Assembly: GCA_018065565.1 (NCBI GenBank)
Contig: JAGHSZ010000082.1
Location: forward strand, 1-64,000
Length of the DNA: 64,000 bases
Reading direction: 5' to 3'
Source of the DNA: Candidatus Colivivens caballi
GTDB lineage: Bacteria; Bacteroidota; Bacteroidia; Bacteroidales; Bacteroidaceae
Shown here: in pieces, positions 1 to 64,000 of the stretch
How the letters are laid out: the number at the start of each line of letters is the position of its first letter
Position numbering within the stretch: position 1 is the stretch's first letter
Made by a program: the position numbers and the translations under genes
The notes under the pieces: generated by a model
The model's input: the letters and a program-made list of their open reading frames with translations, nothing else
Database searches by the model: none
What the model was told of the DNA's origin: nothing

Positions 1-228
1 GGCGATATTGAAATGAACAAGATCGTTCTTTCTCGTTACGAGAACAAGAAGGTTGCTCAGATCAAGCCTGCTGACTTCACTCTCCCTGTAAGCACAGGTG
101 CAGATGCAATCAGCGGTATCAACGCAACAACTGCAAACTCTGCTATGTTCAACCTCGCAGGTCAGTCAGTTAACAACTCATTCCGTGGTGTTGTCATCAT
201 GAATGGCAAGAAGGTACTTGTGAAATAG
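1..228 (+). CDS. C-terminal end of a secreted protein (partial)
   Basis: The reading frame is open from the first base of the window, so the Met at base 13 is internal and this is the last 75 codons of a longer gene. The tail reads FNLAGQSVNNSFRGVVIMNGKKVLVK (broken here only by its own Gly/Arg pair), a pattern seen at the C-terminus of many Prevotella and other Bacteroidales exported proteins; it resembles the last strands of type IX secretion C-terminal domains. The catalytic part lies outside the window, so no function can be given. A strong hairpin terminator follows about 90 bp downstream. The pattern match is clear; export by the type IX route is inference. Confidence 0.7.
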   Translation, partial: GDIEMNKIVLSRYENKKVAQIKPADFTLPVSTGADAISGINATTANSAMFNLAGQSVNNSFRGVVIMNGKKVLVK

Positions 229-319
229 TAGAATAGCGATTTGGTAAATCAGTGGTTTGGTTGATTAGAACAACAACATAAACCAACACGCTGTGAAACA
301 TCAAATCTCATAATAAAGG

Positions 320-350
320 AAATGCCCGGGCTCTGTGCTCGGGCATTTCT
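320..350 (+). terminator. Rho-independent terminator after the partial gene
   Basis: Stem AAATGCCCG / CGGGCATTT closed by a GC-rich loop and followed by TCTTATATTCT. It sits downstream of the first gene and ends that transcript. Confidence 0.75.
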
Positions 351-463
351 TATATTCTGTCGTCATCGCTGCATGCCATAAAGCAAAGTGTAGCATTCAT
401 TATCATCCGTTCTGCTCGCAGTTATGAAGCAGGTATGTTACTCCACCATCACCGCTCGTACAG

Positions 464-592
464 CATACCTTGTAAATGCATCGCATCATGAAATGGTTGT
501 TTCATGGCATGATATGACGATATTGTGGCTTGAAACAACCATTTCATGATGCAATATAATGATTTTTGATGATGGTATCATCCCATTCGATG
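464..592. repeat. Dispersed ~129-bp element, copy 1, with perfect hairpin
   Basis: This stretch is closely matched by 52972-53100. Within it, bases 482-503 and 530-551 are a perfect 22-bp inverted repeat around a 26-base spacer, so the element can form a long hairpin. It lies in the non-coding gap between two converging genes. No protein is encoded. The copy number in the genome cannot be seen from here; a small non-autonomous mobile element or a REP-like element mobilised by the RAYT-type protein at 44951-46060 is a possible reading, not a demonstrated one. Confidence 0.75.
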
Positions 593-677
593 TACACACC
601 AAATAATAGACTTGATACTGCGGCGAAGCTGTATTAGTATGCCGCGCAGTGACAGCCAACTGTTACAACGATGAACA

Positions 678-1715
678 TTAAATCAGCGGCATACCAAATT
701 CTGCACATTCTTTTCGCATTTCATCAGGCCAGATGCTTGCCTGAATCTCGCCGATGTGCGCCTTGTGCAGCAGCACCATGCACAGACGGCTCTGACCAAT
801 ACCGCCACCAATACTGAGTGGAAGTTTGTCGTCGAGGAGCAGACGGTGGAAATACAGGTTCTGACGCTCGGTCTTGCCCGACAACTCTAACTGGCGGACA
901 AGTGTGTCACGGTCAACTCGGATACCCATCGAACTGAGTTCAACAGCCCTTCCCAGCACAGGATACCAAATCATGATGTCGCCATTCAGACCGATGTAGC
1001 CATCAGCATTAGGAGTGGTCCAGTCGTCATAGTCGGGAGCACGCATGTCGTGAGGTTCACCATTGCTGAGATTGCCACCGATGCCAATGATGAACACGGC
1101 TCCATAAGTACGGCAGATTTCATCCTCACGCTCCTTTGGGCTGAGATTTGGATAAAGTCGCAGCAGTTCCTCAGCATGGATGAAATGTATCTTTTCGGGA
1201 AGGAAAGGTTCTATTTGTGGGAAATGCTCGCAGACGAGATATTCCGTACGGCATATGGCGCTATAAATGTCATTGACTATGTCTTTGAGAAAACGGATGT
1301 TACGGTCGGCAGAAGTGATGGTGCGTTCCCAGTCCCACTGGTCAACATAGAGCGAGTGGAGATTGTCGAGTTCCTCGTCGCCACGGACTGCATTCATATC
1401 GGTGTAGAGTCCGAAACCAGGACGGATGGAGTATTCGCCCAGCATCATTCGCTTCCACTTGGCAAGTGAGTGTACCACCTCTGCCACCTGATCATTCATA
1501 TCTTTTATCGGGAAAGACACAGGCCGTTCCACACCACTGAGGTCATCGTTCAGACCAAGTCCTTTCAGCACAAACAACGGTGCGGTGACTCGGCGCAGGC
1601 GCAGGGCTGTGGAGAGATTTGACTGGAAGAAGTCTTTTATAAGTTTGATGCCTTGTTCGGTTTCAAGAGGTGAAATCAGCTGACGATACCCCTCAGGTTT
1701 TATTAGTTTGCTCAT
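678..1715 (-). CDS. asnA: Aspartate-ammonia ligase (asparagine synthetase A)
   Basis: Makes asparagine from aspartate, ammonia and ATP in the cytosol. The protein of 345 residues has the length and sequence of AsnA, a relative of class II aspartyl-tRNA synthetases: it begins KLIKPEGYRQLISPLETEQG, carries PVSFPIKDMND near residue 66, and ends with GGGIGQSRLCMVLLHKAHIG near residues 303-322, the ATP-binding motif 3 region. The open frame extends 37 codons further upstream, but that part is low-complexity and unlike the family, and a -7 promoter element lies inside it, so the ATG at 1713-1715 is taken as the start. It is a single-gene unit converging on the partial gene upstream. Confidence 0.95.
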   Translation of the reverse strand: MSKLIKPEGYRQLISPLETEQGIKLIKDFFQSNLSTALRLRRVTAPLFVLKGLGLNDDLSGVERPVSFPIKDMNDQVAEVVHSLAKWKRMMLGEYSIRPGFGLYTDMNAVRGDEELDNLHSLYVDQWDWERTITSADRNIRFLKDIVNDIYSAICRTEYLVCEHFPQIEPFLPEKIHFIHAEELLRLYPNLSPKEREDEICRTYGAVFIIGIGGNLSNGEPHDMRAPDYDDWTTPNADGYIGLNGDIMIWYPVLGRAVELSSMGIRVDRDTLVRQLELSGKTERQNLYFHRLLLDDKLPLSIGGGIGQSRLCMVLLHKAHIGEIQASIWPDEMRKECAEFGMPLI

Positions 1716-1740
1716 TTGTGTCTTATTTTGAATCAGTGCG

Positions 1741-1748
1741 CAAAGGTA
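1741..1748 (-). promoter_or_regulatory. Bacteroidetes -7 promoter element for asnA
   Basis: TACCTTTG on the minus strand matches the Bacteroidetes -7 consensus TAnnTTTG and lies about 26 bp ahead of the chosen asnA start. No clear -33 TTTG box is visible. Confidence 0.65.
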
Positions 1749-1995
1749 CAAATAAAAATCGTATTTCTTAATCCTTAATGCATATTTCTTGATTATCAAT
1801 CCGAATTTAATGCCTTTCTTTGTCATAAATGGCGAGAATGTCCATAAGTGGAGAGGGATTAAGATAAAACTATCAACTTAATCATTAATTTACAATCTCT
1901 ATCCATCAATACGAACAAAGAGAACTGTTTTTGCCTGTATTTATGGTATTCAGCAGCCGAAATCAGTGGGGTGAATGCAGAGAAACGGCAAAACA

Positions 1996-2026
1996 TTTGT
2001 TATATTTGCAGAAATATTGTAAATTT
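1996..2026 (+). promoter_or_regulatory. Promoter of the HerA-like ATPase gene
   Basis: TTTG at 1996-1999, a 19-base spacer, then TAAATTTG at 2019-2026: a full match to the Bacteroidetes -33/-7 consensus. It supports the downstream ATG at 2060 rather than the earlier in-frame Met at 1931. Confidence 0.75.
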
Positions 2027-2059
2027 GCGCACAATATCAACCTAACTTATATATTAAAT

Positions 2060-3643
2060 ATGTTGAGAAACGGTAAAGAACTATATGTTGCTCACGGACC
2101 AAAGGGACCGATAACTATCCAAGGTAAAATGGCAAATCGCCACGGACTCATTGCCGGTGCCACTGGCACGGGAAAGACTGTGACGCTGCAAGTGTTGGCA
2201 GAAACATTCTCACAAGCGGGTGTTCCATGCTTCATGGCGGACATGAAGGGTGACCTTTCTGGAATAAGTCAGACGGGTGCCATGAGTGGGTTCATCGAAA
2301 AACGATGCAGCGAATTTGGCATCGAAAGCCCAGAGTTCGGAGGATGCCCGGTCACCTTCTATGATGTGTTCGGCGAACAAGGTCACCCCATGCGCACCAC
2401 AGTGTCGAACATGGGACCGGAACTGCTCTCGCGCCTGATGAATCTCAACGAGACACAAGCGGGAGTTCTCAACATCGTGTTCAAGGTTGCCGACGAACGC
2501 GGACTTCTCCTGCTCGACATGAAGGACCTGCGCTCTATGCTCAACTATGTGGCTGACCACGCAAGCGAATACACCAAGACTTACGGCAATGTTGCAGCCC
2601 CTACGGTTGGTGCCATACAGCGAGCACTCCTTGCCCTGGAAAGTCAAGGCGCCGAACGGTTTTTCGGTGAGCCATCGTTTGATATAATGGATCTCCTACA
2701 ATGCACAGCAGACGGAAAGGGTATGATGAATGTACTTGCTGCCGACAAACTGATGCTGAACCCGAAGCTCTATTCGTCATTTCTCCTGTGGCTGCTCAGC
2801 GACCTGTATGCTCAACTGCCAGAAGTCGGTGACCTGGAACTGCCGCGACTGGTGTTCTTCTTCGATGAAGCCCACACACTGTTCGACGACACCCCAAAAG
2901 CACTGGTTGACAAGATTGAACAGGTGGTCAGACTCATACGAAGCAAAGGAGTCGGAGTGTATTTTGTTACACAGAACCCTTGCGACATTCCAGACTCAGT
3001 ACTTGCACAACTCGGCAACCGTGTCCAGCATGCTCTCCGTGCCTTCACTCCAAAGGAACAGAAAAATGTGAAAGCAGCAGCAGAGACATTCCGTGCTAAT
3101 CCAGAATTCAACACAGAGGATGCAATCATGCAACTCGAGACAGGCGAAGCACTCGTTTCATTCCTTGATGAGAAGGGTACACCTGCAATGGTGGAACGGG
3201 CAAAGATTCTGTTCCCACTAAGTCAGATTGGCGCCATCACCGATGCACAGCGCGAGCAGATTATCAAGTCGTCACGCATCTTCGGTCGCTACGACAAGAT
3301 GATTGACCGTGAAAGTGCATTTGAGTTGCTCCTTGCAGAAAGCGAACAGCTGTCGCAGAAGGCAGAAGAGGAAAAGGCACAAAAACAAGCAGAAAAAGAA
3401 CAAGCAAAAGCTGAAAAGGCAGAAAAGAAGGGTTCAAACAAGAAAGGCATACTGAGCAAGGTGCTCAGCGCCGTCATATCGGCTCTTGCCACTCTGCTCG
3501 GCACTCAGCTTGCAAATTCCGTTACAGGCAAAAAATCGAAGCAGTCACTGGGTAAGGCGGCAGCAGGCAAAGCCGTCAGCACTGCCACACGGACTGCAAC
3601 TCGTGAACTCACACGAAGCATCCTGGGCAACCTGATTAAATAA
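2060..3643 (+). CDS. HerA/FtsK-type ATPase, DUF853 (YjgR) family
   Basis: Predicted cytosolic ATPase of 527 residues. A Walker A motif GATGTGKT lies at residues 33-40 and a Walker B LVFFFDEAH near residue 270; the region between and after (MADMKGDLSG, FVTQNPCDIP) fits the HerA-like DUF853 helicase family, whose cellular role is not established. The last ~100 residues are a lysine/glutamate-rich coiled coil followed by a hydrophobic, glycine-containing tail (ISALATLLGTQLANS), which could bind membrane or self-associate. The start at 2060 is chosen because a full promoter sits just upstream of it and inside the longer frame. The gene is followed by upp after 78 bp. Confidence 0.85.
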   Translation: MLRNGKELYVAHGPKGPITIQGKMANRHGLIAGATGTGKTVTLQVLAETFSQAGVPCFMADMKGDLSGISQTGAMSGFIEKRCSEFGIESPEFGGCPVTFYDVFGEQGHPMRTTVSNMGPELLSRLMNLNETQAGVLNIVFKVADERGLLLLDMKDLRSMLNYVADHASEYTKTYGNVAAPTVGAIQRALLALESQGAERFFGEPSFDIMDLLQCTADGKGMMNVLAADKLMLNPKLYSSFLLWLLSDLYAQLPEVGDLELPRLVFFFDEAHTLFDDTPKALVDKIEQVVRLIRSKGVGVYFVTQNPCDIPDSVLAQLGNRVQHALRAFTPKEQKNVKAAAETFRANPEFNTEDAIMQLETGEALVSFLDEKGTPAMVERAKILFPLSQIGAITDAQREQIIKSSRIFGRYDKMIDRESAFELLLAESEQLSQKAEEEKAQKQAEKEQAKAEKAEKKGSNKKGILSKVLSAVISALATLLGTQLANSVTGKKSKQSLGKAAAGKAVSTATRTATRELTRSILGNLIK

Positions 3644-3721
3644 TTCATACCCCCACAAAAAACGCAGGTCTCACTTGTAACACATATATAGGCTTGCAAA
3701 CAAAATGAACAAACATACGAG

Positions 3722-4384
3722 ATGAAAGTCATAAACTTTTCTTCTACAAACAGCATCGTAAACCAGTATCTCGCTGAATTACGCGATGTCAAAATCCAGA
3801 ACAACCGTGCTAAATTTCGCAACAACCTCACCCGCATCGGAAACATGATGGCATACGAAATAAGCAAACAGCTCTGCTACTCAGTCAAAAACATCCAGAC
3901 ACCACTTGGCATCTCACCCGTCAGCACTCCCGACAACGAAATAGTTCTCGCAACCATCTTCCGCGCAGGTCTGCCTTTCCATCAGGGTTTTCTCGAAGTG
4001 TTTGACAATGCAGGCAACGGTTTTGTTTCTGCATACCGCTATTACCGCGACAAGGAATGCGAAGATGTGGGCATCAAGATTGAGTACATAGCATCACCTC
4101 ATCTGGATGGCAAGACATTAATCATAGCCGACCCTATGCTGGCAACAGGTGGAAGTATGGAACTTGGTTACGAAGCATTTCTCACAAAGGGCACACCAGC
4201 AGAAGTCCACCTCTGTTGCGTCATCGCCTCACAGAAGGGCGTAGATTATCTTATGGAGAAATTCGGCAAGTGTGAAAACATCACTTTGTGGTGTGGAGCC
4301 ATTGACCCTCAACTCAATGAACATTCATATATAGTTCCAGGTCTTGGCGATGCAGGCGACCTTGCATTCGGCGACAAGGTTTAA
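3722..4384 (+). CDS. upp: Uracil phosphoribosyltransferase
   Basis: Salvages uracil to UMP using PRPP. The 220-residue protein has the uracil-PRTase pattern: FRAGLPFHQG at residues 80-89 (phosphate/flexible-loop region), the PRPP-binding loop LIIADPMLATGGSM at 133-146, and a C-terminal uracil-binding stretch CGAIDPQLNEHSYIVPGLGDAGD. Length is normal for the family, slightly long. It follows the DUF853 gene by 78 bp on the same strand without a visible terminator or promoter between them, so co-transcription is likely. Nothing unusual is seen. Confidence 0.95.
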   Translation: MKVINFSSTNSIVNQYLAELRDVKIQNNRAKFRNNLTRIGNMMAYEISKQLCYSVKNIQTPLGISPVSTPDNEIVLATIFRAGLPFHQGFLEVFDNAGNGFVSAYRYYRDKECEDVGIKIEYIASPHLDGKTLIIADPMLATGGSMELGYEAFLTKGTPAEVHLCCVIASQKGVDYLMEKFGKCENITLWCGAIDPQLNEHSYIVPGLGDAGDLAFGDKV

Positions 4385-4573
4385 TCAGTCCCACAGCCCA
4401 CCCCGTATGGCAACTTGCCAAACTAAAACACAGTCAACATTTGCAAATAACACATATTATTATACAGAACTCTAATAACTCAACAACACAATGGACTCTG
4501 ACAGTTATCCCGCGACACAGCAGCAGACGGTGAAAAACGAACCATATTGTTTAACTACTAAACACCCTGCAAT

Positions 4574-5632
4574 ATGGTACTAATCATTATATACATGGCT
4601 GCGGCATTGCTCGTTTCAGCAATGTGTTCCGTTCTTGAAGCCACTCTGCTTTCAACTCCTTTGTCATTTATTACGACACTTGAAATGCAAGGAAAGAAAG
4701 GTGCTGAAAGGCTGAAAAAGTACAAGCAAAATACAGACCGACCTATATCTGCGATTTTGGTTATCAACACCATCGCCAACACCGTTGGTGCTTCGCTCGT
4801 GGGTTCACAGGCGGCAAACCTTGCATCAGAAATGAACTATCAGCACGAGATGACGGTCGGAATTGTGTCAGCCGTATTCACCTTGCTCATTCTTACATTC
4901 GCTGAAATTGTTCCAAAGACCATCGGTTCGAATTTCTGGCGCACACTGGCACTGCCAGCTTCTTCCATCATCCACATCCTCATCATCCTTACATTCCCTC
5001 TCGTTTTCATACTGGAACGAATCACGCACCTCATTTCGCGGAAGTCGAGTCAGGTATCAGTCAGTCGAGAAGAAGTGTCAGCCATGGTGACTGTTGGTGC
5101 AGAAGAAGGTGTGCTTGAAAAGGAGGAAAACAAGATGATACAAAACCTCCTGAAACTCGATGAAATCACTGCACACGAGATTATGACTCCAAGCGTGGTG
5201 GTTTCAATGGCCGACAGCAGCATGACGCTCAAGGAGTTTTATCGCACAGAAGAATTCAAGAACTTTTCTCGCATCCCGATCTACGATGACGACAATAGCG
5301 ACTACATCACTGGATATGTGTTACGACAGACCATCCTTGAACGACTTGCAGAAGACCGTTTCAATGAAAAGTTGAAAACACTGGCTCGTCCAATACTCTC
5401 GTTTACAGAATCAGAGTCTGTTGGAAACATCTGGGAAAAGTTGCTTGCAAACAAAGAACACATCTCTATTATCATTGACGAATATGGAAGTCTGCGCGGC
5501 ATTGTGACACTTGAAGATGTCATAGAAACTATGCTCGGTTTCGAAATTGTCGATGAAAAGGACAAGGTCGTTGACATGCAAGAATATGCCAAGGCACAAT
5601 GGCAGAAAATGCAAAAGAAACAAAAGAAATAA
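4574..5632 (+). CDS. DUF21/CBS-domain membrane protein (CNNM/HlyC-CorC-like)
   Basis: Inner-membrane protein of 352 residues. The first ~145 residues form a DUF21 (CNNM) transmembrane domain with about four hydrophobic segments (for example VLIIIYMAAALLVSAMCSVLEATLL and IIHILIILTFPLVFILE). A typical linker EEGVLEKEENKMIQNLLKLDEITAHEIMTP leads into a pair of CBS domains (about 190-320, with RIPIYDDD and IIIDEYGSLRGIVTLEDVIE). Such proteins are tied to Mg2+ or other divalent-cation transport or homeostasis. Unlike classical CorC/HlyC proteins it ends soon after the second CBS domain in a short Lys/Gln tail, so the usual C-terminal CorC_HlyC domain is missing. The radical SAM gene follows after 16 bp. 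Confidence 0.88.
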   Translation: MVLIIIYMAAALLVSAMCSVLEATLLSTPLSFITTLEMQGKKGAERLKKYKQNTDRPISAILVINTIANTVGASLVGSQAANLASEMNYQHEMTVGIVSAVFTLLILTFAEIVPKTIGSNFWRTLALPASSIIHILIILTFPLVFILERITHLISRKSSQVSVSREEVSAMVTVGAEEGVLEKEENKMIQNLLKLDEITAHEIMTPSVVVSMADSSMTLKEFYRTEEFKNFSRIPIYDDDNSDYITGYVLRQTILERLAEDRFNEKLKTLARPILSFTESESVGNIWEKLLANKEHISIIIDEYGSLRGIVTLEDVIETMLGFEIVDEKDKVVDMQEYAKAQWQKMQKKQKK

Positions 5633-5648
5633 TTGCAGTTGATTTATT

Positions 5649-6716
5649 ATGGAAAACATCTCTTTCAGCAAGCGTTGGGCACTGGAATGTGAACGCAATG
5701 AACGAAACAAGCAGATAAAAGAGCACAAACTCTCTCAACTGTTCTGGGAATGCACTGTACGATGCAACCAGAACTGTCTGCATTGTGGGGGTGACTGCCG
5801 CAAGTTGCCAGATGTTTCCGACATGCCAATACAAAACTTTTGCAGAGTTCTCGATGACATTGCACAACACCAGGACCCTTCGTCTGTTATCATTGTCATA
5901 ACAGGTGGTGAGCCACTTCTCAGAGATGACCTTGAAGAATGTGGCAGAGAAATCACAAAGAGAGGTTTCAAGTGGTGTCTTGTCACCAATGGAATACTCC
6001 TGACACCTGAACGCTACCAAAGCCTGCAAGACGCAGGAATGCATTCCATAAGCATCAGCCTCGATGGCTTTGATGTTGACCACAATTGGCTGCATGGATG
6101 TTCCGAAAGTTTTGAAAAGACTTGCGAAGCCATCCGTTTGGTCAATACTGTGCCATCAATGGTGTGCGAAGTGGTTACTTGCGTCACAAACCGCAACATA
6201 GACTATCTGCCAGAAATGGCAGGACTTCTACTCAACCTCGGAGTTGAACGCTGGCGACTTTATTCAGCCTACCCTATTGGCAGAGCCGCTCAAAACCCAG
6301 AACTACAGTTAGAGCCTTATCAGATTCGCTGGTTGCTGAAATTCATATGCAAGCAGCGCGAAGCAAGATATATGTATGTGAACTACGGATGTGAAGGTTT
6401 TCTTGGAAAATATGAGGGAGAAGTACGCGACCATTTGTTTTCCTGCCAGGCAGGAATCAGCATTGCCAGCATAAAGGTTAATGGTGAAATTGGAGGCTGC
6501 CTCAGCATCAACAAGGTTTACTCACAAGGCAACATCTATGAAGACGAGTTTATGGACATATGGAACACCTGCTACCGTCAATATCGCAACCGCGACTGGA
6601 TGCACACAGGTATATGCACTCACTGCCGACAGTTCCGCTATTGCCATGGTGGCAGTTTTCACTTACGCGATGAAGAAAACCGACTCATTCGTTGTACTTT
6701 CTATAACTGCAAATAA
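5649..6716 (+). CDS. Radical SAM/SPASM-domain enzyme
   Basis: Cytosolic radical S-adenosylmethionine enzyme of 355 residues. The cluster-binding motif CNQNCLHC (Cx3Cx2C) is at residues 39-46, followed by the SAM-contacting GGEPLL near 82. A cysteine-rich C-terminal region (CEGF, CQAG, GGCLSINK, CTHCRQFRYCHGG, CTFYNCK) fits a SPASM domain holding auxiliary iron-sulfur clusters, as in enzymes that mature peptides or proteins. It resembles the Bacteroidetes group annotated in TIGRFAM as an rSAM/lipoprotein system (TIGR04133, from memory), but no candidate lipoprotein or precursor peptide sits beside it here. It probably shares a transcript with the CBS gene 16 bp upstream. Substrate unknown. Confidence 0.88.
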   Translation: MENISFSKRWALECERNERNKQIKEHKLSQLFWECTVRCNQNCLHCGGDCRKLPDVSDMPIQNFCRVLDDIAQHQDPSSVIIVITGGEPLLRDDLEECGREITKRGFKWCLVTNGILLTPERYQSLQDAGMHSISISLDGFDVDHNWLHGCSESFEKTCEAIRLVNTVPSMVCEVVTCVTNRNIDYLPEMAGLLLNLGVERWRLYSAYPIGRAAQNPELQLEPYQIRWLLKFICKQREARYMYVNYGCEGFLGKYEGEVRDHLFSCQAGISIASIKVNGEIGGCLSINKVYSQGNIYEDEFMDIWNTCYRQYRNRDWMHTGICTHCRQFRYCHGGSFHLRDEENRLIRCTFYNCK

Positions 6717-6735
6717 TCATTGCCCCCATACTGGT

Positions 6736-6782
6736 TAAGGTCTATTGAAGTCTGTACAAGTCAGTTAAAGTCAATTGAAGTC
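6736..6782. repeat. Short 10-bp periodic AAGTC repeat between convergent genes
   Basis: AAGTC occurs at 6748, 6758, 6768 and 6778, exactly 10 bp apart, preceded by AAGGTC at 6736. The array fills the gap between the stop of the radical SAM gene and the stop of tilS and overlaps the last codons of tilS. No clear hairpin is formed. Confidence 0.7.
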
Positions 6783-8130
6783 ATTCATTCAATGCCAGTT
6801 CCAGCATTCTTTTGCTATTACCATCAACACGATAGTCCTCCGAACTCCTGACACCAACAATCCATACGATGGTGTCACCATCACATACGACAAGCTGGCG
6901 TTTTTTTTGCTCCACATCCACTTTTAAGTCTGTGAGAATGTCGCTTACCAGTCGAGTGCCTTTCATTCCGAAGGGGCGAATGCGGTCTCCAGTTCGCGTA
7001 AGTCTGACCATTAACGGGCTTTTTATTTTGTCAGCATCAACATATGCATGCTTTGTGTCACGCATAATTGAGTCTTTTGCAGCCATCAACTCACGACAGA
7101 CAATCTGATCACATTCAGTCAAAGGCATTGGCTGAAAATCTGCTTTATCCTTATACACATGTATTTCGTCACGGTCATTTACTGCAATGTAACGCAATCC
7201 ATCAGCAGCGACTCCAGCAGAGCTAAATATACGACCTGATGCTTCCGAATGAAGGATAGCCTGCATTTGACTGCGATTAAAGTTACATGGAGACAATATG
7301 TCATGAAGCACCGAAATAGGAGAAGGAGATTGCATCAGTTTACACCTGTCAATACATAGCACATTGCCTTGTGAATTCACACATTCAGCGACCCACTTCT
7401 TGATTTCAGTGTTATAGACATTCTCCACCTCTTGCATATTAACAATGGTGGTCATGATGTTGTCGGCAGCAGCCGGATTAATCTGGCGCAATAATGGCAG
7501 GATGTCGAGTCTAACCTTGTTGCGCATGTATTCATCCGTCAGATTTGTACTATCAGTGACATAGTCCTGATTGCGGCTTGCCAGTTCATCAAGAATTTCC
7601 TGATGGGTGACACACAGCATCGGACGCACAACATGTCCATTTTTTGCACGAATCCCCACAAGCCCCTTTATTCCGCTGCCTCGCACTATATTAAGAAGAA
7701 ATGTTTCTACACAGTCGTCACGATGATGAGCCACCACAATGGCTTCTGCGTTGACCGCGCTACGCAACTCTTCAAAATAATCGTACCGCAACTCGCGAGC
7801 AGCCATCTCAATACTGATTTTTCTTGCCTGTGCATAGTTGGCAGTATCGAACTCTCGTACATCGAGAGTGACATTCATACATTCGCACAAGTTACGGACG
7901 AAATGCTCATCCCTGTCACTTTCCTCTCCACGAAGATGAAAATTGCAATGGGCACAGATTAGTTCATAACCCAGGTCTTTCAATACACACAGCATCGCCA
8001 CAGAGTCGCTGCCACCACTGAGGGCTACAACAACTTTGCATTTTTTACTCAAAAGGTCATTGTCCGCTATGAACCGAGAGACTTTTTGAGAGATGCCATT
8101 TCTACAATATTTGTGTGTTCTTTGCTCCAT
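6781..8130 (-). CDS. tilS: tRNA(Ile)-lysidine synthase
   Basis: Converts C34 of the tRNA-Ile CAU anticodon to lysidine using ATP and lysine, so that the tRNA reads AUA. The 449-residue protein has the N-type ATP pyrophosphatase P-loop ALSGGSDS at residues 36-43, then HCNFHLRGEESDRDE and VVAHHRDDCVETFLLN, all diagnostic of TilS, and a C-terminal TilS_C domain (DRIRPFGMKGTRLVSDILTDLKV). An in-frame TTG at 8151 would lengthen it by seven residues, but that codon overlaps the -7 promoter element, so the ATG at 8128-8130 is preferred. Essential housekeeping gene. Confidence 0.95.
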   Translation of the reverse strand: MEQRTHKYCRNGISQKVSRFIADNDLLSKKCKVVVALSGGSDSVAMLCVLKDLGYELICAHCNFHLRGEESDRDEHFVRNLCECMNVTLDVREFDTANYAQARKISIEMAARELRYDYFEELRSAVNAEAIVVAHHRDDCVETFLLNIVRGSGIKGLVGIRAKNGHVVRPMLCVTHQEILDELASRNQDYVTDSTNLTDEYMRNKVRLDILPLLRQINPAAADNIMTTIVNMQEVENVYNTEIKKWVAECVNSQGNVLCIDRCKLMQSPSPISVLHDILSPCNFNRSQMQAILHSEASGRIFSSAGVAADGLRYIAVNDRDEIHVYKDKADFQPMPLTECDQIVCRELMAAKDSIMRDTKHAYVDADKIKSPLMVRLTRTGDRIRPFGMKGTRLVSDILTDLKVDVEQKKRQLVVCDGDTIVWIVGVRSSEDYRVDGNSKRMLELALNE

Positions 8131-8148
8131 TTTATGTGCAATATGTTG

Positions 8149-8156
8149 CAAAGGTA
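8149..8156 (-). promoter_or_regulatory. -7 promoter element for tilS
   Basis: TACCTTTG on the minus strand, a match to TAnnTTTG. It implies a very short leader before the ATG at 8130. Confidence 0.6.
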
Positions 8157-8208
8157 AGTCTTTTTAATAAAAAAACGCTACGAATAACAAAAAAAGTCGC
8201 TTTGAACA

Positions 8209-8238
8209 TTGTCAAATTACAAATTATTCTTACCTTTG
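8209..8238 (+). promoter_or_regulatory. Promoter of tRNA-Cys
   Basis: TTG at 8209-8211, 19 bases, then TACCTTTG at 8231-8238. This matches the Bacteroidetes consensus and ends 18 bp before the tRNA. Confidence 0.7.
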
Positions 8239-8256
8239 CACTCGCAAACGAAACAA

Positions 8257-8328
8257 GGTCGGTTGGATGAGAGGCTTAGTCAACGGTCTGCAAAACCGTG
8301 TACACCCGTTCGAATCGGGTACCGACCT
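8257..8328 (+). tRNA. tRNA-Cys (GCA)
   Basis: The acceptor arms GGTCGGT and ACCGACC pair fully. The anticodon stem ACGGT/ACCGT encloses CTGCAAA, giving anticodon GCA, and the T arm has the TTCGAAT loop. The discriminator base is T, as expected for cysteine tRNAs. No CCA is encoded. Confidence 0.95.
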
Positions 8329-8343
8329 CAAATTTGACAGTAG

Positions 8344-8376
8344 AAGCATATCTTTCCTCAAAGATGTGCTTTTTTG
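8344..8376 (+). terminator. Terminator after tRNA-Cys
   Basis: A 12-bp stem (AAGCATATCTTT with AAAGATGTGCTT, one G-U pair) with a CCTC loop, followed by a T run. Confidence 0.85.
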
Positions 8377-8460
8377 TTTTTATGCCGGAATCCACTACCC
8401 TATTTTGTTGCAATTGATAGTAACAGGACAATTGCTATATGTAAAGCAACCATAGCAATA

Positions 8461-8493
8461 CAAAACAAAAGAACTTAGGCAATGCCTAAGTTC
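8461..8493 (-). terminator. Terminator of the Leu-Gly-Gly tRNA operon
   Basis: Read on the minus strand, GAACTTAGGCATTGCCTAAGTTC forms a near-perfect hairpin (the arms are GAACTTAGGC and GCCTAAGTTC) followed by TTTTGTTTTG. Confidence 0.85.
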
Positions 8494-8498
8494 CTATG

Positions 8499-8571
8499 AG
8501 CGGAAAACGAGACTCGAACTCGCGACCCCAACCTTGGCAAGGTTGTGCTCTACCAACTGAGCTATTTCCGC
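8499..8571 (-). tRNA. tRNA-Gly (GCC), copy 1
   Basis: The acceptor stem GCGGAAA/TTTCCGC is intact. The anticodon loop reads TTGCCAA, giving GCC, and the discriminator is T, usual for bacterial glycine tRNA. The gene is identical in its visible body to the copy at 8590-8662, only 18 bp away. It is the last gene of a three-tRNA operon. Confidence 0.95.
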
Positions 8572-8589
8572 ATAAAAGCGTTATTTGAG

Positions 8590-8662
8590 AGCGGAAAACG
8601 AGACTCGAACTCGCGACCCCAACCTTGGCAAGGTTGTGCTCTACCAACTGAGCTATTTCCGC
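8590..8662 (-). tRNA. tRNA-Gly (GCC), copy 2
   Basis: Same sequence and structure as the neighbouring copy at 8499-8571 (acceptor GCGGAAA, anticodon GCC). The pair looks like a recent tandem duplication that raises gene dosage. Confidence 0.95.
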
Positions 8663-8684
8663 ATTATTTTATCTTTCAAAACAG

Positions 8685-8765
8685 TGCCCAGGACAAGACT
8701 CGAACTTGCACGTCTCTCAACACTCGCACCTGAAACGAGCGCGTCTACCATTCCGCCACCTGGGC
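8685..8765 (-). tRNA. tRNA-Leu (CAG)
   Basis: The acceptor arms GCCCAGG/CCTGGGC pair. The anticodon stem CTCGT/GCGAG encloses TTCAGGT, giving anticodon CAG. A long variable arm (class II) and the TTCGAGT T-loop confirm leucine; the discriminator is A. First gene of the tRNA operon. Confidence 0.93.
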
Positions 8766-8809
8766 CTTGTCATTGTACCGTTATGGGCTCTTCCTCTGAA
8801 TTGCGGGTG

Positions 8810-8817
8810 CAAAGGTA
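8810..8817 (-). promoter_or_regulatory. -7 element of the tRNA operon promoter
   Basis: TACCTTTG on the minus strand, 45 bp upstream of tRNA-Leu. Confidence 0.65.
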
Positions 8818-8900
8818 CGGTTTTTATTGGAACTACCAAAACTTTTCGTACTTTTTTTCATTCTTTTTTGTAAAATAGTAGTCAATTCATAATAATTCAC

Positions 8901-8908
8901 TAACTTTG
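8901..8908 (+). promoter_or_regulatory. -7 element for the antiporter gene
   Basis: TAACTTTG matches TAnnTTTG, 28 bp upstream of the ATG at 8937. A -33 box at the right distance is not evident. Confidence 0.6.
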
Positions 8909-8936
8909 CGCTGTAAAAACAAACAAATAAAGGCGT

Positions 8937-10283
8937 ATGTTAATAACCACTCTCATTATCGTAGCAATCCTTCTGACGGGCTTTTTGCTGATGAGCACAC
9001 GGCAAGTCAATCATGTAAACCGTGCAGCAGTTGCAATGTTTTGTGGTGTTTCCGCATGGGTTGTGTACATGATTCATGGTGGAGACTTTCTGTCTTTGAT
9101 GAATCACCCAGGTTATGTGCCGGGCAACGAGAAGGAATTCATCGCAAACAATGTAATCGTAAAATACATCAACGAAGCATGTCAGGTCATACTGTTCCTC
9201 ATTGCCACTAATGCCATTGTGGAAATTATGAACAACAACGGTGTGTTTGACTCCTTAATAAAATGGATGCGCACCCGCAACTGCAAGTTGTTTTTATGGA
9301 ACATTTCCTTGCTGACATTTGTTATCTCGGCAAATGTGGATAGTCTGACCACAGTTGTGCTCATGATGTCGATTATGGCACAGGTGGTGTCAGACAATCG
9401 TCAGCGTATGGTTTATTCTTGTGTCATTCTGATTTCTGCCATACTGGGTGGTTCATTCACCGTAATCGGCGACATGACATCCATGATGCTGTGGGTTCAT
9501 GGAGTTGTCACACCATCGGCATTCGCAAGCGGACTGGTCGTACCAGTATTAACAAGTCTGTGTGTGTTCAACCTCCTTATTTCAAAACTACTCATTGGTA
9601 ACCTTAATGTCACATCATTCATCCGTCGATTTGATGGCGATGATTCTTGGCTGACACCATTCCAGAAGTTGCTGATGCTGTTTGTCGGACTGGCTGGTTT
9701 ATGGTCTATACCAACATTCCACAACCTCACTCAGTTGCCACCATTCCTCGGAGCACTATGTGTACTTGCCCTGGTCTGGGTGCTTGAAGGTTTCTTCAAT
9801 TTCAGGAACAACAACCGCTTCGTTCAGCGCAAGTCTATTCGTAACACCGAATTCATCGGAATGCAGCTGATTCTATATTTTTTAGGTATCAGCCTTGCAG
9901 TAGGTGCATTGGTAGAAACTGGCTCGCTCCGCTACCTAAGCGAACAACTCAATGAATATGTACACAATGTATATATATACGGAGCATTCATCGGCTTGAT
10001 TTCAAGTGTCATTGACAACATACCGTTTGTATTAGTCGGACTTAACCTATTTGACACCGATACAGCAGCAACAGCAAAGGAATTTGCATGCAACGGCACT
10101 TACTGGCAGCTGCTTTCATTCTGTTCAGCATTAGGCGGTTCATTGCTGTATGTAGGCACGCTTGCTGGTCATGCTGTGGCAGAATGCGAAAGCATAAGCC
10201 TCAAATGGTATTTCCGTCATATCTTCTGGCGCGTGTTGATTGCATGGATGGCAGGCATGGTTGTCTTCTACATCATGCATTAG
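8937..10283 (+). CDS. NhaD-like Na+/H+ antiporter (ion transporter superfamily)
   Basis: Inner-membrane protein of 448 residues with about 11-12 hydrophobic segments along its whole length. The conserved NhaD/ArsB-type permease stretches are visible: ANVDSLTTVVLMMSIMAQ and GGSFTVIGDMTSMMLWVHG in the first half and SSVIDNIPFVLVGLNLFD in the second, the two re-entrant regions of this fold. NhaD proteins exchange Na+ (or Li+) for H+, which would help with salt and pH homeostasis. Ion specificity is not provable from sequence; a dicarboxylate or other anion carrier of the same superfamily is the alternative. It has its own promoter and is followed after 94 bp by the lipid-kinase gene. Confidence 0.8.
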   Translation: MLITTLIIVAILLTGFLLMSTRQVNHVNRAAVAMFCGVSAWVVYMIHGGDFLSLMNHPGYVPGNEKEFIANNVIVKYINEACQVILFLIATNAIVEIMNNNGVFDSLIKWMRTRNCKLFLWNISLLTFVISANVDSLTTVVLMMSIMAQVVSDNRQRMVYSCVILISAILGGSFTVIGDMTSMMLWVHGVVTPSAFASGLVVPVLTSLCVFNLLISKLLIGNLNVTSFIRRFDGDDSWLTPFQKLLMLFVGLAGLWSIPTFHNLTQLPPFLGALCVLALVWVLEGFFNFRNNNRFVQRKSIRNTEFIGMQLILYFLGISLAVGALVETGSLRYLSEQLNEYVHNVYIYGAFIGLISSVIDNIPFVLVGLNLFDTDTAATAKEFACNGTYWQLLSFCSALGGSLLYVGTLAGHAVAECESISLKWYFRHIFWRVLIAWMAGMVVFYIMH

Positions 10284-10377
10284 TGCGGTCAACAAAACAT
10301 TGAAACTCATTACGGAATGCGGCATTATTCATACTGTCAATTTAGCCAAATTCCATAAACATAACATATAGAATTAG

Positions 10378-11325
10378 ATGGATAACAACTCAAACAGCAC
10401 TCACGCCGATCGTTGGGGTGTGATATACAGTACCAAAGCGGGTTTCATAAACTCTCATAAGCGATGGCTTGCCATACAGAAATACATGGAACGCAAGGGC
10501 GTGCAATACGACTTTGTTCAATCAGAAGGTTCGGGGTCGGTCGAACGACTAACCCGTATGCTGTGTAGCAACCACTACTCTACCATCATCGTTGTTGGCA
10601 ACGACGCTGCACTCAACGAGGCATTGAACGGAGTCCTGAAAACCAAGGAAGAACTTGCGCCCGACTTTGCTTTCGGACTGATTCCTAACGGCATCGGCAA
10701 CGACTTTGCCCGTTTCTGGGATGTCGAGGTGGACGACTACAAAAAGACGGTTGACAAGATGATTAAGCGCCACACCCGTACAATTGATGTCGGACTGTGT
10801 ACATATACTGACGATGACAATGTACCACATCAAAGATATTTTCTCAACTGTGTCAATATCGGTCTAGGCGCACGACTCATTGACTATACCGACAAGTTCA
10901 CCCGCCTGATGGGTTCAAAGCGTCTGTCGCTTATGGCTACCGGCATAGCAAACATCTTTGAGCGCAAGTCGTTCAATGTCCAGTTGAAAGCAGATACGGA
11001 GGAAATCAGCAGTCAGGTTATGTCCATCTGTATCGGTAACTGCCACGGCTACGGTCAGACTCCGAACTCAGTTCCCTACAATGGAATGCTCGACATGTCT
11101 ATCATCACGCGTCCAAAATGGTGGCAGTTGTTCGAAGGCTTCTGGTTGCTGGGCAAGGGACGCTTCCTCAACTACACCAATGTTCACCCATATCGTGTTC
11201 AGAAAGTTTCCATTACCGATGCTGGAAAGGCAAAGGTCAGTGTCGATGGTTGCATTCTCGACATGAAGAAACTGATGCCGATGCGTGCTGAAATCGTGCC
11301 AGACGCCATCAATTTCATTGTTTAG
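10378..11325 (+). CDS. Diacylglycerol kinase-like lipid kinase (YegS/BmrU family)
   Basis: Soluble or membrane-associated kinase of 315 residues with the DAGK catalytic-domain layout: VVGNDAALNEALNG at residues 72-85 stands where most members have GGDGTxNEVxxG, and PNGIGNDFARF at 103-113 matches the usual GTxNDFAR. It continues into the typical C-terminal beta-sandwich (INIGLGARLID-like NIGLGARLIDY, VSVDGCILDMKKLMPMRAEIVP). The family phosphorylates diacylglycerol, sphingosine-like lipids or undecaprenol. The altered nucleotide-binding loop (GND-A-A for GGD-G-T) is unusual and leaves activity open. It lies 94 bp after the antiporter gene; no promoter consensus was found in between. Confidence 0.82.
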   Translation: MDNNSNSTHADRWGVIYSTKAGFINSHKRWLAIQKYMERKGVQYDFVQSEGSGSVERLTRMLCSNHYSTIIVVGNDAALNEALNGVLKTKEELAPDFAFGLIPNGIGNDFARFWDVEVDDYKKTVDKMIKRHTRTIDVGLCTYTDDDNVPHQRYFLNCVNIGLGARLIDYTDKFTRLMGSKRLSLMATGIANIFERKSFNVQLKADTEEISSQVMSICIGNCHGYGQTPNSVPYNGMLDMSIITRPKWWQLFEGFWLLGKGRFLNYTNVHPYRVQKVSITDAGKAKVSVDGCILDMKKLMPMRAEIVPDAINFIV

Positions 11326-11452
11326 TCGCTATCAGACCAATGACAGGCAAGTCTGTTGTTTCTGTTTTTATAGTAAATAGCAGCAGACCCACTTGCCGCC
11401 ACTATATCAAACCCCAGACAATCAAATCAATCATTTATTCAATCACAGTAAC

Positions 11453-12619
11453 ATGAAAAAACAATTTATTGCGTTTGCCCTCGCCTTTATGGGCTCAATG
11501 ACAATGATGGCACAGCAGTCACATGTCAACATTCAGTACGACCCTCAGCGCAACACTGAAAACATCACACCTTTCAGCGCACAAGTCATCTCTCCCGAAG
11601 TACACGACGACCACACAGTCACATTCCGTGTGAAAGCGCCAGATGCAAAAGATGTAAAACTCACAGGCTCAATGTTTGTTGGTAAAGATGCACGCAAGCA
11701 AGTTCCATTCACAAAAGGCGACGACGGCATATGGACACTGAAACTGGGTCCACTCACACCTGAAATCTATTTCTATTATGTTATCGTTGACGGAGTTCAG
11801 AATGTCGATCCAAACAACACATTCACGGGCCATGCAGCAATGCCTGCTTTCAGTATGTTGTTTGTTCATGGTGACGAGCCTGCATGGTATGACCCAAAAC
11901 CAGGTGTTCCACACGGAAGCATCACAACTCACTATTACCAGTCAAGTGTAACCAACGGTCTTCGCGACATGATGGTATATACACCTGCAAACTACAACCC
12001 AAAGAAAAAGTATCCAGTGCTCTATTTGCTCGGTGGTTCAGGCGACCTGACTGAAACATGGGTAATGCACGGTCGTGCCAACTGGATATTAGACAACATG
12101 ATACACGAAGGTCTCGCAAAGGAAATGATTGTTGTTTTCCCTAACGACCAGATGGTGACACGCAGCCATCCACAGCACACAGAACTGGCATTTCCTCTCG
12201 TCGAGAAAGAAATGATTCAATGTGTCATACCATTTGTTGAATCACACTACAGCGTAAAGTCCGACCGACATTCACGCGCCATCAGTGGTCTTTCAATGGG
12301 CGGCAGAATGTCACAGTATGTTGGTCTCCGCAACCTTGATGTATTCGGTTCTGTGGGCCTGTTAAGTGCAGCCATTGAAATAGACGAAACACCAGCATTA
12401 CGCGACAAGGACTTCAATGACCGAATCGACTACTTCTTTGTTGGTGGCGGCACTTATGAAACTGGATTCATGGCACGCCACGAACGCCTTCACGAACAAC
12501 TTGACAAACTTGGCGTAAAGCACGACTACTATGTTGGCGGTGGTGGTGCCCATGACCTTGTGACATGGCGTCACTTGCTGTACGACCGTTTCCTGCGTCA
12601 ACTCTGGAACACAAAATAA
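11453..12619 (+). CDS. Secreted CE1-like esterase with N-terminal E-set domain
   Basis: Exported protein of 388 residues. A signal peptide (MKKQFIAFALAFMGSMTMMA) precedes an immunoglobulin-like E-set/CBM48-like domain (about 45-145, VTFRVKAPDAKDVKLTG ... IYFYYVIVDG) and an alpha/beta-hydrolase of the enterochelin-esterase/feruloyl-esterase type. The nucleophile elbow GLSMGG is at 279-284 (Ser281) and the catalytic His is probably His367 in GGAHDLVTW. Similar proteins act as feruloyl or acetyl-xylan esterases on plant cell walls. The longer frame from 11393 lacks a signal peptide at its start, so the ATG at 11453 is preferred. It precedes the FAS1/Sus locus but is separated from it by a terminator and a repeat array. 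Confidence 0.88.
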   Translation: MKKQFIAFALAFMGSMTMMAQQSHVNIQYDPQRNTENITPFSAQVISPEVHDDHTVTFRVKAPDAKDVKLTGSMFVGKDARKQVPFTKGDDGIWTLKLGPLTPEIYFYYVIVDGVQNVDPNNTFTGHAAMPAFSMLFVHGDEPAWYDPKPGVPHGSITTHYYQSSVTNGLRDMMVYTPANYNPKKKYPVLYLLGGSGDLTETWVMHGRANWILDNMIHEGLAKEMIVVFPNDQMVTRSHPQHTELAFPLVEKEMIQCVIPFVESHYSVKSDRHSRAISGLSMGGRMSQYVGLRNLDVFGSVGLLSAAIEIDETPALRDKDFNDRIDYFFVGGGTYETGFMARHERLHEQLDKLGVKHDYYVGGGGAHDLVTWRHLLYDRFLRQLWNTK

Positions 12620-12650
12620 CAAGCAAACTGTTGTTTGAACTATCAAGCAT

Positions 12651-12687
12651 AAAAGAGCGAAGAATGCAAAAGTTCTCCGCTCTTTTT
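12651..12687 (+). terminator. Terminator after the esterase gene
   Basis: Imperfect stem AAAGAGCGAAGAA with TTCTCCGCTCTTT (one mismatch), followed by TTTTTCG. Confidence 0.75.
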
Positions 12688-12749
12688 CGTTCTATAATCA
12701 CTGCAAATAACATTAGTTACAATGTCAAGCATATTTCAGCATAAACATA

Positions 12750-12969
12750 TGCATGTTAGCCATCGAACCTATGCACAATCATGCCCTCACAACCATATGT
12801 TAGCCCTCAAACCTATGCACGTTCATGCCCTCACAACCATATGTTAACCCTCGAACCTATGCATGTTCATGCCCTCACAACCACATGTTAACCACTTAAC
12901 CTATGCACAACTTTACCCTCACAACCACTTATTCGGCCAACGACCTATGCATGTCAGCCTCAACACAAA
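12750..12969. repeat. Tandem array of five 44-bp units, each of two ~22-bp halves
   Basis: Units start at 12750, 12794, 12838, 12882 and 12926, all 44 bp long; units 2 and 3 are nearly identical and unit 5 is the most diverged. Each unit holds two related halves sharing ATGTT, CCCTC and AACC, and the palindromic cores CATATG and ATGCAT (or ATGCAC) alternate at about 21 and 23 bp. The period is not a multiple of three and no reading frame crosses it. It ends about 155 bp before the -7 element of the FAS1/Sus locus, so a regulatory or architectural role is possible. The rest of the 12620-13312 gap holds a terminator, the promoter and a leader. Confidence 0.85.
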
Positions 12970-13123
12970 TCAGCGTGTGCATGAGTTTCCGTCTACATTT
13001 GCCACTACTTTTCCTATTTCCATCATAAGAACATAACCATACAACACCAACTTTTATTGTTAAAAAAAGTTAACATACAAGTATAAAGAGATACAGAAGT
13101 GTTATAAAAACAAAAATAAAGCG

Positions 13124-13131
13124 TATATTTG
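13124..13131 (+). promoter_or_regulatory. -7 element of the FAS1/Sus locus
   Basis: TATATTTG matches TAnnTTTG, 182 bp before the first start codon at 13313, leaving a long untranslated leader. No other -7 match was seen closer to the gene. Confidence 0.55.
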
Positions 13132-13312
13132 TACCCAAATTAAAAGAGCTTAAACTGTATAAACAACAACCGATAAACTAATCAATTGTAAGAAGATAAT
13201 GCAACAACCGCATTGTTACATTACAATATACCTATCTGGACCCATAAGTGGCATACAAACTAAGCAAATTAAAACGAAACAATTAACTACAAATACTAAA
13301 CAAACTGAATTT

Positions 13313-16237
13313 ATGAACAATCGCATTCGTAAACATTCGCGCAGATGGGCAGGTCTCTTCTGTGCTGCTTCTGTATTGGGAGCATTAGGTGCTTGTTCCG
13401 AAGACTACGAACTGGATGAAAAAAATCCAGATTGGCTCGGCACAAACATCTACGAAGTGCTCACCAACCGAAGCGACTTCAAGAACTTCGTTCATCTGAT
13501 TGACGATCTCGGATACACAGAAGTTCTCGGAAAGACTGGTAGTAAGACATTGTTCGTTGCAAACGACAGTGCTTTTGATGCATTCTACAAAGACAATGCA
13601 TGGGGCGTATCTTGCTACGAAGAACTGACAACGGCTCAAAAGAAGCTGTTGCTCAATTCCGCAATGATCAACAATGCCTATCTGATTGAGATGATGTCAA
13701 GTCTTGAGGGACCAATCAAGGGCGAATGTCTCCGTCGCAAGACTGCAGCAGATGTCACAGACTCTGTGCCTCATTTCAAGGCTGACGAGTTGCCTATTTC
13801 TTACAACACTGAAGACTATGATTTCTGGGCGCGTTTCCGTGACCCACAGCATGGGGGCATATACCTTGCACTTGATGCCACAACCCCAATGATGACCCAT
13901 TTCCTATCGACACAAATGTCGAACGAAAAGATAACCGATGATGACTTCCGAATCATTGTAGGCCAATCACGCAAGAAGAACGATGCCTACATATTTGACA
14001 GCAAGATACTTGAACAGGACATTACTTGTCAGAACGGCTACATCAACCGACTCGACAAAGTGCTTGTTCCTCCGCAGAACATGGCAGAAGTTCTGCGTAC
14101 CAATGGCGAGACAAACATCTTCAGCCACATGATTGATAGATTCTCTGCACCATTCTACAATGACGACTTGACCAAGCGCTACCGTCTGCTCTACGGCAAT
14201 GCTGTCGATTCAGTATTCCAGAAACGATATTTCTCGCTAAGAAGTCAAGGCAATGCTGCGCTCGACAATTCAAGAGGCTCTGATCCAGTTGGTGATCCAA
14301 ACGGCAAAAGCATGGAAAAGAAACAGCTCATATTCGATCTTGGATGGAATGAGTACCGCACTGATGCGCAGACAGCAGTAGAAAGTGATATGGGAATCAT
14401 ATTTGCCCCGTCTGACCAAAGGTTCTACGACTACTTCTTTAATGCCAACGGTGGTGGTCATTTCTTACTTGAGGCGTATGCACCAATGCTGATGCAAGAA
14501 GTCGGAGGTCCAACCGACTACGAAAACATCTACCGCGCAATCGACCAGATTCCACTCAACGTCATCAAAGCTCTCATCAACAACTTGATGAAAGACTCGT
14601 TCAACAACAGCGTACCAAGTAAATTTGAGACAATCAAGGACGATGCGCAGGACCCAATGCTTGACGAGACCCACCTCCCCATGATTAAGGATGTAAAACT
14701 TGCCAACAACGGAGCAGTTTTCATCATGGATGAAGTGCTGACACCAGCACAATATGCATCAGTCAGCGGACCTGCCTATGTTGCAACAGACATGCACATT
14801 TTCAATGATGCAATCCAGGCACAGACACTCGACATCGACTGCAACTACTATGCATATCTGCTTGCAATGAGTGCCCGTTTCAGTTTCTTCGTACCACAAG
14901 ATGAAGGTTTCTGGTACATCGACCCAGTGTCATTTGCACTTAAAAAGGGCGAACAGCGTGCATTACTGTTCGAATATGATGCGAAGAACGGAATCAAATG
15001 CACACCATATGCATACAACTATGACTTCGTTACAGGACAGGGTGAAATTGGGAACAAACTCACAAACGTAAAATCAGATGCCATCAACTGGAAGAACCGC
15101 CTGCGCGACATGTTGGAGACCCATACTATTGTTCACGCCAACGATTCCGACTTTACACTCATCGACGAGACTCAGACCGGTATCGAATGCGACAAGCACT
15201 GGTTCCTTTCTAAGAACGGCGCACCAATCTATGCAGTCAATGCCAAAGGCCGTGCCAATGCAGCAGACCCTTGTAAGGTAATGGGTGGCTGGCAATTACA
15301 GCATAACGACCAGTGCTCAGTCATTCGTTTCGATGATAAGTCGGGCATTGAAAGCATTAATGGAGAATACCGCAAGACAGGTAACGGAAACGGATTTGCA
15401 TACGAAATAGACAAACCAATGTCACCAACAATCGAGTCTGTTTATAGCGTCATGTACAACACCCCTGAATTCCAAGAGTTCTTCAACCTCTGTCAGACCG
15501 ATGACGAAGTGCTGACTGCAATCGGCATAAAAAGTGCTGCTGACAAGAAGAAATACTCAATATTTATCAACAACACTGGACTGCCGGCATACGACAAGAC
15601 CACAGGCAATCAGGTGGCAACAGCAACCAATGTGAAGTTCTTCAACAACTACAACTACACTGTATATATTCCAGAAAACCAGTATGTGCGCCATGCCATT
15701 GACGACCTCGGACTTCCTACATGGCAGCAGATGCGCGACCTGCTCTATCTGGACAACCCTAACGACAAGCCAGAGTGGACCTCAGAAGAAGAACAAGCCG
15801 TTTACGACAAGGTGACAGTCATGGTCAATGTACTCGTCAACTTCATAAAGAACCATTTCCAGGACAACTCAATATACGCAGATATGCCAGCACTCCAGGA
15901 AAAGAAGTATGAAACTGCCACCCTCCTCCTCGATGACGAAGGCATGCCTTCAATCTATGCAAAGGTTACCATCCATTCCGAAGGAAACGGTACACTCATG
16001 GTTACCGATGCCAATGGCAAGACATGTCAAGTCACAAAAAAGAACATCGTAACACGCGACTATGTTCTCGACAATGCCTCAGCACCAACAAAGATTACAG
16101 CATCATCAAGTGCAGTAGTCCATGCCATCAATGGAATCCTCGATTACAAGAAATATGCAGGCGGACGCTACGACAGCGACTTCGTGACAGCCAAGGCACG
16201 CAAAGCATATATGCGTAACTATCGAATACTGAAATGA
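13313..16237 (+). CDS. Fasciclin (FAS1)-domain lipoprotein, large
   Basis: Predicted surface lipoprotein of 974 residues. The N-terminus has a signal peptide ending in the lipobox LGAC (residues 24-27), followed by an acidic stretch (SEDYELDEKNPD) that in Bacteroidetes favours surface export. FAS1-like segments recur: YEVLTNRSDFKNFVHLIDDL ... KTLFVANDSAFDAFY is the first, a middle one includes DMGIIFAPSDQRFYDYF, another ARFSFFVPQDEGFWYI, and the last YSVMYNTPEFQEFFNL ... NYTVYIPENQYVRHAI. FAS1 domains mediate adhesion or ligand binding; the ligand here is unknown. The in-frame Met at 13199 gives a non-signal N-terminus, so 13313 is preferred. First gene of a seven-gene unit; the next gene starts 39 bp on. 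Confidence 0.88.
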   Translation: MNNRIRKHSRRWAGLFCAASVLGALGACSEDYELDEKNPDWLGTNIYEVLTNRSDFKNFVHLIDDLGYTEVLGKTGSKTLFVANDSAFDAFYKDNAWGVSCYEELTTAQKKLLLNSAMINNAYLIEMMSSLEGPIKGECLRRKTAADVTDSVPHFKADELPISYNTEDYDFWARFRDPQHGGIYLALDATTPMMTHFLSTQMSNEKITDDDFRIIVGQSRKKNDAYIFDSKILEQDITCQNGYINRLDKVLVPPQNMAEVLRTNGETNIFSHMIDRFSAPFYNDDLTKRYRLLYGNAVDSVFQKRYFSLRSQGNAALDNSRGSDPVGDPNGKSMEKKQLIFDLGWNEYRTDAQTAVESDMGIIFAPSDQRFYDYFFNANGGGHFLLEAYAPMLMQEVGGPTDYENIYRAIDQIPLNVIKALINNLMKDSFNNSVPSKFETIKDDAQDPMLDETHLPMIKDVKLANNGAVFIMDEVLTPAQYASVSGPAYVATDMHIFNDAIQAQTLDIDCNYYAYLLAMSARFSFFVPQDEGFWYIDPVSFALKKGEQRALLFEYDAKNGIKCTPYAYNYDFVTGQGEIGNKLTNVKSDAINWKNRLRDMLETHTIVHANDSDFTLIDETQTGIECDKHWFLSKNGAPIYAVNAKGRANAADPCKVMGGWQLQHNDQCSVIRFDDKSGIESINGEYRKTGNGNGFAYEIDKPMSPTIESVYSVMYNTPEFQEFFNLCQTDDEVLTAIGIKSAADKKKYSIFINNTGLPAYDKTTGNQVATATNVKFFNNYNYTVYIPENQYVRHAIDDLGLPTWQQMRDLLYLDNPNDKPEWTSEEEQAVYDKVTVMVNVLVNFIKNHFQDNSIYADMPALQEKKYETATLLLDDEGMPSIYAKVTIHSEGNGTLMVTDANGKTCQVTKKNIVTRDYVLDNASAPTKITASSSAVVHAINGILDYKKYAGGRYDSDFVTAKARKAYMRNYRILK

Positions 16238-16276
16238 TAAAGCAACATGTTAACAGAAAAGAAAAAACAGACAGAT

Positions 16277-19200
16277 ATGAAGAATTCAATCAAATACATT
16301 CTGACATTAACATTGGCTTTACTTTTTAGTACAATCGCCAATGCACAAGTCAAGGCTGGAGACATCATCAGCGGAACAGTACAGGACGACATCGAACCGA
16401 TAATGATGGCGAATGTTGTCGAGCTCGATGCCAACAACCGTATCGTTGCCCATGGTGTAACTGACATCAATGGTAATTTCTCGTTTAAATGTGTCAGTCC
16501 AAAAGACCGCATACAAGTTTCATATATCGGTTACAAGCCATGGAGCCAGGTAATCGGCAACACGAAGCGCTTCAACATCATCATGAAGAGCAATACCATG
16601 CTCGACAATGTTGTCATCAAAGCAAAACCAAGACAAGTACAGAGTACTGGTATGTCAATTCCTGTAAAGGAAATATCTGTGGCAAGCCAGTCAATGAACA
16701 TGGACGATGTCGAAGGTCTTGCATTTACAAGTGCCGATGAAGCACTTCAAGGAAAGATTGCCGGACTCGACATCATTGCCAATTCAGGTAACCTTGGTGC
16801 AGGAACAAGCATGCGTCTGCGTGGTGTCAGCACCATTCACGGAAGTGCGGAACCACTCATCGTAGTCGATGGCAACATCTTCGAACTTCCTGACGATGTC
16901 AGCCAGACCAATTTTGAAGACCTCGACAACGAGGAACAGTTCGCCACACTGCTCTCAGTCAATCCAGAAGACATCAAGAGCATCAATGTACTGAAAGATG
17001 CCGCAGCAACTGCAATCTGGGGTTCACGCGGTGCCAATGGTGTTATTGAAATTACAACACGCCGTGGTGTGAAAGGCAAGACTCGCATCAACCTCTCATA
17101 CCGTTTCACCGGCAGTTGGCAACCAGAAGGCCTGAACATGCTCGATGGCGACGGTTACACCATGATGCTCAAAGAAGCATACTTCAATCCAAAGCAAAGC
17201 AGTGAAACCAGCGATATGGTCGAACTCAATTATGACAAGTCACGACCAATGTATTACAACAACTTCAACCACAACACCGACTGGGTTGATGCTGTCAATC
17301 AGTTTGGACAGAGCCACAACTACTATCTCACACTGACTGGTGGTGGAGAAAAGGCACGATTCCGCATTTCGGGTGGTTACGACCACGAGACTGGTACCAT
17401 CATCAAGCAGGAACTCGACCGTTTCTCTACTCGTATGGTACTCGACTATGATGTGAGCGACCGCATCCGTTTCTCTTCAAACTTTGCCCTCACCTACACC
17501 GACAACCATCGCAACTGGGATGGAAGCAGTACGGGTTCCCTACTCGACCGTGCATACAAGGCAATGCCAAACATGAGCATATATGAATACGATGAATTTG
17601 GTCAGCCAACAGGAGGATTCTACAATATGCTCCCAACTTATGCTAATCCGGGTAATGTTCCAGATGGTTACTCATCCTTCTATTTAAGTGATATGAAGTC
17701 AAACGGCAACCCTATTGCAATGGCTCACCTCGCTCACAACAATCAGAGCACATACCGAATCAACCCTCAGTTCAATCTCCGCTACAAACTTCTCAGCAAA
17801 GACGAGACAGGACATCAGCTCGACCTCGATGCAGAAGTGTACATGGATATATATAATGAGTCAGTTGATGCATACTACCCTTCTTCACTTTCAACAAACT
17901 CATGGGACAACGGAGATGTAAACAAAGTGTATAACAACGAATACAAGAGTCTTTCTTTCAGCAACAAGGAACGACTGATTTTCACTCCACACTTCAACTC
18001 TGAGAACATCACAATGCAGGTTCTTGGTCAGTTTGAAATCTCAACTGGTAATGGTAATGGACAGAGCTACAACAAGTCACATGTACCAACAGGAATCTCA
18101 TCCCCTATTTCTGATGGCTATCTCCCATCAGGAGGTTCTACCAGTTCAAGTCAATGGCGCAGCGCAGCATTCCTTGGTTCTGCCCATCTCGGTTTATTCG
18201 ACGGACGATATGCATTCGATGTCACAGTACGCCGTGACGGTTCAACAAAGTTTGGTGCAGGAAAGAAATGGGGAACATTCCCTGGCATTTCTGCCCGCTG
18301 GAACATCAGCGACGAACCATTCTTCCAGCGTGCTGACTGGACAAAATTCATCACCCTGCTCTCCATCCGTCCAAGCTGGGGTATCACAGGTCGTCAGCCA
18401 GGTGGTGAATATCTGATGTACAACCGATATGCTTCTGCGGGAACATATGGAAAGAACAATGTCAGCATCAGTTCCATTGCTCCATCCGACCTTCGTCTCA
18501 CTGACATCAAATGGGAAATAAACGAACAATGGAACCTGGGATTCAACCTCGGACTGTTTGACGACAAACTTTCCCTTGCATTTGATGTATATAAGAAGAC
18601 CACTCGCGACCTTCTCAATCCAAATGTCGGCATTCCAGGAACAACCGGTTACAACACACTTGCACAAAAGAATATCGGTGAACTGAAAAACGAAGGTTGG
18701 GAACTTTATGCCAACACTCGCAACCTGATTAAATTTGGCAAACTGAGAGTTGACTTAAACTTCAACATTGCTCAGAACATCAACACCATTACAAAGATGG
18801 ATGAGACAGTTCTGCTCAATATGAATCCTGAATACAACTATAACAATGCCACATACTTGCAACGCATACAGATTGGCAATGCAGTAGGTTCCATCTACGG
18901 ATTCAAGTTCAAAGGTGTTTATACATATGACTATGAGCACAATGGTTACACCCGCGAATCCGAAGACACTTACGGAGAGAACACAGCAGCCGCAGCAGCA
19001 AAGAGAGGCGACAACTCTACATGTCCAGTAGCACGCGATGCTGCGGGCAACATTCTCTTCGATGCGAAAGGAAATCCTCTCCACATGTATTTCGACTACG
19101 GCAACACCAACTACGAATTCCAAGGTGGTGACGCCATCTATGAGGACATTAACCATGATGGACAGATCAACGAACTTGACATCGTTTATTTAGGCAATTC

Positions 19201-19705
19201 CAACCCTAAGTTCAATGGAGGTTTCGGAGTCAATTTCTCTTACAAGGACTGGACACTGAAACTCAGTTTCAACTATCGTATGGGTAACAAGATTGTCAAC
19301 ATGGCACGACTCAACAACGAGTCAATGCGAAGCAACATAAACCAAAGTCAGGCAGTTGCATGGCGATGGAGAAAGAATGGTGACGAGACCATCATACCTC
19401 GTGCCATGAATGCAAGCCTTGGTGTTGACAACTTCAACTCACTCGGAAGCGACCGTTTCGTTGAAGATGGCGATTATGTACGCTTACAGTATGCTCAGCT
19501 TCTGTACAATCTGCCGAATACATTCGTCAAGAAAATTGGGTTGCAAAGCATTCGCCTTTCGCTTTCTGCCAACAATTTGTTCTGTTGGACAAAGTACACT
19601 GGTGTTGACCCTGAAGTTGGTTATGGTGCATGGGGCATCACATACGATAATTCAAAGACCCCACGCGCAAAGTCATTTACTCTTAGTGTAAATGTTGGAT
19701 TCTAA
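16277..19705 (+). CDS. SusC/RagA-type TonB-dependent outer-membrane transporter 1
   Basis: Outer-membrane beta-barrel of 1142 residues. A signal peptide (ILTLTLALLFSTIANAQ) is followed by a carboxypeptidase-D-like regulatory domain (GTVQDDIEPIMMANVVELD ... YIGYKPW), a TonB plug (LQGKIAGLDII ... MRLRGVSTI ... PLIVVDG ... NPEDIKSINVLKDAAATAIWGSRGANGVIEI) and the barrel, ending in a C-terminal aromatic-type strand SFTLSVNVGF. With the SusD partner encoded 15 bp downstream it should import an oligomeric ligand using TonB energy. The substrate cannot be read from sequence. An upstream in-frame Met at 16247 only adds a charged decapeptide before the signal peptide, so 16277 is preferred. Confidence 0.95.
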   Translation: MKNSIKYILTLTLALLFSTIANAQVKAGDIISGTVQDDIEPIMMANVVELDANNRIVAHGVTDINGNFSFKCVSPKDRIQVSYIGYKPWSQVIGNTKRFNIIMKSNTMLDNVVIKAKPRQVQSTGMSIPVKEISVASQSMNMDDVEGLAFTSADEALQGKIAGLDIIANSGNLGAGTSMRLRGVSTIHGSAEPLIVVDGNIFELPDDVSQTNFEDLDNEEQFATLLSVNPEDIKSINVLKDAAATAIWGSRGANGVIEITTRRGVKGKTRINLSYRFTGSWQPEGLNMLDGDGYTMMLKEAYFNPKQSSETSDMVELNYDKSRPMYYNNFNHNTDWVDAVNQFGQSHNYYLTLTGGGEKARFRISGGYDHETGTIIKQELDRFSTRMVLDYDVSDRIRFSSNFALTYTDNHRNWDGSSTGSLLDRAYKAMPNMSIYEYDEFGQPTGGFYNMLPTYANPGNVPDGYSSFYLSDMKSNGNPIAMAHLAHNNQSTYRINPQFNLRYKLLSKDETGHQLDLDAEVYMDIYNESVDAYYPSSLSTNSWDNGDVNKVYNNEYKSLSFSNKERLIFTPHFNSENITMQVLGQFEISTGNGNGQSYNKSHVPTGISSPISDGYLPSGGSTSSSQWRSAAFLGSAHLGLFDGRYAFDVTVRRDGSTKFGAGKKWGTFPGISARWNISDEPFFQRADWTKFITLLSIRPSWGITGRQPGGEYLMYNRYASAGTYGKNNVSISSIAPSDLRLTDIKWEINEQWNLGFNLGLFDDKLSLAFDVYKKTTRDLLNPNVGIPGTTGYNTLAQKNIGELKNEGWELYANTRNLIKFGKLRVDLNFNIAQNINTITKMDETVLLNMNPEYNYNNATYLQRIQIGNAVGSIYGFKFKGVYTYDYEHNGYTRESEDTYGENTAAAAAKRGDNSTCPVARDAAGNILFDAKGNPLHMYFDYGNTNYEFQGGDAIYEDINHDGQINELDIVYLGNSNPKFNGGFGVNFSYKDWTLKLSFNYRMGNKIVNMARLNNESMRSNINQSQAVAWRWRKNGDETIIPRAMNASLGVDNFNSLGSDRFVEDGDYVRLQYAQLLYNLPNTFVKKIGLQSIRLSLSANNLFCWTKYTGVDPEVGYGAWGITYDNSKTPRAKSFTLSVNVGF

Positions 19706-19720
19706 TGGAGGAAACAAGAT

Positions 19721-21577
19721 ATGAAAAAGATAAATAAGAAAACAATAAATGCAATCAAAGGCCTGTTTGCAATAGGCATCGGAACAGTTGCGTTCAGTCC
19801 GGCTCTCACTTCTTGTGAGGACTTCCTCACAATCACACCTTCAAACCAGATTGTGGAAGAAGACTTCTGGCAGGACAAGAACGACTTGCTCAATGTGGTG
19901 TCTGCGTGCTATACAAAATATATAGGCATGATGGGGCAACTCATCCAATGGGGAGAATACAGAAGCGACAATGTCACTTTACCTACAGGCGTAACAAACC
20001 TGCAGACACGAAACATCATGAATGCAAATCTGCTTCCTACATATCGGATGTTTGACTGGACTGAGCTCTACAAAGAAATCAACTTCTGCAACAAGATTCT
20101 TGCTCATGGTCCAGAGACTGTCGTCAATGACGAAAGTTTCTCATTGGGCGACTGGGAACCAATACGCGCTGAAGTCATTACACTTCGCGCATTGGCTCAT
20201 TTCTATCTTGTACGCACCTGGGGTGAAGTTCCTTATGTCACTGTTGACTACAACAACGACGGACAGAACTTCCTCATTCCACAATCTTCACAGGAAGAGG
20301 TGCTGAGCAACATCATCAAGGACCTTGAATCAGTTAAAGACGAGGCAATGAATGACTATGGCCAGACCGTATGGAACAACGGACGAATCACTCGCAAAGC
20401 AGTCTATTCACTTCTCGCTGATGTTTACCTCTGGCGTGCAAGCAAAAACGCCTCTGCCGATTCTGTTGCAATATATGGCAATCAGTCACAAGAAGACTAC
20501 CAACGCTGCATTGAATGCTGTGACTGGGTTCTCAACGACATGAAGAAGGACCGTGTAAAGCAACTCAACAAATCTGGCGCAGTCCTTGGTGGAGTCAGCA
20601 TGGATGACCTCACCATCGAAGACCTCCTGATTCCAAACGAAAAAGACCTGAATAACAAATATGCAACCTTAACAAGGGCATTTAGCAATGTATTCGGAAA
20701 AGGCAATTCAATGGAAGGAATCTTTGAGCTGCAAATTGATGGAACAAACAACACAAGCTCCATCAACAGCACATACTGGGACATCACAAATTCCAAAGTA
20801 GGTTCAATCACAAGTACAGATGCACTTGTCAATTCTGCAGCACCTACGGCAAACACTCCAGTACCTGAGTACCTGTACACCCGTACAGACTATCGCCGTT
20901 GGGAAACCATTCGATATACAGCAGCCGACCAGTTGGAGTTCCCTATCACAAAATATGCTGCAACCGAAGTGACACAGTACAATGGTTCGGTTAACACAAA
21001 TGCTGCCATGCAGGACAACTCAGATGCTAAGACATTCCATTGCACATACACCAGTCGTACAAGCACTACAAACAATGCAAACTTCAGTTTCTATCGTCTG
21101 ACTGACATCATGCTGATGAAAGCAGAAGCCATAAGCCAGACTGCCGACAACGACAGCACGCTCAAAGAAGGCTTTGACCTCTGCCGCCACATTTTCAAAA
21201 GAAACAATCCTTATGCTTATGCCACAAACAACACAAAGGCAAAGGATGATTCACTTAGTTTCAGTTCATTCAGCACAAATGAAAACCTTGAAGCCCTTGT
21301 GATGGCAGAACGCCAACGCGAATTCTTCGGAGAAGGCAAACGCTGGTACGACCTGGTTCGCTATGCTCAGCGCAGAGGCAGTACCGCCGACATGCTCAAA
21401 TACTACTTAGGCAAGAAGTTTACAAGCGGAAACAAAGATGCCGTTTTTGCAAAACTCTCAACCATCACTTCTCTCTTCTCTCCAATCTATGATAATGAGA
21501 TAAAGAACAATGCACTGCTCCATCAGAACAGTGTATGGAATACTAACGAATCATCTTCAAAAACGGATAACCTATGA
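19721..21577 (+). CDS. SusD/RagB-family substrate-binding lipoprotein 1
   Basis: Surface lipoprotein of 618 residues that acts as the lid of the SusC barrel encoded 15 bp upstream. The signal peptide ends in LTSC with a lipidated Cys, followed by EDFLTITPSNQIVEEDFW, the classic SusD start. TPR-like helices with RAEVITLRALAHFYLVRTWGEVPYVT and the C-terminal hallmark RQREFFGEGKRWYDLVRYAQ confirm the family. Its stop codon overlaps the next start (ATGA at 21574-21577), so translation of the downstream FAS1 gene is probably coupled. Confidence 0.95.
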   Translation: MKKINKKTINAIKGLFAIGIGTVAFSPALTSCEDFLTITPSNQIVEEDFWQDKNDLLNVVSACYTKYIGMMGQLIQWGEYRSDNVTLPTGVTNLQTRNIMNANLLPTYRMFDWTELYKEINFCNKILAHGPETVVNDESFSLGDWEPIRAEVITLRALAHFYLVRTWGEVPYVTVDYNNDGQNFLIPQSSQEEVLSNIIKDLESVKDEAMNDYGQTVWNNGRITRKAVYSLLADVYLWRASKNASADSVAIYGNQSQEDYQRCIECCDWVLNDMKKDRVKQLNKSGAVLGGVSMDDLTIEDLLIPNEKDLNNKYATLTRAFSNVFGKGNSMEGIFELQIDGTNNTSSINSTYWDITNSKVGSITSTDALVNSAAPTANTPVPEYLYTRTDYRRWETIRYTAADQLEFPITKYAATEVTQYNGSVNTNAAMQDNSDAKTFHCTYTSRTSTTNNANFSFYRLTDIMLMKAEAISQTADNDSTLKEGFDLCRHIFKRNNPYAYATNNTKAKDDSLSFSSFSTNENLEALVMAERQREFFGEGKRWYDLVRYAQRRGSTADMLKYYLGKKFTSGNKDAVFAKLSTITSLFSPIYDNEIKNNALLHQNSVWNTNESSSKTDNL

Positions 21578-23637
21578 AAAGTATTAAATATTTAGCATTA
21601 GCATTCTTGACTCTCACCATTGGGGGATGTTCTGAGAATATCGACGATTCAAATCTCTATACATTCACAGGTGAGATGATGATTGACCACTTTGCCAACG
21701 ACACAGCAAAGTATGGAAAGTATCTTGAAATCTTGAAAATGGTACATCTAAGCAAGAAGTCAGAGTCAACCATGTATGAATTGCTCTCTGCTCGTGGCAA
21801 CTACACATGTTTCGCTCCGACCAACGATGCCATCGACCATTACCTCGACTCATTGCTTCACCTTGAAGAGCCTCAGGTCAGTTCTACAAACATCAACGAA
21901 ATCCCCGACTCCATTGCTGAATCCATTGTTTTCAACTCAATCATCGACAATGGCAACAGTGAGGCATACTCTACTACAACAGGTTTCGGAACAGGCGCGC
22001 TCAACAAGACCAACATGAACGACCGCTACATCAACCTCAGTTATGGCAATGACTCAACAGGCAAGACACTGATCTTTGTAAACGCAAATTCTGTCATTAT
22101 TGACAAGGACATTGAGGTTGAGAATGGTTACATCCACTCCATCGACAAAGTACTGTCACCATCCACATCAACTGTTGCTGACCTTATCATCGGAACAGAA
22201 AACCTTTCATTCTTTGGCGATCTGCTCACAATGACCGGATGGAACGACAAACTGTTGTCGTACAAAGACGAGGACTATGAACTCAACAACGAAAATGCTG
22301 GTGAGAAGCGCGACAATTCAGGCGCATCAGGCTGGGCTGGTTCATATCCCGAAAAGCGATATTTCGGCTATACTGTTTTCGTTGAGCCTGACTCAATTTT
22401 TGCAGAGAAAGGCATCAACAGCATCGATGACTTGAAACAGTATCTGAAATCCAACGCTTACTATGGCAGCAAGACATCATGGGGAGAGGATTACACAAAT
22501 CCCGATAACTATCTGAATCAATTTGTGGCATACCACATTCTTCCAGAACGACTCATTTGGGACCAGCTCGTCATTTTTGCAAACGAAAAGGGCTTTACAA
22601 ACGCAAGTCCTAACCGTGGCGGCAAGAAGTTCAATATCAATGTATGGGAATACTACGAAACTATGGACTACCATCGCCGCAGCATCAAGATTACTGGTAC
22701 TCGTTCCGAAAAACTCATCAACCGTCATGCCACATACAACCTTATATCATATAAGGAGAAAGCCGACGGCATTGACATTCCTGGCATAAAGATCAGCGAC
22801 AAGAACGGCAAGTATGACAACAACGCCCTCAACGGTTTCTACTACCCTATCAACGACTTGTTGGTATGGACAGAATCCGTTCCAAAGAAAATCCTCAATG
22901 AACGAATGCGCTATGACATATGCTCGCTTCTGCCTGAACTGTTGACAAATGGTTGTCGTCGAAACGAGACCCAATGTTATTACTTCACATACGACTACTT
23001 CACAAGCAAGAACGGTGGTTCAGGCGCCATTCCAATTATGTCCGAGCAGACTGACTTCGCCTACCTGTCAAACTACCAGAACGAAGGTTCTTCAAATGTT
23101 GGAGGTAGCGGAACTTGGACAAACTATCAAGCCGACGAATTCAACATTCGTGGTAAATATGATTTCGTGATGAAACTCCCACCTGTACCATACACTGGTA
23201 CATATGAAATCCGCTATGGTGTCAATGCAAACAACAACCGCGGTATGGCACAGATTTATTTAGGTACAAATCCAAACAATTTGCCTGCTGTTGGCATTCC
23301 AATCGACCTTCGTATCGGCGGAGACAACGCAATGGTAGGATGGAAATCAGATGCCGACCTCGGTTCCGACGATGCAATTCAGGAAAAAGACAAGCAGATG
23401 CGCAACAATGGTTACATGAAGGGCCCTGCATACTTCTTCCCTGGAAGCGCTTCTGGTCGCGACTGCTTAACATCAATCAGAAAGATTATCTTTACAGGAA
23501 CACTTGAAGAAGGAAAGACCTACTATATTCGTTTCAAGTCGGTGCTTGATAGCAGCAGCACGCAGTTCTTCTTCGACTACCTTGAATTTGTTCCAAAGAC
23601 CATCTACAATGGCGATATTCCAGAAGATAAATGGTAA
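21574..23637 (+). CDS. FAS1-domain lipoprotein with C-terminal beta-sandwich
   Basis: Predicted surface lipoprotein of 687 residues: signal peptide ending IGGC at residues 17-20. Two FAS1-like regions follow (MYELLSARGNYTCFAPTNDAIDHYLDS near 70-95; KRYFGYTVFVEPDSIFAEKGI and NQFVAYHILPERLIWDQL further on). The last ~200 residues (YTGTYEIRYGVNANNNRGMA, QIYLGTNPNNLPAVGIPIDL, TYYIRFKSVLDSSSTQFFFDYLEFVP) read like a carbohydrate-binding-module-type jelly roll, which would suit glycan or polymer binding. This is inference from pattern only. The gene overlaps the SusD gene by four bases and belongs to the same transcript. Confidence 0.85.
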   Translation: MKSIKYLALAFLTLTIGGCSENIDDSNLYTFTGEMMIDHFANDTAKYGKYLEILKMVHLSKKSESTMYELLSARGNYTCFAPTNDAIDHYLDSLLHLEEPQVSSTNINEIPDSIAESIVFNSIIDNGNSEAYSTTTGFGTGALNKTNMNDRYINLSYGNDSTGKTLIFVNANSVIIDKDIEVENGYIHSIDKVLSPSTSTVADLIIGTENLSFFGDLLTMTGWNDKLLSYKDEDYELNNENAGEKRDNSGASGWAGSYPEKRYFGYTVFVEPDSIFAEKGINSIDDLKQYLKSNAYYGSKTSWGEDYTNPDNYLNQFVAYHILPERLIWDQLVIFANEKGFTNASPNRGGKKFNINVWEYYETMDYHRRSIKITGTRSEKLINRHATYNLISYKEKADGIDIPGIKISDKNGKYDNNALNGFYYPINDLLVWTESVPKKILNERMRYDICSLLPELLTNGCRRNETQCYYFTYDYFTSKNGGSGAIPIMSEQTDFAYLSNYQNEGSSNVGGSGTWTNYQADEFNIRGKYDFVMKLPPVPYTGTYEIRYGVNANNNRGMAQIYLGTNPNNLPAVGIPIDLRIGGDNAMVGWKSDADLGSDDAIQEKDKQMRNNGYMKGPAYFFPGSASGRDCLTSIRKIIFTGTLEEGKTYYIRFKSVLDSSSTQFFFDYLEFVPKTIYNGDIPEDKW

Positions 23638-23689
23638 CAAGGAACTATAATCTGAATCAAACAATAGTAATCAGTTAAACAGAATAAAG

Positions 23690-25402
23690 ATGAAACGAAT
23701 CTTCAAACATACGATGGTACTTGCCTTGGCACTCATAGTGCTGAGTTGCAGCGACGACCATTTCGACATTAACTCTTCTGTTGCCGACAGACCAACACTT
23801 TGGGAAGCAATCAGCAACAATGCCGAGTTGTCAGACTTTGCTGACATTCTCGACAATGTCTATTACTCAAAGTCAGAAGGAAGTCAAACAAAAGTTAAAT
23901 ATTCAGAGTTACTCAGCCACGACCAGAACTTCACAGTCTGGGCACCTAAAAACAATGACACAATCCTGGCAAAATACAAGTCCATGCTTGCCACTGACCC
24001 TTATACAGTGGAAAAAGAACTTGTACAGAATCACATTGTACGATACAGTAAAATCATGAACGGCAGCGAGAGCGAGGTGCTTGACCTCTTCAACAGCAAG
24101 ACTGCACTGTTCGACCCTGCCAATATGCAGATGGGTGCAAAGAATGTTTCCGATGCCAACATTGGTTGCAGCAATGGCATTCTGCATGTTCTCGATGGTG
24201 TCATTGAGTACAAGCCAAACCTATATGAGTATATCAGCAAAGACACTACCCTTTCAGAACTGAATTCATTCCTGAAAGAATACGAGATGCTTCGTTTCGA
24301 TGAAGCAAACAGCACACAGGGACCAACCGTAAATGGAAACATCACATGGGTGGATTCAGTGGTCAACATGACTAACGACTATTTCTCGATGATGGATGCT
24401 TATCTCAATAAAGAAGACAGCATCTACGCTATGGTTCTTCCTAATAATAATGCATGGGAAGATGCTATCGGCATCACTTCAAAGTATTTCAAATACATGA
24501 AGACCTACAACCAGAAGGTAGTTACAGTCAATAGCGAAGGTGACGAAACCACCACTCCCCTTGACAAGACCTTCACAGATGAAGAACTCGACTCAATGAG
24601 CAACTTATTTTCTAAAAGTGCAATCTGCCAGAACCTTGTCTTCAATGCAAAATACCAGGCAAAGCCATTCAACATCGACAAACCAGCCGACTGCGACTCC
24701 CTGGTAAGCACCAATGGCAGGGTGTTCGAACAACCACAAGTAGCACAGATTTTTGGAGATGCCGTTCCTGTTGAACTCAGCAATGGTTACGCATATGTTG
24801 TTGATACATTTGCATATCGTGGCATTGACACATGGGCAAAAAAGCGCGACCTCGAAGCGGAGATGTCAAGCAACATCGAAAGCAATGTCCGTTGCAACAT
24901 GGCAAATACGCAGTGTTCTTTCGTAATGCCAGACACCGTCGTTAAGTACACCGTAGCCCGTGCTGTCCAGACCACCCCAACTGCAAATCCTGAAATCACA
25001 TTCAAGTTGCCTAACATCATGTCATGTAAATATGACATCTATGTAGTGATGGCATACAACACCAACGCCAACATGTCAACAAAGTTCAAGGCAACATTAA
25101 CCTACCACGAAGGAAAACGCTCAACACAGTCAAACGCCACTCTTAAACCCGAAGCTGACGACATCCACAAGGGAGCAAGCAACACATATGTAAACCTTCC
25201 TTGTCCATATGTTGACGACAACGGAGTGACTCAATATGTTGACAGTATTTGTGTAGCACGCGACTTTGAATTCCCTGTTGCATACTATGGCACAGACTTT
25301 TATCCTACACTCAAACTATCTGTAAATGTCACATCCAAGGAAATATCCACATACACCCGTGAGATGTGGATTGACCAGATTGTATTGGTAGCGAAAGAAT
25401 AA
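23690..25402 (+). CDS. FAS1-domain lipoprotein with C-terminal beta-sandwich
   Basis: Predicted surface lipoprotein of 570 residues: signal peptide ending VLSC at residues 17-20, then SDDHFD. A FAS1 domain is visible at about 33-110 (TLWEAISNNAELSDFADIL ... NFTVWAPKNNDTILAKY), with the usual second motif CSNGILHVLDGVIEYKPNLYEYI, and a second partial FAS1 region follows (SIYAMVLPNNNAWEDA). The C-terminal ~150 residues (EITFKLPNIMSCKYDIYVVM to TREMWIDQIVLVAKE) form a beta-rich domain comparable to that of the preceding protein. It lies 52 bp after that gene on the same strand. Ligand unknown. Confidence 0.85.
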   Translation: MKRIFKHTMVLALALIVLSCSDDHFDINSSVADRPTLWEAISNNAELSDFADILDNVYYSKSEGSQTKVKYSELLSHDQNFTVWAPKNNDTILAKYKSMLATDPYTVEKELVQNHIVRYSKIMNGSESEVLDLFNSKTALFDPANMQMGAKNVSDANIGCSNGILHVLDGVIEYKPNLYEYISKDTTLSELNSFLKEYEMLRFDEANSTQGPTVNGNITWVDSVVNMTNDYFSMMDAYLNKEDSIYAMVLPNNNAWEDAIGITSKYFKYMKTYNQKVVTVNSEGDETTTPLDKTFTDEELDSMSNLFSKSAICQNLVFNAKYQAKPFNIDKPADCDSLVSTNGRVFEQPQVAQIFGDAVPVELSNGYAYVVDTFAYRGIDTWAKKRDLEAEMSSNIESNVRCNMANTQCSFVMPDTVVKYTVARAVQTTPTANPEITFKLPNIMSCKYDIYVVMAYNTNANMSTKFKATLTYHEGKRSTQSNATLKPEADDIHKGASNTYVNLPCPYVDDNGVTQYVDSICVARDFEFPVAYYGTDFYPTLKLSVNVTSKEISTYTREMWIDQIVLVAKE

Positions 25403-25487
25403 GTACTGAATGCAAGAACTCGAATACAATCCTATTAATGACTAAATAACCAGAATTTCTCACATAGTCTAAATAGTAAACAAGAAT

Positions 25488-28400
25488 ATGAAACAGATAA
25501 ATAAATTCACACTTCAGTCTTCGCTGTTCACACTCATTGCGATGTCTTTCGGCTGTGTCACTTCCTATGCACAGGACACCGTTGGTGATGAAGAAACGAC
25601 TAATGAAGTAGTTGAAAAGAAATTGCCGGCAGCACCAGTATATGAGATGCAGACCCTGACAGGAACCATTCTGGATGCATCCACCAAACTACCTGTTGTC
25701 GGTGCACATGTCAAGGCCTATAACAACTCACGCTATTCGGCAATGACAGATGAAAACGGAGACTTCAAACTGAATGCGCCTACATTTGTCACTTCAATCT
25801 ATGTAACCGCTCCTGACTACAATGCAGTTCAGGTTGCAGTTAATGGCAACAAGGTTCAACCAGTGCAACTGTATAGCAACAAGTTGAATGGCGCATATGC
25901 TCCACAGACAAGTGTCACAGCAGCAAAAAGCATTTCTATTGACAACTCCAGTGCAGTTTCAATCGACGCTGAAATCGAGAACAAGTTGAGTGGCGACATT
26001 CACACCATCAACCGCAGCGGACTTCCAGGACAGGGAGCTGCTATGTTCATCCGCGGTCTGAATTCACTCAACCTGAATGCTCAGCCACTTGTTGTCCTCG
26101 ATGGCATCATTATGGACATGCAACTCGACCGAACCACCATTCACGAGGGATTCTTCAACAACATTCTCAGTGCCATCGACCCAGAAGACATTGAAAGCGT
26201 ACAAGTACTGAAAAACGCAACTGCTCTCTATGGTTCACGCGGAGCCAATGGTGTTGTAATCATCAACACCAAGCGAGGTCATAGCATGGTTACAAAGATC
26301 AATGTTTCTGCATTTGGAGGATTTGAGCTCGCTCCTTCAACAATGAAAGTGATGAACGCAAGCCAGTACCGCAACTATGCCAGCGACCTGATTGGCACCA
26401 CCGAATACGGGCAACTGCATTCCACTGCCAATGTTCCTATTCCATTCCTCAACGACAACCCTGAGTACTACTGGTACCCAATGTATCACAACGACACAGA
26501 TTGGTCAGATGGACTCTATCATACCGCATTCACTCAGAACTACAAGGTGAATGTGCAAGGTGGTGATGACATAGCCATGTACAATCTCTCACTTGGATAT
26601 GCAAATTCACAGGCAACAGCCAAGAACAACTCATTTGACCGCCTGAACATTCGTTTTAACACTGACATCAATCTCATCAAGAACCTCAGCACCCAACTCG
26701 ATGTATCTTACAGTCGCAACACATACGATCTTCGCGACAACGGCTGGGCAGAAAGTTATGAAGACAGTCCAATCACATCGCCTAATGTTCTCGGACTGAT
26801 ACAAGCGCCGTTCCTCAGTAAATACAACTATTACACAGGCGACGATGCACGCCTTCATCTTTCAACCGTATATTCAGGCAAGAACTATGATGACGACAAC
26901 TATCCATTCGATTTTGCGTCGAACTATGCAGTCAACACAGCACTTGCAAACCCATACTGGATTCTTGACAATGGAGATGCCAGCAACAAGAACAACCAGG
27001 AAGTCACTCAGTTCAATCTTAATGTGATGCCTAAATGGCAAATCAACAAGAACCTCTTTGTGACCAACCGTTTTGCTTATCAGTTGAACCGTGCAAGCGA
27101 AAAGTATTATCTGCCAATTGCCGGAACACCTGTATATAATCTTAAAGACATGGGTGATGTCCGTGGCATCAAAATGAGTCTCTTCGACAAAGAAACATCG
27201 CTCTATGAAGACCTCCGAATCAACTGGTCAAACAATTACGGTAAGCACGACATTGCAGTGTTTGGTGGTTTCCGTTACACCTCAAATTCTTTCACCGACA
27301 ACTATATGATTGGTTACAATGTGCCAGGTGGAGGTAACGACAAGATGCCAGACCTTTCAGGAAGCGACAGCTTTGCAGGAGTCAACGGCACCAATGATGG
27401 CTGGAAGAACATTGCATATTACGCAGATGCCACATATGCATACAAGAACACCTACTTCGTCAATGCAACCTTGACTGCTGAAAGTTCTTCTCGATTTGGC
27501 AAAGACTGCGACAACGGACTCAAACTGTTCGGAGTCACATGGGGTTTGTTCCCTTCACTTCAACTGGGTTGGGTCATCACCAACGAACCTTGGATGAAGA
27601 AGACCAATGGTGTGAACTACCTCAAACTGACCGCAGGATATGATGTTACAGGAAACGACAACATCGACTATTCAGCAAGCAGAACATATTTCCAGGCAAC
27701 CAGTTTCCTGAAATCAGCCGTTGGACTTGAACTAAAAAATATACAGAATCCTAAACTTCAGTGGGAAACCACCCGTCGCTGGAACTTCGGCATCAACGGT
27801 TCATTTGCAAACAACCGCATACAGGCTGGCCTGGACTTCTTCGTAAGCAACACCGACGACCTTGTAACTTCAACCAGCATCAACTATCTGTCAGGTCTTG
27901 ACAGTTACTTATGCAACGGTGGTTCACTCCGCAATATCGGTGCAGAAGTCAATGTGAACGCCATCGTAGTCAACAACAAGTCATTCAAATGGCAACTTGG
28001 TGCAACTCTCGGCCATTACAAGAATGAAATCACATCGCTGCCAACTGACAACTACAAGACAAAGGTGTATGGAGCAGAACTCCTTACAAGCGTTGGCAGT
28101 CCTGTTGGTCTGTTCTATGGTTACAAAACAGAAGGTGTGTTCTCAACTGAGAAGGAAGCATCAACCGCTTACAACGGTAACCAGTATCTCAAATATCCAA
28201 CAGGAATCCAGCAGAATCCATACAACAACTTCTCTGCCGGTGATATGCATTTCACAGACATTTCACTCGACGGCATCATCGACGAAAAGGACAAGACAGT
28301 CATTGGTGACCCTAATCCAGACATCTACGGAAACATTTTCACAGACTTCATCTTTGGTCGTCTTTCACTCAATGTGACATTCAAGTATTCATTGGGCAAT

Positions 28401-28814
28401 GACATCTACAACTACCAGCGTAGCCAGCTCGAAAGTCTCAACGGCTTCTACAATCAGAGTCAGGCAGCAGTCAACCGATGGACTTGTGAAGGTCAGGTGA
28501 CAGACATTCCGCGTCTGTGCTCATCCGACAGTGAAAACTGGGTTAACAACGAACGATTCTCCGACCGCTGGATTGAAGACGGCAGTTATTTGAAACTTAA
28601 GAAAGTTCGCCTCACATACGAATTGCCAATGGCACTGAGTTGGATTCAGGGAATGACAATCTGGGCTGAAGCCAACAACCTGTTCACACTCTCACATTAC
28701 ACAGGTTCTGACCCAGAATTTTCTGCCGCAAGCGGCATTCTCTATCAGGGAATTGATACAGGCATGCTGCCGTCAAACCGCAGTTTCAATCTCGGCATTC
28801 GCCTCAACCTGTAA
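25488..28814 (+). CDS. SusC/RagA-type TonB-dependent outer-membrane transporter 2
   Basis: Outer-membrane barrel of 1108 residues: signal peptide ([17 protein letters not shown]), regulatory carboxypeptidase-like domain ([20 protein letters not shown] ... DENGDFKL), TonB plug ([21 protein letters not shown] ... [36 protein letters not shown]) and barrel ending [10 protein letters not shown]. A stretch between the regulatory domain and plug ([20 protein letters not shown]) is somewhat longer than usual. It pairs with the SusD gene 37 bp downstream. Its sequence is clearly different from transporter 1, so the two pairs are not a simple recent duplication. Substrate unknown. Confidence 0.95.
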   Translation: [1108 protein letters not shown]

Positions 28815-28851
28815 GTCACCAATAATCATTAACGATAAATAACAATGATTT

Positions 28852-30903
28852 ATGAATAATATATATATAGAAGCAAAGAAGATTGGAAGTGCACTGGCCC
28901 TTTGTGGCATTATGTCTTCTGCATTCACATTTATCTCATGTGAGGACATGCTTACCGTTGACAATGACGACAAGATATATGCCAATGCCAACGACACTGT
29001 GTACAGCTATTTCGGCATACTGAAAAGCGTTCAGAACATAACTGAGCGACAAGTGGTGCTTGGCGAACTTCGCGGTGATCTTGTCAACACGACTAAATAT
29101 GTAACTGATACGCTCTATGCCATCGCCAATTTCGATGACCCACAAGACGGCAGTTGCTCAATGCTCAGCCTTCGCAACTACTATAATGTCATCAACAACT
29201 GCAACCTTTACATTGCCAATGTTGACACATCAGCAGTTAAGAGCAATGTCAAGTACATGATTCCAGAATTTGCCCAGGTTTGCGCGATCCGTGCCTGGAC
29301 TTACCTCATGCTTGTGCAAAACTATGGTGAGGTTCCTTTCATCACCCAGCCTGTCAAGTCGCTTGATGTAATTGAAGATTACAACACGACAAAAAACACA
29401 GTCAACAAAGACAATCTCATTGACGAGATACTCGCCACGGGTCTCGGCGACCTCATCGACACCGATTATCCTAACTATGGTAATTGGGACAATGGTGCAG
29501 TCAGCATTTCCGCAAGAAAAGCCATATTCCCAATCCGCCTCATCCTCGGTGACATGTACCTGCTGAGAGGAAGCAGTGACACAGACTACCGCAACGCTGC
29601 AAAACTCTATTACGATTATCTTAACAAGACAGCAGGCATAGTCACTACTGAATACTGTACTGCAATAAAGAACAAGGGGCGTGTTTCAACAACCGATGAA
29701 GAATACTCATACCGCTGTGACAACTCTTGGGGTATTTGGGCAAGACAATACACGCAACTGGAAAGTTCTGAATGCATTACAGCCATTCCAAGCAGCGCAA
29801 ACCGTCAGTTTGGCACAATGCTCACCCGTGTAGCCGACATATTTGGCTTCACACCGACATCAAGCCAAAGCACTCAGGTCACAGAATCCACTGACGGCAC
29901 TGGTGCTAACGAAGCATCGACCTCAGGTGCAATCACCGTCGTACCAAACTACAAGAGTCAGACTTGCCCTTCTGGAGCATACTATACCATCAACAAGAGT
30001 CAGTCATACATCTACTACGACCTCAATCTGACCAATCCACTTCGCATCGAATACGACAGTGGTGATGCCCGTTACGGTTTCTCATGCGAACAATACACAT
30101 TCGATGGAGAGCCATTCATGCTGTGTTCAAAGGCTGCATCAACAACTACATTCTATTACACCATCCCTGTTTATCGTCGCACTCTCGTATGGTTGCGCCT
30201 TGCAGAAGCAATCAATCGTGCAGGATTCCCACAGATGGCATTTGCAATTCTCAAAGACGGACTCTGTGAGGACAACATGCCAAAACATGCCGTTCGCTAC
30301 TCAGTTCATGTGGCTCTTGACGAACTTGGCGACACACTCCGCAACGACTCTGATGAAATCATCTATCAGACAGATACCATTCCGTATATCAAACTGAACA
30401 GTTTCGGAGCCATGTACTATGTTGACAGCTATGAGTTGGACAACTTCTTCCTTTCATTCACTGACAACACCTGGGACGGCAACTATGGAATCCATGCCCG
30501 TGGATGTGGATTTGGCGAATGGCCTGCACCAACTGTTGGCAACATTCGAACCAACATTTCAGGTTATGGCGACACCATCACATACGACTACTCTACCCTC
30601 ATCATCAATCAGGGTTACGACCCACAGGTAAGTGCCGAAGCCATCACAGCAGTCGAGAACCTCATCGTCGATGAACTTGCGCTGGAACTTGCATTCGAAG
30701 GTTATCGTTTCACCGACCTTGTACGAATTGCCAATCACAAGATTCAGGCTGGTGAAAAAGGTGCCGAATGGCTTGCTGGAAAGATTGCCGACCGTGGCAT
30801 CAGCATCAATCCTTACAAAGGCACAAGAACTGGTGAACGCGACGAAGCACTTTACCAGAAACTACTCAAAAAGGAGAACTGGTACTTCTCATTGCCTCAA
30901 TAA
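28852..30903 (+). CDS. SusD/RagB-family substrate-binding lipoprotein 2
   Basis: Surface lipoprotein of 683 residues and partner of the SusC protein just upstream. The signal peptide ends in FISC (lipidated Cys near residue 30), followed by EDMLTVDNDDKIY. Helical SusD features include CAIRAWTYLMLVQNYGEVPFIT, RLILGDMYLLRG and the C-terminal LALELAFEGYRFTDLVRIANH, the RxxEfxfEgxRxxDLvR hallmark. At 683 residues it is longer than most SusD proteins; the extra length lies mainly in the central region (about 325-380) that is rich in Ser/Thr. Last gene of the locus; a strong terminator follows. Confidence 0.93.
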   Translation: MNNIYIEAKKIGSALALCGIMSSAFTFISCEDMLTVDNDDKIYANANDTVYSYFGILKSVQNITERQVVLGELRGDLVNTTKYVTDTLYAIANFDDPQDGSCSMLSLRNYYNVINNCNLYIANVDTSAVKSNVKYMIPEFAQVCAIRAWTYLMLVQNYGEVPFITQPVKSLDVIEDYNTTKNTVNKDNLIDEILATGLGDLIDTDYPNYGNWDNGAVSISARKAIFPIRLILGDMYLLRGSSDTDYRNAAKLYYDYLNKTAGIVTTEYCTAIKNKGRVSTTDEEYSYRCDNSWGIWARQYTQLESSECITAIPSSANRQFGTMLTRVADIFGFTPTSSQSTQVTESTDGTGANEASTSGAITVVPNYKSQTCPSGAYYTINKSQSYIYYDLNLTNPLRIEYDSGDARYGFSCEQYTFDGEPFMLCSKAASTTTFYYTIPVYRRTLVWLRLAEAINRAGFPQMAFAILKDGLCEDNMPKHAVRYSVHVALDELGDTLRNDSDEIIYQTDTIPYIKLNSFGAMYYVDSYELDNFFLSFTDNTWDGNYGIHARGCGFGEWPAPTVGNIRTNISGYGDTITYDYSTLIINQGYDPQVSAEAITAVENLIVDELALELAFEGYRFTDLVRIANHKIQAGEKGAEWLAGKIADRGISINPYKGTRTGERDEALYQKLLKKENWYFSLPQ

Positions 30904-30947
30904 CGAATTATATACCAAAACAGTTCACTCACATTCTGTGTGACAAT

Positions 30948-30985
30948 AAGCCACTCTTCACCATCTGTGAAGAGTGGCTTTTCTT
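30948..30985 (+). terminator. Terminator of the FAS1/Sus locus
   Basis: A perfect 13-bp stem, AAGCCACTCTTCA with TGAAGAGTGGCTT, around a 7-base loop, followed by TTCTT. It closes the transcript 45 bp after the second susD-like gene. Confidence 0.9.
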
Positions 30986-31118
30986 ATATATGCACACATG
31001 GACGACAATGCCGCAAGCCACTTGCTTGTCAAAGTCATTTAGCAGTGATACATACCTAACAGCAATCGACAACACTGCAAATTCATGCAGAGTTACATGG
31101 TATTTCATTTTTATTTCG

Positions 31119-31126
31119 TAACTTTG
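31119..31126 (+). promoter_or_regulatory. -7 element for the glycosyltransferase gene
   Basis: TAACTTTG matches TAnnTTTG, 38 bp before the ATG at 31165. Confidence 0.6.
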
Positions 31127-31164
31127 TCCCCATTGAAATCAAAAGTATATAAGCAAGTTGAAAT

Positions 31165-32160
31165 ATGAATTGTTTCGTACAGATAAATTCGACAAACAAA
31201 GCAAAGAATGACATTGACACATTGATGAGTCAGATGGGTTTCAAGGATCTTGCTGTCCATGGACTTGGAAAAGGAAAGATTGAGGTGTTCTTTCGCAAGT
31301 TGTTCAGTGCATTCAATCTTTTATTTACTTTGAATGAAGGCGACATCCTGCTTATGCAATATCCATTCAAAAAGTTCTTCGACCTCTATTGCATAATTGC
31401 TCATTGGAAAAAGGCAGAGACTGTCACACTGATTCACGACCTCGGCACATTCCGTCGGAAAAAACTTTCGGCCTCAAAGGAGATTAAGCGACTGAATCAT
31501 TCCGACCATATCATTGCCCATAACGGTGCTATGAAAGAATGGCTTGAACAAAATGGCACTAAGTGCCCAATATGTTGTCTTGACATTTTCGACTATCTTT
31601 CCGACACAGAGCCCCAAGTCCACGAGCACCATTCACCATATACAAACATTGCCTACGCAGGTGGTCTGTACGCAAGGAAGAATTCCTTCCTTTACGATGC
31701 AGGAAAGGCACTGAACGGTTGCAAACTCAATATCTATGGTCGCGGAGATTTAGACGAGACACGCTTTAATGACAATGTCGTATGCCACGGAAGAATTGCA
31801 TCCGACCAGTTCATCGGCACGGTCAACGATGACTGGGGACTCGTCTGGGATGGTGACACCGTCAATAGTTGTGGAGGCACCTGGGGAAATTATCTCCGCT
31901 ACAACAATCCTCATAAAACTTCCTTCTACCTTCGCGCCGGCCTGCCTGTCATTGTATGGAAACAGTCTGCCATGGCTCCATTCATCACATCCAACAAGCT
32001 TGGCATCGCAGTCGAATCGCTGACAGAGATTCCGTCAATTGTAAGCACAATGACCGAGTCCGACTACAAGACCATAAAGGCGAATGTCACCGAGATGAAA
32101 GAAAAACTACAAAGTGGCTATTTCTTCAAAAAGGCATGGGAAGCAGCAACCGGCAAATAA
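31165..32160 (+). CDS. WbbI-like galactofuranosyltransferase
   Basis: Cytosolic, membrane-facing glycosyltransferase of 331 residues. From memory of E. coli WbbI (a beta-1,6-galactofuranosyltransferase of about 330 residues), the second half aligns well: WGLVWDGDTVNSCGGTWGNYLRYNNPHKTSFYLRAGLPVIVW here against FGLIWDGDSVETCSGAFGDY-type sequence there, and the N-terminal half shares ILLMQYPFKKFF and TLIHDLGTFR. A UDP-galactopyranose mutase, which makes the Galf donor, is encoded close by at 33210-34358, which strongly supports the call. It would add galactofuranose to a surface glycan. A LicD-type gene follows on the same strand. Acceptor unknown. Confidence 0.8.
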   Translation: MNCFVQINSTNKAKNDIDTLMSQMGFKDLAVHGLGKGKIEVFFRKLFSAFNLLFTLNEGDILLMQYPFKKFFDLYCIIAHWKKAETVTLIHDLGTFRRKKLSASKEIKRLNHSDHIIAHNGAMKEWLEQNGTKCPICCLDIFDYLSDTEPQVHEHHSPYTNIAYAGGLYARKNSFLYDAGKALNGCKLNIYGRGDLDETRFNDNVVCHGRIASDQFIGTVNDDWGLVWDGDTVNSCGGTWGNYLRYNNPHKTSFYLRAGLPVIVWKQSAMAPFITSNKLGIAVESLTEIPSIVSTMTESDYKTIKANVTEMKEKLQSGYFFKKAWEAATGK

Positions 32161-32260
32161 CAATGCGCCTAAACAGCAACCAGTCCTCTGCTACATTTCC
32201 GAACCTGAACACTTATTCCATTTTACAATAATCACACCACATAATTCTGTTCCAACCAAT

Positions 32261-33067
32261 ATGTTTCAATACTACGACCCAGAAACGACATGCAACTACC
32301 AAACACCCGATGAGATGAAACGCGTGTGGGATGTTCAACTCGACCTTGCATCAAAGTTCAGTGAAGTCTGTCAGCGTCACGGACTGCGCTTTTGGCTCGA
32401 TGGAGGCACCTTGCTTGGAGCAGTCCGTCACAAGGGATTCATCCCATGGGACGACGACATCGACCTTATCATGATGCGAGATGACTACGACCGTCTCAAC
32501 CGCATTGCATCCGAGGAATTTACAGAACCATACTTTTGGCAGACCACATATTCCGACACTGGATTCTTCTGCGGCCATGCCATGTTAAGAAATACACAGA
32601 CAACATGCATCGGTCCAGACGAACACGATGCGCCCTACTGCCGAGGCATCAGCATCGACATATTTGTTTTAGACGGAGTACCCGACAATCCTGTTGCCTA
32701 TGCTCTTCATCGTCTTGCAGCAAAAGCAATAAATCAGGCAACAAGGTTCTCCATTCGCAAGAACATGTCTAAAAAGGTGCAAAAATGGTTGTTTGGATGC
32801 TATGAAGGTCTGTTTCGCATGAACAGTGTCAACCGTTCCCGCCACATCGGGCTTATATCGTGGCGCTACCGCCATCATGAAGTGTTGGAAAAATCATATT
32901 ATGACCAGACCGTCATGCTTGAATTTGCAGGAAAGCAGTTTCCTGCACCTGCCATGTATCACCAGTTACTGAGCAACTATTATGGCAACGACTACATGAC
33001 ACCGAAGCAATTACCAACATTTCATGGCAAAAAACAGTTTGACCCCTATCACCCATTAACGCTCTAA
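32261..33067 (+). CDS. LicD-family phosphotransferase
   Basis: Protein of 268 residues with the LicD nucleotidyltransferase-fold signature FWLDGGTLLGAVRHKGFIPWDDDIDL (broken here as GGTLLGAVRH and PWDDDID) near residues 43-68, including the Asp pair expected to bind metal. LicD enzymes transfer phosphocholine or similar phospho-groups to surface glycans. The ATG at 32261 is chosen: the upstream part of the open frame (from 32114) overlaps the previous gene and looks non-coding. It lies 100 bp after the galactofuranosyltransferase, suggesting both decorate the same glycan. The transferred group is unknown; no choline kinase or CTP-transferase is in the window. Confidence 0.82.
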   Translation: MFQYYDPETTCNYQTPDEMKRVWDVQLDLASKFSEVCQRHGLRFWLDGGTLLGAVRHKGFIPWDDDIDLIMMRDDYDRLNRIASEEFTEPYFWQTTYSDTGFFCGHAMLRNTQTTCIGPDEHDAPYCRGISIDIFVLDGVPDNPVAYALHRLAAKAINQATRFSIRKNMSKKVQKWLFGCYEGLFRMNSVNRSRHIGLISWRYRHHEVLEKSYYDQTVMLEFAGKQFPAPAMYHQLLSNYYGNDYMTPKQLPTFHGKKQFDPYHPLTL

Positions 33068-33209
33068 TGGCAAAACTTCTCTGAGGAAATCATTCAGCAA
33101 TAAGTCTTTATAAAAATTGAACACTTGTTCTATAACGGATTGTATATCTTCAATCCTATCAATATCACCAGCCTTCCTTGTTCGGAAATATCTTCTGTAT
33201 AATTTGGAT

Positions 33210-34358
33210 TTAAGGCAATAGTTCCTTGCACTTATCTATTACCTGTTCAATGACAGGAGCCATGTCATAGTACTTATATTCAGCAAGTCTGCCACCAAAA
33301 GTGATGTCAGTCTCCATTGAAGCCATTTGCTGATACTTCTGCAAAATATTGTGATTTCGGTTGTCATTGACTGGATAGAAAGCCTCCATCCCGTCCTTCC
33401 ATTCCATTGAATATTCTTTGGAAATCACAGTCTTCGGATTGCTATATACATCATCGCCAAATGTCTCAAAATGCTTGTGTTCGATGATGCGTGTGTATGG
33501 TTTTGTCGAGTCTGTGTAGTTGACGACAGCATTGCCCTGATAGTTTGAAGTGTCGAGCACCTCCGTTTCAAACTTTACAGTTCTGTATTCGAGTTTGCCA
33601 TGACAATAGTCATAAAACGCATCAATCTTGCCAGTAAACACGAGCCTGTCTGCCCACATTCGCCAGTTGCTCCGTGTCGGATGCTGATTCTGCAAAGAAT
33701 GGTTTTCATCGAGAAAGTCCACACCCGTCATCACATCCACCCCATCAAGCAGTCCTTCTATCAGTCGGTTGTACCCCCCAACAGGGATTCCCTGATAGAT
33801 GTCTTGGAAATAATTGTTGTCAAACACAAATCGCAATGGCAGACGACGGATGATAAAAGCTGGTAGTTCACAGCATTTGCGTCCCCATTGTTTTTCGGTG
33901 TATTCTTTTATCAGCGTGTCGTAAATGTCTCGTCCAACAAGCGACAGAGCCTGCTCTTCAAGATTGCGCGCTCCTTCTGGGCCAAGTGCCAACCGCTGGG
34001 AACCGATTTTTGTCTGTGCCTCATCAGGAGTTGTGACCCCCCAAAGCTGATAGAATGTGTTCATGTTGAACGGCAGGTTAAACAGCCGTCCATGATAATT
34101 AGCAACAGGGCAGTTTGTATAGCGGTTGAACTCCACAATGGAGTTGACCAGGTTCCACACTTGTCGGTTACTGGTATGAAAAATGTGTGCCCCATATTTG
34201 TGTACATTGATGCCTTCAATGTTTTCACAATAGAGGTTTCCGCCTACATGGTCACGCGCTTCAACCACCAGGCAGTGTTTGCCTGCACGGTTTGCTAAAT
34301 AAGCAAAAGTGGCACCATATAGTCCCGCACCTACGATTACAAAGTCGTATTTCTTCAT
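33210..34358 (-). CDS. glf: UDP-galactopyranose mutase
   Basis: Flavoenzyme that interconverts UDP-galactopyranose and UDP-galactofuranose in the cytosol. The 382-residue protein starts KKYDFVIVGAGLYGATFAY, a dinucleotide-fold FAD-binding motif, followed by the family motif KYGAHIFHTSNRQVWN (residues ~54-69) and EYTEKQWGRKC near 160. The family length is about 370-390. A start nine codons earlier (34385) is possible and lies only 2 bp after the purT stop. It is convergent with the Galf-transferase/LicD pair, and it appears to share a transcript with purT. The glf and WbbI-like genes together give a complete Galf-addition step. Confidence 0.95.
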   Translation of the reverse strand: MKKYDFVIVGAGLYGATFAYLANRAGKHCLVVEARDHVGGNLYCENIEGINVHKYGAHIFHTSNRQVWNLVNSIVEFNRYTNCPVANYHGRLFNLPFNMNTFYQLWGVTTPDEAQTKIGSQRLALGPEGARNLEEQALSLVGRDIYDTLIKEYTEKQWGRKCCELPAFIIRRLPLRFVFDNNYFQDIYQGIPVGGYNRLIEGLLDGVDVMTGVDFLDENHSLQNQHPTRSNWRMWADRLVFTGKIDAFYDYCHGKLEYRTVKFETEVLDTSNYQGNAVVNYTDSTKPYTRIIEHKHFETFGDDVYSNPKTVISKEYSMEWKDGMEAFYPVNDNRNHNILQKYQQMASMETDITFGGRLAEYKYYDMAPVIEQVIDKCKELLP

Positions 34359-34387
34359 CCCTGCCCTGTTGTTAATGTTCTTCAAGT

Positions 34388-35551
34388 TTACTTTACAGTT
34401 ACCTTAGCAGCGAGCGACTTGCACTTGTCGCGGAGCTGGTTGAGGTCTGTGTCCAACTTGTCGTAGCATACCACTACACCCATGCGTCGTCCGACATGAG
34501 CAACTGGTTTGCCGAATATACGCAGATAAGTGCGTTCAGCAGCGCATACATCTTCCATGCCTTCGTACTGTGGATTTTCAGTTTCAACTGGTGAAAGAAT
34601 TACAGCACTGGCACCGTTCTTCTCCTGTGTGATTTCAGGGATAGGCAGACCGAGCACGGCGCGGCAGTGGAGTTCAAACTCGCTGAGGTTCTGAGTACCT
34701 GCAAGTGTCACCATACCTGTATCATGTGGACGAGGTGAAAGTTCGCTGAAATATACTCCGTCCTTATTTGAAATGAAGAATTCCACTCCCCAGATGCCTG
34801 CACCAGTGAGCGCCTTTGTCACCTTGTCGGCCATAACCTGTGCTTCTTTGAGGTGCTGATCCTGCATTGGCATTGGCTGGAAACTTTCGCGATAGTCACC
34901 CCCCTTCTGAACATGTCCAATTGGACGGCAGAACAGTGTTTTGCCATTTTTCTGAGTGACAGTAAGAAGTGTGATTTCGTAGTCAAACTTGATGAACTGT
35001 TCTACGATAACCTCCTTGATGTCGCCACGGGCGCCAGCAACTGCATCGTCCCATGCCTTCTGCAATTCTGCTGGAGAATCCACCTTGCTCTGGCCATGTC
35101 CTGATGAAGACATCAATGGCTTCACGATGAAAGGATAGCCAATTTCATCGGCAGCAGCCTTGAATTCTTCAAAAGTCTTGGCATACTTGTAGTTGGCAGT
35201 TTTAAGTCCCAGTTCAGTGTGAGCCAGTTCACGGATTGCCTTACGGTTCATTGTGAAGTTGACCGCACGGGCAGAAGGAGTTACCTGAATGCCCATCTTT
35301 TCACATTCGTAGAGTTTTTCAGTACGGATGGCTTCAATTTCAGGAACAATGATGTCAGGATTGTGTTTGTTGACTGCTGCCATAAGCGCGTCACCATCAA
35401 GCATCGAGAACACTTCGCGTTCGTCAGCCACCTGCATTGCTGGTGCATTGTCATACTTGTCGCATGCTACGACATACATTCCTTTACGCTTGCAGGCAAT
35501 CACGAATTCCTTACCGAGTTCACCTGAACCAAGAAGCATAATCTTTTTCAT
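34388..35551 (-). CDS. purT: Formate-dependent phosphoribosylglycinamide formyltransferase (GAR transformylase 2)
   Basis: Third step of purine synthesis: ATP-dependent formylation of GAR with free formate. The 387-residue ATP-grasp protein begins [21 protein letters not shown] and contains the ATP-grasp core ([16 protein letters not shown] near 153-168, [18 protein letters not shown] near 198-215, [29 protein letters not shown] near 270-298), as in E. coli PurT (392 residues). The first 27 codons of the longer frame read through an AT-rich leader and are not counted; the start is the ATG at 35551. A terminator from the upstream gene separates it from DUF4301. Confidence 0.95.
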
Positions 35552-35599
35552 TTCTGTCAGTAATTTTATTATTATTGGGTTAATTATTGGGGAAATACC

Positions 35600-35653
35600 T
35601 ATTAAAGCGAAAGACTGGCGCACACACCGCAAATGAGGTGTGAGTGCCAGTCT
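35600..35653 (-). terminator. Terminator after the DUF4301 gene
   Basis: On the minus strand, stem AGACTGGC-CACACC (35612-35628) pairs with 35637-35653 with one unpaired or mismatched position, and a weak T-rich run follows. It begins 7 bp after the DUF4301 stop. Confidence 0.75.
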
Positions 35654-35660
35654 GTCATGT

Positions 35661-37181
35661 CTATTGATGTTGCTCGCGCAACAAGTCGTTAACTGTCTTC
35701 ACTGGGTTGAATGTGTCAAGTGGCACTTCAACAAAAATGGTGTTCCAGTCACTCATTGCACCGTTCCAGAGTCCTGGAAGTTCCAGCGCACGCAGTTCCC
35801 TTCCGTTCTTGCTCTTCGATGAGATAAATCCAGTCTGCTGGTCAACATATTCAGGAAGGTTGAACTTCTGACCTTTATAGTCCTTCACCGCACAGACGAG
35901 ATCCACAGGATTGAAGTGAGTGCCCTGTCGGAACATCTCCACATACTTTTCATTCGATGTGTCAATCTGGCTGCTTTCAAGTATTTGCAGCGATATGGTT
36001 CCGTCGGCATTATAGGCAAGGAACGGACCGCCTCCTGGTTCGCCCACATTGCGCACCATGCCACATGCACGCATAGGTCGGTTCAGTTTCTTGCGTATAT
36101 AGACAGCGAGTTCTGTGTCTTCAAGCGAGTCAAGCGACGGATTGGTGATGCAGAAGTTATCAGAAAGGAATGCCTGCATCTTCATCAGGTCGTCATGAGT
36201 ATAACTGCCTTCGTCAAGCATCTCCATATACTCAAACGCCTTTTTTTGCAATGAAACCAGCACTCCTGCCAGCAGTTTTTTGTTCAGTACAGTTGAAGGT
36301 TTCAAAGAATCTGGTACAACATTGTCAATGTTCTTTATGAAGATGATGTCGGCATCGAGGTCGTTGAGGTTTTCAATCAATGCACCGTGACCACCCGGAC
36401 GGAACAGGATTGAACCGTCGTCATTGCGGAATGGTTCACCATCGGCTGTGGCAGCCACTGTGTCGGTACTTGGTTTCTGCTCTGAGAATGTCACATTATA
36501 ATGTACATTAAACTCGTTTTCAAAACCTTCAACTTTTTCCTCCACCAGCTGTTCAAACAGTTCCCTGTGTTCTGGGCTGACAGTAAAATGTATATTTACA
36601 TTTCCATCAGCAGTTGCAGCATACATAGCACCTTCTGCCAGATGTTCTTCAAGCGGAGTGCGTACACAGTCATCATAGGCATGGAAGAACAAGAGTCCCT
36701 TTGGCAGTTGTCCGTAGTTAAGGCCATCCTCGCTCAGCAGTGCATCAACCACAGCCTTGTAGTCGCCAGCCTCAATCAGTTCGTCAACTTCTTGCTGATA
36801 ATTGACAATACACGCATCATTGAGAGCATCAAAGAATGCAAAGTCGTGAATCCCAGAAAAGAACGATTTCATGAAGTCTGTCTCAGGTTCGTCAGCATCA
36901 CTGTCAAGAAATTCAAACAGATTCTTGAACATTCGTGAAGCGGCGCCGCTGGCAGGCACAAACTTTTGCACTTTATGGCTACCATTCAGGTATTGTGTCC
37001 AAACATCAAGATAACTTGACTGTTCAGTTTCACTTACTACGAAAATACCGTTACCTGGTGCTGCTGCTCCAGCAAGTCGCAGATATGGGAAACCATTGCG
37101 ATGCTGTTCGAGTTGGTGCAGAAGTGTCTCCTCACTGATGTGCTTCTTTTCAAGAAAAGCCTTGTCCTCTGATGTAATCAT
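35661..37181 (-). CDS. DUF4301-family protein, possible nucleotidyltransferase
   Basis: Cytosolic protein of 506 residues that I recognise as the Bacteroidetes family DUF4301; function is not established. Two features suggest a sugar-nucleotide pyrophosphorylase-like fold: [18 protein letters not shown] (residues ~75-92), resembling a nucleotide-binding GxGxxxRM-type loop, and [28 protein letters not shown] (written here as [10 protein letters not shown] and IFIKNIDNV, near 237-264), which recalls the PPGHG and DNL motifs of UDPGP-type enzymes. That reading is inference. A promoter lies at 37208-37215 and a terminator after the gene, so it forms its own unit. Confidence 0.75.
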
Positions 37182-37207
37182 TTTTGTTATGCTTTTTTAT
37201 TGTTTTG

Positions 37208-37215
37208 CAAAGTTA
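37208..37215 (-). promoter_or_regulatory. -7 element for the DUF4301 gene
   Basis: TAACTTTG on the minus strand, 27 bp before the start codon. Confidence 0.6.
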
Positions 37216-37303
37216 ATCAAAAAATGCGAGATACAGTTCATTCCATGCGGTTTATTTCATTAAAACACACAACTTTTACCTTTTATCATCAATGTCGTCT
37301 GCA

Positions 37304-37475
37304 TTTAGCCCAAATCGACCATTAGCGTTATGATGATAACAGACTTAGTTTTTGGACAGATGCATTGCCGGTTTGAGGGCGCAATGGGGGTCCATTGTAA
37401 CCGAGAAGCGACATTGCAGATGACAAAAAGAAGGCTTGTCAGCGCGTAACAGTCTAATGGACGATTTGGGCTAAA
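37304..37475. repeat. ~172-bp element with imperfect terminal inverted repeats
   Basis: The left end TTTAGCCCAAATCG-A-CCATTAG is matched in inverted form at the right end (about 37453-37475) with one mismatch in roughly 22 bp, and weak matching continues inward. The interior of about 125 bp has no gene. A degenerate relative of one arm (GTCTAAT-CGG-TTTGGG-TAAAA) occurs at 51615-51636. It could be a small non-autonomous transposon remnant. Confidence 0.55.
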
Positions 37476-37523
37476 AATGGTCATTGCAAATGTGGTTCAT
37501 ATTTCCCGTCCAAACAAGGTTTA

Positions 37524-37743
37524 TTCTCACGAGCGCTCATGTTTTGTCTATCGTGCATACATGTTTGCCTTCACGAGCGCACGACAATTAAAAAAGGTGT
37601 ACACCTTATCGCAAAAAGGTGTACACCAAAGTCCGAGAAGGTGTACACTTAATTTCAGAAAGGTGTACACCTTTTTATATTTATGAGCGCTCGTGTGAGC
37701 ATTTATGACCGCTCGTAAAGGCATTTATGAGCGCTCGTGAGGA
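37524..37743. repeat. Ten palindromic cores at exact 22-bp pitch (3+4+3 array)
   Basis: Palindrome centres fall at 37534.5, 37556.5, 37578.5, 37600.5, 37622.5, 37644.5, 37666.5, 37688.5, 37710.5 and 37732.5. The four central cores are AGGTGTACACC(T). The outer cores are GAGCGCTC, GTGCATAC (degenerate) and GAGCGCAC on the left, and GAGCGCTC, GACCGCTC and GAGCGCTC on the right. Flanks of the left outer units (TCACGAGCGC) are the inverse of those on the right (GCGCTCGTGA), so the array is roughly mirror-symmetric. A 22-bp pitch (about 2.1 turns) would put bound dimers on one face of the helix. The array lies between the DUF4301 promoter side and the ligA stop. No coding frame crosses it. Confidence 0.88.
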
Positions 37744-37762
37744 CAAACATCTGCTTGCAGCA

Positions 37763-39850
37763 TCATTTAATCATTTGAAGGAACTCATCCTCGCTCACGA
37801 TAGCAACACCGAGTTTCTGTGCTTTTTCAAGTTTTGCGGGTCCCATATTGGCACCGGCAAGCACAAAGGATGTCTTGGCACTGATGCTGCCTACATTCTT
37901 CCCTCCGTTCTGTTCAATCAGCGCTTTGTATTCATCGCGGCTATGGTACGAGAAGACTCCACTGATGACAATGCTTTTGCCTTCGAGTTTGGTTGTCATG
38001 CCCTGCATCTGCTCGTCAGACAAAGCCATCTGCACACCTGCCTGTGCCAGTCGGTCGATGGTGGCACGGTTGGTTGCATCAGTGAAATAATGGATAACAC
38101 TGTCGGCTATGACATCGCCCACGCCATCGACTTCAAGCAGTTGGTCGTGAGTGGCTGATGCCAGTGCTTCCATTGAGCGGAACTTGCGTGCCAGCAGTTT
38201 GGCTGTGGTCTCGCCGACAAAGCGGATGCCTATGGCATAAACCACTCTTTCAAACGGCACTTCACACGATTTGCGGATGGCATCAACAGCCTTTCGGGCT
38301 GACACTGCGCGGTTTGGATTGTTATTTGAGATTTGGGCAACCGTCAGTTGGTAGAGGTCGGCAATGTTGTGGATTAGCCCACGCTGATAGTAGTCATCGA
38401 CAGTTTCGGGTCCAAGACTTTCTATGTTCATTGCCTTACGCGAAATGTAATGTTCGATGCGGCCCTTTATCTGTGGTGGACATCCGGAGTCGTTTGGACA
38501 GTAATGTGCAGCCTCACCTTCGTAGCGTACAAGTGGTGTGCCGCATTCTGGACAGGTCTCAATGAAACGTACTGGGATGCAGTCCGCACTGCGCTGTTCC
38601 ACATCTACGCCAACGACTTTCGGGATGATTTCTCCACCTTTCTCTACATAGACCATATCGCCTAAATGTAAGTCGAGTTGAGCAATGATATCGGCATTGT
38701 GAAGCGATGCACGCTTGACAACAGTTCCTGCCAGTTGTACCGGATCCATGTTGGCAACAGGAGTTATTGCCCCAGTGCGCCCCACCTGATAGGTCACTTC
38801 ATTAAGTTTGGTGCAGGCACGCTCTGCCTTAAACTTATAAGCAATCGCCCAGCGAGGCGATTTAGCAGTGAAGCCTAAATGTTTTTGCTGTCGGAGCGAA
38901 TTGACTTTCAAGACAATGCCATCGGTGGCAACTGGAAGGTTCTTGCGCTCGGTGTCCCAGTAGTTTATGAAGTCAATGACATCTTGCAGACAATGGCACA
39001 GGCGCATTCCCTCACTGATTTTGAAACCCCACTTCTTTGCTTCTTCGAGCAGTCCATAGTGGGTGACATCACCGTCAGTAGCGGGTGTAGCCACTGGCTG
39101 TGGTGCAAAGAGGTCGAGTTGCATCTGCTGTGCCGACGATGCTGTTGATGGGGTTTCGGCATCATCATCATTTAGAAGATAATACAGATAGGCATCAAGT
39201 CCGCGTTCTGCCACGACTGCTGAATTCTGACTTTTCAGTGTGCCACTTGCTGCGTTGCGTGGATTGGCAAAAAGTGGTTCTTCACGCAATTCGCGTTCAT
39301 GGTTCAGCCGTTCAAAACTGGTCCATGGCATCAATATCTCGCCACGGATTTCAAATTGATGTGGATAACCACTCCCTTCCTGTAATTGAAGTGGAATGGA
39401 ACGGATGGTACGGACATTGGCAGTGACATCGTCACCCTTCACTCCATCGCCACGGGTAACAGCCTGTGTGAGTCGGCCGTCAACATAGGTAAGGCTAATG
39501 CTCAGACCATCATACTTCATCTCTGCCACGATTTCAAAGTCCTCACCCTCAAGTCCATCTTTGACACGCTGATAGAAATCAGCCACATCCTGTTCGTTAT
39601 ATGTATTTGCTAACGACAGCATCGGATGGCGATGAGCCACCTGGGCAAACTGCTGGTTGAGGTCGCTCCCCACCCTTTGAGTCGGGGAATTTGGGTCGTA
39701 CATATCAGGGTGTTGTGCCTCAAGTTCCTCAAGTTGGTGCATCATCTGGTCAAACTCATAATCGGAGATGACTGGCTGATTGAGCACATAGTAATTGTGG
39801 TTGTGCTGATGCAACTGCTGACGCAACTGAAGTATTTGGTCTTTGTACAT
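37763..39850 (-). CDS. ligA: NAD+-dependent DNA ligase
   Basis: Seals nicks in replication and repair using NAD+. The 695-residue protein has domain Ia ([15 protein letters not shown]), the adenylation site KYDG at 112-115, the OB fold, the Cys4 zinc finger (CPECGTPL ... [10 protein letters not shown]), helix-hairpin-helix repeats ([12 protein letters not shown]) and a C-terminal BRCT domain ([12 protein letters not shown]). Odd feature: an insert of about 30 residues in the adenylation domain (about 228-262, acidic and Ala/Pro/Thr-rich) carries QLDLF at 244-248, a perfect copy of the bacterial sliding-clamp-binding pentapeptide. ispE lies 5 bp upstream, so the two form an operon. Confidence 0.96.
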
Positions 39851-39855
39851 AATGG

Positions 39856-40680
39856 TTATTCTAATTGGCGCTGACGGCAGAAATAGCCAGCAAAAAGTTC
39901 ATCAACATGTTCCACTGGCGACTCAAAGATGCCATATACGCTACTGCCACTACCCGACATTGAGGCATACTCTGCACCAAGATCGTAAAGCATGTCTTTT
40001 ATTCCGGCTATTTCTGGGTATTTTGCAAACACACTTGGCTCAAAGTCGTTTTTGAGCGAGTCCTTCCATGTGGATATTGGTTGGGCAAGCACCTCACGAA
40101 GCGAAACTTCGGGTTGTTTAGGAGTGACCAGGCGATATGCATCGGGTGTAGAAACAAATATGTCAGGTTTCACCAGAACCAGTGTCTTGCCACTGAGTGA
40201 CAGGTTGATTGGCTCAAACACATTTCCAATGCCTGTGGCAAGTACTGGGGTATTGCGCACAAAGAAGGCACAGTCGGCACCAATTTGCGATGCATAGGAC
40301 TCCATCTGTTCATTGGTGAGGTTCAGGCTGAAACGCTCATTCAGTGCCTTGATGGTGAATGCTGCATCACTGCTTCCGCCGCCAAGTCCCGCACCCGTCG
40401 GAATATGCTTGAATACGGTGAATGAACATGGTGGTATGCTGTGTTCACGACGCAGAAGTTTATAGGCACGAATGACGAGGTTGTCGTCTGGACTTCCGTC
40501 AAGCACATTACCTGTGACCTTCAATGTGTAGTCGGATTCGCAGGCATCGGCTGACGAAATTTCAATACCGTCTTGCAATGGTATTGGATAGAACACAGTT
40601 TCGAGGTTGTGATAACCGTCGGGGCGCTTCTCTACGACATTAAGCCCCAAGTTTATTTTTGCATTTGGATATACTATCAT
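39856..40680 (-). CDS. ispE: 4-diphosphocytidyl-2-C-methyl-D-erythritol kinase
   Basis: Phosphorylates CDP-methylerythritol in the MEP pathway to isoprenoid precursors. The 274-residue GHMP kinase begins [27 protein letters not shown] and has the ATP-binding glycine-rich motif [14 protein letters not shown] near residues 90-103, with a C-terminal [11 protein letters not shown]. It works in the same pathway as dxr at 57696-58841. Five bases separate its stop from the ligA start, so both are on one transcript. Confidence 0.95.
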
Positions 40681-40752
40681 AGTTCAGTAGGTTTTAGTCT
40701 CTCCCCACCCTTTCCGTTCACGGTCAGGACCGGGATGTTTGTAGGTTGTACA

Positions 40753-41253
40753 TTACATACGCTTTTCTTCAAGCACGCCATCCACCAGGCATTCCGTCAG
40801 GAACTCATGGATGCGTTCAGCTTGTTCGCGTGTGACAATGAGGTTGCAAGGATACTTGTCAATCTTCTTGTTCTTCTCGCGATATTCAATCTGTATAGCA
40901 GTGTAGGCTGTCTCGGTGTTCTCGATTGAGCCAATGAGCAAGTATGTCATTTCATGCTTAATCGTACTTGTCAGGCACCACACACCACTTTCAAGACGCA
41001 TCAGTCGGCTGTCGCCAGCATAGGGCAACTTGCAGAAGTTGAGCACCACGGGTTTCTCATAGTCAGGATAGTTGTCAATCTGCACCTCGAGTTGATCCTG
41101 CGACCCTCTTGATGCAACACGGAAATTGAGCGAAACGGCAGTTTGTTCATTTGTCGCGCTGTTTACACAGGTGATGTTGTCGAAATGCATGTTTTGAGCA
41201 TTTGCCATCATCGATACAAGTCCCAGCATCAGGACTGACATCAGTTTTTTCAT
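40753..41253 (-). CDS. Small secreted protein of unknown function
   Basis: A 166-residue protein with a signal peptide (KKLMSVLMLGLVSMMANAQ) and no lipobox, so probably periplasmic. The mature part is polar with alternating beta-type segments, contains three cysteines (in NITCVN, NFCKLPY and VWCLTS) plus another two near the C-terminus (PCNLIV, TECLV), and ends in a basic helix. I do not recognise a family. It has its own -7 element at 41352-41359 and is followed after 72 bp by ispE. Confidence 0.7.
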   Translation of the reverse strand: MKKLMSVLMLGLVSMMANAQNMHFDNITCVNSATNEQTAVSLNFRVASRGSQDQLEVQIDNYPDYEKPVVLNFCKLPYAGDSRLMRLESGVWCLTSTIKHEMTYLLIGSIENTETAYTAIQIEYREKNKKIDKYPCNLIVTREQAERIHEFLTECLVDGVLEEKRM

Positions 41254-41351
41254 AGGTCTATGTTTTTTTTAAGTTGTCATGAATTCTTCACTATATTTTT
41301 CTTATCTCTGTCGCTCGTCTCCCCCAATCAACAGAGGAATACAAGATTTTG

Positions 41352-41359
41352 CAAATGTA
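41352..41359 (-). promoter_or_regulatory. -7 element for the small secreted protein gene
   Basis: TACATTTG on the minus strand matches TAnnTTTG, about 100 bp upstream of the start. Confidence 0.5.
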
Positions 41360-41392
41360 ATACTTTTTGTTGATATGTCGCATCATTCTGCA

Positions 41393-41436
41393 CAAAAAAA
41401 CATAGGTCACACTCATATTTTATGAATGCAACCTAT
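41393..41436 (-). terminator. Terminator after hsdR
   Basis: On the minus strand an imperfect 16-bp stem (ATAGGT ... TCATA with TATGA ... ACCTAT) is followed by GTTTTTTTGTG, 14 bp after the hsdR stop. Confidence 0.8.
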
Positions 41437-41449
41437 TTTATCTGCTAAC

Positions 41450-44400
41450 TTACACTCCAATATACTTTTCAAAGAATGCCTGTATCTTCTCTATCACTGA
41501 CTGTTTCTTATAATTTCGGTTGCCACCACCTCCAAATCTCGACATTGGTGGGAGTATCTTGTCAATGTCAGTGCCCGTAGTTCTGACCACTCCATCTCTG
41601 AAAGCATTGTCGATAAACTTTCTTGTCTCGTCTGGTTTCAAGTTTTCGTCTTGTATGATGGCTGTGAGGTCTGCTTCTTTCTTCTGCTTGACATATTCTT
41701 CCCATGCACCAGTCACATCCACATCTGCATTGACGGCATCAACAAAGTTTTCTATCAGTTCCTTCTTGCTTCTGAGGTTCATGCTTGCACCAATAGCCTT
41801 GCTGATGTTCACCAGCAACTCCTTGTCCTTGCAGTTGCTCTCATGATACTGCTTCACCAGCATCAGTATGTAGTCGATGTTGATTTCAACTTGCCTTATG
41901 AGTTCAGTTTCAAAGATAAGGTCATCGTTGACATCTTCCTTGTCGGCATGAGTCCTCTTTCTCCACTTATCCCTTAGGTCAAGGTAATGGCTCTGGTAGT
42001 CTTGCATCTGACCGTCAGCAAGCAGTTCCATACCTTCAAACTGGTCAAAGGCTTGGAGTACATTGATGGACTTCAAAAGGCTGCCAAAGAGGCTGATAAA
42101 CCTTCTTTCCTCTTGCTCACCCATTGAAGGTCTGCCATCCGGGAACTCATTCAGCAGTTGCTGCACCAGCTCTGCATAACCATAGCAATGCTTACCCTTT
42201 GCTGTGTCATAGCCATTATAGTAGGAGTTGAAGTCCTTCAACAGTACAATACTGCTAGCATCTTTATCTCCAAACAGGGCAATGGCATCGTCCGTCTCCT
42301 TTTGCAGATTTCGGAAACATACGATGTTGCCAAAGGTCTTGATGGAGTTCAGTATGCGGTTGGTACGGCTGTACCCTTGTATCAGTCCATGTTGTTTGAG
42401 GTTCTTATCGACAAAGAGGGTGTTCAGTGTCGTGGCATCAAAGCCAGTAAGGAACATGTTCACCACAATCAGAAGGTCAACCTGTCGGTTCTTCATTCTC
42501 AATGACAAATCCTTGTAGTAGTTCTGGAACTTGTCATTTGAGGTGTCATAGTTGGTGTTGAACATCTGGTTGTAGTCCCTGATGGCTCCTTCAAGGAAAT
42601 CTCGGCTCTGCTGGTCGAGGCTTGTGGTACTCTCTGGGTTTTCCTCTGCCAGTATGCCGTCCACCTCTTCTTCATTTGCGCCATAGGAGTAGATAGTGGC
42701 AATCTTCAATCTCTGGGCTTCTGGCAGTGAGGCTTGCTGCTTCTTAAACTCATTGTAGTACGCCTTTGCCATGGGTATGCTTGCTACTGCAAACATCGCA
42801 TTGAAGCCAGCCAACTTCTGTGCCAGTTTCTGCTCTTTCACTTCCTTGCCCCTACCAGCACTTGCCACTTCGCCAATGTTCTGTGTGGTACGGAATGAGT
42901 AATATGACGACCTCTTGGTTTTCTGGTCAAAGTGTTCAAGGATGTATTTCACCACTTCCTCAACCCGCTCTGGGGCTGACAGCACTTTCTCTCTGTCTAT
43001 GGCACTTATCTGCTTGTCCTTGATTTCTTCCTTCTGCTTCAATGTGTTCACATAGTCGATTCTGAATGGCAGCACATTTTCGTCATTTATGGCATCGACT
43101 ATGGTGTAGGTATGCAGTTTGTCGCCAAAGGCTTGCTGGGTGGTCTTCAACTGTATGTTGCCACCATTGCCAGCATTTGCGGCAAAGATTGGTGTGCCAG
43201 TGAAACCAAACAGATGATACTTCTTGAAGTTCTTGGTGATGGCGGTGTGCATCTCACCAAAGTTGCTTCTATGACATTCATCAAAGATGATGACCACCCT
43301 CTTCTGGAATATCTCATGCCCTTTGTTCTTCTGCACGAAGATGGAGAGTTTCTGTATGGTGGTTATGATGATTCTGTAATCGTGGTAAGCACCATTCTTA
43401 TCCTTGTTCTCCAACTGCCTCTGTAATACAGATGTTGATGAATTGCTATCAGCAGCACCTTCCTCAAATCGGTTGTACTCCTTCATGGTCTGGTAGTCGA
43501 GGTCTTTTCGGTCAACCACAAACAGCACCTTATCTATGTAGTCAAGCCTTGAAGCCAGTTGTGCCGTCTTAAACGAAGTCAATGTCTTACCAGAACCTGT
43601 GGTATGCCACACATAGCCTCCACCTTCAATCTTGCCCCACTGTTTATAGTTGTGGGCAATGTTTATCCTTTGGATGATGCGTTCGGTAGCTGCTATCTGA
43701 TACGGTCTCATCACCATCAGCATCCTCTCTGTGGTAAAGACGCAGTACTTGGTGAGCACATTCAGCAATGTGTGCTTACAGAGGAATGTCTTGGTAAAGT
43801 CTATGAGGTCAAGGATAGCCTTGTTGTTGCTGTCTGTCCAAAAGGATGAAAACTCAAATGAGTTGCTTGCTTTCTTCGACCTGCTCTTGCTTCCCTGCTG
43901 TTGCTCCTTTAAGTGGTTGGCTCGGGTTGTGTTGCTGTAATACTTGGTGTTTGTGCCGTTTGAAATGATGAAAATCTGCACATACTCATACAATCCGCAG
44001 CCAGCCCAGAAACTGTCTCTCTGGTATCTGCTTATCTGGTTGAAAGCCTCCTTCAAGTGAACACCCCTTCTTTTCAGTTCCACATGCACCAGTGGCAGAC
44101 CATTGACCAGTATGGTCACATCATATCGAGTATCATGGCTGCCGCCATTTTCCTCATACTGGTTGATGACTTGAAGGTAGTTGTTGTGGATGTTCTTCTT
44201 GTCAATGAGGTAGATGTTCTTGCTCTGACCATCATCACATTTGAGTACTTGTATATAGTCCTCTTGTATCTTGGTGGTCTTGGCTACAATATCATCATTC
44301 TTGTTGGCAAGGTTCTCACGGAAGAACCTCTCCCATTCACCATCAGTGAAGGTGTAGTTGTTCAATTTCTGCAACTGCACTCTGAGGTTATCCACAAGGT

Positions 44401-44572
44401 CGCGTTCCTCATGGATTGGAAGGTATTCATAGCCTTGTTCTGTCAGTGTCTTGATGAAGTCATTTTCAAGCATGGCTTCACTCTGGTATTTGTCCATCTT
44501 GCCATACCCGCCTTCATACTCACTGACCACAACATACTCCTCGTTCTCTGCTATAACATTGTATTGTGCCAT
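41450..44572 (-). CDS. hsdR: Type I restriction enzyme, motor/nuclease subunit HsdR
   Basis: ATP-driven DNA translocase and endonuclease of a type I system; 1040 residues, the size of EcoR124I HsdR (about 1038). The N-terminal nuclease core has RYDVTILVNGLPLVHVELKRRG (D...ELK catalytic pattern, ~145-167). Helicase motifs follow: HTTGSGKT (Walker A, ~327-334), IIFDECHRSN (DECH box, ~430), FTGTPIF (motif III), and a motif VI region around QGYSRTNRI. It forms the R2M2S complex with the HsdM and HsdS encoded upstream. A 378-bp repeat-filled gap and the RAYT-like gene separate it from hsdS, an unusual interruption, since in most systems the three genes are contiguous. No promoter consensus was found just upstream. 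Confidence 0.95.
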   Translation of the reverse strand: MAQYNVIAENEEYVVVSEYEGGYGKMDKYQSEAMLENDFIKTLTEQGYEYLPIHEERDLVDNLRVQLQKLNNYTFTDGEWERFFRENLANKNDDIVAKTTKIQEDYIQVLKCDDGQSKNIYLIDKKNIHNNYLQVINQYEENGGSHDTRYDVTILVNGLPLVHVELKRRGVHLKEAFNQISRYQRDSFWAGCGLYEYVQIFIISNGTNTKYYSNTTRANHLKEQQQGSKSRSKKASNSFEFSSFWTDSNNKAILDLIDFTKTFLCKHTLLNVLTKYCVFTTERMLMVMRPYQIAATERIIQRINIAHNYKQWGKIEGGGYVWHTTGSGKTLTSFKTAQLASRLDYIDKVLFVVDRKDLDYQTMKEYNRFEEGAADSNSSTSVLQRQLENKDKNGAYHDYRIIITTIQKLSIFVQKNKGHEIFQKRVVIIFDECHRSNFGEMHTAITKNFKKYHLFGFTGTPIFAANAGNGGNIQLKTTQQAFGDKLHTYTIVDAINDENVLPFRIDYVNTLKQKEEIKDKQISAIDREKVLSAPERVEEVVKYILEHFDQKTKRSSYYSFRTTQNIGEVASAGRGKEVKEQKLAQKLAGFNAMFAVASIPMAKAYYNEFKKQQASLPEAQRLKIATIYSYGANEEEVDGILAEENPESTTSLDQQSRDFLEGAIRDYNQMFNTNYDTSNDKFQNYYKDLSLRMKNRQVDLLIVVNMFLTGFDATTLNTLFVDKNLKQHGLIQGYSRTNRILNSIKTFGNIVCFRNLQKETDDAIALFGDKDASSIVLLKDFNSYYNGYDTAKGKHCYGYAELVQQLLNEFPDGRPSMGEQEERRFISLFGSLLKSINVLQAFDQFEGMELLADGQMQDYQSHYLDLRDKWRKRTHADKEDVNDDLIFETELIRQVEINIDYILMLVKQYHESNCKDKELLVNISKAIGASMNLRSKKELIENFVDAVNADVDVTGAWEEYVKQKKEADLTAIIQDENLKPDETRKFIDNAFRDGVVRTTGTDIDKILPPMSRFGGGGNRNYKKQSVIEKIQAFFEKYIGV

Positions 44573-44629
44573 ATTCTTTCTGTTTTTAGCATTCCTTCTT
44601 TTCTGTTCTACCAGGTTTTCAGTCCCTTC

Positions 44630-44765
44630 CCAGCTCTGGTTTCAGGTTTTGCTTCCCAGTTTTTGTTTTCATCTTCGGTTTCCAGTTTCGGTTCGAGGTT
44701 CCAGGTTTTCATCTTCGATTTCAGGTTTCAGGTTTTCATCTTCGGTTTCAAGTTTCGGTTCGAGG
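44630..44765. repeat. T-rich degenerate repeats upstream of hsdR
   Basis: GTTTTCATCTTCGGTTTC with A/C-AGTTTCGGTTCGAGG occurs twice in nearly complete form (about 44665-44700 and 44728-44765) and once truncated (about 44706-44727, CATCTTCGATTTCAGG). Shorter relatives (CAGTTTTTG, CAGGTTTTG) lie before. The block sits in the gap ahead of hsdR and shows no coding sense. Confidence 0.65.
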
Positions 44766-44773
44766 CTGCTTGG

Positions 44774-44935
44774 CAGCCTTGCCTTCATTCCCTCATCCCA
44801 GCCTTGCCTTCATTCCCTCATCCCAGCCTTGCCTCCATTCCATCACCCCAGCCTTGCCTTCATTCCCTCACCCCAGCCTTGCCTCCATTCTCTCATCCCA
44901 GCCTTGCCTCCATTCCATCACCCCAGCCTTCATTG
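44774..44935. repeat. 25-bp tandem repeat, six full units and a partial
   Basis: Units start at 44774 and recur every 25 bp to 44923, followed by a 12-base partial. The consensus runs CAGCCTTGCCTCCATTCC then A/CTCAYCC, with few differences between units (T/C at one site, CTCATCC versus ATCACCC). The period is not a multiple of three and has no palindrome, so it is neither coding nor CRISPR-like. It lies between the RAYT-like gene and hsdR. Such near-perfect tandem repeats are prone to unit-number change. Confidence 0.9.
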
Positions 44936-44950
44936 CGTTTCCTCTTCCTC

Positions 44951-46060
44951 TCATTCATTTTTCTTCTCCCCCCATTCCCCTTGCCCATCGCTCAGCATCC
45001 TTTCCAGTTGGGGAGTCCACGGGTCGTTGCTGATGGTTCGAGCCATCTCGTTGAGTGCAAGGCACTGGTTGCGTGTTATCGTTCGCTTTTCCATGTGGTA
45101 TGGCCACGGAGCCAGCATGAGCAACAGTCCTTTCGCACATGCATCAAAGTACTTGCCCGAGGGTTTGTAATACTGTGAGAAACCGTTTTCCAAAATGACG
45201 ATGAGCGGTTGCCCCGCATCGAGTGCCGCACGTGCTATCATCCTCTCCCCTGCCGAAATACAAGGACTTACCACCACACCGCCTTTCTTCCCTCTGTCAA
45301 GGAAATACTCCTTCTGTCGGGCAATGAGTTGAAGGTTTGCGGGTGTGGTGTTGTTATGGCAGCGCACCTGCATTCTGACTCCTCGGTCGAGAAGCCAACG
45401 GTTGCCGATAGCAGCAAAGCGGATGCCTCCCACCTCGACATTATCCAAGATGGTGAACATCTCGCGGTTCTCTCTCTTTACCAGTGCACGATAAGGGTTC
45501 TGCTCCACATAATTGACCATTGCCTCCAATTGGCCGTCGTGTATGAGGATGGAGTCCTGAAAGTTCGCGCTGAAAAGTGATGGCGGGGTTTCTGTACCTT
45601 TCGGACCGAGCAGTCCTTGCTCTGTGAGCATCTTCCAATAGTGTTTGTTGCAGCGGTTCTTCACGATGCCGATGTATTTGCCCAAATGCTTGGGGATTCG
45701 GTCTTTGACGAAAAGCACCACATGCAGATGGTCGGGCATGAGTTGCAGACGGATGAGGTCAAGCTGCGGGTTGTCGTGGCAGAGGCTAAACCATTCGCTT
45801 GCCACTTTCTCGCCTAATGGGGACGGAATGAGCGCAGCAGTCAAACTGCTACGAACCTTACTCTCCACACAGCCCCGAGCATCTTCACTCTTCCATTGCA
45901 GCCGTCCCAACAAAGGCTGTTGCCTGTTGGCAAGGGTGAGCGTGAGCATATAGATGCATCTCGACTGATAGTCATGGTCCACCATTCTGCGCAACATGGA
46001 ATGCTCTGTGTCATATCTCCACCCAACACCATCTATATGTTTGAGATGCTTTTCTTCCAT
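44951..46060 (-). CDS. Y1/HUH (RAYT-like) transposase domain fused to a DprA-like Rossmann domain
   Basis: Protein of 369 residues. Residues ~25-200 match REP-associated tyrosine transposases: the metal-binding HUH motif in LMPDHLHVVLF (His111, His113), a strand YMLTLTLANRQQPLLG before it, and a catalytic-tyrosine helix NYVEQNPYRALVK (Tyr184). Residues ~255-345 instead read like the DprA/SMF fold: GVVVSPCISAGERMIARAALDAGQPLIVIL aligned with DprA VISGLARGIDxxAHxxAL...GGxTIAVLG (shown in parts), then NGFSQYYKP for GLDxxYP, and TRNQCLALNEMA for RNRIIAGLS. The gene starts 5 bp after the hsdS stop, inside a restriction operon. Function unknown; a single-strand DNA nicking or handling role linked to the system is inference. 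A fusion is not typical of RAYTs. Confidence 0.8.
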   Translation of the reverse strand: MEEKHLKHIDGVGWRYDTEHSMLRRMVDHDYQSRCIYMLTLTLANRQQPLLGRLQWKSEDARGCVESKVRSSLTAALIPSPLGEKVASEWFSLCHDNPQLDLIRLQLMPDHLHVVLFVKDRIPKHLGKYIGIVKNRCNKHYWKMLTEQGLLGPKGTETPPSLFSANFQDSILIHDGQLEAMVNYVEQNPYRALVKRENREMFTILDNVEVGGIRFAAIGNRWLLDRGVRMQVRCHNNTTPANLQLIARQKEYFLDRGKKGGVVVSPCISAGERMIARAALDAGQPLIVILENGFSQYYKPSGKYFDACAKGLLLMLAPWPYHMEKRTITRNQCLALNEMARTISNDPWTPQLERMLSDGQGEWGEKKNE

Positions 46061-46065
46061 TATGC

Positions 46066-47211
46066 TTACTTTCTTTTGAAAGTTAAGAATTTGTCACGGT
46101 AATACTCATACTGCTGTTTCCTTGCCTCAATCTCGGCTGGCAGACCTTGGGAGAGGTCATTGACAAGGGAGTCAAAGCGGTCAAGAATATTTGCTATCTT
46201 CTTTTGTTCTTCAAATGAGGGGATTGGGACAAGATAATTGAGGATTGCATTTTTATCACCTCTTGGCATTTTTGCTCCCTTTGCATTGTTCATATCATAG
46301 GCAAAGAAATCATCAGATGCAAGGAGTTGGAATAAAAAATTTGGTGATATAACATGTTCTAATTCCTTTTTTATTTTAACACATAACACATCACCATTTG
46401 TGCCACCAGTTCTATCTGCCAACCATATTTTTTTTAGGTATGGTCTTATATTACCAATAAGCACATTCCCTTTTTCAAATCTTATCCAGTTTCCTGTTGT
46501 AGGAACACAACAAGAAATTGTTTTTCCACATCTGTTTTGCAATAAGTTTTCTACACTCACATAATTGTTCTCATTCAATTCTTGTGAGCCAATTCTATCT
46601 TTTGAATACTCACATACTTCACCCAACTTTTTCCATTCCACATCCTTTCTTCCCTCAAAAGCAAAAAGTTGGTCTCTGTAATATTGGTATTGTAGTTGTC
46701 TTGCTTGCAGTTCTGCTTGCAGTTCTGCTTGAAGTTCTGTGAATGTATCTAATATCCTTACTATCTCCTCTTGGATAGGGAGAGGAGGAATGGGGATTTC
46801 AAAGCCTTCTATCATTGGTTTTCTGATAGATGTAACAGTAGCACTAACAGCCTTCATCATAATAAACTCTTTAAATGAACTCATCATGAAGAAGTATGCA
46901 AATCTTACATTGACTTTGTTGGAGGTAAAATGTATTCTATATACTCTTTGATGGAGTGCATATTTACCATTTATATAATGGAATATATCTCCAATTCCAC
47001 CTTCACCTGGTATGATAATAGCCTCCTCATCATATTCATAGTTATTTTTCCTTTTAATGGTTTGTGACCTTACAAAAAAGGGATATTCACCATTCTCCTC
47101 TGCCTCATTGCCATTGCTACTACCAGTTCCTACTTGGGCTAAATCTCCAATCTTGACAAACTCCACCCCCTCTGGGCAGTATTGTTGTATCAGTTCTTCA
47201 ATCTTACTCAT
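46066..47211 (-). CDS. hsdS: Type I restriction-modification specificity subunit HsdS
   Basis: DNA-recognition subunit of 381 residues with two target-recognition domains (about 15-140 and 195-330), each followed by a conserved helical spacer (PIPPLPIQEEIVRILDTF and PIPSFEEQKKIANILDRF, both continuing to YQYYRDQLFAF / YEYYRDKFLTF). The central spacer carries ELQA three times in a row (residues 159-170; DNA 46702-46737 in 12-bp repeats). In EcoR124I the number of a comparable four-residue TAEL repeat fixes the spacing of the bipartite target, so unit gain or loss here could change specificity. The gene starts 3 bp after hsdM and is followed after 5 bp by the HUH/DprA-like gene. The second domain is AT-rich, as usual for recently exchanged recognition domains. 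Confidence 0.95.
   Translation of the reverse strand: MSKIEELIQQYCPEGVEFVKIGDLAQVGTGSSNGNEAEENGEYPFFVRSQTIKRKNNYEYDEEAIIIPGEGGIGDIFHYINGKYALHQRVYRIHFTSNKVNVRFAYFFMMSSFKEFIMMKAVSATVTSIRKPMIEGFEIPIPPLPIQEEIVRILDTFTELQAELQAELQARQLQYQYYRDQLFAFEGRKDVEWKKLGEVCEYSKDRIGSQELNENNYVSVENLLQNRCGKTISCCVPTTGNWIRFEKGNVLIGNIRPYLKKIWLADRTGGTNGDVLCVKIKKELEHVISPNFLFQLLASDDFFAYDMNNAKGAKMPRGDKNAILNYLVPIPSFEEQKKIANILDRFDSLVNDLSQGLPAEIEARKQQYEYYRDKFLTFKRK
46702..46737 (-). repeat. Three 12-bp repeats in the hsdS spacer (ELQA x3)
   Basis: On the minus strand GAACTTCAAGCA, GAACTGCAAGCA and GAACTGCAAGCA follow one another in frame and encode ELQA three times. Two of the three copies are identical in DNA. Confidence 0.95.
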
Positions 47212-47214
47212 ACC

Positions 47215-48771
47215 TTACAACTCCTTGATGATGTTGTCAATCTGGGTTCTCAACTCATTTTCATGAGCCACAATCTTGGCGAGACGGGCATTGAGTTCGG
47301 TTATGTCCACCTTTTCCCTTGTGTCCTCCTGTTCGACATAGGAAGAGACGCTGAGATTGTAGTCAGCCTCGGCTATGGTGTCGTTGCTGACCAGACGGCA
47401 CTGATACTGAACATCGGTCCTGGCAGCAAACATCTGCACTATGTGCTCGATGTTGTCTGGGGTGAGTTTGTTGTTATTGGTAATCTTCACACACTCCTTG
47501 CTGGCATCAATGAAGAGGGTTGAGTTATCCTTCTTTGCCTTTTTCAAAACCATGATGCAAGTGGCGATGGAAGTTCCAAAGAAGAGGTTTTCGGGGAGTT
47601 GTATGATGCAGTCAACATAGTTGTTGTCAATGAGATACTGCCTTATCTTCTTTTCTGCACCACCTCTATACATCACACCAGGGAAACAGACTATCGATGC
47701 TGTGCCATTAGTGGCCAACCATGCCAGTGAGTGCATGATGAAAGCAAGGTCAGCCTTACTCTTTGGTGCAAGCACACCAGCAGGGGCATAACGAGGGTCG
47801 TTGATGAGCGTGATGTCATCGTCACCCTTCCACTTGATAGAGTACGGTGGGTTGCTGACTATAACCTCGAATGGCTCATCATCCCAGTGCTGTGGACTGA
47901 GAAGGGTGTCCTCACATGCAATGTCGAACTTGTCGTAGTCGATGTCGTGGAGGAACATGTTGATACGGCAAAGGTTGTAGGTGGTGAGATTGATTTCCTG
48001 ACCAAAGAAACCTTGACGCACATTATCCTTGCCTAATATCTTTGCAGCCTTCAACAGCAGTGAACCAGAGCCACAAGCAGGGTCATAGACCTTATTGACC
48101 TCTGTCTTGCCAAGGGTTGCCAACCTTGTGAGCAGTTCGCTGACCTCTTGGGGAGTATAGAACTCGCCACCGCTCTTACCAGCATTTGAGGCATACATAG
48201 CCATCAGATACTCGTAGGCATCGCCAAAGGCATCAATGGTGTTGTCTTGGTAATCGCCAAGGGACATCTGCTCAATGCCGTGCAGCAACTTCACCAGTTT
48301 TTCGTTTCTCTTGACGACAGTTGCACCCAGTTTGTTGGAGTTGACATCAAGGTCGGCAAACAGTCCCTTGAAGTCATCCTCACTGGCAGTTCCCTTGGCT
48401 GAGGCTTCAATGGCAGTAAAGATGTGTTCAAGAGTCTCGTTGAGGTTGTCATCCTTATCGCATATCTTGCAGACATTAGTGAAGAGTTGGCTTGGCAGAA
48501 TGAAGAAGCCCTTCACACCGACCATTTCTTCCCTTGCATCTTCTGCAATGGCATCATCAAGGTCGGCATAGTTGAAGTCCTTGTTGCCGCTTTCCCACTC
48601 ACCACGGTTGATGTAGTTGGTGATGTTCTCACTGATGTATCTGTAAAACAGCATACCGAGGATGTAGGACTTGAAGTCCCATCCATCAACACTGCCACGC
48701 ATCTCGTCGGCTATTGCCCAGATGGTCTTGTGCAGTTCTGCTCGTTCGGTTTCTTTCCTATTGTCAGTCAT
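47215..48771 (-). CDS. hsdM: Type I restriction-modification methyltransferase subunit HsdM
   Basis: Adenine-N6 methyltransferase of 518 residues, close to the EcoR124I HsdM length (520). The N-terminal HsdM_N domain (IWAIADEMRGSVDGWDFKSYILGMLFYRYI, in pieces) precedes the SAM-binding motif DPACGSGSLLL at 230-240 and the catalytic NPPY at 307-310. It protects host DNA and forms the core of the restriction complex. It is the first gene of the operon: hsdS begins 3 bp after its stop, and a promoter lies 32 bp upstream of its ATG. Confidence 0.96.
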   Translation of the reverse strand: MTDNRKETERAELHKTIWAIADEMRGSVDGWDFKSYILGMLFYRYISENITNYINRGEWESGNKDFNYADLDDAIAEDAREEMVGVKGFFILPSQLFTNVCKICDKDDNLNETLEHIFTAIEASAKGTASEDDFKGLFADLDVNSNKLGATVVKRNEKLVKLLHGIEQMSLGDYQDNTIDAFGDAYEYLMAMYASNAGKSGGEFYTPQEVSELLTRLATLGKTEVNKVYDPACGSGSLLLKAAKILGKDNVRQGFFGQEINLTTYNLCRINMFLHDIDYDKFDIACEDTLLSPQHWDDEPFEVIVSNPPYSIKWKGDDDITLINDPRYAPAGVLAPKSKADLAFIMHSLAWLATNGTASIVCFPGVMYRGGAEKKIRQYLIDNNYVDCIIQLPENLFFGTSIATCIMVLKKAKKDNSTLFIDASKECVKITNNNKLTPDNIEHIVQMFAARTDVQYQCRLVSNDTIAEADYNLSVSSYVEQEDTREKVDITELNARLAKIVAHENELRTQIDNIIKEL

Positions 48772-48802
48772 ATCATGAATGTATGTGTCAATATAATTGA
48801 GG

Positions 48803-48810
48803 CAAAGTTA
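48803..48810 (-). promoter_or_regulatory. -7 element of the hsd operon promoter
   Basis: TAACTTTG on the minus strand, with a TTG about 18 bases further upstream; both fit the Bacteroidetes consensus. Confidence 0.65.
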
Positions 48811-48919
48811 ACAAAAAAAATGTATTTGCAACTGACTTATGTTCAAATAATAGGTTTTTCGGATTCATTTATTGCCTGACAAGCCAATAGATGCTGTTTT
48901 GAGATGCTGTTTTTCATAA

Positions 48920-48963
48920 AGAAAGACCATAACCCTGATGTTGTATGTCAGGGTTATGGTCTT
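48920..48963 (-). terminator. Terminator after guaA
   Basis: A perfect 16-bp stem (AAGACCATAACCCTGA with its complement at 48948-48963) with a 9-base loop, followed on the minus strand by TTCTTTATG. It separates guaA from hsdM. Confidence 0.85.
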
Positions 48964-48981
48964 GACTTATTGGAAATTCAA

Positions 48982-50505
48982 TTATTCCCACTCGATAGTT
49001 GCAGGTGGCTTTGACGAGATGTCGTAGCAGACGCGGTTCACGCCTTTCACCTTGTTGATGATGTCGTTCGACACCTTTGCAAGGAATTCATAAGGCAGTT
49101 TTGCCCAGTCGGCAGTCATGGCATCGGTCGATGTGACAGCACGAAGCGCAACAGGATTTTCGTATGTGCGCTCATCACCCATGACACCTACGCTCTTGAC
49201 ATCTGACAGCAAGATGGCACCAGCCTGCCACACTTCATCGTAAAGGTTCCAGTCACGGAGTCCCTGGATGAAGATGTCGTCTGCATCTTGCAACACACGG
49301 ACTTTCTCAGGTGTGATGGCACCGAGGATGCGCACTGCAAGTCCTGGACCTGGGAACGGATGACGCTTGATGAGGTGGTCAGGCATTCCAAGTTGCTTGC
49401 CCACACGGCGGACTTCATCTTTGAAGAGCCATTTGAGCGGTTCACACAGTTTGAGATTCATCTTTTCAGGCAGACCACCTACATTGTGGTGACTCTTAAT
49501 TGTCTTGCCTGTGATGTTGAGACTCTCAATACGGTCGGGATAGATGGTTCCCTGCGCCAGCCAACGGGCATCCTTTATCTTTTTAGCCTCAGCCTCGAAC
49601 ACATCGATGAAACCAGCACCAATGATTTTGCGCTTGCGCTCAGGTTCGACAACACCATCGAGTTCGGAGAAGAACTTAGCGGACGCATCGACTCCAATCA
49701 CATTCAGTCCGAGACATTTATAGTCATTCATCACATTCTGAAACTCGTTCTTGCGAAGCATTCCATGATCGACAAAAATACAAGTCAACTTGTCGCCGAT
49801 TGCACGATTGAGCAACACTGCTGCAACCGATGAATCGACACCACCTGACAGACCTAAAATGACACGATCATCGCCAAGTTGCTGTTTGAGTTCTGCCACT
49901 GTTGTCTCAACGAATGAAGCACTGCTCCAATCCTGCTTGCTGCCACAAATATCAACCACGAAGTTACGCAACAACTGTGTGCCCTGTGTGGAATGGAATA
50001 CTTCTGGATGGAACTGCACGCCCCACACCTTTTTGCCGTCAGCCTGATAAGCAGCATTCTGAACTGTGCTGGTGGAAGCAATACGATGGAAACTCTGTGG
50101 AATGTCAACAATGGTGTCGCCATGACTCATCCACACCTGGCTACCTTCATCAAAGCCCTTGAACAAAGGATTTTCCTTTTCAAACCATTGGAGGTTTGCC
50201 CTGCCATACTCACGAGTACCAGCAGGCTTGACATTACCACCAAACAGTTGAGCCATCAACTGTGCTCCATAGCAGATGCCAAGCACAGGATAGCGGTCGA
50301 TGAGTGGCTGCACATCAAGATGGAACGCCTTTTCATCATAAACGCTGAATGGAGAACCACTCAAAATGACGCCAATGACATCGGGGTCGTTCTCAGGAAA
50401 CTTGTTGTAAGGGAGGATTTCGCAGAAGGTGTCGAGTTCTCTGACTCGTCGTCCAATCAGTTGAGTGGTCTGTGAGCCAAAATCGAGAATAATGATCTTT
50501 TGCAT
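48982..50505 (-). CDS. guaA: GMP synthase (glutamine-hydrolysing)
   Basis: Converts XMP to GMP with glutamine and ATP. The 507-residue protein has a class I glutamine amidotransferase domain ([19 protein letters not shown]; nucleophile in [11 protein letters not shown], Cys78 region; HPEV triad residues near 166), then the ATP pyrophosphatase loop [13 protein letters not shown] near 218-230, and a C-terminal dimerisation domain ending [15 protein letters not shown], the standard end of GuaA. It has its own promoter (50543-50550) and terminator. Confidence 0.97.
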
Positions 50506-50542
50506 TTCTTTTTGTGTTGGTTATGTTGTAATAAACTGGCCA

Positions 50543-50550
50543 CAAAGTTA
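50543..50550 (-). promoter_or_regulatory. -7 element for guaA
   Basis: TAACTTTG on the minus strand, 38 bp before the start. Confidence 0.6.
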
Positions 50551-50711
50551 CGAAATAATTAGCAAACGAGGATTATGAAAAGTACTTATTTTGGCATTCA
50601 ATACAGTTTTCAACCAAGTTAAATTAGTATTTTTGAGATTTGACACAACTTATTCTATGACATTGGTTGCATTTTTCCTTCAATCATGAAGTGAAAGTCG
50701 GAATTATTTCT

Positions 50712-50719
50712 TACCTTTG
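50712..50719 (+). promoter_or_regulatory. -7 element for the GH25 gene
   Basis: TACCTTTG on the plus strand, about 65 bp before the ATG at 50784. Confidence 0.65.
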
Positions 50720-50783
50720 TGGGCGAAAGCAAGAATTGTAATCGAAATTCCGAACTGTCTATAAATTGTCCATAAAACGAGTT

Positions 50784-51596
50784 ATGCCCCACGCACTCCG
50801 ATTCATATTGATCTTGTCAGTCATGCTGACATTCACCCTCAATGCCGATGCTCGAAAAAAGAAAAAGAGCACTGAGCCTGATGTGGTGCTGCTGACACCC
50901 GACAAACCTTCATCTAAATATAAAGCAATGCCTGACTCGCACCACAAGAGTCCGGCTAAGCCTCGTATTGTCAACAATTTCCCAATTGCCGAACAGATGC
51001 ACGGCATTGATGTCAGCCACTATCAGAACCGAATCAACTGGAGTGAAACCTCAAAAGACAAGAAGGTGGGATTTGTGTATGTCAAGGCAACGGAAGGCCG
51101 TGACCATATCGACGAAACTTATGCATACAATGTCAGTGAAGCAAGAAAGTATGGGGTAAAAGTCGGGGCTTATCACTTCTTCCGTCCTAATGTGCCCGCC
51201 GCAGACCAGTTCAGGAATTTCACAAATGTTGTCAACCGCAGAGACCAGGACTTGATTCCACTGATTGATGTCGAAGTGACAGGAAATGTAAGTGAAACGA
51301 CTATGCAGCAGCGTCTGCTCGAACTGCTGCAAATGGTGACACGCTCATTCGGAGTCAAACCAATGATATACACTGGCAGAAACTTCTACAACAAACATTT
51401 TGCAGGTGTTTCAAAATTCAAGGAATATAAATTTATGATAGCGCAGTACACTCCCGATGAACCAGTTCTGCTGAACGACGATGACTATATTTTATGGCAA
51501 TACACAGGGCATGGTTCGGTCAAGGGCATCCGTGGTTCGGTTGACCAGAGTTGTTTCCACGGACGGCATCATATTGGTGAAATCATGATGCGATAA
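50784..51596 (+). CDS. GH25 lysozyme-like muramidase
   Basis: Exported protein of 270 residues. A signal peptide or anchor (PHALRFILILSVMLTFTLNADA) and a basic, low-complexity linker (to ~65) precede a GH25 domain: GIDVSHYQNRINW near 73-85, FVYVKATEG, GAYHFFRP, and the acidic catalytic region LIDVEVTG, ending in LWQYTGHGSVKGIRGSVDQSCF. GH25 enzymes cut the MurNAc-GlcNAc bond of peptidoglycan. An in-frame TTG at 50766 would add six residues, but the ATG at 50784 gives a cleaner signal peptide. It converges on nadD. Confidence 0.9.
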   Translation: MPHALRFILILSVMLTFTLNADARKKKKSTEPDVVLLTPDKPSSKYKAMPDSHHKSPAKPRIVNNFPIAEQMHGIDVSHYQNRINWSETSKDKKVGFVYVKATEGRDHIDETYAYNVSEARKYGVKVGAYHFFRPNVPAADQFRNFTNVVNRRDQDLIPLIDVEVTGNVSETTMQQRLLELLQMVTRSFGVKPMIYTGRNFYNKHFAGVSKFKEYKFMIAQYTPDEPVLLNDDDYILWQYTGHGSVKGIRGSVDQSCFHGRHHIGEIMMR

Positions 51597-51630
51597 ATCG
51601 GTTTCGCATGAACGGTCTAATCGGTTTGGG

Positions 51631-52203
51631 TTAAAAGTACAGATGATGTGTCTTGATATATTCAAGGACATCAGGATGGATTTGATCTGTTTTCAGACCG
51701 TTGCGAATCTCTGTACTGCTGACATCATAAAGCGGTGTCTCAACAATTTTTACTCGCAGTAAACTGCATTCGGGTATGTCAATGTCATACCCAGGTCGCC
51801 TATACACAAATATAGGATAATTGTGGAGGATTTCATCAGCCTTGTACCAACGGTCGAATCGTTGCCAGTTGTCTGCACCAATGACCAGAGAGAACTGATG
51901 CTGAGGAAATTGTTGAGACAGTTCAGTCAAAGTGGTAATCGTGTATGAGGGTATCGGCAAATGACTTTCAAAATCAGAAACGACCACTCCCTCAATGTCA
52001 CGACATGCAATGTGTGCCATTGCAAGACGATCAGAATAAGTGGCATCACATATGCCAGGCTGCTGCGATGCTTTCAATGGATTCTGAGGACTGACCATCA
52101 ACCACACTTCATCTACAAGATTCTGTTGCAACAGAGTCTGTGCCAGACTGGTATGTCCGTTATGTATTGGATTGAACGACCCTCCGTAAATGGCGATTCT
52201 CAC
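51631..52203 (-). CDS. nadD: Nicotinate-nucleotide adenylyltransferase
   Basis: Forms deamido-NAD from NaMN and ATP. The 190-residue protein starts RIAIYGGSFNPIHNGHTSLA, with the nucleotidyltransferase HNGH motif at 18-21, and has the C-terminal DVSSTEIRNGL matching the family ISSTxIR motif. Last of three genes in the order yicC, gmk, nadD found together in many Bacteroidetes. Confidence 0.95.
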   Translation of the reverse strand: MRIAIYGGSFNPIHNGHTSLAQTLLQQNLVDEVWLMVSPQNPLKASQQPGICDATYSDRLAMAHIACRDIEGVVVSDFESHLPIPSYTITTLTELSQQFPQHQFSLVIGADNWQRFDRWYKADEILHNYPIFVYRRPGYDIDIPECSLLRVKIVETPLYDVSSTEIRNGLKTDQIHPDVLEYIKTHHLYF

Positions 52204-52230
52204 TGTATGTTATGTTTTTGTAGATACGAC

Positions 52231-52821
52231 TTAACCGAGGAACTGGTTTACGACTGCAAGGACATCACTTTTAGCCTTATCAAGATTATCGTTTACGATT
52301 TGTGCGTCAAAATATTGGGCCTGGCTAATCTCGTATTCTGCGCGAGCCAGTCTCTGTTCGATAATCTCGGGTGCGTCAGTGCCACGGGCAACAAGACGAC
52401 GGCGAAGTTCATCAATGCTTGGTGGCATGATAAACAAAGCAAGAGCCTGTTCACCATAAAACTTCTTGATGCGCAGACCGCCATTGACATCCACATCAAA
52501 GACCACATTCTGTCCATCTGCCAACTGATTCTCCACCTGTGATTTCAGCGTGCCATAGAACTTGTTTGTATAGACTTCCTCATATTCGACAAAATCGTTG
52601 TTTTTAATATGTTCACGGAATTCGTCGGTAGTAATGAAGAAGTATTCAACACCATTTTGCTCAGTGCCACGCGGAGGGCGAGTTGTGGTAGAAATGGAAT
52701 AATGCATGTTCAGTCCCTGTTCCATCAAGAACTGGACAAGTGTAGATTTGCCCGTACCCGAAGGTGCGCAGAAAATCAAAAGTTTACCACGGCGGTTTGT
52801 ATTGTTAGGTTGTACACTCAT
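52231..52821 (-). CDS. gmk: Guanylate kinase
   Basis: Phosphorylates GMP to GDP. The 196-residue protein has the P-loop APSGTGKST near residues 19-27, then STTTRPPRGTEQNGVEYFF (GMP-binding) and the lid/adenine region RLVARGTDAPEIIEQRL. It lies 27 bp ahead of nadD in an apparent operon. The 377-bp gap to yicC upstream holds copy 2 of the dispersed element, so this gene may need its own promoter; none matching the consensus was found. Confidence 0.96.
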   Translation of the reverse strand: MSVQPNNTNRRGKLLIFCAPSGTGKSTLVQFLMEQGLNMHYSISTTTRPPRGTEQNGVEYFFITTDEFREHIKNNDFVEYEEVYTNKFYGTLKSQVENQLADGQNVVFDVDVNGGLRIKKFYGEQALALFIMPPSIDELRRRLVARGTDAPEIIEQRLARAEYEISQAQYFDAQIVNDNLDKAKSDVLAVVNQFLG

Positions 52822-52971
52822 ATTGTCTTGCTGTATATCGATTTATTATAAAAAATGAAGTTACAAAAACGGTTTACATTGTAGTTTTACAAGATTTTGT
52901 ATAGGTAAGTCCACTTGTCAACCTGTATGCCTTATTGCACAATCGTACATACTACATGATGTTATCACTAC

Positions 52972-53100
52972 ACACCTTACGAATGTCTCGCAGCATGAAA
53001 TGATGGTATCATGGCATGAAATGACGATATTGCGGCTTGAAACAACCATTTCATGATGCAATACCATGATTTTTGCTGATGGTATCGTCATTGTCATTAC
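52972..53100. repeat. Dispersed ~129-bp element, copy 2
   Basis: Matches 464-592 over its whole length, nearly identically from ATGGCATG to CATGATGCAAT (53010-53063). The left arm of the hairpin has diverged here (GCATGAAATGATGGTATCAT), so the inverted repeat is only partial. It lies in the gap between yicC and gmk. The rest of that gap (52822-53198) shows no gene. Confidence 0.75.
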
Positions 53101-53198
53101 AGGCCTATTGACTTAGGTTTAATCCACTCACCTTCTTTTAGAACCAACCTTTTTATGGACATGACGAAACATAAAACAAAATGTGATGAGCACAATGG

Positions 53199-54080
53199 CT
53201 ACATCACATTAAGTACCTGTTCCTTGATTTGTTCAAGTTCGTCTTTCATCATCACGACAATGTTCTGCATCTCTGCCTGATTTGACTTTGATCCAGTAGT
53301 GTTGATTTCGCGCCCCATTTCCTGAGCAATGAAACCAAGTTTCTTGCCCTGTCCATGACCTTCATTCATGGTTTCGATGAAATAACGAAGATGATTTGTA
53401 AGACGCTGTTTTTCCTCATTGATGTCAAGTTTCTCGATGTAGTAAATCATCTCTTGCTCAAGTCGGTTCTTGTCATAATCGACCTCAAGTGTCTTTTCCA
53501 ATGCGTCAACAATCTTCTGACGGATTTTCTCCACACGACCTTTCTCAAAAGGTTCGATGCTTGCAAGTAGTTCACTGATGCGGTTGATGTTCTGGGTGAA
53601 CTTCTTTGCCAGCGCTTCCCCCTCTTGCTTTCTGAAAGCCACCAATTGTTCGACGGACTCTTCTACCGCCTTACGGGCAACAACCCACTCTTCATCAGTC
53701 AATTCCTCAATTTCGACCTTTGAGATCACATCTGGAAGACGCTGAAGGATGGTGATCCAGTCGCCAGCCTGTGGTTCAGGAATACCAGTAGTGGCACATA
53801 TATCCTTAATCTGGTTGAAGTAGCCCAGCATCATGTCGCGGTTGAATGTAGAGTCGCTGTCACTGGTGTTTTTTTCCACCCAAAGGTTGAATTCGACCTT
53901 ACCACGCTCAAGCTGCTGTGCTATGTAAGAACGAATCTCCATTTCCTTCTCACGATAAACCGGAGCAATACGCGTTGACATATCCAGAGCCTTGCTGTTC
54001 AGAGATTTTATCTCTGCGTGTATCTTCTTGTTACCAAATTGTGCTACGCTCTTGCCGTAGCCTGTCATTGATTGAATCAT
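53199..54080 (-). CDS. yicC: YicC/YloC-family endoribonuclease
   Basis: Protein of 293 residues starting IQSMTGYGKSVAQFGNKKI, the YicC_N signature, and ending in the DUF1732 domain with GREINTTGSKSNQAEMQNIVV. Members from E. coli and Bacillus are reported as endoribonucleases that affect small-RNA turnover. A -7 element lies at 54136-54143. It is the head of the yicC-gmk-nadD group. Confidence 0.92.
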   Translation of the reverse strand: MIQSMTGYGKSVAQFGNKKIHAEIKSLNSKALDMSTRIAPVYREKEMEIRSYIAQQLERGKVEFNLWVEKNTSDSDSTFNRDMMLGYFNQIKDICATTGIPEPQAGDWITILQRLPDVISKVEIEELTDEEWVVARKAVEESVEQLVAFRKQEGEALAKKFTQNINRISELLASIEPFEKGRVEKIRQKIVDALEKTLEVDYDKNRLEQEMIYYIEKLDINEEKQRLTNHLRYFIETMNEGHGQGKKLGFIAQEMGREINTTGSKSNQAEMQNIVVMMKDELEQIKEQVLNVM

Positions 54081-54135
54081 CTTGTATGAATTGCTTATAT
54101 GTATTCAGATTGTCTGATAAACTACAAAATTTCTG

Positions 54136-54143
54136 CAAAGGTA
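54136..54143 (-). promoter_or_regulatory. -7 element for yicC
   Basis: TACCTTTG on the minus strand, 56 bp upstream of the start. Confidence 0.6.
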
Positions 54144-54257
54144 AGAAATAATAGTGAAAGAGGAAAGCAAAAACACAAACAATTAAGCAAAAGCAAATGA
54201 TTTAGTCAAAAAATGTAAAAAGTCAACCATATTGCCGTTATTATCGTTTTATTTTTG

Positions 54258-54265
54258 TAACTTTG
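54258..54265 (+). promoter_or_regulatory. -7 element for tsaB
   Basis: TAACTTTG, 23 bp before the ATG at 54289. Confidence 0.65.
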
Positions 54266-54288
54266 CAAACTCTAAATAAGGGAATTTT

Positions 54289-54996
54289 ATGTCATGTATA
54301 TTGCATATTGAAACATCAACCGACATTTGTTCGGTAGCCGTCAGTCAGGACGGTGCAAACATATTCTTTGAATCGACAGGAAGCGGCAGCACCCGTGGTG
54401 GCGGAAATGCACAACAACTGGGCGTGTTGGTTGACCAGGCTCTGTCGTTCACTGACAACCACGCAATACCATTTGACGCAGTAGCAGTCAGCAGCGGACC
54501 GGGGTCATATACAGGTCTGCGAATCGGTGTCTCCATGGCAAAAGGTGTATGCTATGGACGCAATCTGAAATTGATAAGTCTGCCCACATTGCAGATTATG
54601 ACAGTCCCTGTGTTGCTCTGCCACGCAGATGAACTGCCCGAAGACGCATTGCTGTGTCCTATGATTGATGCTCGCCGAATGGAAGTATATACGGCACTTT
54701 ATGACCGCGCACTTAAACCAGTGATGGATGTCCAGCCAATGGTCATTGACTGCAAGTCGTTTGAAGACACCCTCGCTCAGCACCCTGTATATTTCTTCGG
54801 CAACGGCAGCAACAAATGCAAGGATGTTATCAGCCATCCAAACGCGCACTTCATTGACGGCATCACACCATTGGCAAAATGGATGAGCCCACTTGCAGAG
54901 AAGAAACACGCAAATGAAGAATTTGAAGATGTGGCATACTTCGAACCTTTCTACCTTAAAGAGTTCGTCGCTTTGAAATCAAAAAAACTCTTATGA
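54289..54996 (+). CDS. tsaB: tRNA threonylcarbamoyladenosine synthesis protein TsaB
   Basis: Partner of TsaD and TsaE in making t6A37 on ANN-decoding tRNAs. The 235-residue ASKHA-fold protein begins ILHIETSTDICSVAVSQDG and has the conserved DAVAVSSGPGSYTGLRIGVSMAKGVCYG region (written in part) near 64-91, typical of TsaB. It lacks the metal-binding histidines of TsaD, as expected. It opens a plus-strand series of conserved genes; the DUF4290 gene follows after 67 bp. Confidence 0.93.
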   Translation: MSCILHIETSTDICSVAVSQDGANIFFESTGSGSTRGGGNAQQLGVLVDQALSFTDNHAIPFDAVAVSSGPGSYTGLRIGVSMAKGVCYGRNLKLISLPTLQIMTVPVLLCHADELPEDALLCPMIDARRMEVYTALYDRALKPVMDVQPMVIDCKSFEDTLAQHPVYFFGNGSNKCKDVISHPNAHFIDGITPLAKWMSPLAEKKHANEEFEDVAYFEPFYLKEFVALKSKKLL

Positions 54997-55063
54997 CACA
55001 AGACCGTGTTTCACTGTCCCAATAAACATTCAACTGAAACTTCGAATACTACAAAAATCATAT

Positions 55064-55663
55064 ATGGACTATAACACTCAAAGAGAAAAACTGATTCTAC
55101 CAGAATATGGCCGCTGCATACAGAACATGGTTAACTATGCAAAAACGATTGAAGACAAAGCAGAACGCCAACGCTGTGCTTTCACAATCATTGACCTCAT
55201 GGCAAATATGCAGGAATACAGTGGCAATGAAGATGATTTCTACCAAAAGTTATGGAATCATCTGGCATACATATCAAACTATGAACTTGACATAGACTAT
55301 CCTGTCGAAATCCAGCACATAGACGAACAGCACATCAAGCGCGACATCATACCGCTGCCTCAAAAACGAATTGCACGCCGTCACTATGGCGCAATTATAG
55401 AGGCAATGGCACACAAACTGGAAGAAATGGAGGAAGGCGAGGAACGCTTTGCACTGGTTCAGTTGATGGCAAACCAAATGAAGCGAGCGCTTGCAAACTG
55501 GAACATCAACGCCCTTGACGACGAAAAAATCATGGACGACTTGACAGAGCTCACACACGGCAAAATCCAGATGCTGCCATCAGAAATCACCCTCATCAGT
55601 GATAAAGAGCTGCTCAACGAAATCGCCCAGCAGGGTACGAAAAAGAACAAGAAAAAGAAATGA
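55064..55663 (+). CDS. DUF4290-family protein
   Basis: Cytosolic, largely helical protein of 199 residues, starting DYNTQREKLILPEYGRCIQ and ending in a lysine-rich tail (GTKKNKKKK). I recognise it as DUF4290, a Bacteroidetes-specific family found directly upstream of murA. It overlaps the murA start by four bases (ATGA at 55660-55663), so the two are translationally coupled. Function unknown; the coupling points to a link with cell-wall precursor synthesis, which is inference. Confidence 0.85.
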   Translation: MDYNTQREKLILPEYGRCIQNMVNYAKTIEDKAERQRCAFTIIDLMANMQEYSGNEDDFYQKLWNHLAYISNYELDIDYPVEIQHIDEQHIKRDIIPLPQKRIARRHYGAIIEAMAHKLEEMEEGEERFALVQLMANQMKRALANWNINALDDEKIMDDLTELTHGKIQMLPSEITLISDKELLNEIAQQGTKKNKKKK

Positions 55664-56967
55664 AATTCAAAATAGAAGGCGGACGACAACTCAACGGTGA
55701 AATCACACCTGCGGGAGCAAAAAATGAAGCGCTGGAAGTCATCAGCGCCACTTTGCTCACGGCAGAGCCTGTCGTAATGGACAACATCCCCGACATACTT
55801 GATGTGAACAATCTCATCAAACTGATGCAGAAGATGGGTGTGGATGCAAAACGGCTGGACAAGCACAAATACCAGTTCACTGCAAAAGACCTCGACATGG
55901 CATACCTCCAAAGTGACGAGTTCATACACCAGTGTTCTCAACTTCGTGGTTCCATCCTTTTGCTCGGCCCACTGCTTGGACGCTTCCACAAGGCATGTGT
56001 AGCAAAACCAGGAGGCGACCAGATTGGCAGACGACGACTGGACACGCACTTCATCGGAATAGCCGAACTCGGAGCAGAATTTCTGCACAACGAGACACGC
56101 CACATCTATGAAATCAATGCTGACCATCTCACAGGCAAGTTCATACTGCTCGACGAAGCCTCTGTCACAGGCACAGCCAACATCATAATGGCAGCTGTGT
56201 TTGCAGAAGGAACCACGCAGATTTACAATGCAGCCTGCGAGCCATACATTCAGCAACTGTGCAAGATGCTCAACCGAATGGGGGCAAAGATTTCGGGCAT
56301 TGCAAGTAACCTACTTACAATCGAAGGCGTAAAATCCCTGCACGGTTGCACACATACCATTCTGCCCGACATGATTGAAGTCGGTTCATTTATCGGCATG
56401 GCAGCAATGACAGGGAGCGAACTGACAATAAAGAATGTTTCGTACGACAATCTTGGCATCATCCCCGACACATTCAGAAGAATGGGAATCACCATTGAAC
56501 GAAAGGGTGAAGACCTGTTCATTCCACATCATGACCATTACGAAATCCAGTCGTTTATGGACGGCAGTACAATGGCATTTGCCGATGCTCCATGGCCTGG
56601 ACTCACGCCTGACCTGCTGAGTGTGCTGCTGGTAGTTGCCACACAAGCCAAAGGCAGTGTGCTGATCCACCAGAAAATGTTTGAAAGCCGATTATTTTTC
56701 GTAGATAAACTCATCGACATGGGGGCTCAAATCATTCTGTGCGACCCACACCGCGCTGTGGTTGTAGGGCACGACCGCCGCATTCAGCTGCACTCGGCAT
56801 GTCTCACTTCTCCCGACATCCGCGCCGGTATCGCCCTTCTTATTGCAGCCATGAGCGCAAAGGGAACAAGCATCATCAGCAACATTGAGCAGATTGACCG
56901 TGGATATGAAGACATCGAAGGGCGACTTAATGCCATCGGAGCCAAGATAGAGCGAATAGAAGATTAA
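55660..56967 (+). CDS. murA: UDP-N-acetylglucosamine 1-carboxyvinyltransferase
   Basis: First committed step of peptidoglycan synthesis: transfers enolpyruvate from PEP to UDP-GlcNAc. The 435-residue EPT-fold protein has GGRQLNGEITPAGAKNEAL at the N-terminus, LRGSILLLGPLLGRF near 95-109 and the active loop KPGGDQIGRRRLDTH at 116-130. The residue matching E. coli Cys115 is Asp120 (codon 56017-56019). The same Cys-to-Asp difference makes MurA of Mycobacterium and Chlamydia insensitive to fosfomycin. The C-terminal RAGIALLIAAMSAKGTSII and IDRGYEDIEGRL are typical. Coupled to the DUF4290 gene; rimM follows after 80 bp. Confidence 0.97.
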   Translation: MKFKIEGGRQLNGEITPAGAKNEALEVISATLLTAEPVVMDNIPDILDVNNLIKLMQKMGVDAKRLDKHKYQFTAKDLDMAYLQSDEFIHQCSQLRGSILLLGPLLGRFHKACVAKPGGDQIGRRRLDTHFIGIAELGAEFLHNETRHIYEINADHLTGKFILLDEASVTGTANIIMAAVFAEGTTQIYNAACEPYIQQLCKMLNRMGAKISGIASNLLTIEGVKSLHGCTHTILPDMIEVGSFIGMAAMTGSELTIKNVSYDNLGIIPDTFRRMGITIERKGEDLFIPHHDHYEIQSFMDGSTMAFADAPWPGLTPDLLSVLLVVATQAKGSVLIHQKMFESRLFFVDKLIDMGAQIILCDPHRAVVVGHDRRIQLHSACLTSPDIRAGIALLIAAMSAKGTSIISNIEQIDRGYEDIEGRLNAIGAKIERIED

Positions 56968-57047
56968 CTGTCGGATGTTGACAAGAAGAGACTAAGCAAA
57001 CCGCCGTCATCAGAAGAACAAAACTTTCAACAGGTAAACAAACACCA

Positions 57048-57569
57048 ATGATACGAAACGAGGAAGTATATAAGATTGGTCAAATAACAAAGCCACATGG
57101 ATTGAAGGGTGAACTATCGATGAATGTCGATGACGACATCTTCGACCGTGTGGACTGCCCGTATCTCATATGTGATGTTGACGGACTGCTTGTCCCTTTC
57201 TTTATTGAGGAATACCGTTTCAAGACCGACTCAACAGCCCTCATCAAATTTGCCGACATCGATTCAAGCGAAAAGGCACAGATACTCATTGGCTCAACGG
57301 TCTATTTCGAGAACAAATACATCGAAGACGGTGACGAGGAAGAGGTATCGCTCAACTACTTCATTGGTTTCACTGTCAAAGACGGTGATAAAGTCCTCGG
57401 ACCTATCACGGACATTGACGACCAGACTGAAAACTGGTTGTTTGTTGTAGAGCACAAAGAAGATGAGCTGCTCATACCGGCACAAGAAGATTTCATTGTG
57501 GACATCGACCATAAGAAACGCATCATAACGATGAATCTGCCAACAGGACTTGTTGAATTAAACGAATAA
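57048..57569 (+). CDS. rimM: 16S rRNA processing protein RimM
   Basis: Ribosome maturation factor for the 30S head, binding S19. The 173-residue protein starts EEVYKIGQITKPHGLKGELSM (N-terminal RimM domain) and has a C-terminal PRC-barrel (DQTENWLFVVEHKEDELLIPAQEDFIVDID, in part). The second half is very acidic. It lies between murA and dxr, a conserved Bacteroidetes order. Confidence 0.95.
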   Translation: MIRNEEVYKIGQITKPHGLKGELSMNVDDDIFDRVDCPYLICDVDGLLVPFFIEEYRFKTDSTALIKFADIDSSEKAQILIGSTVYFENKYIEDGDEEEVSLNYFIGFTVKDGDKVLGPITDIDDQTENWLFVVEHKEDELLIPAQEDFIVDIDHKKRIITMNLPTGLVELNE

Positions 57570-57695
57570 ACTTTCACAATCTGGCAATTGTCGTTCTTTT
57601 CCTAATTTGAGAAACAGTATGCTGCCTCAAAGAGATATTAAGACTCAAAGAAGGAAGAATGAGGTCAGACAAAGAATACAACTATAATACAATTT

Positions 57696-58841
57696 ATGAA
57701 CAAAAAAAGAATAGCCATATTAGGATCGACTGGTTCGATAGGAACACAGGCTCTGCAAGTAATAGAAGAACACAGCGACCTATATGAGGCATATGTGCTG
57801 ACTGCCAACAATAGCGTGGACAAGCTCATTGCACAGGCACGCCAATGTGTACCGTCAGCCGTTGTCATTGCCAACGAAACCCACTACGAGGAAGTGAAAA
57901 ACGCACTGTCCGACCTACCCATCAAGGTGTATGCAGGTGCAGAAGCCTTGTGCCAAGTGGTGCAGGACGACAATGTGGACATAGTACTTGCTTCGATGGT
58001 AGGTTTTGCAGGTTTGCGCCCAACCATAAGCGCCATCAAGGCAAAGAAGATGATTGCGCTGGCAAACAAAGAAACCCTTGTGGTTGCCGGTGAACTCATC
58101 AACCGTCTGGCAGCAGAAAACCAAGTACCAATACTACCCGTCGATAGCGAGCATTCAGCCATTTTCCAGTGTCTGGAACCAGGCAACCGCATAGAGAAGA
58201 TTTTGCTAACATGCAGTGGAGGACCGTTCCGCCGCCTCACACCACAGCAGTTGGGAACCGTAACGAAAAGCGATGCACTCGCCCACCCTACCTGGAACAT
58301 GGGGGCAAAAATCACAATCGACAGCGCCACACTCATGAACAAGGGATTTGAGGTGATAGAGGCAAAATGGTTGTTTGGAGTCACTCCCGACAGCATACAG
58401 GTTGTGGTGCATCCGCAGTCGGTCATCCATTCAATGGTACAGTTTGAGGACGGTGCAGTCAAAGCACAGTTAGGCGTTCCTGATATGCGCCTGCCTATTC
58501 AGTATGCTTTCAGTTATCCTCAGCGACTGAAATCGTCGTTCGACCGTGTGGATTTCTTCAAGATGAATGCACTGACATTCGAGCAGCCCGACACCGAGAA
58601 GTTCCGTTGCCTCGCACTTGCCTACGAAGCCCTTCGCCAAGGAGGCAACATGCCTTGCATTGTCAATGCAGCCAATGAAATCGCCAACAGAGCATTCATC
58701 GACGACCGCATCTCGTTTACACGCATCAGCGACATCATCGAGCAGACAATGGCTCACTCTGACTTTTCGGCAGAGTCGTCGCTTGAACTGTATCTCGAAA
58801 CCGACAAGCAGGCACGCGCCTACGCTTCACAACTCATCTAA
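57696..58841 (+). CDS. dxr: 1-deoxy-D-xylulose 5-phosphate reductoisomerase
   Basis: Makes methylerythritol phosphate from DXP with NADPH, in the MEP isoprenoid pathway (also represented by ispE at 39856). The 381-residue protein begins RIAILGSTGSIGTQALQVIEEH (NADPH-binding GSTGSIG), and has LANKETLVVAGELI near 125, LPVDSEHSAIFQCL near 148 and GAKITIDSATLMNKGFEVIEA near 207, the metal and substrate sites. Target of fosmidomycin. rseP follows after 123 bp. Confidence 0.97.
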   Translation: MNKKRIAILGSTGSIGTQALQVIEEHSDLYEAYVLTANNSVDKLIAQARQCVPSAVVIANETHYEEVKNALSDLPIKVYAGAEALCQVVQDDNVDIVLASMVGFAGLRPTISAIKAKKMIALANKETLVVAGELINRLAAENQVPILPVDSEHSAIFQCLEPGNRIEKILLTCSGGPFRRLTPQQLGTVTKSDALAHPTWNMGAKITIDSATLMNKGFEVIEAKWLFGVTPDSIQVVVHPQSVIHSMVQFEDGAVKAQLGVPDMRLPIQYAFSYPQRLKSSFDRVDFFKMNALTFEQPDTEKFRCLALAYEALRQGGNMPCIVNAANEIANRAFIDDRISFTRISDIIEQTMAHSDFSAESSLELYLETDKQARAYASQLI

Positions 58842-58964
58842 GTCAAGTAAGTCAAGCGGCGCATACAACCCAACCGATTCACAAACCCCTTTGCGAAAAG
58901 CGAAAACTATTTCTAACAAAAACTGCATAACAGCAGTCAATAACTACAACCACTGTAAAACAAT

Positions 58965-60380
58965 ATGGAAACAGCACTGATAAAGATAGCACAAGTCATA
59001 GTGGCATTTGCCATTCTCATCATACTACACGAAGGCGGACATTTCCTTGCTGCCAAAATGTTTAAGATACGCGTCGAGAAGTTCTACTTGTTCTTTGACG
59101 CATGGAATGTTAAACTGTTCAGCACCTACTGGCCATGGTTCCGCAAGATGATAGGCAAGGAGCCTGTCAAGAAGGACGAAAACGGGCGTGAGGAATATGT
59201 TGGAACAGAATATGGCATCGGATGGCTGCCTCTTGGCGGATATGTCAAGATTGCCGGAATGATAGACGAGTCAATGGACAAAGAGCAGATGAAGCAGCCG
59301 CCACAGCCATGGGAATTCCGCACCAAGCCAGCATGGCAACGACTGATAGTTATGCTCGGAGGCATCATCGTCAACTTCATCACCGCCTTTATAATATATA
59401 TAGGTGTGCTGTTTGCGTGGGGAGAAAGTTTCGTTAAGCCTACCGACATCACTTATGGAATGAAGTTCAATGAGGAGGCAAAGGCCGACGGATTCTGCGA
59501 CGGCGACCAGTTTGTCAGCATTGACGGCAAGGAAGTCAAGGCATGGAGTGTGAATGTGCTTCGCGACATTGCAAACGCCAAGGAAGTCAGCGTCCTCCGC
59601 AACGGCAAAGAGGTCTCAATAAGCATCCCAGAAGGTAAAAACATGCTCAACATGGCACAGAGCAATCCTCCATATGCTGACATACTCATACCATTCAGCA
59701 TCGACAGCGTACTTGCTGGAACTCCTGCTGAAGCCATCGGTCTCAAACCAGGTGACATAATCAGCGAAGTCAATGGCAAGACAGTCAACGACTACAACGA
59801 GTTTGTCTATATGCTGACCTCACTCAGCGAACCACTTTCAGAAAACTCAACAGCAGCTGACAGTCTGCGTCTGCGTACTGTGACATTCCTCGTGAACCAG
59901 ACCGACACGCTGAAAGCAGTACTTACCTCTGAGTTCAAGATTGGCATCATGCCAAACATTCCAGAGTACAAAGTAACAAATAAGGAATATGGTTTCCTTG
60001 AAAGCATACCAGAAGGTCTGGCATATGGATGGAACAAACTCACATCATATGTCAACGACCTAAAATACCTCTTCACTGCCGACGGCGCAAAGAGTATGTC
60101 GGGCATTGTAGGTATCACCAACATTTTCCCTGAGCAGTGGGACTGGCAGCGTTTCTGGTTGCTCACTGCCCTACTATCCATTGCACTTGGAGTGATGAAT
60201 GTACTGCCAATTCCTGCGCTCGACGGAGGTCATGCCGTATTCGCCATCTATGAAATCATCACACGCCGCAAGCCATCCGACAAAGTACTCGAACGGGCAC
60301 AGTATGTAGGCTTTGCCATCATCCTGGCATTGATGGTGTTCGCCACATGGAACGACATAATACGAATTATAGGAATGTAA
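58965..60380 (+). CDS. rseP: Site-2 intramembrane metalloprotease RseP
   Basis: Inner-membrane zinc protease of 471 residues that cleaves transmembrane segments of anti-sigma factors and leftover signal peptides. The first membrane helix carries the zinc motif HEGGH at residues 22-26; a PDZ domain lies near 245-290 (AGTPAEAIGLKPGDIISEVNGK, in part); the C-terminal helix has NVLPIPALDGGHAVF with the third zinc ligand Asp. The stretch between the PDZ strands (SEPLSENSTAADSLRLR) is somewhat extended. Standing next to dxr is a common arrangement. Confidence 0.95.
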   Translation: METALIKIAQVIVAFAILIILHEGGHFLAAKMFKIRVEKFYLFFDAWNVKLFSTYWPWFRKMIGKEPVKKDENGREEYVGTEYGIGWLPLGGYVKIAGMIDESMDKEQMKQPPQPWEFRTKPAWQRLIVMLGGIIVNFITAFIIYIGVLFAWGESFVKPTDITYGMKFNEEAKADGFCDGDQFVSIDGKEVKAWSVNVLRDIANAKEVSVLRNGKEVSISIPEGKNMLNMAQSNPPYADILIPFSIDSVLAGTPAEAIGLKPGDIISEVNGKTVNDYNEFVYMLTSLSEPLSENSTAADSLRLRTVTFLVNQTDTLKAVLTSEFKIGIMPNIPEYKVTNKEYGFLESIPEGLAYGWNKLTSYVNDLKYLFTADGAKSMSGIVGITNIFPEQWDWQRFWLLTALLSIALGVMNVLPIPALDGGHAVFAIYEIITRRKPSDKVLERAQYVGFAIILALMVFATWNDIIRIIGM

Positions 60381-60429
60381 TTTCACGCCACAGGCATCTG
60401 CCCACACCAACTCAAAACGAACAATAAAG

Positions 60430-61044
60430 ATGAAGATAATTGCCGTTGGCATGAACTATGCCGAACACAATAAAGAACTTAACGATTCGTTATCATTACA
60501 GGACCCGGTCATCTTTTCAAAGCCCGAATCGGCGGTCATCCGTGAGAACAAGCCATTCTTTGTGCCTGACTTTGCCGAGCGATTTGACTACGAGACCGAA
60601 CTGGTGGTTCGTATCAACCGCCTTGGCAAGAACATCCCAGAACGCTTTGCCTATCGCTATTACGATGAAGTAACGCTGGGCATCGACTTCACCGCCCGCG
60701 ACCTGCAAGCAAGGTTGCGCAAGGACGGACTGCCATGGGAGATATGCAAGGCATTCGACGGTTCGGCTGCTGTGGGAGAATTCATTCCAAAGGAAGAACT
60801 ACCAAACATACAGGACATACACTTCCACCTCGACATTGAAGGCAAGACGGTTCAGCAGGGACACACTGCCGACATGATACATTCGGTCGATAAAATCATT
60901 GCCTACGCCAGCCAGTATTTCACACTCAAAACCGGCGACCTCATCTTCACTGGCACGCCAGCCGGTGTGGGACCCGTCAGCGAGGGTATGCACCTCACCG
61001 CCTACATCGAAGACAGAAAAGTATTGGAACAGAGAATAAAATAG
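60430..61044 (+). CDS. Fumarylacetoacetate hydrolase (FAH)-family protein
   Basis: Cytosolic protein of 204 residues with the FAH fold: KIIAVGMNYAEHNKEL at the start, DPVIFSKPESAVI, then DYETELVVRINRLGKN (metal-binding Glu/Glu) and GIDFTARDLQ (metal Asp), ending TGTPAGVGPVSEGMHL. Members include oxaloacetate decarboxylases/tautomerases and 2-keto-acid hydrolases; the exact substrate is uncertain. It lies 49 bp after rseP and only 3 bp before porU, so it is likely in one operon with both. Confidence 0.88.
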   Translation: MKIIAVGMNYAEHNKELNDSLSLQDPVIFSKPESAVIRENKPFFVPDFAERFDYETELVVRINRLGKNIPERFAYRYYDEVTLGIDFTARDLQARLRKDGLPWEICKAFDGSAAVGEFIPKEELPNIQDIHFHLDIEGKTVQQGHTADMIHSVDKIIAYASQYFTLKTGDLIFTGTPAGVGPVSEGMHLTAYIEDRKVLEQRIK

Positions 61045-61047
61045 CCT

Positions 61048-64000
61048 ATGAATATCATACGACAGCTCAACAAAACGCTTGCTACGGCAGCATTGCTCTG
61101 CTGCTGTACCCTTTCATCAAACGCACAGACCAGCCATCCCGAGCGCTATGCCGCACACTCACGGTTAGCATCAGGCAAATGGGTGAAAATCCGCGTGAAG
61201 GATGCAGGCATATATGCCATAACACCAAGCCAATTGTCCAGCATGGGATTCAAGAACCCTGCAAAAGTCAGTCTATACGGTTACAATCTGCCTGTACTGC
61301 CCGAAACCGACATGGAGACACTTCCCGACGATGTCACTGAGATTCCACTCTACCGACGCAGCGACAACTCAATGCTCTTTTATTCATTCGGCACAACGCG
61401 CTGGGACCTTGGAGGCAAAGACAATGCCGCTTACACCCATATCAACAACTCCTACTCCGACTATGTCTATTATTTCCTGACTGAGGCAACCGACACAGTC
61501 CCTGCCACACTGATGGCAAAGCAAACAGAAGTGTCAGACGAGTCACCGCTTGAACCGGTCACAACATTCATCGACCATGCCATTTATGAGAAGGATGAAT
61601 ACAGCTATATAAACACTGGGCGGACTTTCTACGAAAACTATAATTTCGCAAACGGCAAGAAAAAGACCTACAAGATGCTGCTCCCAGGCACAACTGGACG
61701 CAATGCTCAGATATGTGTCAAGTTTGCCAGCGCTGGTTCGTCGGCATCGACACTTCAGGTGACAGCCAACGACACAACCTTCAAGTCTGTCAGTTACCGG
61801 GCACTTGGAGAATACGAATACGGCATCGACATAGCACAGACCTTCAACTTCGATTCACCGAAGGAGAACACCGACATCACCCTCACACACGACCGACTGT
61901 CAGGAGTGAACGGACACCTCGACTACATTGCAGTGACCTATGAACGCAAACTCGACCTTGCCGGACTCTCCGTCCTTACATTCAACACAAAAGGCAGTTC
62001 ACAGCCATACCAGTTACAGATTGACGGCGCAGACAAGAACACACTGTTATGGTGCGTCACTGCTCCATCACAACCATACGAGGTGAAAGGCACACTGTCA
62101 GGCAGCAGACTCACTGCAACATCAGCAGCAGGCACCCGTCAGCAATATGTAGCCTTCAATGCCACAGGTTCTTTCCCTTCACCGGAAGTAGTAGGCACCA
62201 TCGCCAATCAAGACTTGCATGCACTTGCCAATTTAGACCTTGTCATCATCATTCCTGCCAATGGCCGTCTGGCTGCACAGGCACAGCGTCTGGCAGATGC
62301 TCACGCCACATACGACAGTTTGCGGTGTGCAGTGGTCCGTGCCGACGAAATCTACAACGAGTTCTCATCAGGTACACCCGATGCCACAGCCTATCGTCGC
62401 TTCATGAAAATGCTCTACGACAAGGCACCGACACAGGCCGACCGTCCAAAGAATCTCTGCCTCTTCGGCGACGGAGTGTGGGATAACCGAATGACCACAA
62501 ACTCAATGTCGCGCAAGTCAGCCAACGACTACCTGCTCTGCTATGAGTCCGACAACTCCATCAGCCACACTGACAGCTATGTGTTTGAGGAATACTACAC
62601 CATCCTTGCCGACGGCAAAGGCGTCCGCCCTCTCAAAGAAGCACTCGACTGTGGCGTAGGCCGCATCACCGTGACAACAGAGAAAGAGGCAAAAGCCACT
62701 GTTGACAAACTCATCCGCTACATCCGCAACGAGCAGACTGGTCAATGGAAAAACACCATCTGCATGCTGGCTGACGACGGTAACGCCAACATACACATGA
62801 AAGACGCCGAGGCCATCAGCGAACAGACCGAGCGCATCAACCCAGACTTCCGCATCAGCAAGATCTACTGGGACTCATACAAGCGCGAACAGTCAGCAAC
62901 AGGCAGTTCCTATCCTGCCGCCTACAACGACATCAACCGCCAGATGGACGACGGTGCATTAATCATGAACTACACCGGACACGGTGCTGCCTACTGCATC
63001 AGCCACGAACAAGTAGTGAAGCGCGAAGACTTTGCCCGCTGGTCATCACCCCGTCTGCCGCTCTGGATACACGCAGCATGCGATGTCAGCCCCTTCGACA
63101 TGGATGAAGAAAACATCGGCGAAGTTGCTCTCAACAATCCAGAAGGAGGAGCCATGGGAGTCATCTCCACCACCCGCACCGTCTATTCGGCACAGAACAA
63201 GGATCTGAACCTCAACTTCATGAAACATGTGCTGAAAACCAAGCCCGACGGCACTCTATATACCATCGGCGAAGCCCTCGCAAAGGCAAAAACCGACATT
63301 GCGACACGCACCACCATCGGCAAGCGCGACTCCATTAACAAGTGCCACTTCGTACTCCTTGGCGACCCTGCCATTCATCTTAACATGCCTACATACAAGA
63401 TGGTCATCGACCAGTTCACCGGCGGTGAGACCGTGGATGGATCTCCACGCATCGGAGCAGGTGCAATCGTGGAAGTCAGTGGGCACATCGAAGACGAAAG
63501 CGGCAAACTTGCCGACAAATTCAGCGGCACAGTCAATCCATCAGTATTCGACAATCTTGAACTGATCAAATGTCTAAACAATGCAGGCGAAGACATCGAG
63601 CCGTTCGTATTTCAGAACCGCGTAAAGACACTCTATCACGGAACCGACTCAGTGCGTAACGGACAGTTCCGTTTCAGTTTCCCTGTACCTCTCGACATCA
63701 ACTACTCCGACCAGTCAGGGCTCCTCTGCCTGTATGCAGTCAATGACACACACAAGTTCGAAGCACACGGCAGTTATGACGACTTTACCGTGGGAGGAAC
63801 AGCACATAGCGGCGACGACACCCAGGGACCAGACATCGTCATTGCCCTCAACGGCAACGAATACCACCCACAGGGCGACGACATCATCGAATGCGACATC
63901 CTCCTGCATGAGACTCCTTCATTCACTGCACATCTCTTCGACGAAAGCGGCATCAGCACCACCGGAAGCGGCATCGGTCACGACATCAGCCTGGTCATCG
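61048..64000 (+). CDS. porU: Type IX secretion sortase PorU-like C25 protease (partial)
   Basis: Open frame of 984 codons running off the window end. A signal peptide (TLATAALLCCCTLSSNAQ) leads to a large N-terminal region and a gingipain-type C25 peptidase domain with NYTGHG (His645) and HAACDVSPFD (Cys678). The 33-residue distance between these equals that of the catalytic pair in Porphyromonas PorU (Cys690, and His657 from memory). PorU removes the C-terminal signal of type IX cargo and attaches cargo to the cell surface. Beta-sandwich sequence follows the protease domain up to the window edge. It starts 3 bp after the FAH-family gene. Confidence 0.88.
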   Translation, partial: MNIIRQLNKTLATAALLCCCTLSSNAQTSHPERYAAHSRLASGKWVKIRVKDAGIYAITPSQLSSMGFKNPAKVSLYGYNLPVLPETDMETLPDDVTEIPLYRRSDNSMLFYSFGTTRWDLGGKDNAAYTHINNSYSDYVYYFLTEATDTVPATLMAKQTEVSDESPLEPVTTFIDHAIYEKDEYSYINTGRTFYENYNFANGKKKTYKMLLPGTTGRNAQICVKFASAGSSASTLQVTANDTTFKSVSYRALGEYEYGIDIAQTFNFDSPKENTDITLTHDRLSGVNGHLDYIAVTYERKLDLAGLSVLTFNTKGSSQPYQLQIDGADKNTLLWCVTAPSQPYEVKGTLSGSRLTATSAAGTRQQYVAFNATGSFPSPEVVGTIANQDLHALANLDLVIIIPANGRLAAQAQRLADAHATYDSLRCAVVRADEIYNEFSSGTPDATAYRRFMKMLYDKAPTQADRPKNLCLFGDGVWDNRMTTNSMSRKSANDYLLCYESDNSISHTDSYVFEEYYTILADGKGVRPLKEALDCGVGRITVTTEKEAKATVDKLIRYIRNEQTGQWKNTICMLADDGNANIHMKDAEAISEQTERINPDFRISKIYWDSYKREQSATGSSYPAAYNDINRQMDDGALIMNYTGHGAAYCISHEQVVKREDFARWSSPRLPLWIHAACDVSPFDMDEENIGEVALNNPEGGAMGVISTTRTVYSAQNKDLNLNFMKHVLKTKPDGTLYTIGEALAKAKTDIATRTTIGKRDSINKCHFVLLGDPAIHLNMPTYKMVIDQFTGGETVDGSPRIGAGAIVEVSGHIEDESGKLADKFSGTVNPSVFDNLELIKCLNNAGEDIEPFVFQNRVKTLYHGTDSVRNGQFRFSFPVPLDINYSDQSGLLCLYAVNDTHKFEAHGSYDDFTVGGTAHSGDDTQGPDIVIALNGNEYHPQGDDIIECDILLHETPSFTAHLFDESGISTTGSGIGHDISLVI

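Follow-up and report, generated by a model that had tools for sequence, protein, structure and literature searches.

Plasmid iterons and partition-site arrays space several binding sites for a protein about two helical turns apart and are bound cooperatively. The sites of SlmA, Noc and MatP are palindromes dispersed over the chromosome, where they are read by dimers. Among extragenic repeats, REPs are single hairpins of 20-40 nt with a cognate RAYT transposase (PMC2817692, PMC6006769), and most of them carry GTAG or CGTC tags (PMC3733652). The BrickBuilt MITE of Porphyromonas gingivalis occurs in 19 copies, each composed of 1-23 units of 23 nt (PMC4596501).

The window considered in this study is a stretch of 64,000 nt from the draft genome of Candidatus Colivivens caballi (G000), and the features discussed are collected in Table 1. 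An earlier note described ten palindromic sites at an exact 22-bp pitch between ligA and the DUF4301 gene, in a mirror-symmetric 3+4+3 arrangement. The sites and the pitch are confirmed where the note placed them: ten 8-bp cores have their centres at 37535 + 22n up to 37733, with a pitch of 22.0 bp, and span 37531-37736. Five consecutive in-phase cores are perfect palindromes, and the longest phased run of cores with at least three of the four arm pairs is eight. When the 64-kb window was shuffled 60 times with its dinucleotides preserved, the corresponding maxima were two and five. The label of palindrome is too generous for three of the cores, GTGCATAC, which pairs at 2/4 positions, and GAGCGCAC and GACCGCTC, which pair at 3/4. 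The mirror symmetry of the window array is likewise incomplete at the level of sequence. The inversion of the outer spacers between left and right is real, and the division into two core classes is supported by the comparisons below. As the note also held, the layout is not that of a CRISPR: there are about 84 short arrays with two core classes and unrelated neighbours, not one locus of uniform repeats and unique spacers beside cas genes.

Table 1 Features of the ten-unit array and its neighbouring genes. Positions are those of the window; units are numbered from left to right, each with its core sequence.
Feature	Position	Strand	Remark
Complete array of ten units (three outer, four core, three outer)	37524..37743	.	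pitch 22 bp; one of ~84 arrays
Outer unit 1, GAGCGCTC	37531..37538	.	left arm
Outer unit 2, GTGCATAC	37553..37560	.	degenerate
Outer unit 3, GAGCGCAC	37575..37582	.	
Core: A-run, four TGTACA palindromes, T-run	37590..37677	+	orientation from comparison with other copies
Core unit 4, GTGTACAC	37597..37604	.	
Core unit 5, GTGTACAC	37619..37626	.	GTGTACAG in most other copies
Core unit 6, GTGTACAC	37641..37648	.	
Core unit 7, GTGTACAC	37663..37670	.	followed by T-run
Outer unit 8, GAGCGCTC	37685..37692	.	right arm, inverted flanks
Outer unit 9, GACCGCTC	37707..37714	.	
Outer unit 10, GAGCGCTC	37729..37736	.	
ligA (NAD-dependent DNA ligase)	37763..39850	-	Pfam; stop codon 20 bp from array end
DUF4301 gene	35661..37181	-	Pfam; start codon 343 bp from array

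In none of the relatives examined do the two genes that flank the array lie side by side. They are about 4 kb apart at three sampled loci (two of which are the same contig), and at another dapA appears, by my reading, downstream of ligA. A comparison with an empty site between ligA and the DUF4301 gene is therefore not informative.

The window contains other repeats. Between the DUF4301 gene and the array, at 37304-37479, is an inverted repeat (TTTAGCCCAAATCG ... CGATTTGGGCTAAA, about 150 bp apart) found nowhere else in the DNA examined. A second, unrelated tandem array at 12744-12954 has a 22/44-bp period (AACCTATGCA.. / ..CCCTCACAACCA..), and its longer words occur, among the DNA examined, only there. 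A 25-bp tandem repeat (6.3 copies, 91% matches) occupies 44774-44930, and at 8498-8765 the minus strand carries three successive tRNA genes, of which the first and second lie in an exact tandem duplication of 91 bp.

The array belongs to a family dispersed over the genome. The pair GTGTACAC-N14-GTGTACAC occurs 109 times in the 2.55-Mb draft assembly (84.7% complete), the reversed control pattern not once, and the pair is absent from 60 genomes of relatives, 16 of them in the same genus. A search with a core sequence model of 88 positions (R1, which matches C126:37591-37676 at 85.4 bits) found, by my count, about 84 arrays, comprising some 80 full-length copies and a few partial ones; degenerate copies are few. 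Only 150 of the 910 initial candidates were given a score, and weak copies could be missed for that reason. From the 84, the 81 distinct arrays that have four intact TGTACA boxes at a pitch of exactly 22 bp were taken as a set for comparison. They contain 106 of the 109 pairs. The edges of their boxes are held, and the middles of their spacers are nearly free to vary.

These 81 arrays also define the arms. Identity to GAGCGCTC at the in-phase outer units 1-3 is 6.3, 7.0 and 6.1 of 8; beyond them it falls to 3.1 at the fourth outer position and then to 2.3 and 2.0, the last being the value of the out-of-phase control (2.0). The number of consecutive good outer units is exactly three in 90 of the 162 flanks, four to six in 34 and fewer in 38. 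The 3+4+3 layout is the modal design of the family, so this part of the earlier description was no accident of one locus, but it is not a full symmetry: 64/81 arrays have GTGTACAG as unit 5, which makes their core asymmetric. Slips of phase occur mainly at one place, the right arm lying 1 bp farther out in 29 of the 81 arrays and the left arm in four.

Where one half of an outer core is perfect, the deviations in the other half comprise 203 G/C or A/T complement swaps, 50 transitions and a single other transversion, while the three classes are even in flanking control columns (689/684/669). Over the whole element, the excess of complement swaps is clear at particular columns (A-tracts, box edges) and not at all of them. 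The pattern suggests that what is read is the class of base pair, strong or weak, with strand orientation left free, as expected where duplex DNA is recognised by its shape or through the minor groove. Neighbouring units within one arm resemble each other more than shuffled ones do (z about 2 to 6, the shuffle controls treating copies as unrelated and ignoring their kinship), so the arms probably also extend by local copying.

With simple ORF calls, none of the main genes contains an array, and a few arrays overlap short ORFs of doubtful reality. By the same calls, 24 of 60 arrays fall between convergent genes, as compared to 73 of 526 background gene pairs in the same stretches, and 10 of the 60 between divergent genes. 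The median distance is 192 bp to the flanking 3' end and 347 bp to the 5' end. In the congener G016, whose own arrays are described below, the medians are 37 bp (after the stop codon) and 176 bp. The proteins encoded on either side have mixed functions: among 75 of them, no Pfam family appears in more than two, and no transposase family recurs.

The copies also avoid one another. Within contigs, the gaps between arrays (n = 21) range from 7.5 to 29.9 kb and are typically 13-30 kb. Only two are shorter than 10 kb, against about 16 expected under random placement, and none of 20000 simulations gave so low a number; the test rests on these 21 gaps in draft contigs, the lengths of array-free contigs being approximate. 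Dispersed and non-random placement, as judged from the draft assembly, is a feature of nucleoid or chromosome-organising sites, but the over-dispersion could also result from target immunity, or from recombination that removes copies lying close together. Contig ends are found within 1 kb of 22 of the 84 arrays, a further limit on the spacing test, and arrays of this kind may therefore break metagenome assemblies.

In relatives, the pitch is kept and the words are not. The pair GGATATCC-N14-GGATATCC is found 287 times in G016, mostly in arrays of four units at 22 bp, and not in the other 16 genomes of the genus. Pairs of GTGCGCAC number 128 in G015, 15 in G009 and none in the other 15 genomes, which makes it the clearest word shared within the genus. 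Pairs of ACATATGT number 14 in G011, again mostly in arrays of four units, with one or two in each of three other genomes. A second family of 22-bp pitch accompanies the first in G015: one consists of four GAGTGCGCACTC boxes without arms and the other of four GCGTCGC-type boxes with mirrored arms (L066, L070, L072). In G008 (L075, 7154-7480), the arms that flank TTCGAA-type boxes have a unit of 11 bp (GAGTCAGTAAC), so that the usual pitch is halved.

The lag of 22 is also prominent when no particular word is sought. It accounts for 26 of 53 tandem matches in random stretches from congeners, where the next commonest lag has five matches, and is the commonest lag (21/66) at 80 ligA loci from the wider family, one of which (L113) is the G015 locus counted a second time. 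Across 262 kb from other families of the order, there is no tandem match at lag 22. Runs of four to five AAACGN6CGTTT boxes with a 22-bp pitch occur in the cultured strain Phocaeicola plebeius DSM 17135; its genome has 23 such pairs, and three other Phocaeicola genomes have none. A locus of Paraprevotella sp. (L160, 8449-8558) has GTGTACA/CGTACA boxes at 22-bp pitch, a word resembling that of G000 in a different genus. Among viral contigs, the pattern matched 17 stretches.

The earlier note had read the strict phasing of changing sequences as a sign of selection on pitch rather than slippage, to be given up if relatives kept the cores and lost the spacing. The opposite is found, spacing being kept and cores not, and the retention of pitch across species with differing words supports selection. 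The positions of the arrays are not conserved between G000 and G016: no orthologous flanking genes are shared between 60 arrays of the former and 19 of the latter, where by my estimate about two would be expected by chance.

The explanation I prefer, though only tentatively, is that the window array is one copy of a dispersed element of double-stranded DNA that would be bound cooperatively by a protein and might serve to organise the chromosome. Protein dimers would occupy palindromes 22 bp, or two helical turns, apart and hence on one face of the helix, which would make their binding cooperative; constant pitch with changing palindromes is what is expected if dimers must adjoin on one helical face. 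The core presents four strict sites (GTGTACAC in G000) between two mirrored arms of three looser sites (the GAGCGCTC class). The looser sites might be bound by a second protein or by way of DNA shape, and the whole could work as a nucleation core with spreading, or with two proteins. The dispersal of the arrays, their avoidance of close neighbours and the lack of any common gene function nearby indicate a role on the scale of the chromosome: some 84 platforms, mostly near gene ends, would probably organise it jointly, as anchors or as barriers to supercoils or transcription. Of the functions proposed in the earlier note, a nucleoid-type dispersed site is still the leading candidate.

The putative binder has probably co-evolved with its sites, since the word differs by species whereas the pitch persists, as does the common core of four units. 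A broader version of this explanation is possible but doubtful: a system spread through the Bacteroidaceae in which a putative cooperative protein reads four-site, 22-bp arrays every few tens of kb, the word being replaced between species like a dialect and all arrays re-sited. Since G000 and G016 share no positions, the sites must have arisen anew, and a self-spreading element explains that more directly.

Such an element, a non-autonomous repeat in the manner of MITEs or REPINs, is the main rival, and I consider it unlikely, if still to be taken seriously. The palindromes would be sites of the copying enzyme, turnover would keep the copies alike with one family per species, and target immunity would separate the copies and so yield the over-dispersion. 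It fits well with families private to each species at non-orthologous positions and with about 84 copies of which few have decayed, and BrickBuilt, with its tandem 23-mers in an intergenic MITE, is a precedent (PMC4596501). The arrays nevertheless lack the traces of insertion. No target duplication at a fixed offset and no constant ends past the array are seen in 81 G000 or 19 G016 arrays, nor the leader and tail or terminal inverted repeats of BrickBuilt; with no target duplication and no transposase among the listed families of the flanking proteins, a canonical transposon insertion is rejected. The Y1 transposase (PF01797) gave three weak matches in the genome, 84.7% of which is represented (C60, C94:8.9 kb and C113:57 kb), none beside an array. 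The ends of Tn7/Mu-like transposons have several sites of ~22 bp and go with an encoded DDE transposase; PF09299, a transposase family of that type, gave no match, but the control search was equally silent. Fixed palindromes with diverging spacer middles are, moreover, unlike recent copies of one sequence.

An extragenic element of the REP/BIME kind, binding topoisomerase or a similar general factor at gene ends and relieving supercoils between convergent genes, is improbable, despite several points of agreement. The bias towards 3' ends and convergent genes given above, with the G016 arrays close behind stop codons, is typical of such elements, their words too are species-specific, and conservation of strong or weak base pairs would suit wrapping or bending. 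The arrays, however, have no REP foot or adjacent RAYT gene, and for a general factor there would be no need of an exact palindrome that differs from one species to the next.

The chance that the arrays are bidirectional transcription terminators or elements of 3' UTRs is, in my judgement, slim. An intrinsic terminator is a G+C-rich stem-loop with a T-run behind it. An A-run precedes the first core unit and a T-run follows the last in G000 and in about half of the G016 arrays, an arrangement like that of a bidirectional terminator, which counts against a binding platform. Folded by themselves, units bounded in this way reach -8 to -10 kcal/mol, the location behind stop codons is suitable, and a scan found a terminator-like match on the minus strand (1 vs 0.8 in shuffles). 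The four sites, their 22-bp phase, the outer arms, the private words and the wide spacing would all be unnecessary for a terminator, nor would one be looked for between divergent genes, where 10 of the 60 arrays lie. Terminator activity may be a side function.

The pairing of mirrored units, which also tells against a terminator, makes a selected RNA or cruciform hairpin formed from the mirror halves very improbable. Taken singly, the array in the window gives a fold of -106 kcal/mol (z -12.4), a stability owed to the mirror layout. Across the 81 arrays, though, mirrored variable columns pair less than shuffled ones (0.501 vs 0.530, z -5.9), which argues against a selected hairpin; the core alignment holds no compensated pairs, and Rfam has no match at the array. 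The arrays seem to avoid perfect mirror pairing, a possible reason being the instability of long palindromes. Last, that the array is a local regulator of the DUF4301 gene, as the earlier note had suggested, has next to no probability: the array is upstream of that start codon, but it lies directly behind the ligA stop codon and is one of about 84 that adjoin unrelated genes.

If the binder of the preferred explanation exists, the arrays would represent a widespread, undescribed DNA-binding system of chromosome scale in gut bacteria that are abundant, and one that brings its own natural experiment, the same geometry with another word in each species. Since the cultured P. plebeius DSM 17135 carries its own version, the question is testable now. 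If the arrays are instead a mobile repeat, a family that keeps helical register and whose copies avoid one another would also be unusual. On either reading, the arrays could be misread as local regulatory sites.

In the open-access literature searched, I found no account of 22-bp-phased arrays in Bacteroidaceae, which is weak evidence of novelty. I class the arrays with the dispersed extragenic palindromic repeats, as a variant of them, and see a real chance that they are a new kind of system. They are like BrickBuilt in belonging to Bacteroidales and in being intergenic, dispersed, built of short tandem units and restricted by species; BrickBuilt units, however, are abutting direct repeats within leader and tail segments that bear terminal inverted repeats, with no reported regular spacing or mirror arms, whereas those of G000 are phased palindromes at pitch 22 with variable spacers (PMC4596501). 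They are like REP/BIME elements in being extragenic, palindromic, species-specific, of high copy number and biased to 3' ends (PMC2817692, PMC6006769), and unlike them in being compact palindromes of 8-16 bp in rigid 22-bp register, with no adjacent Y1 transposase and no GTAG or CGTC tag conserved in the consensus of the 81 arrays. Membership in either group is thus rejected on the features tested, in REP/BIME for want of the tag and a cognate RAYT, and in BrickBuilt for want of abutting 23-nt repeats and of leader and tail. Iterons and partition arrays occupy one locus per replicon beside rep or par genes, as compared to some 84 chromosomal loci beside unrelated genes in G000. The sites of SlmA, Noc and MatP are single, with words conserved over wide clades, whereas those of G000 are phased arrays of four sites plus arms, with words private to the species.
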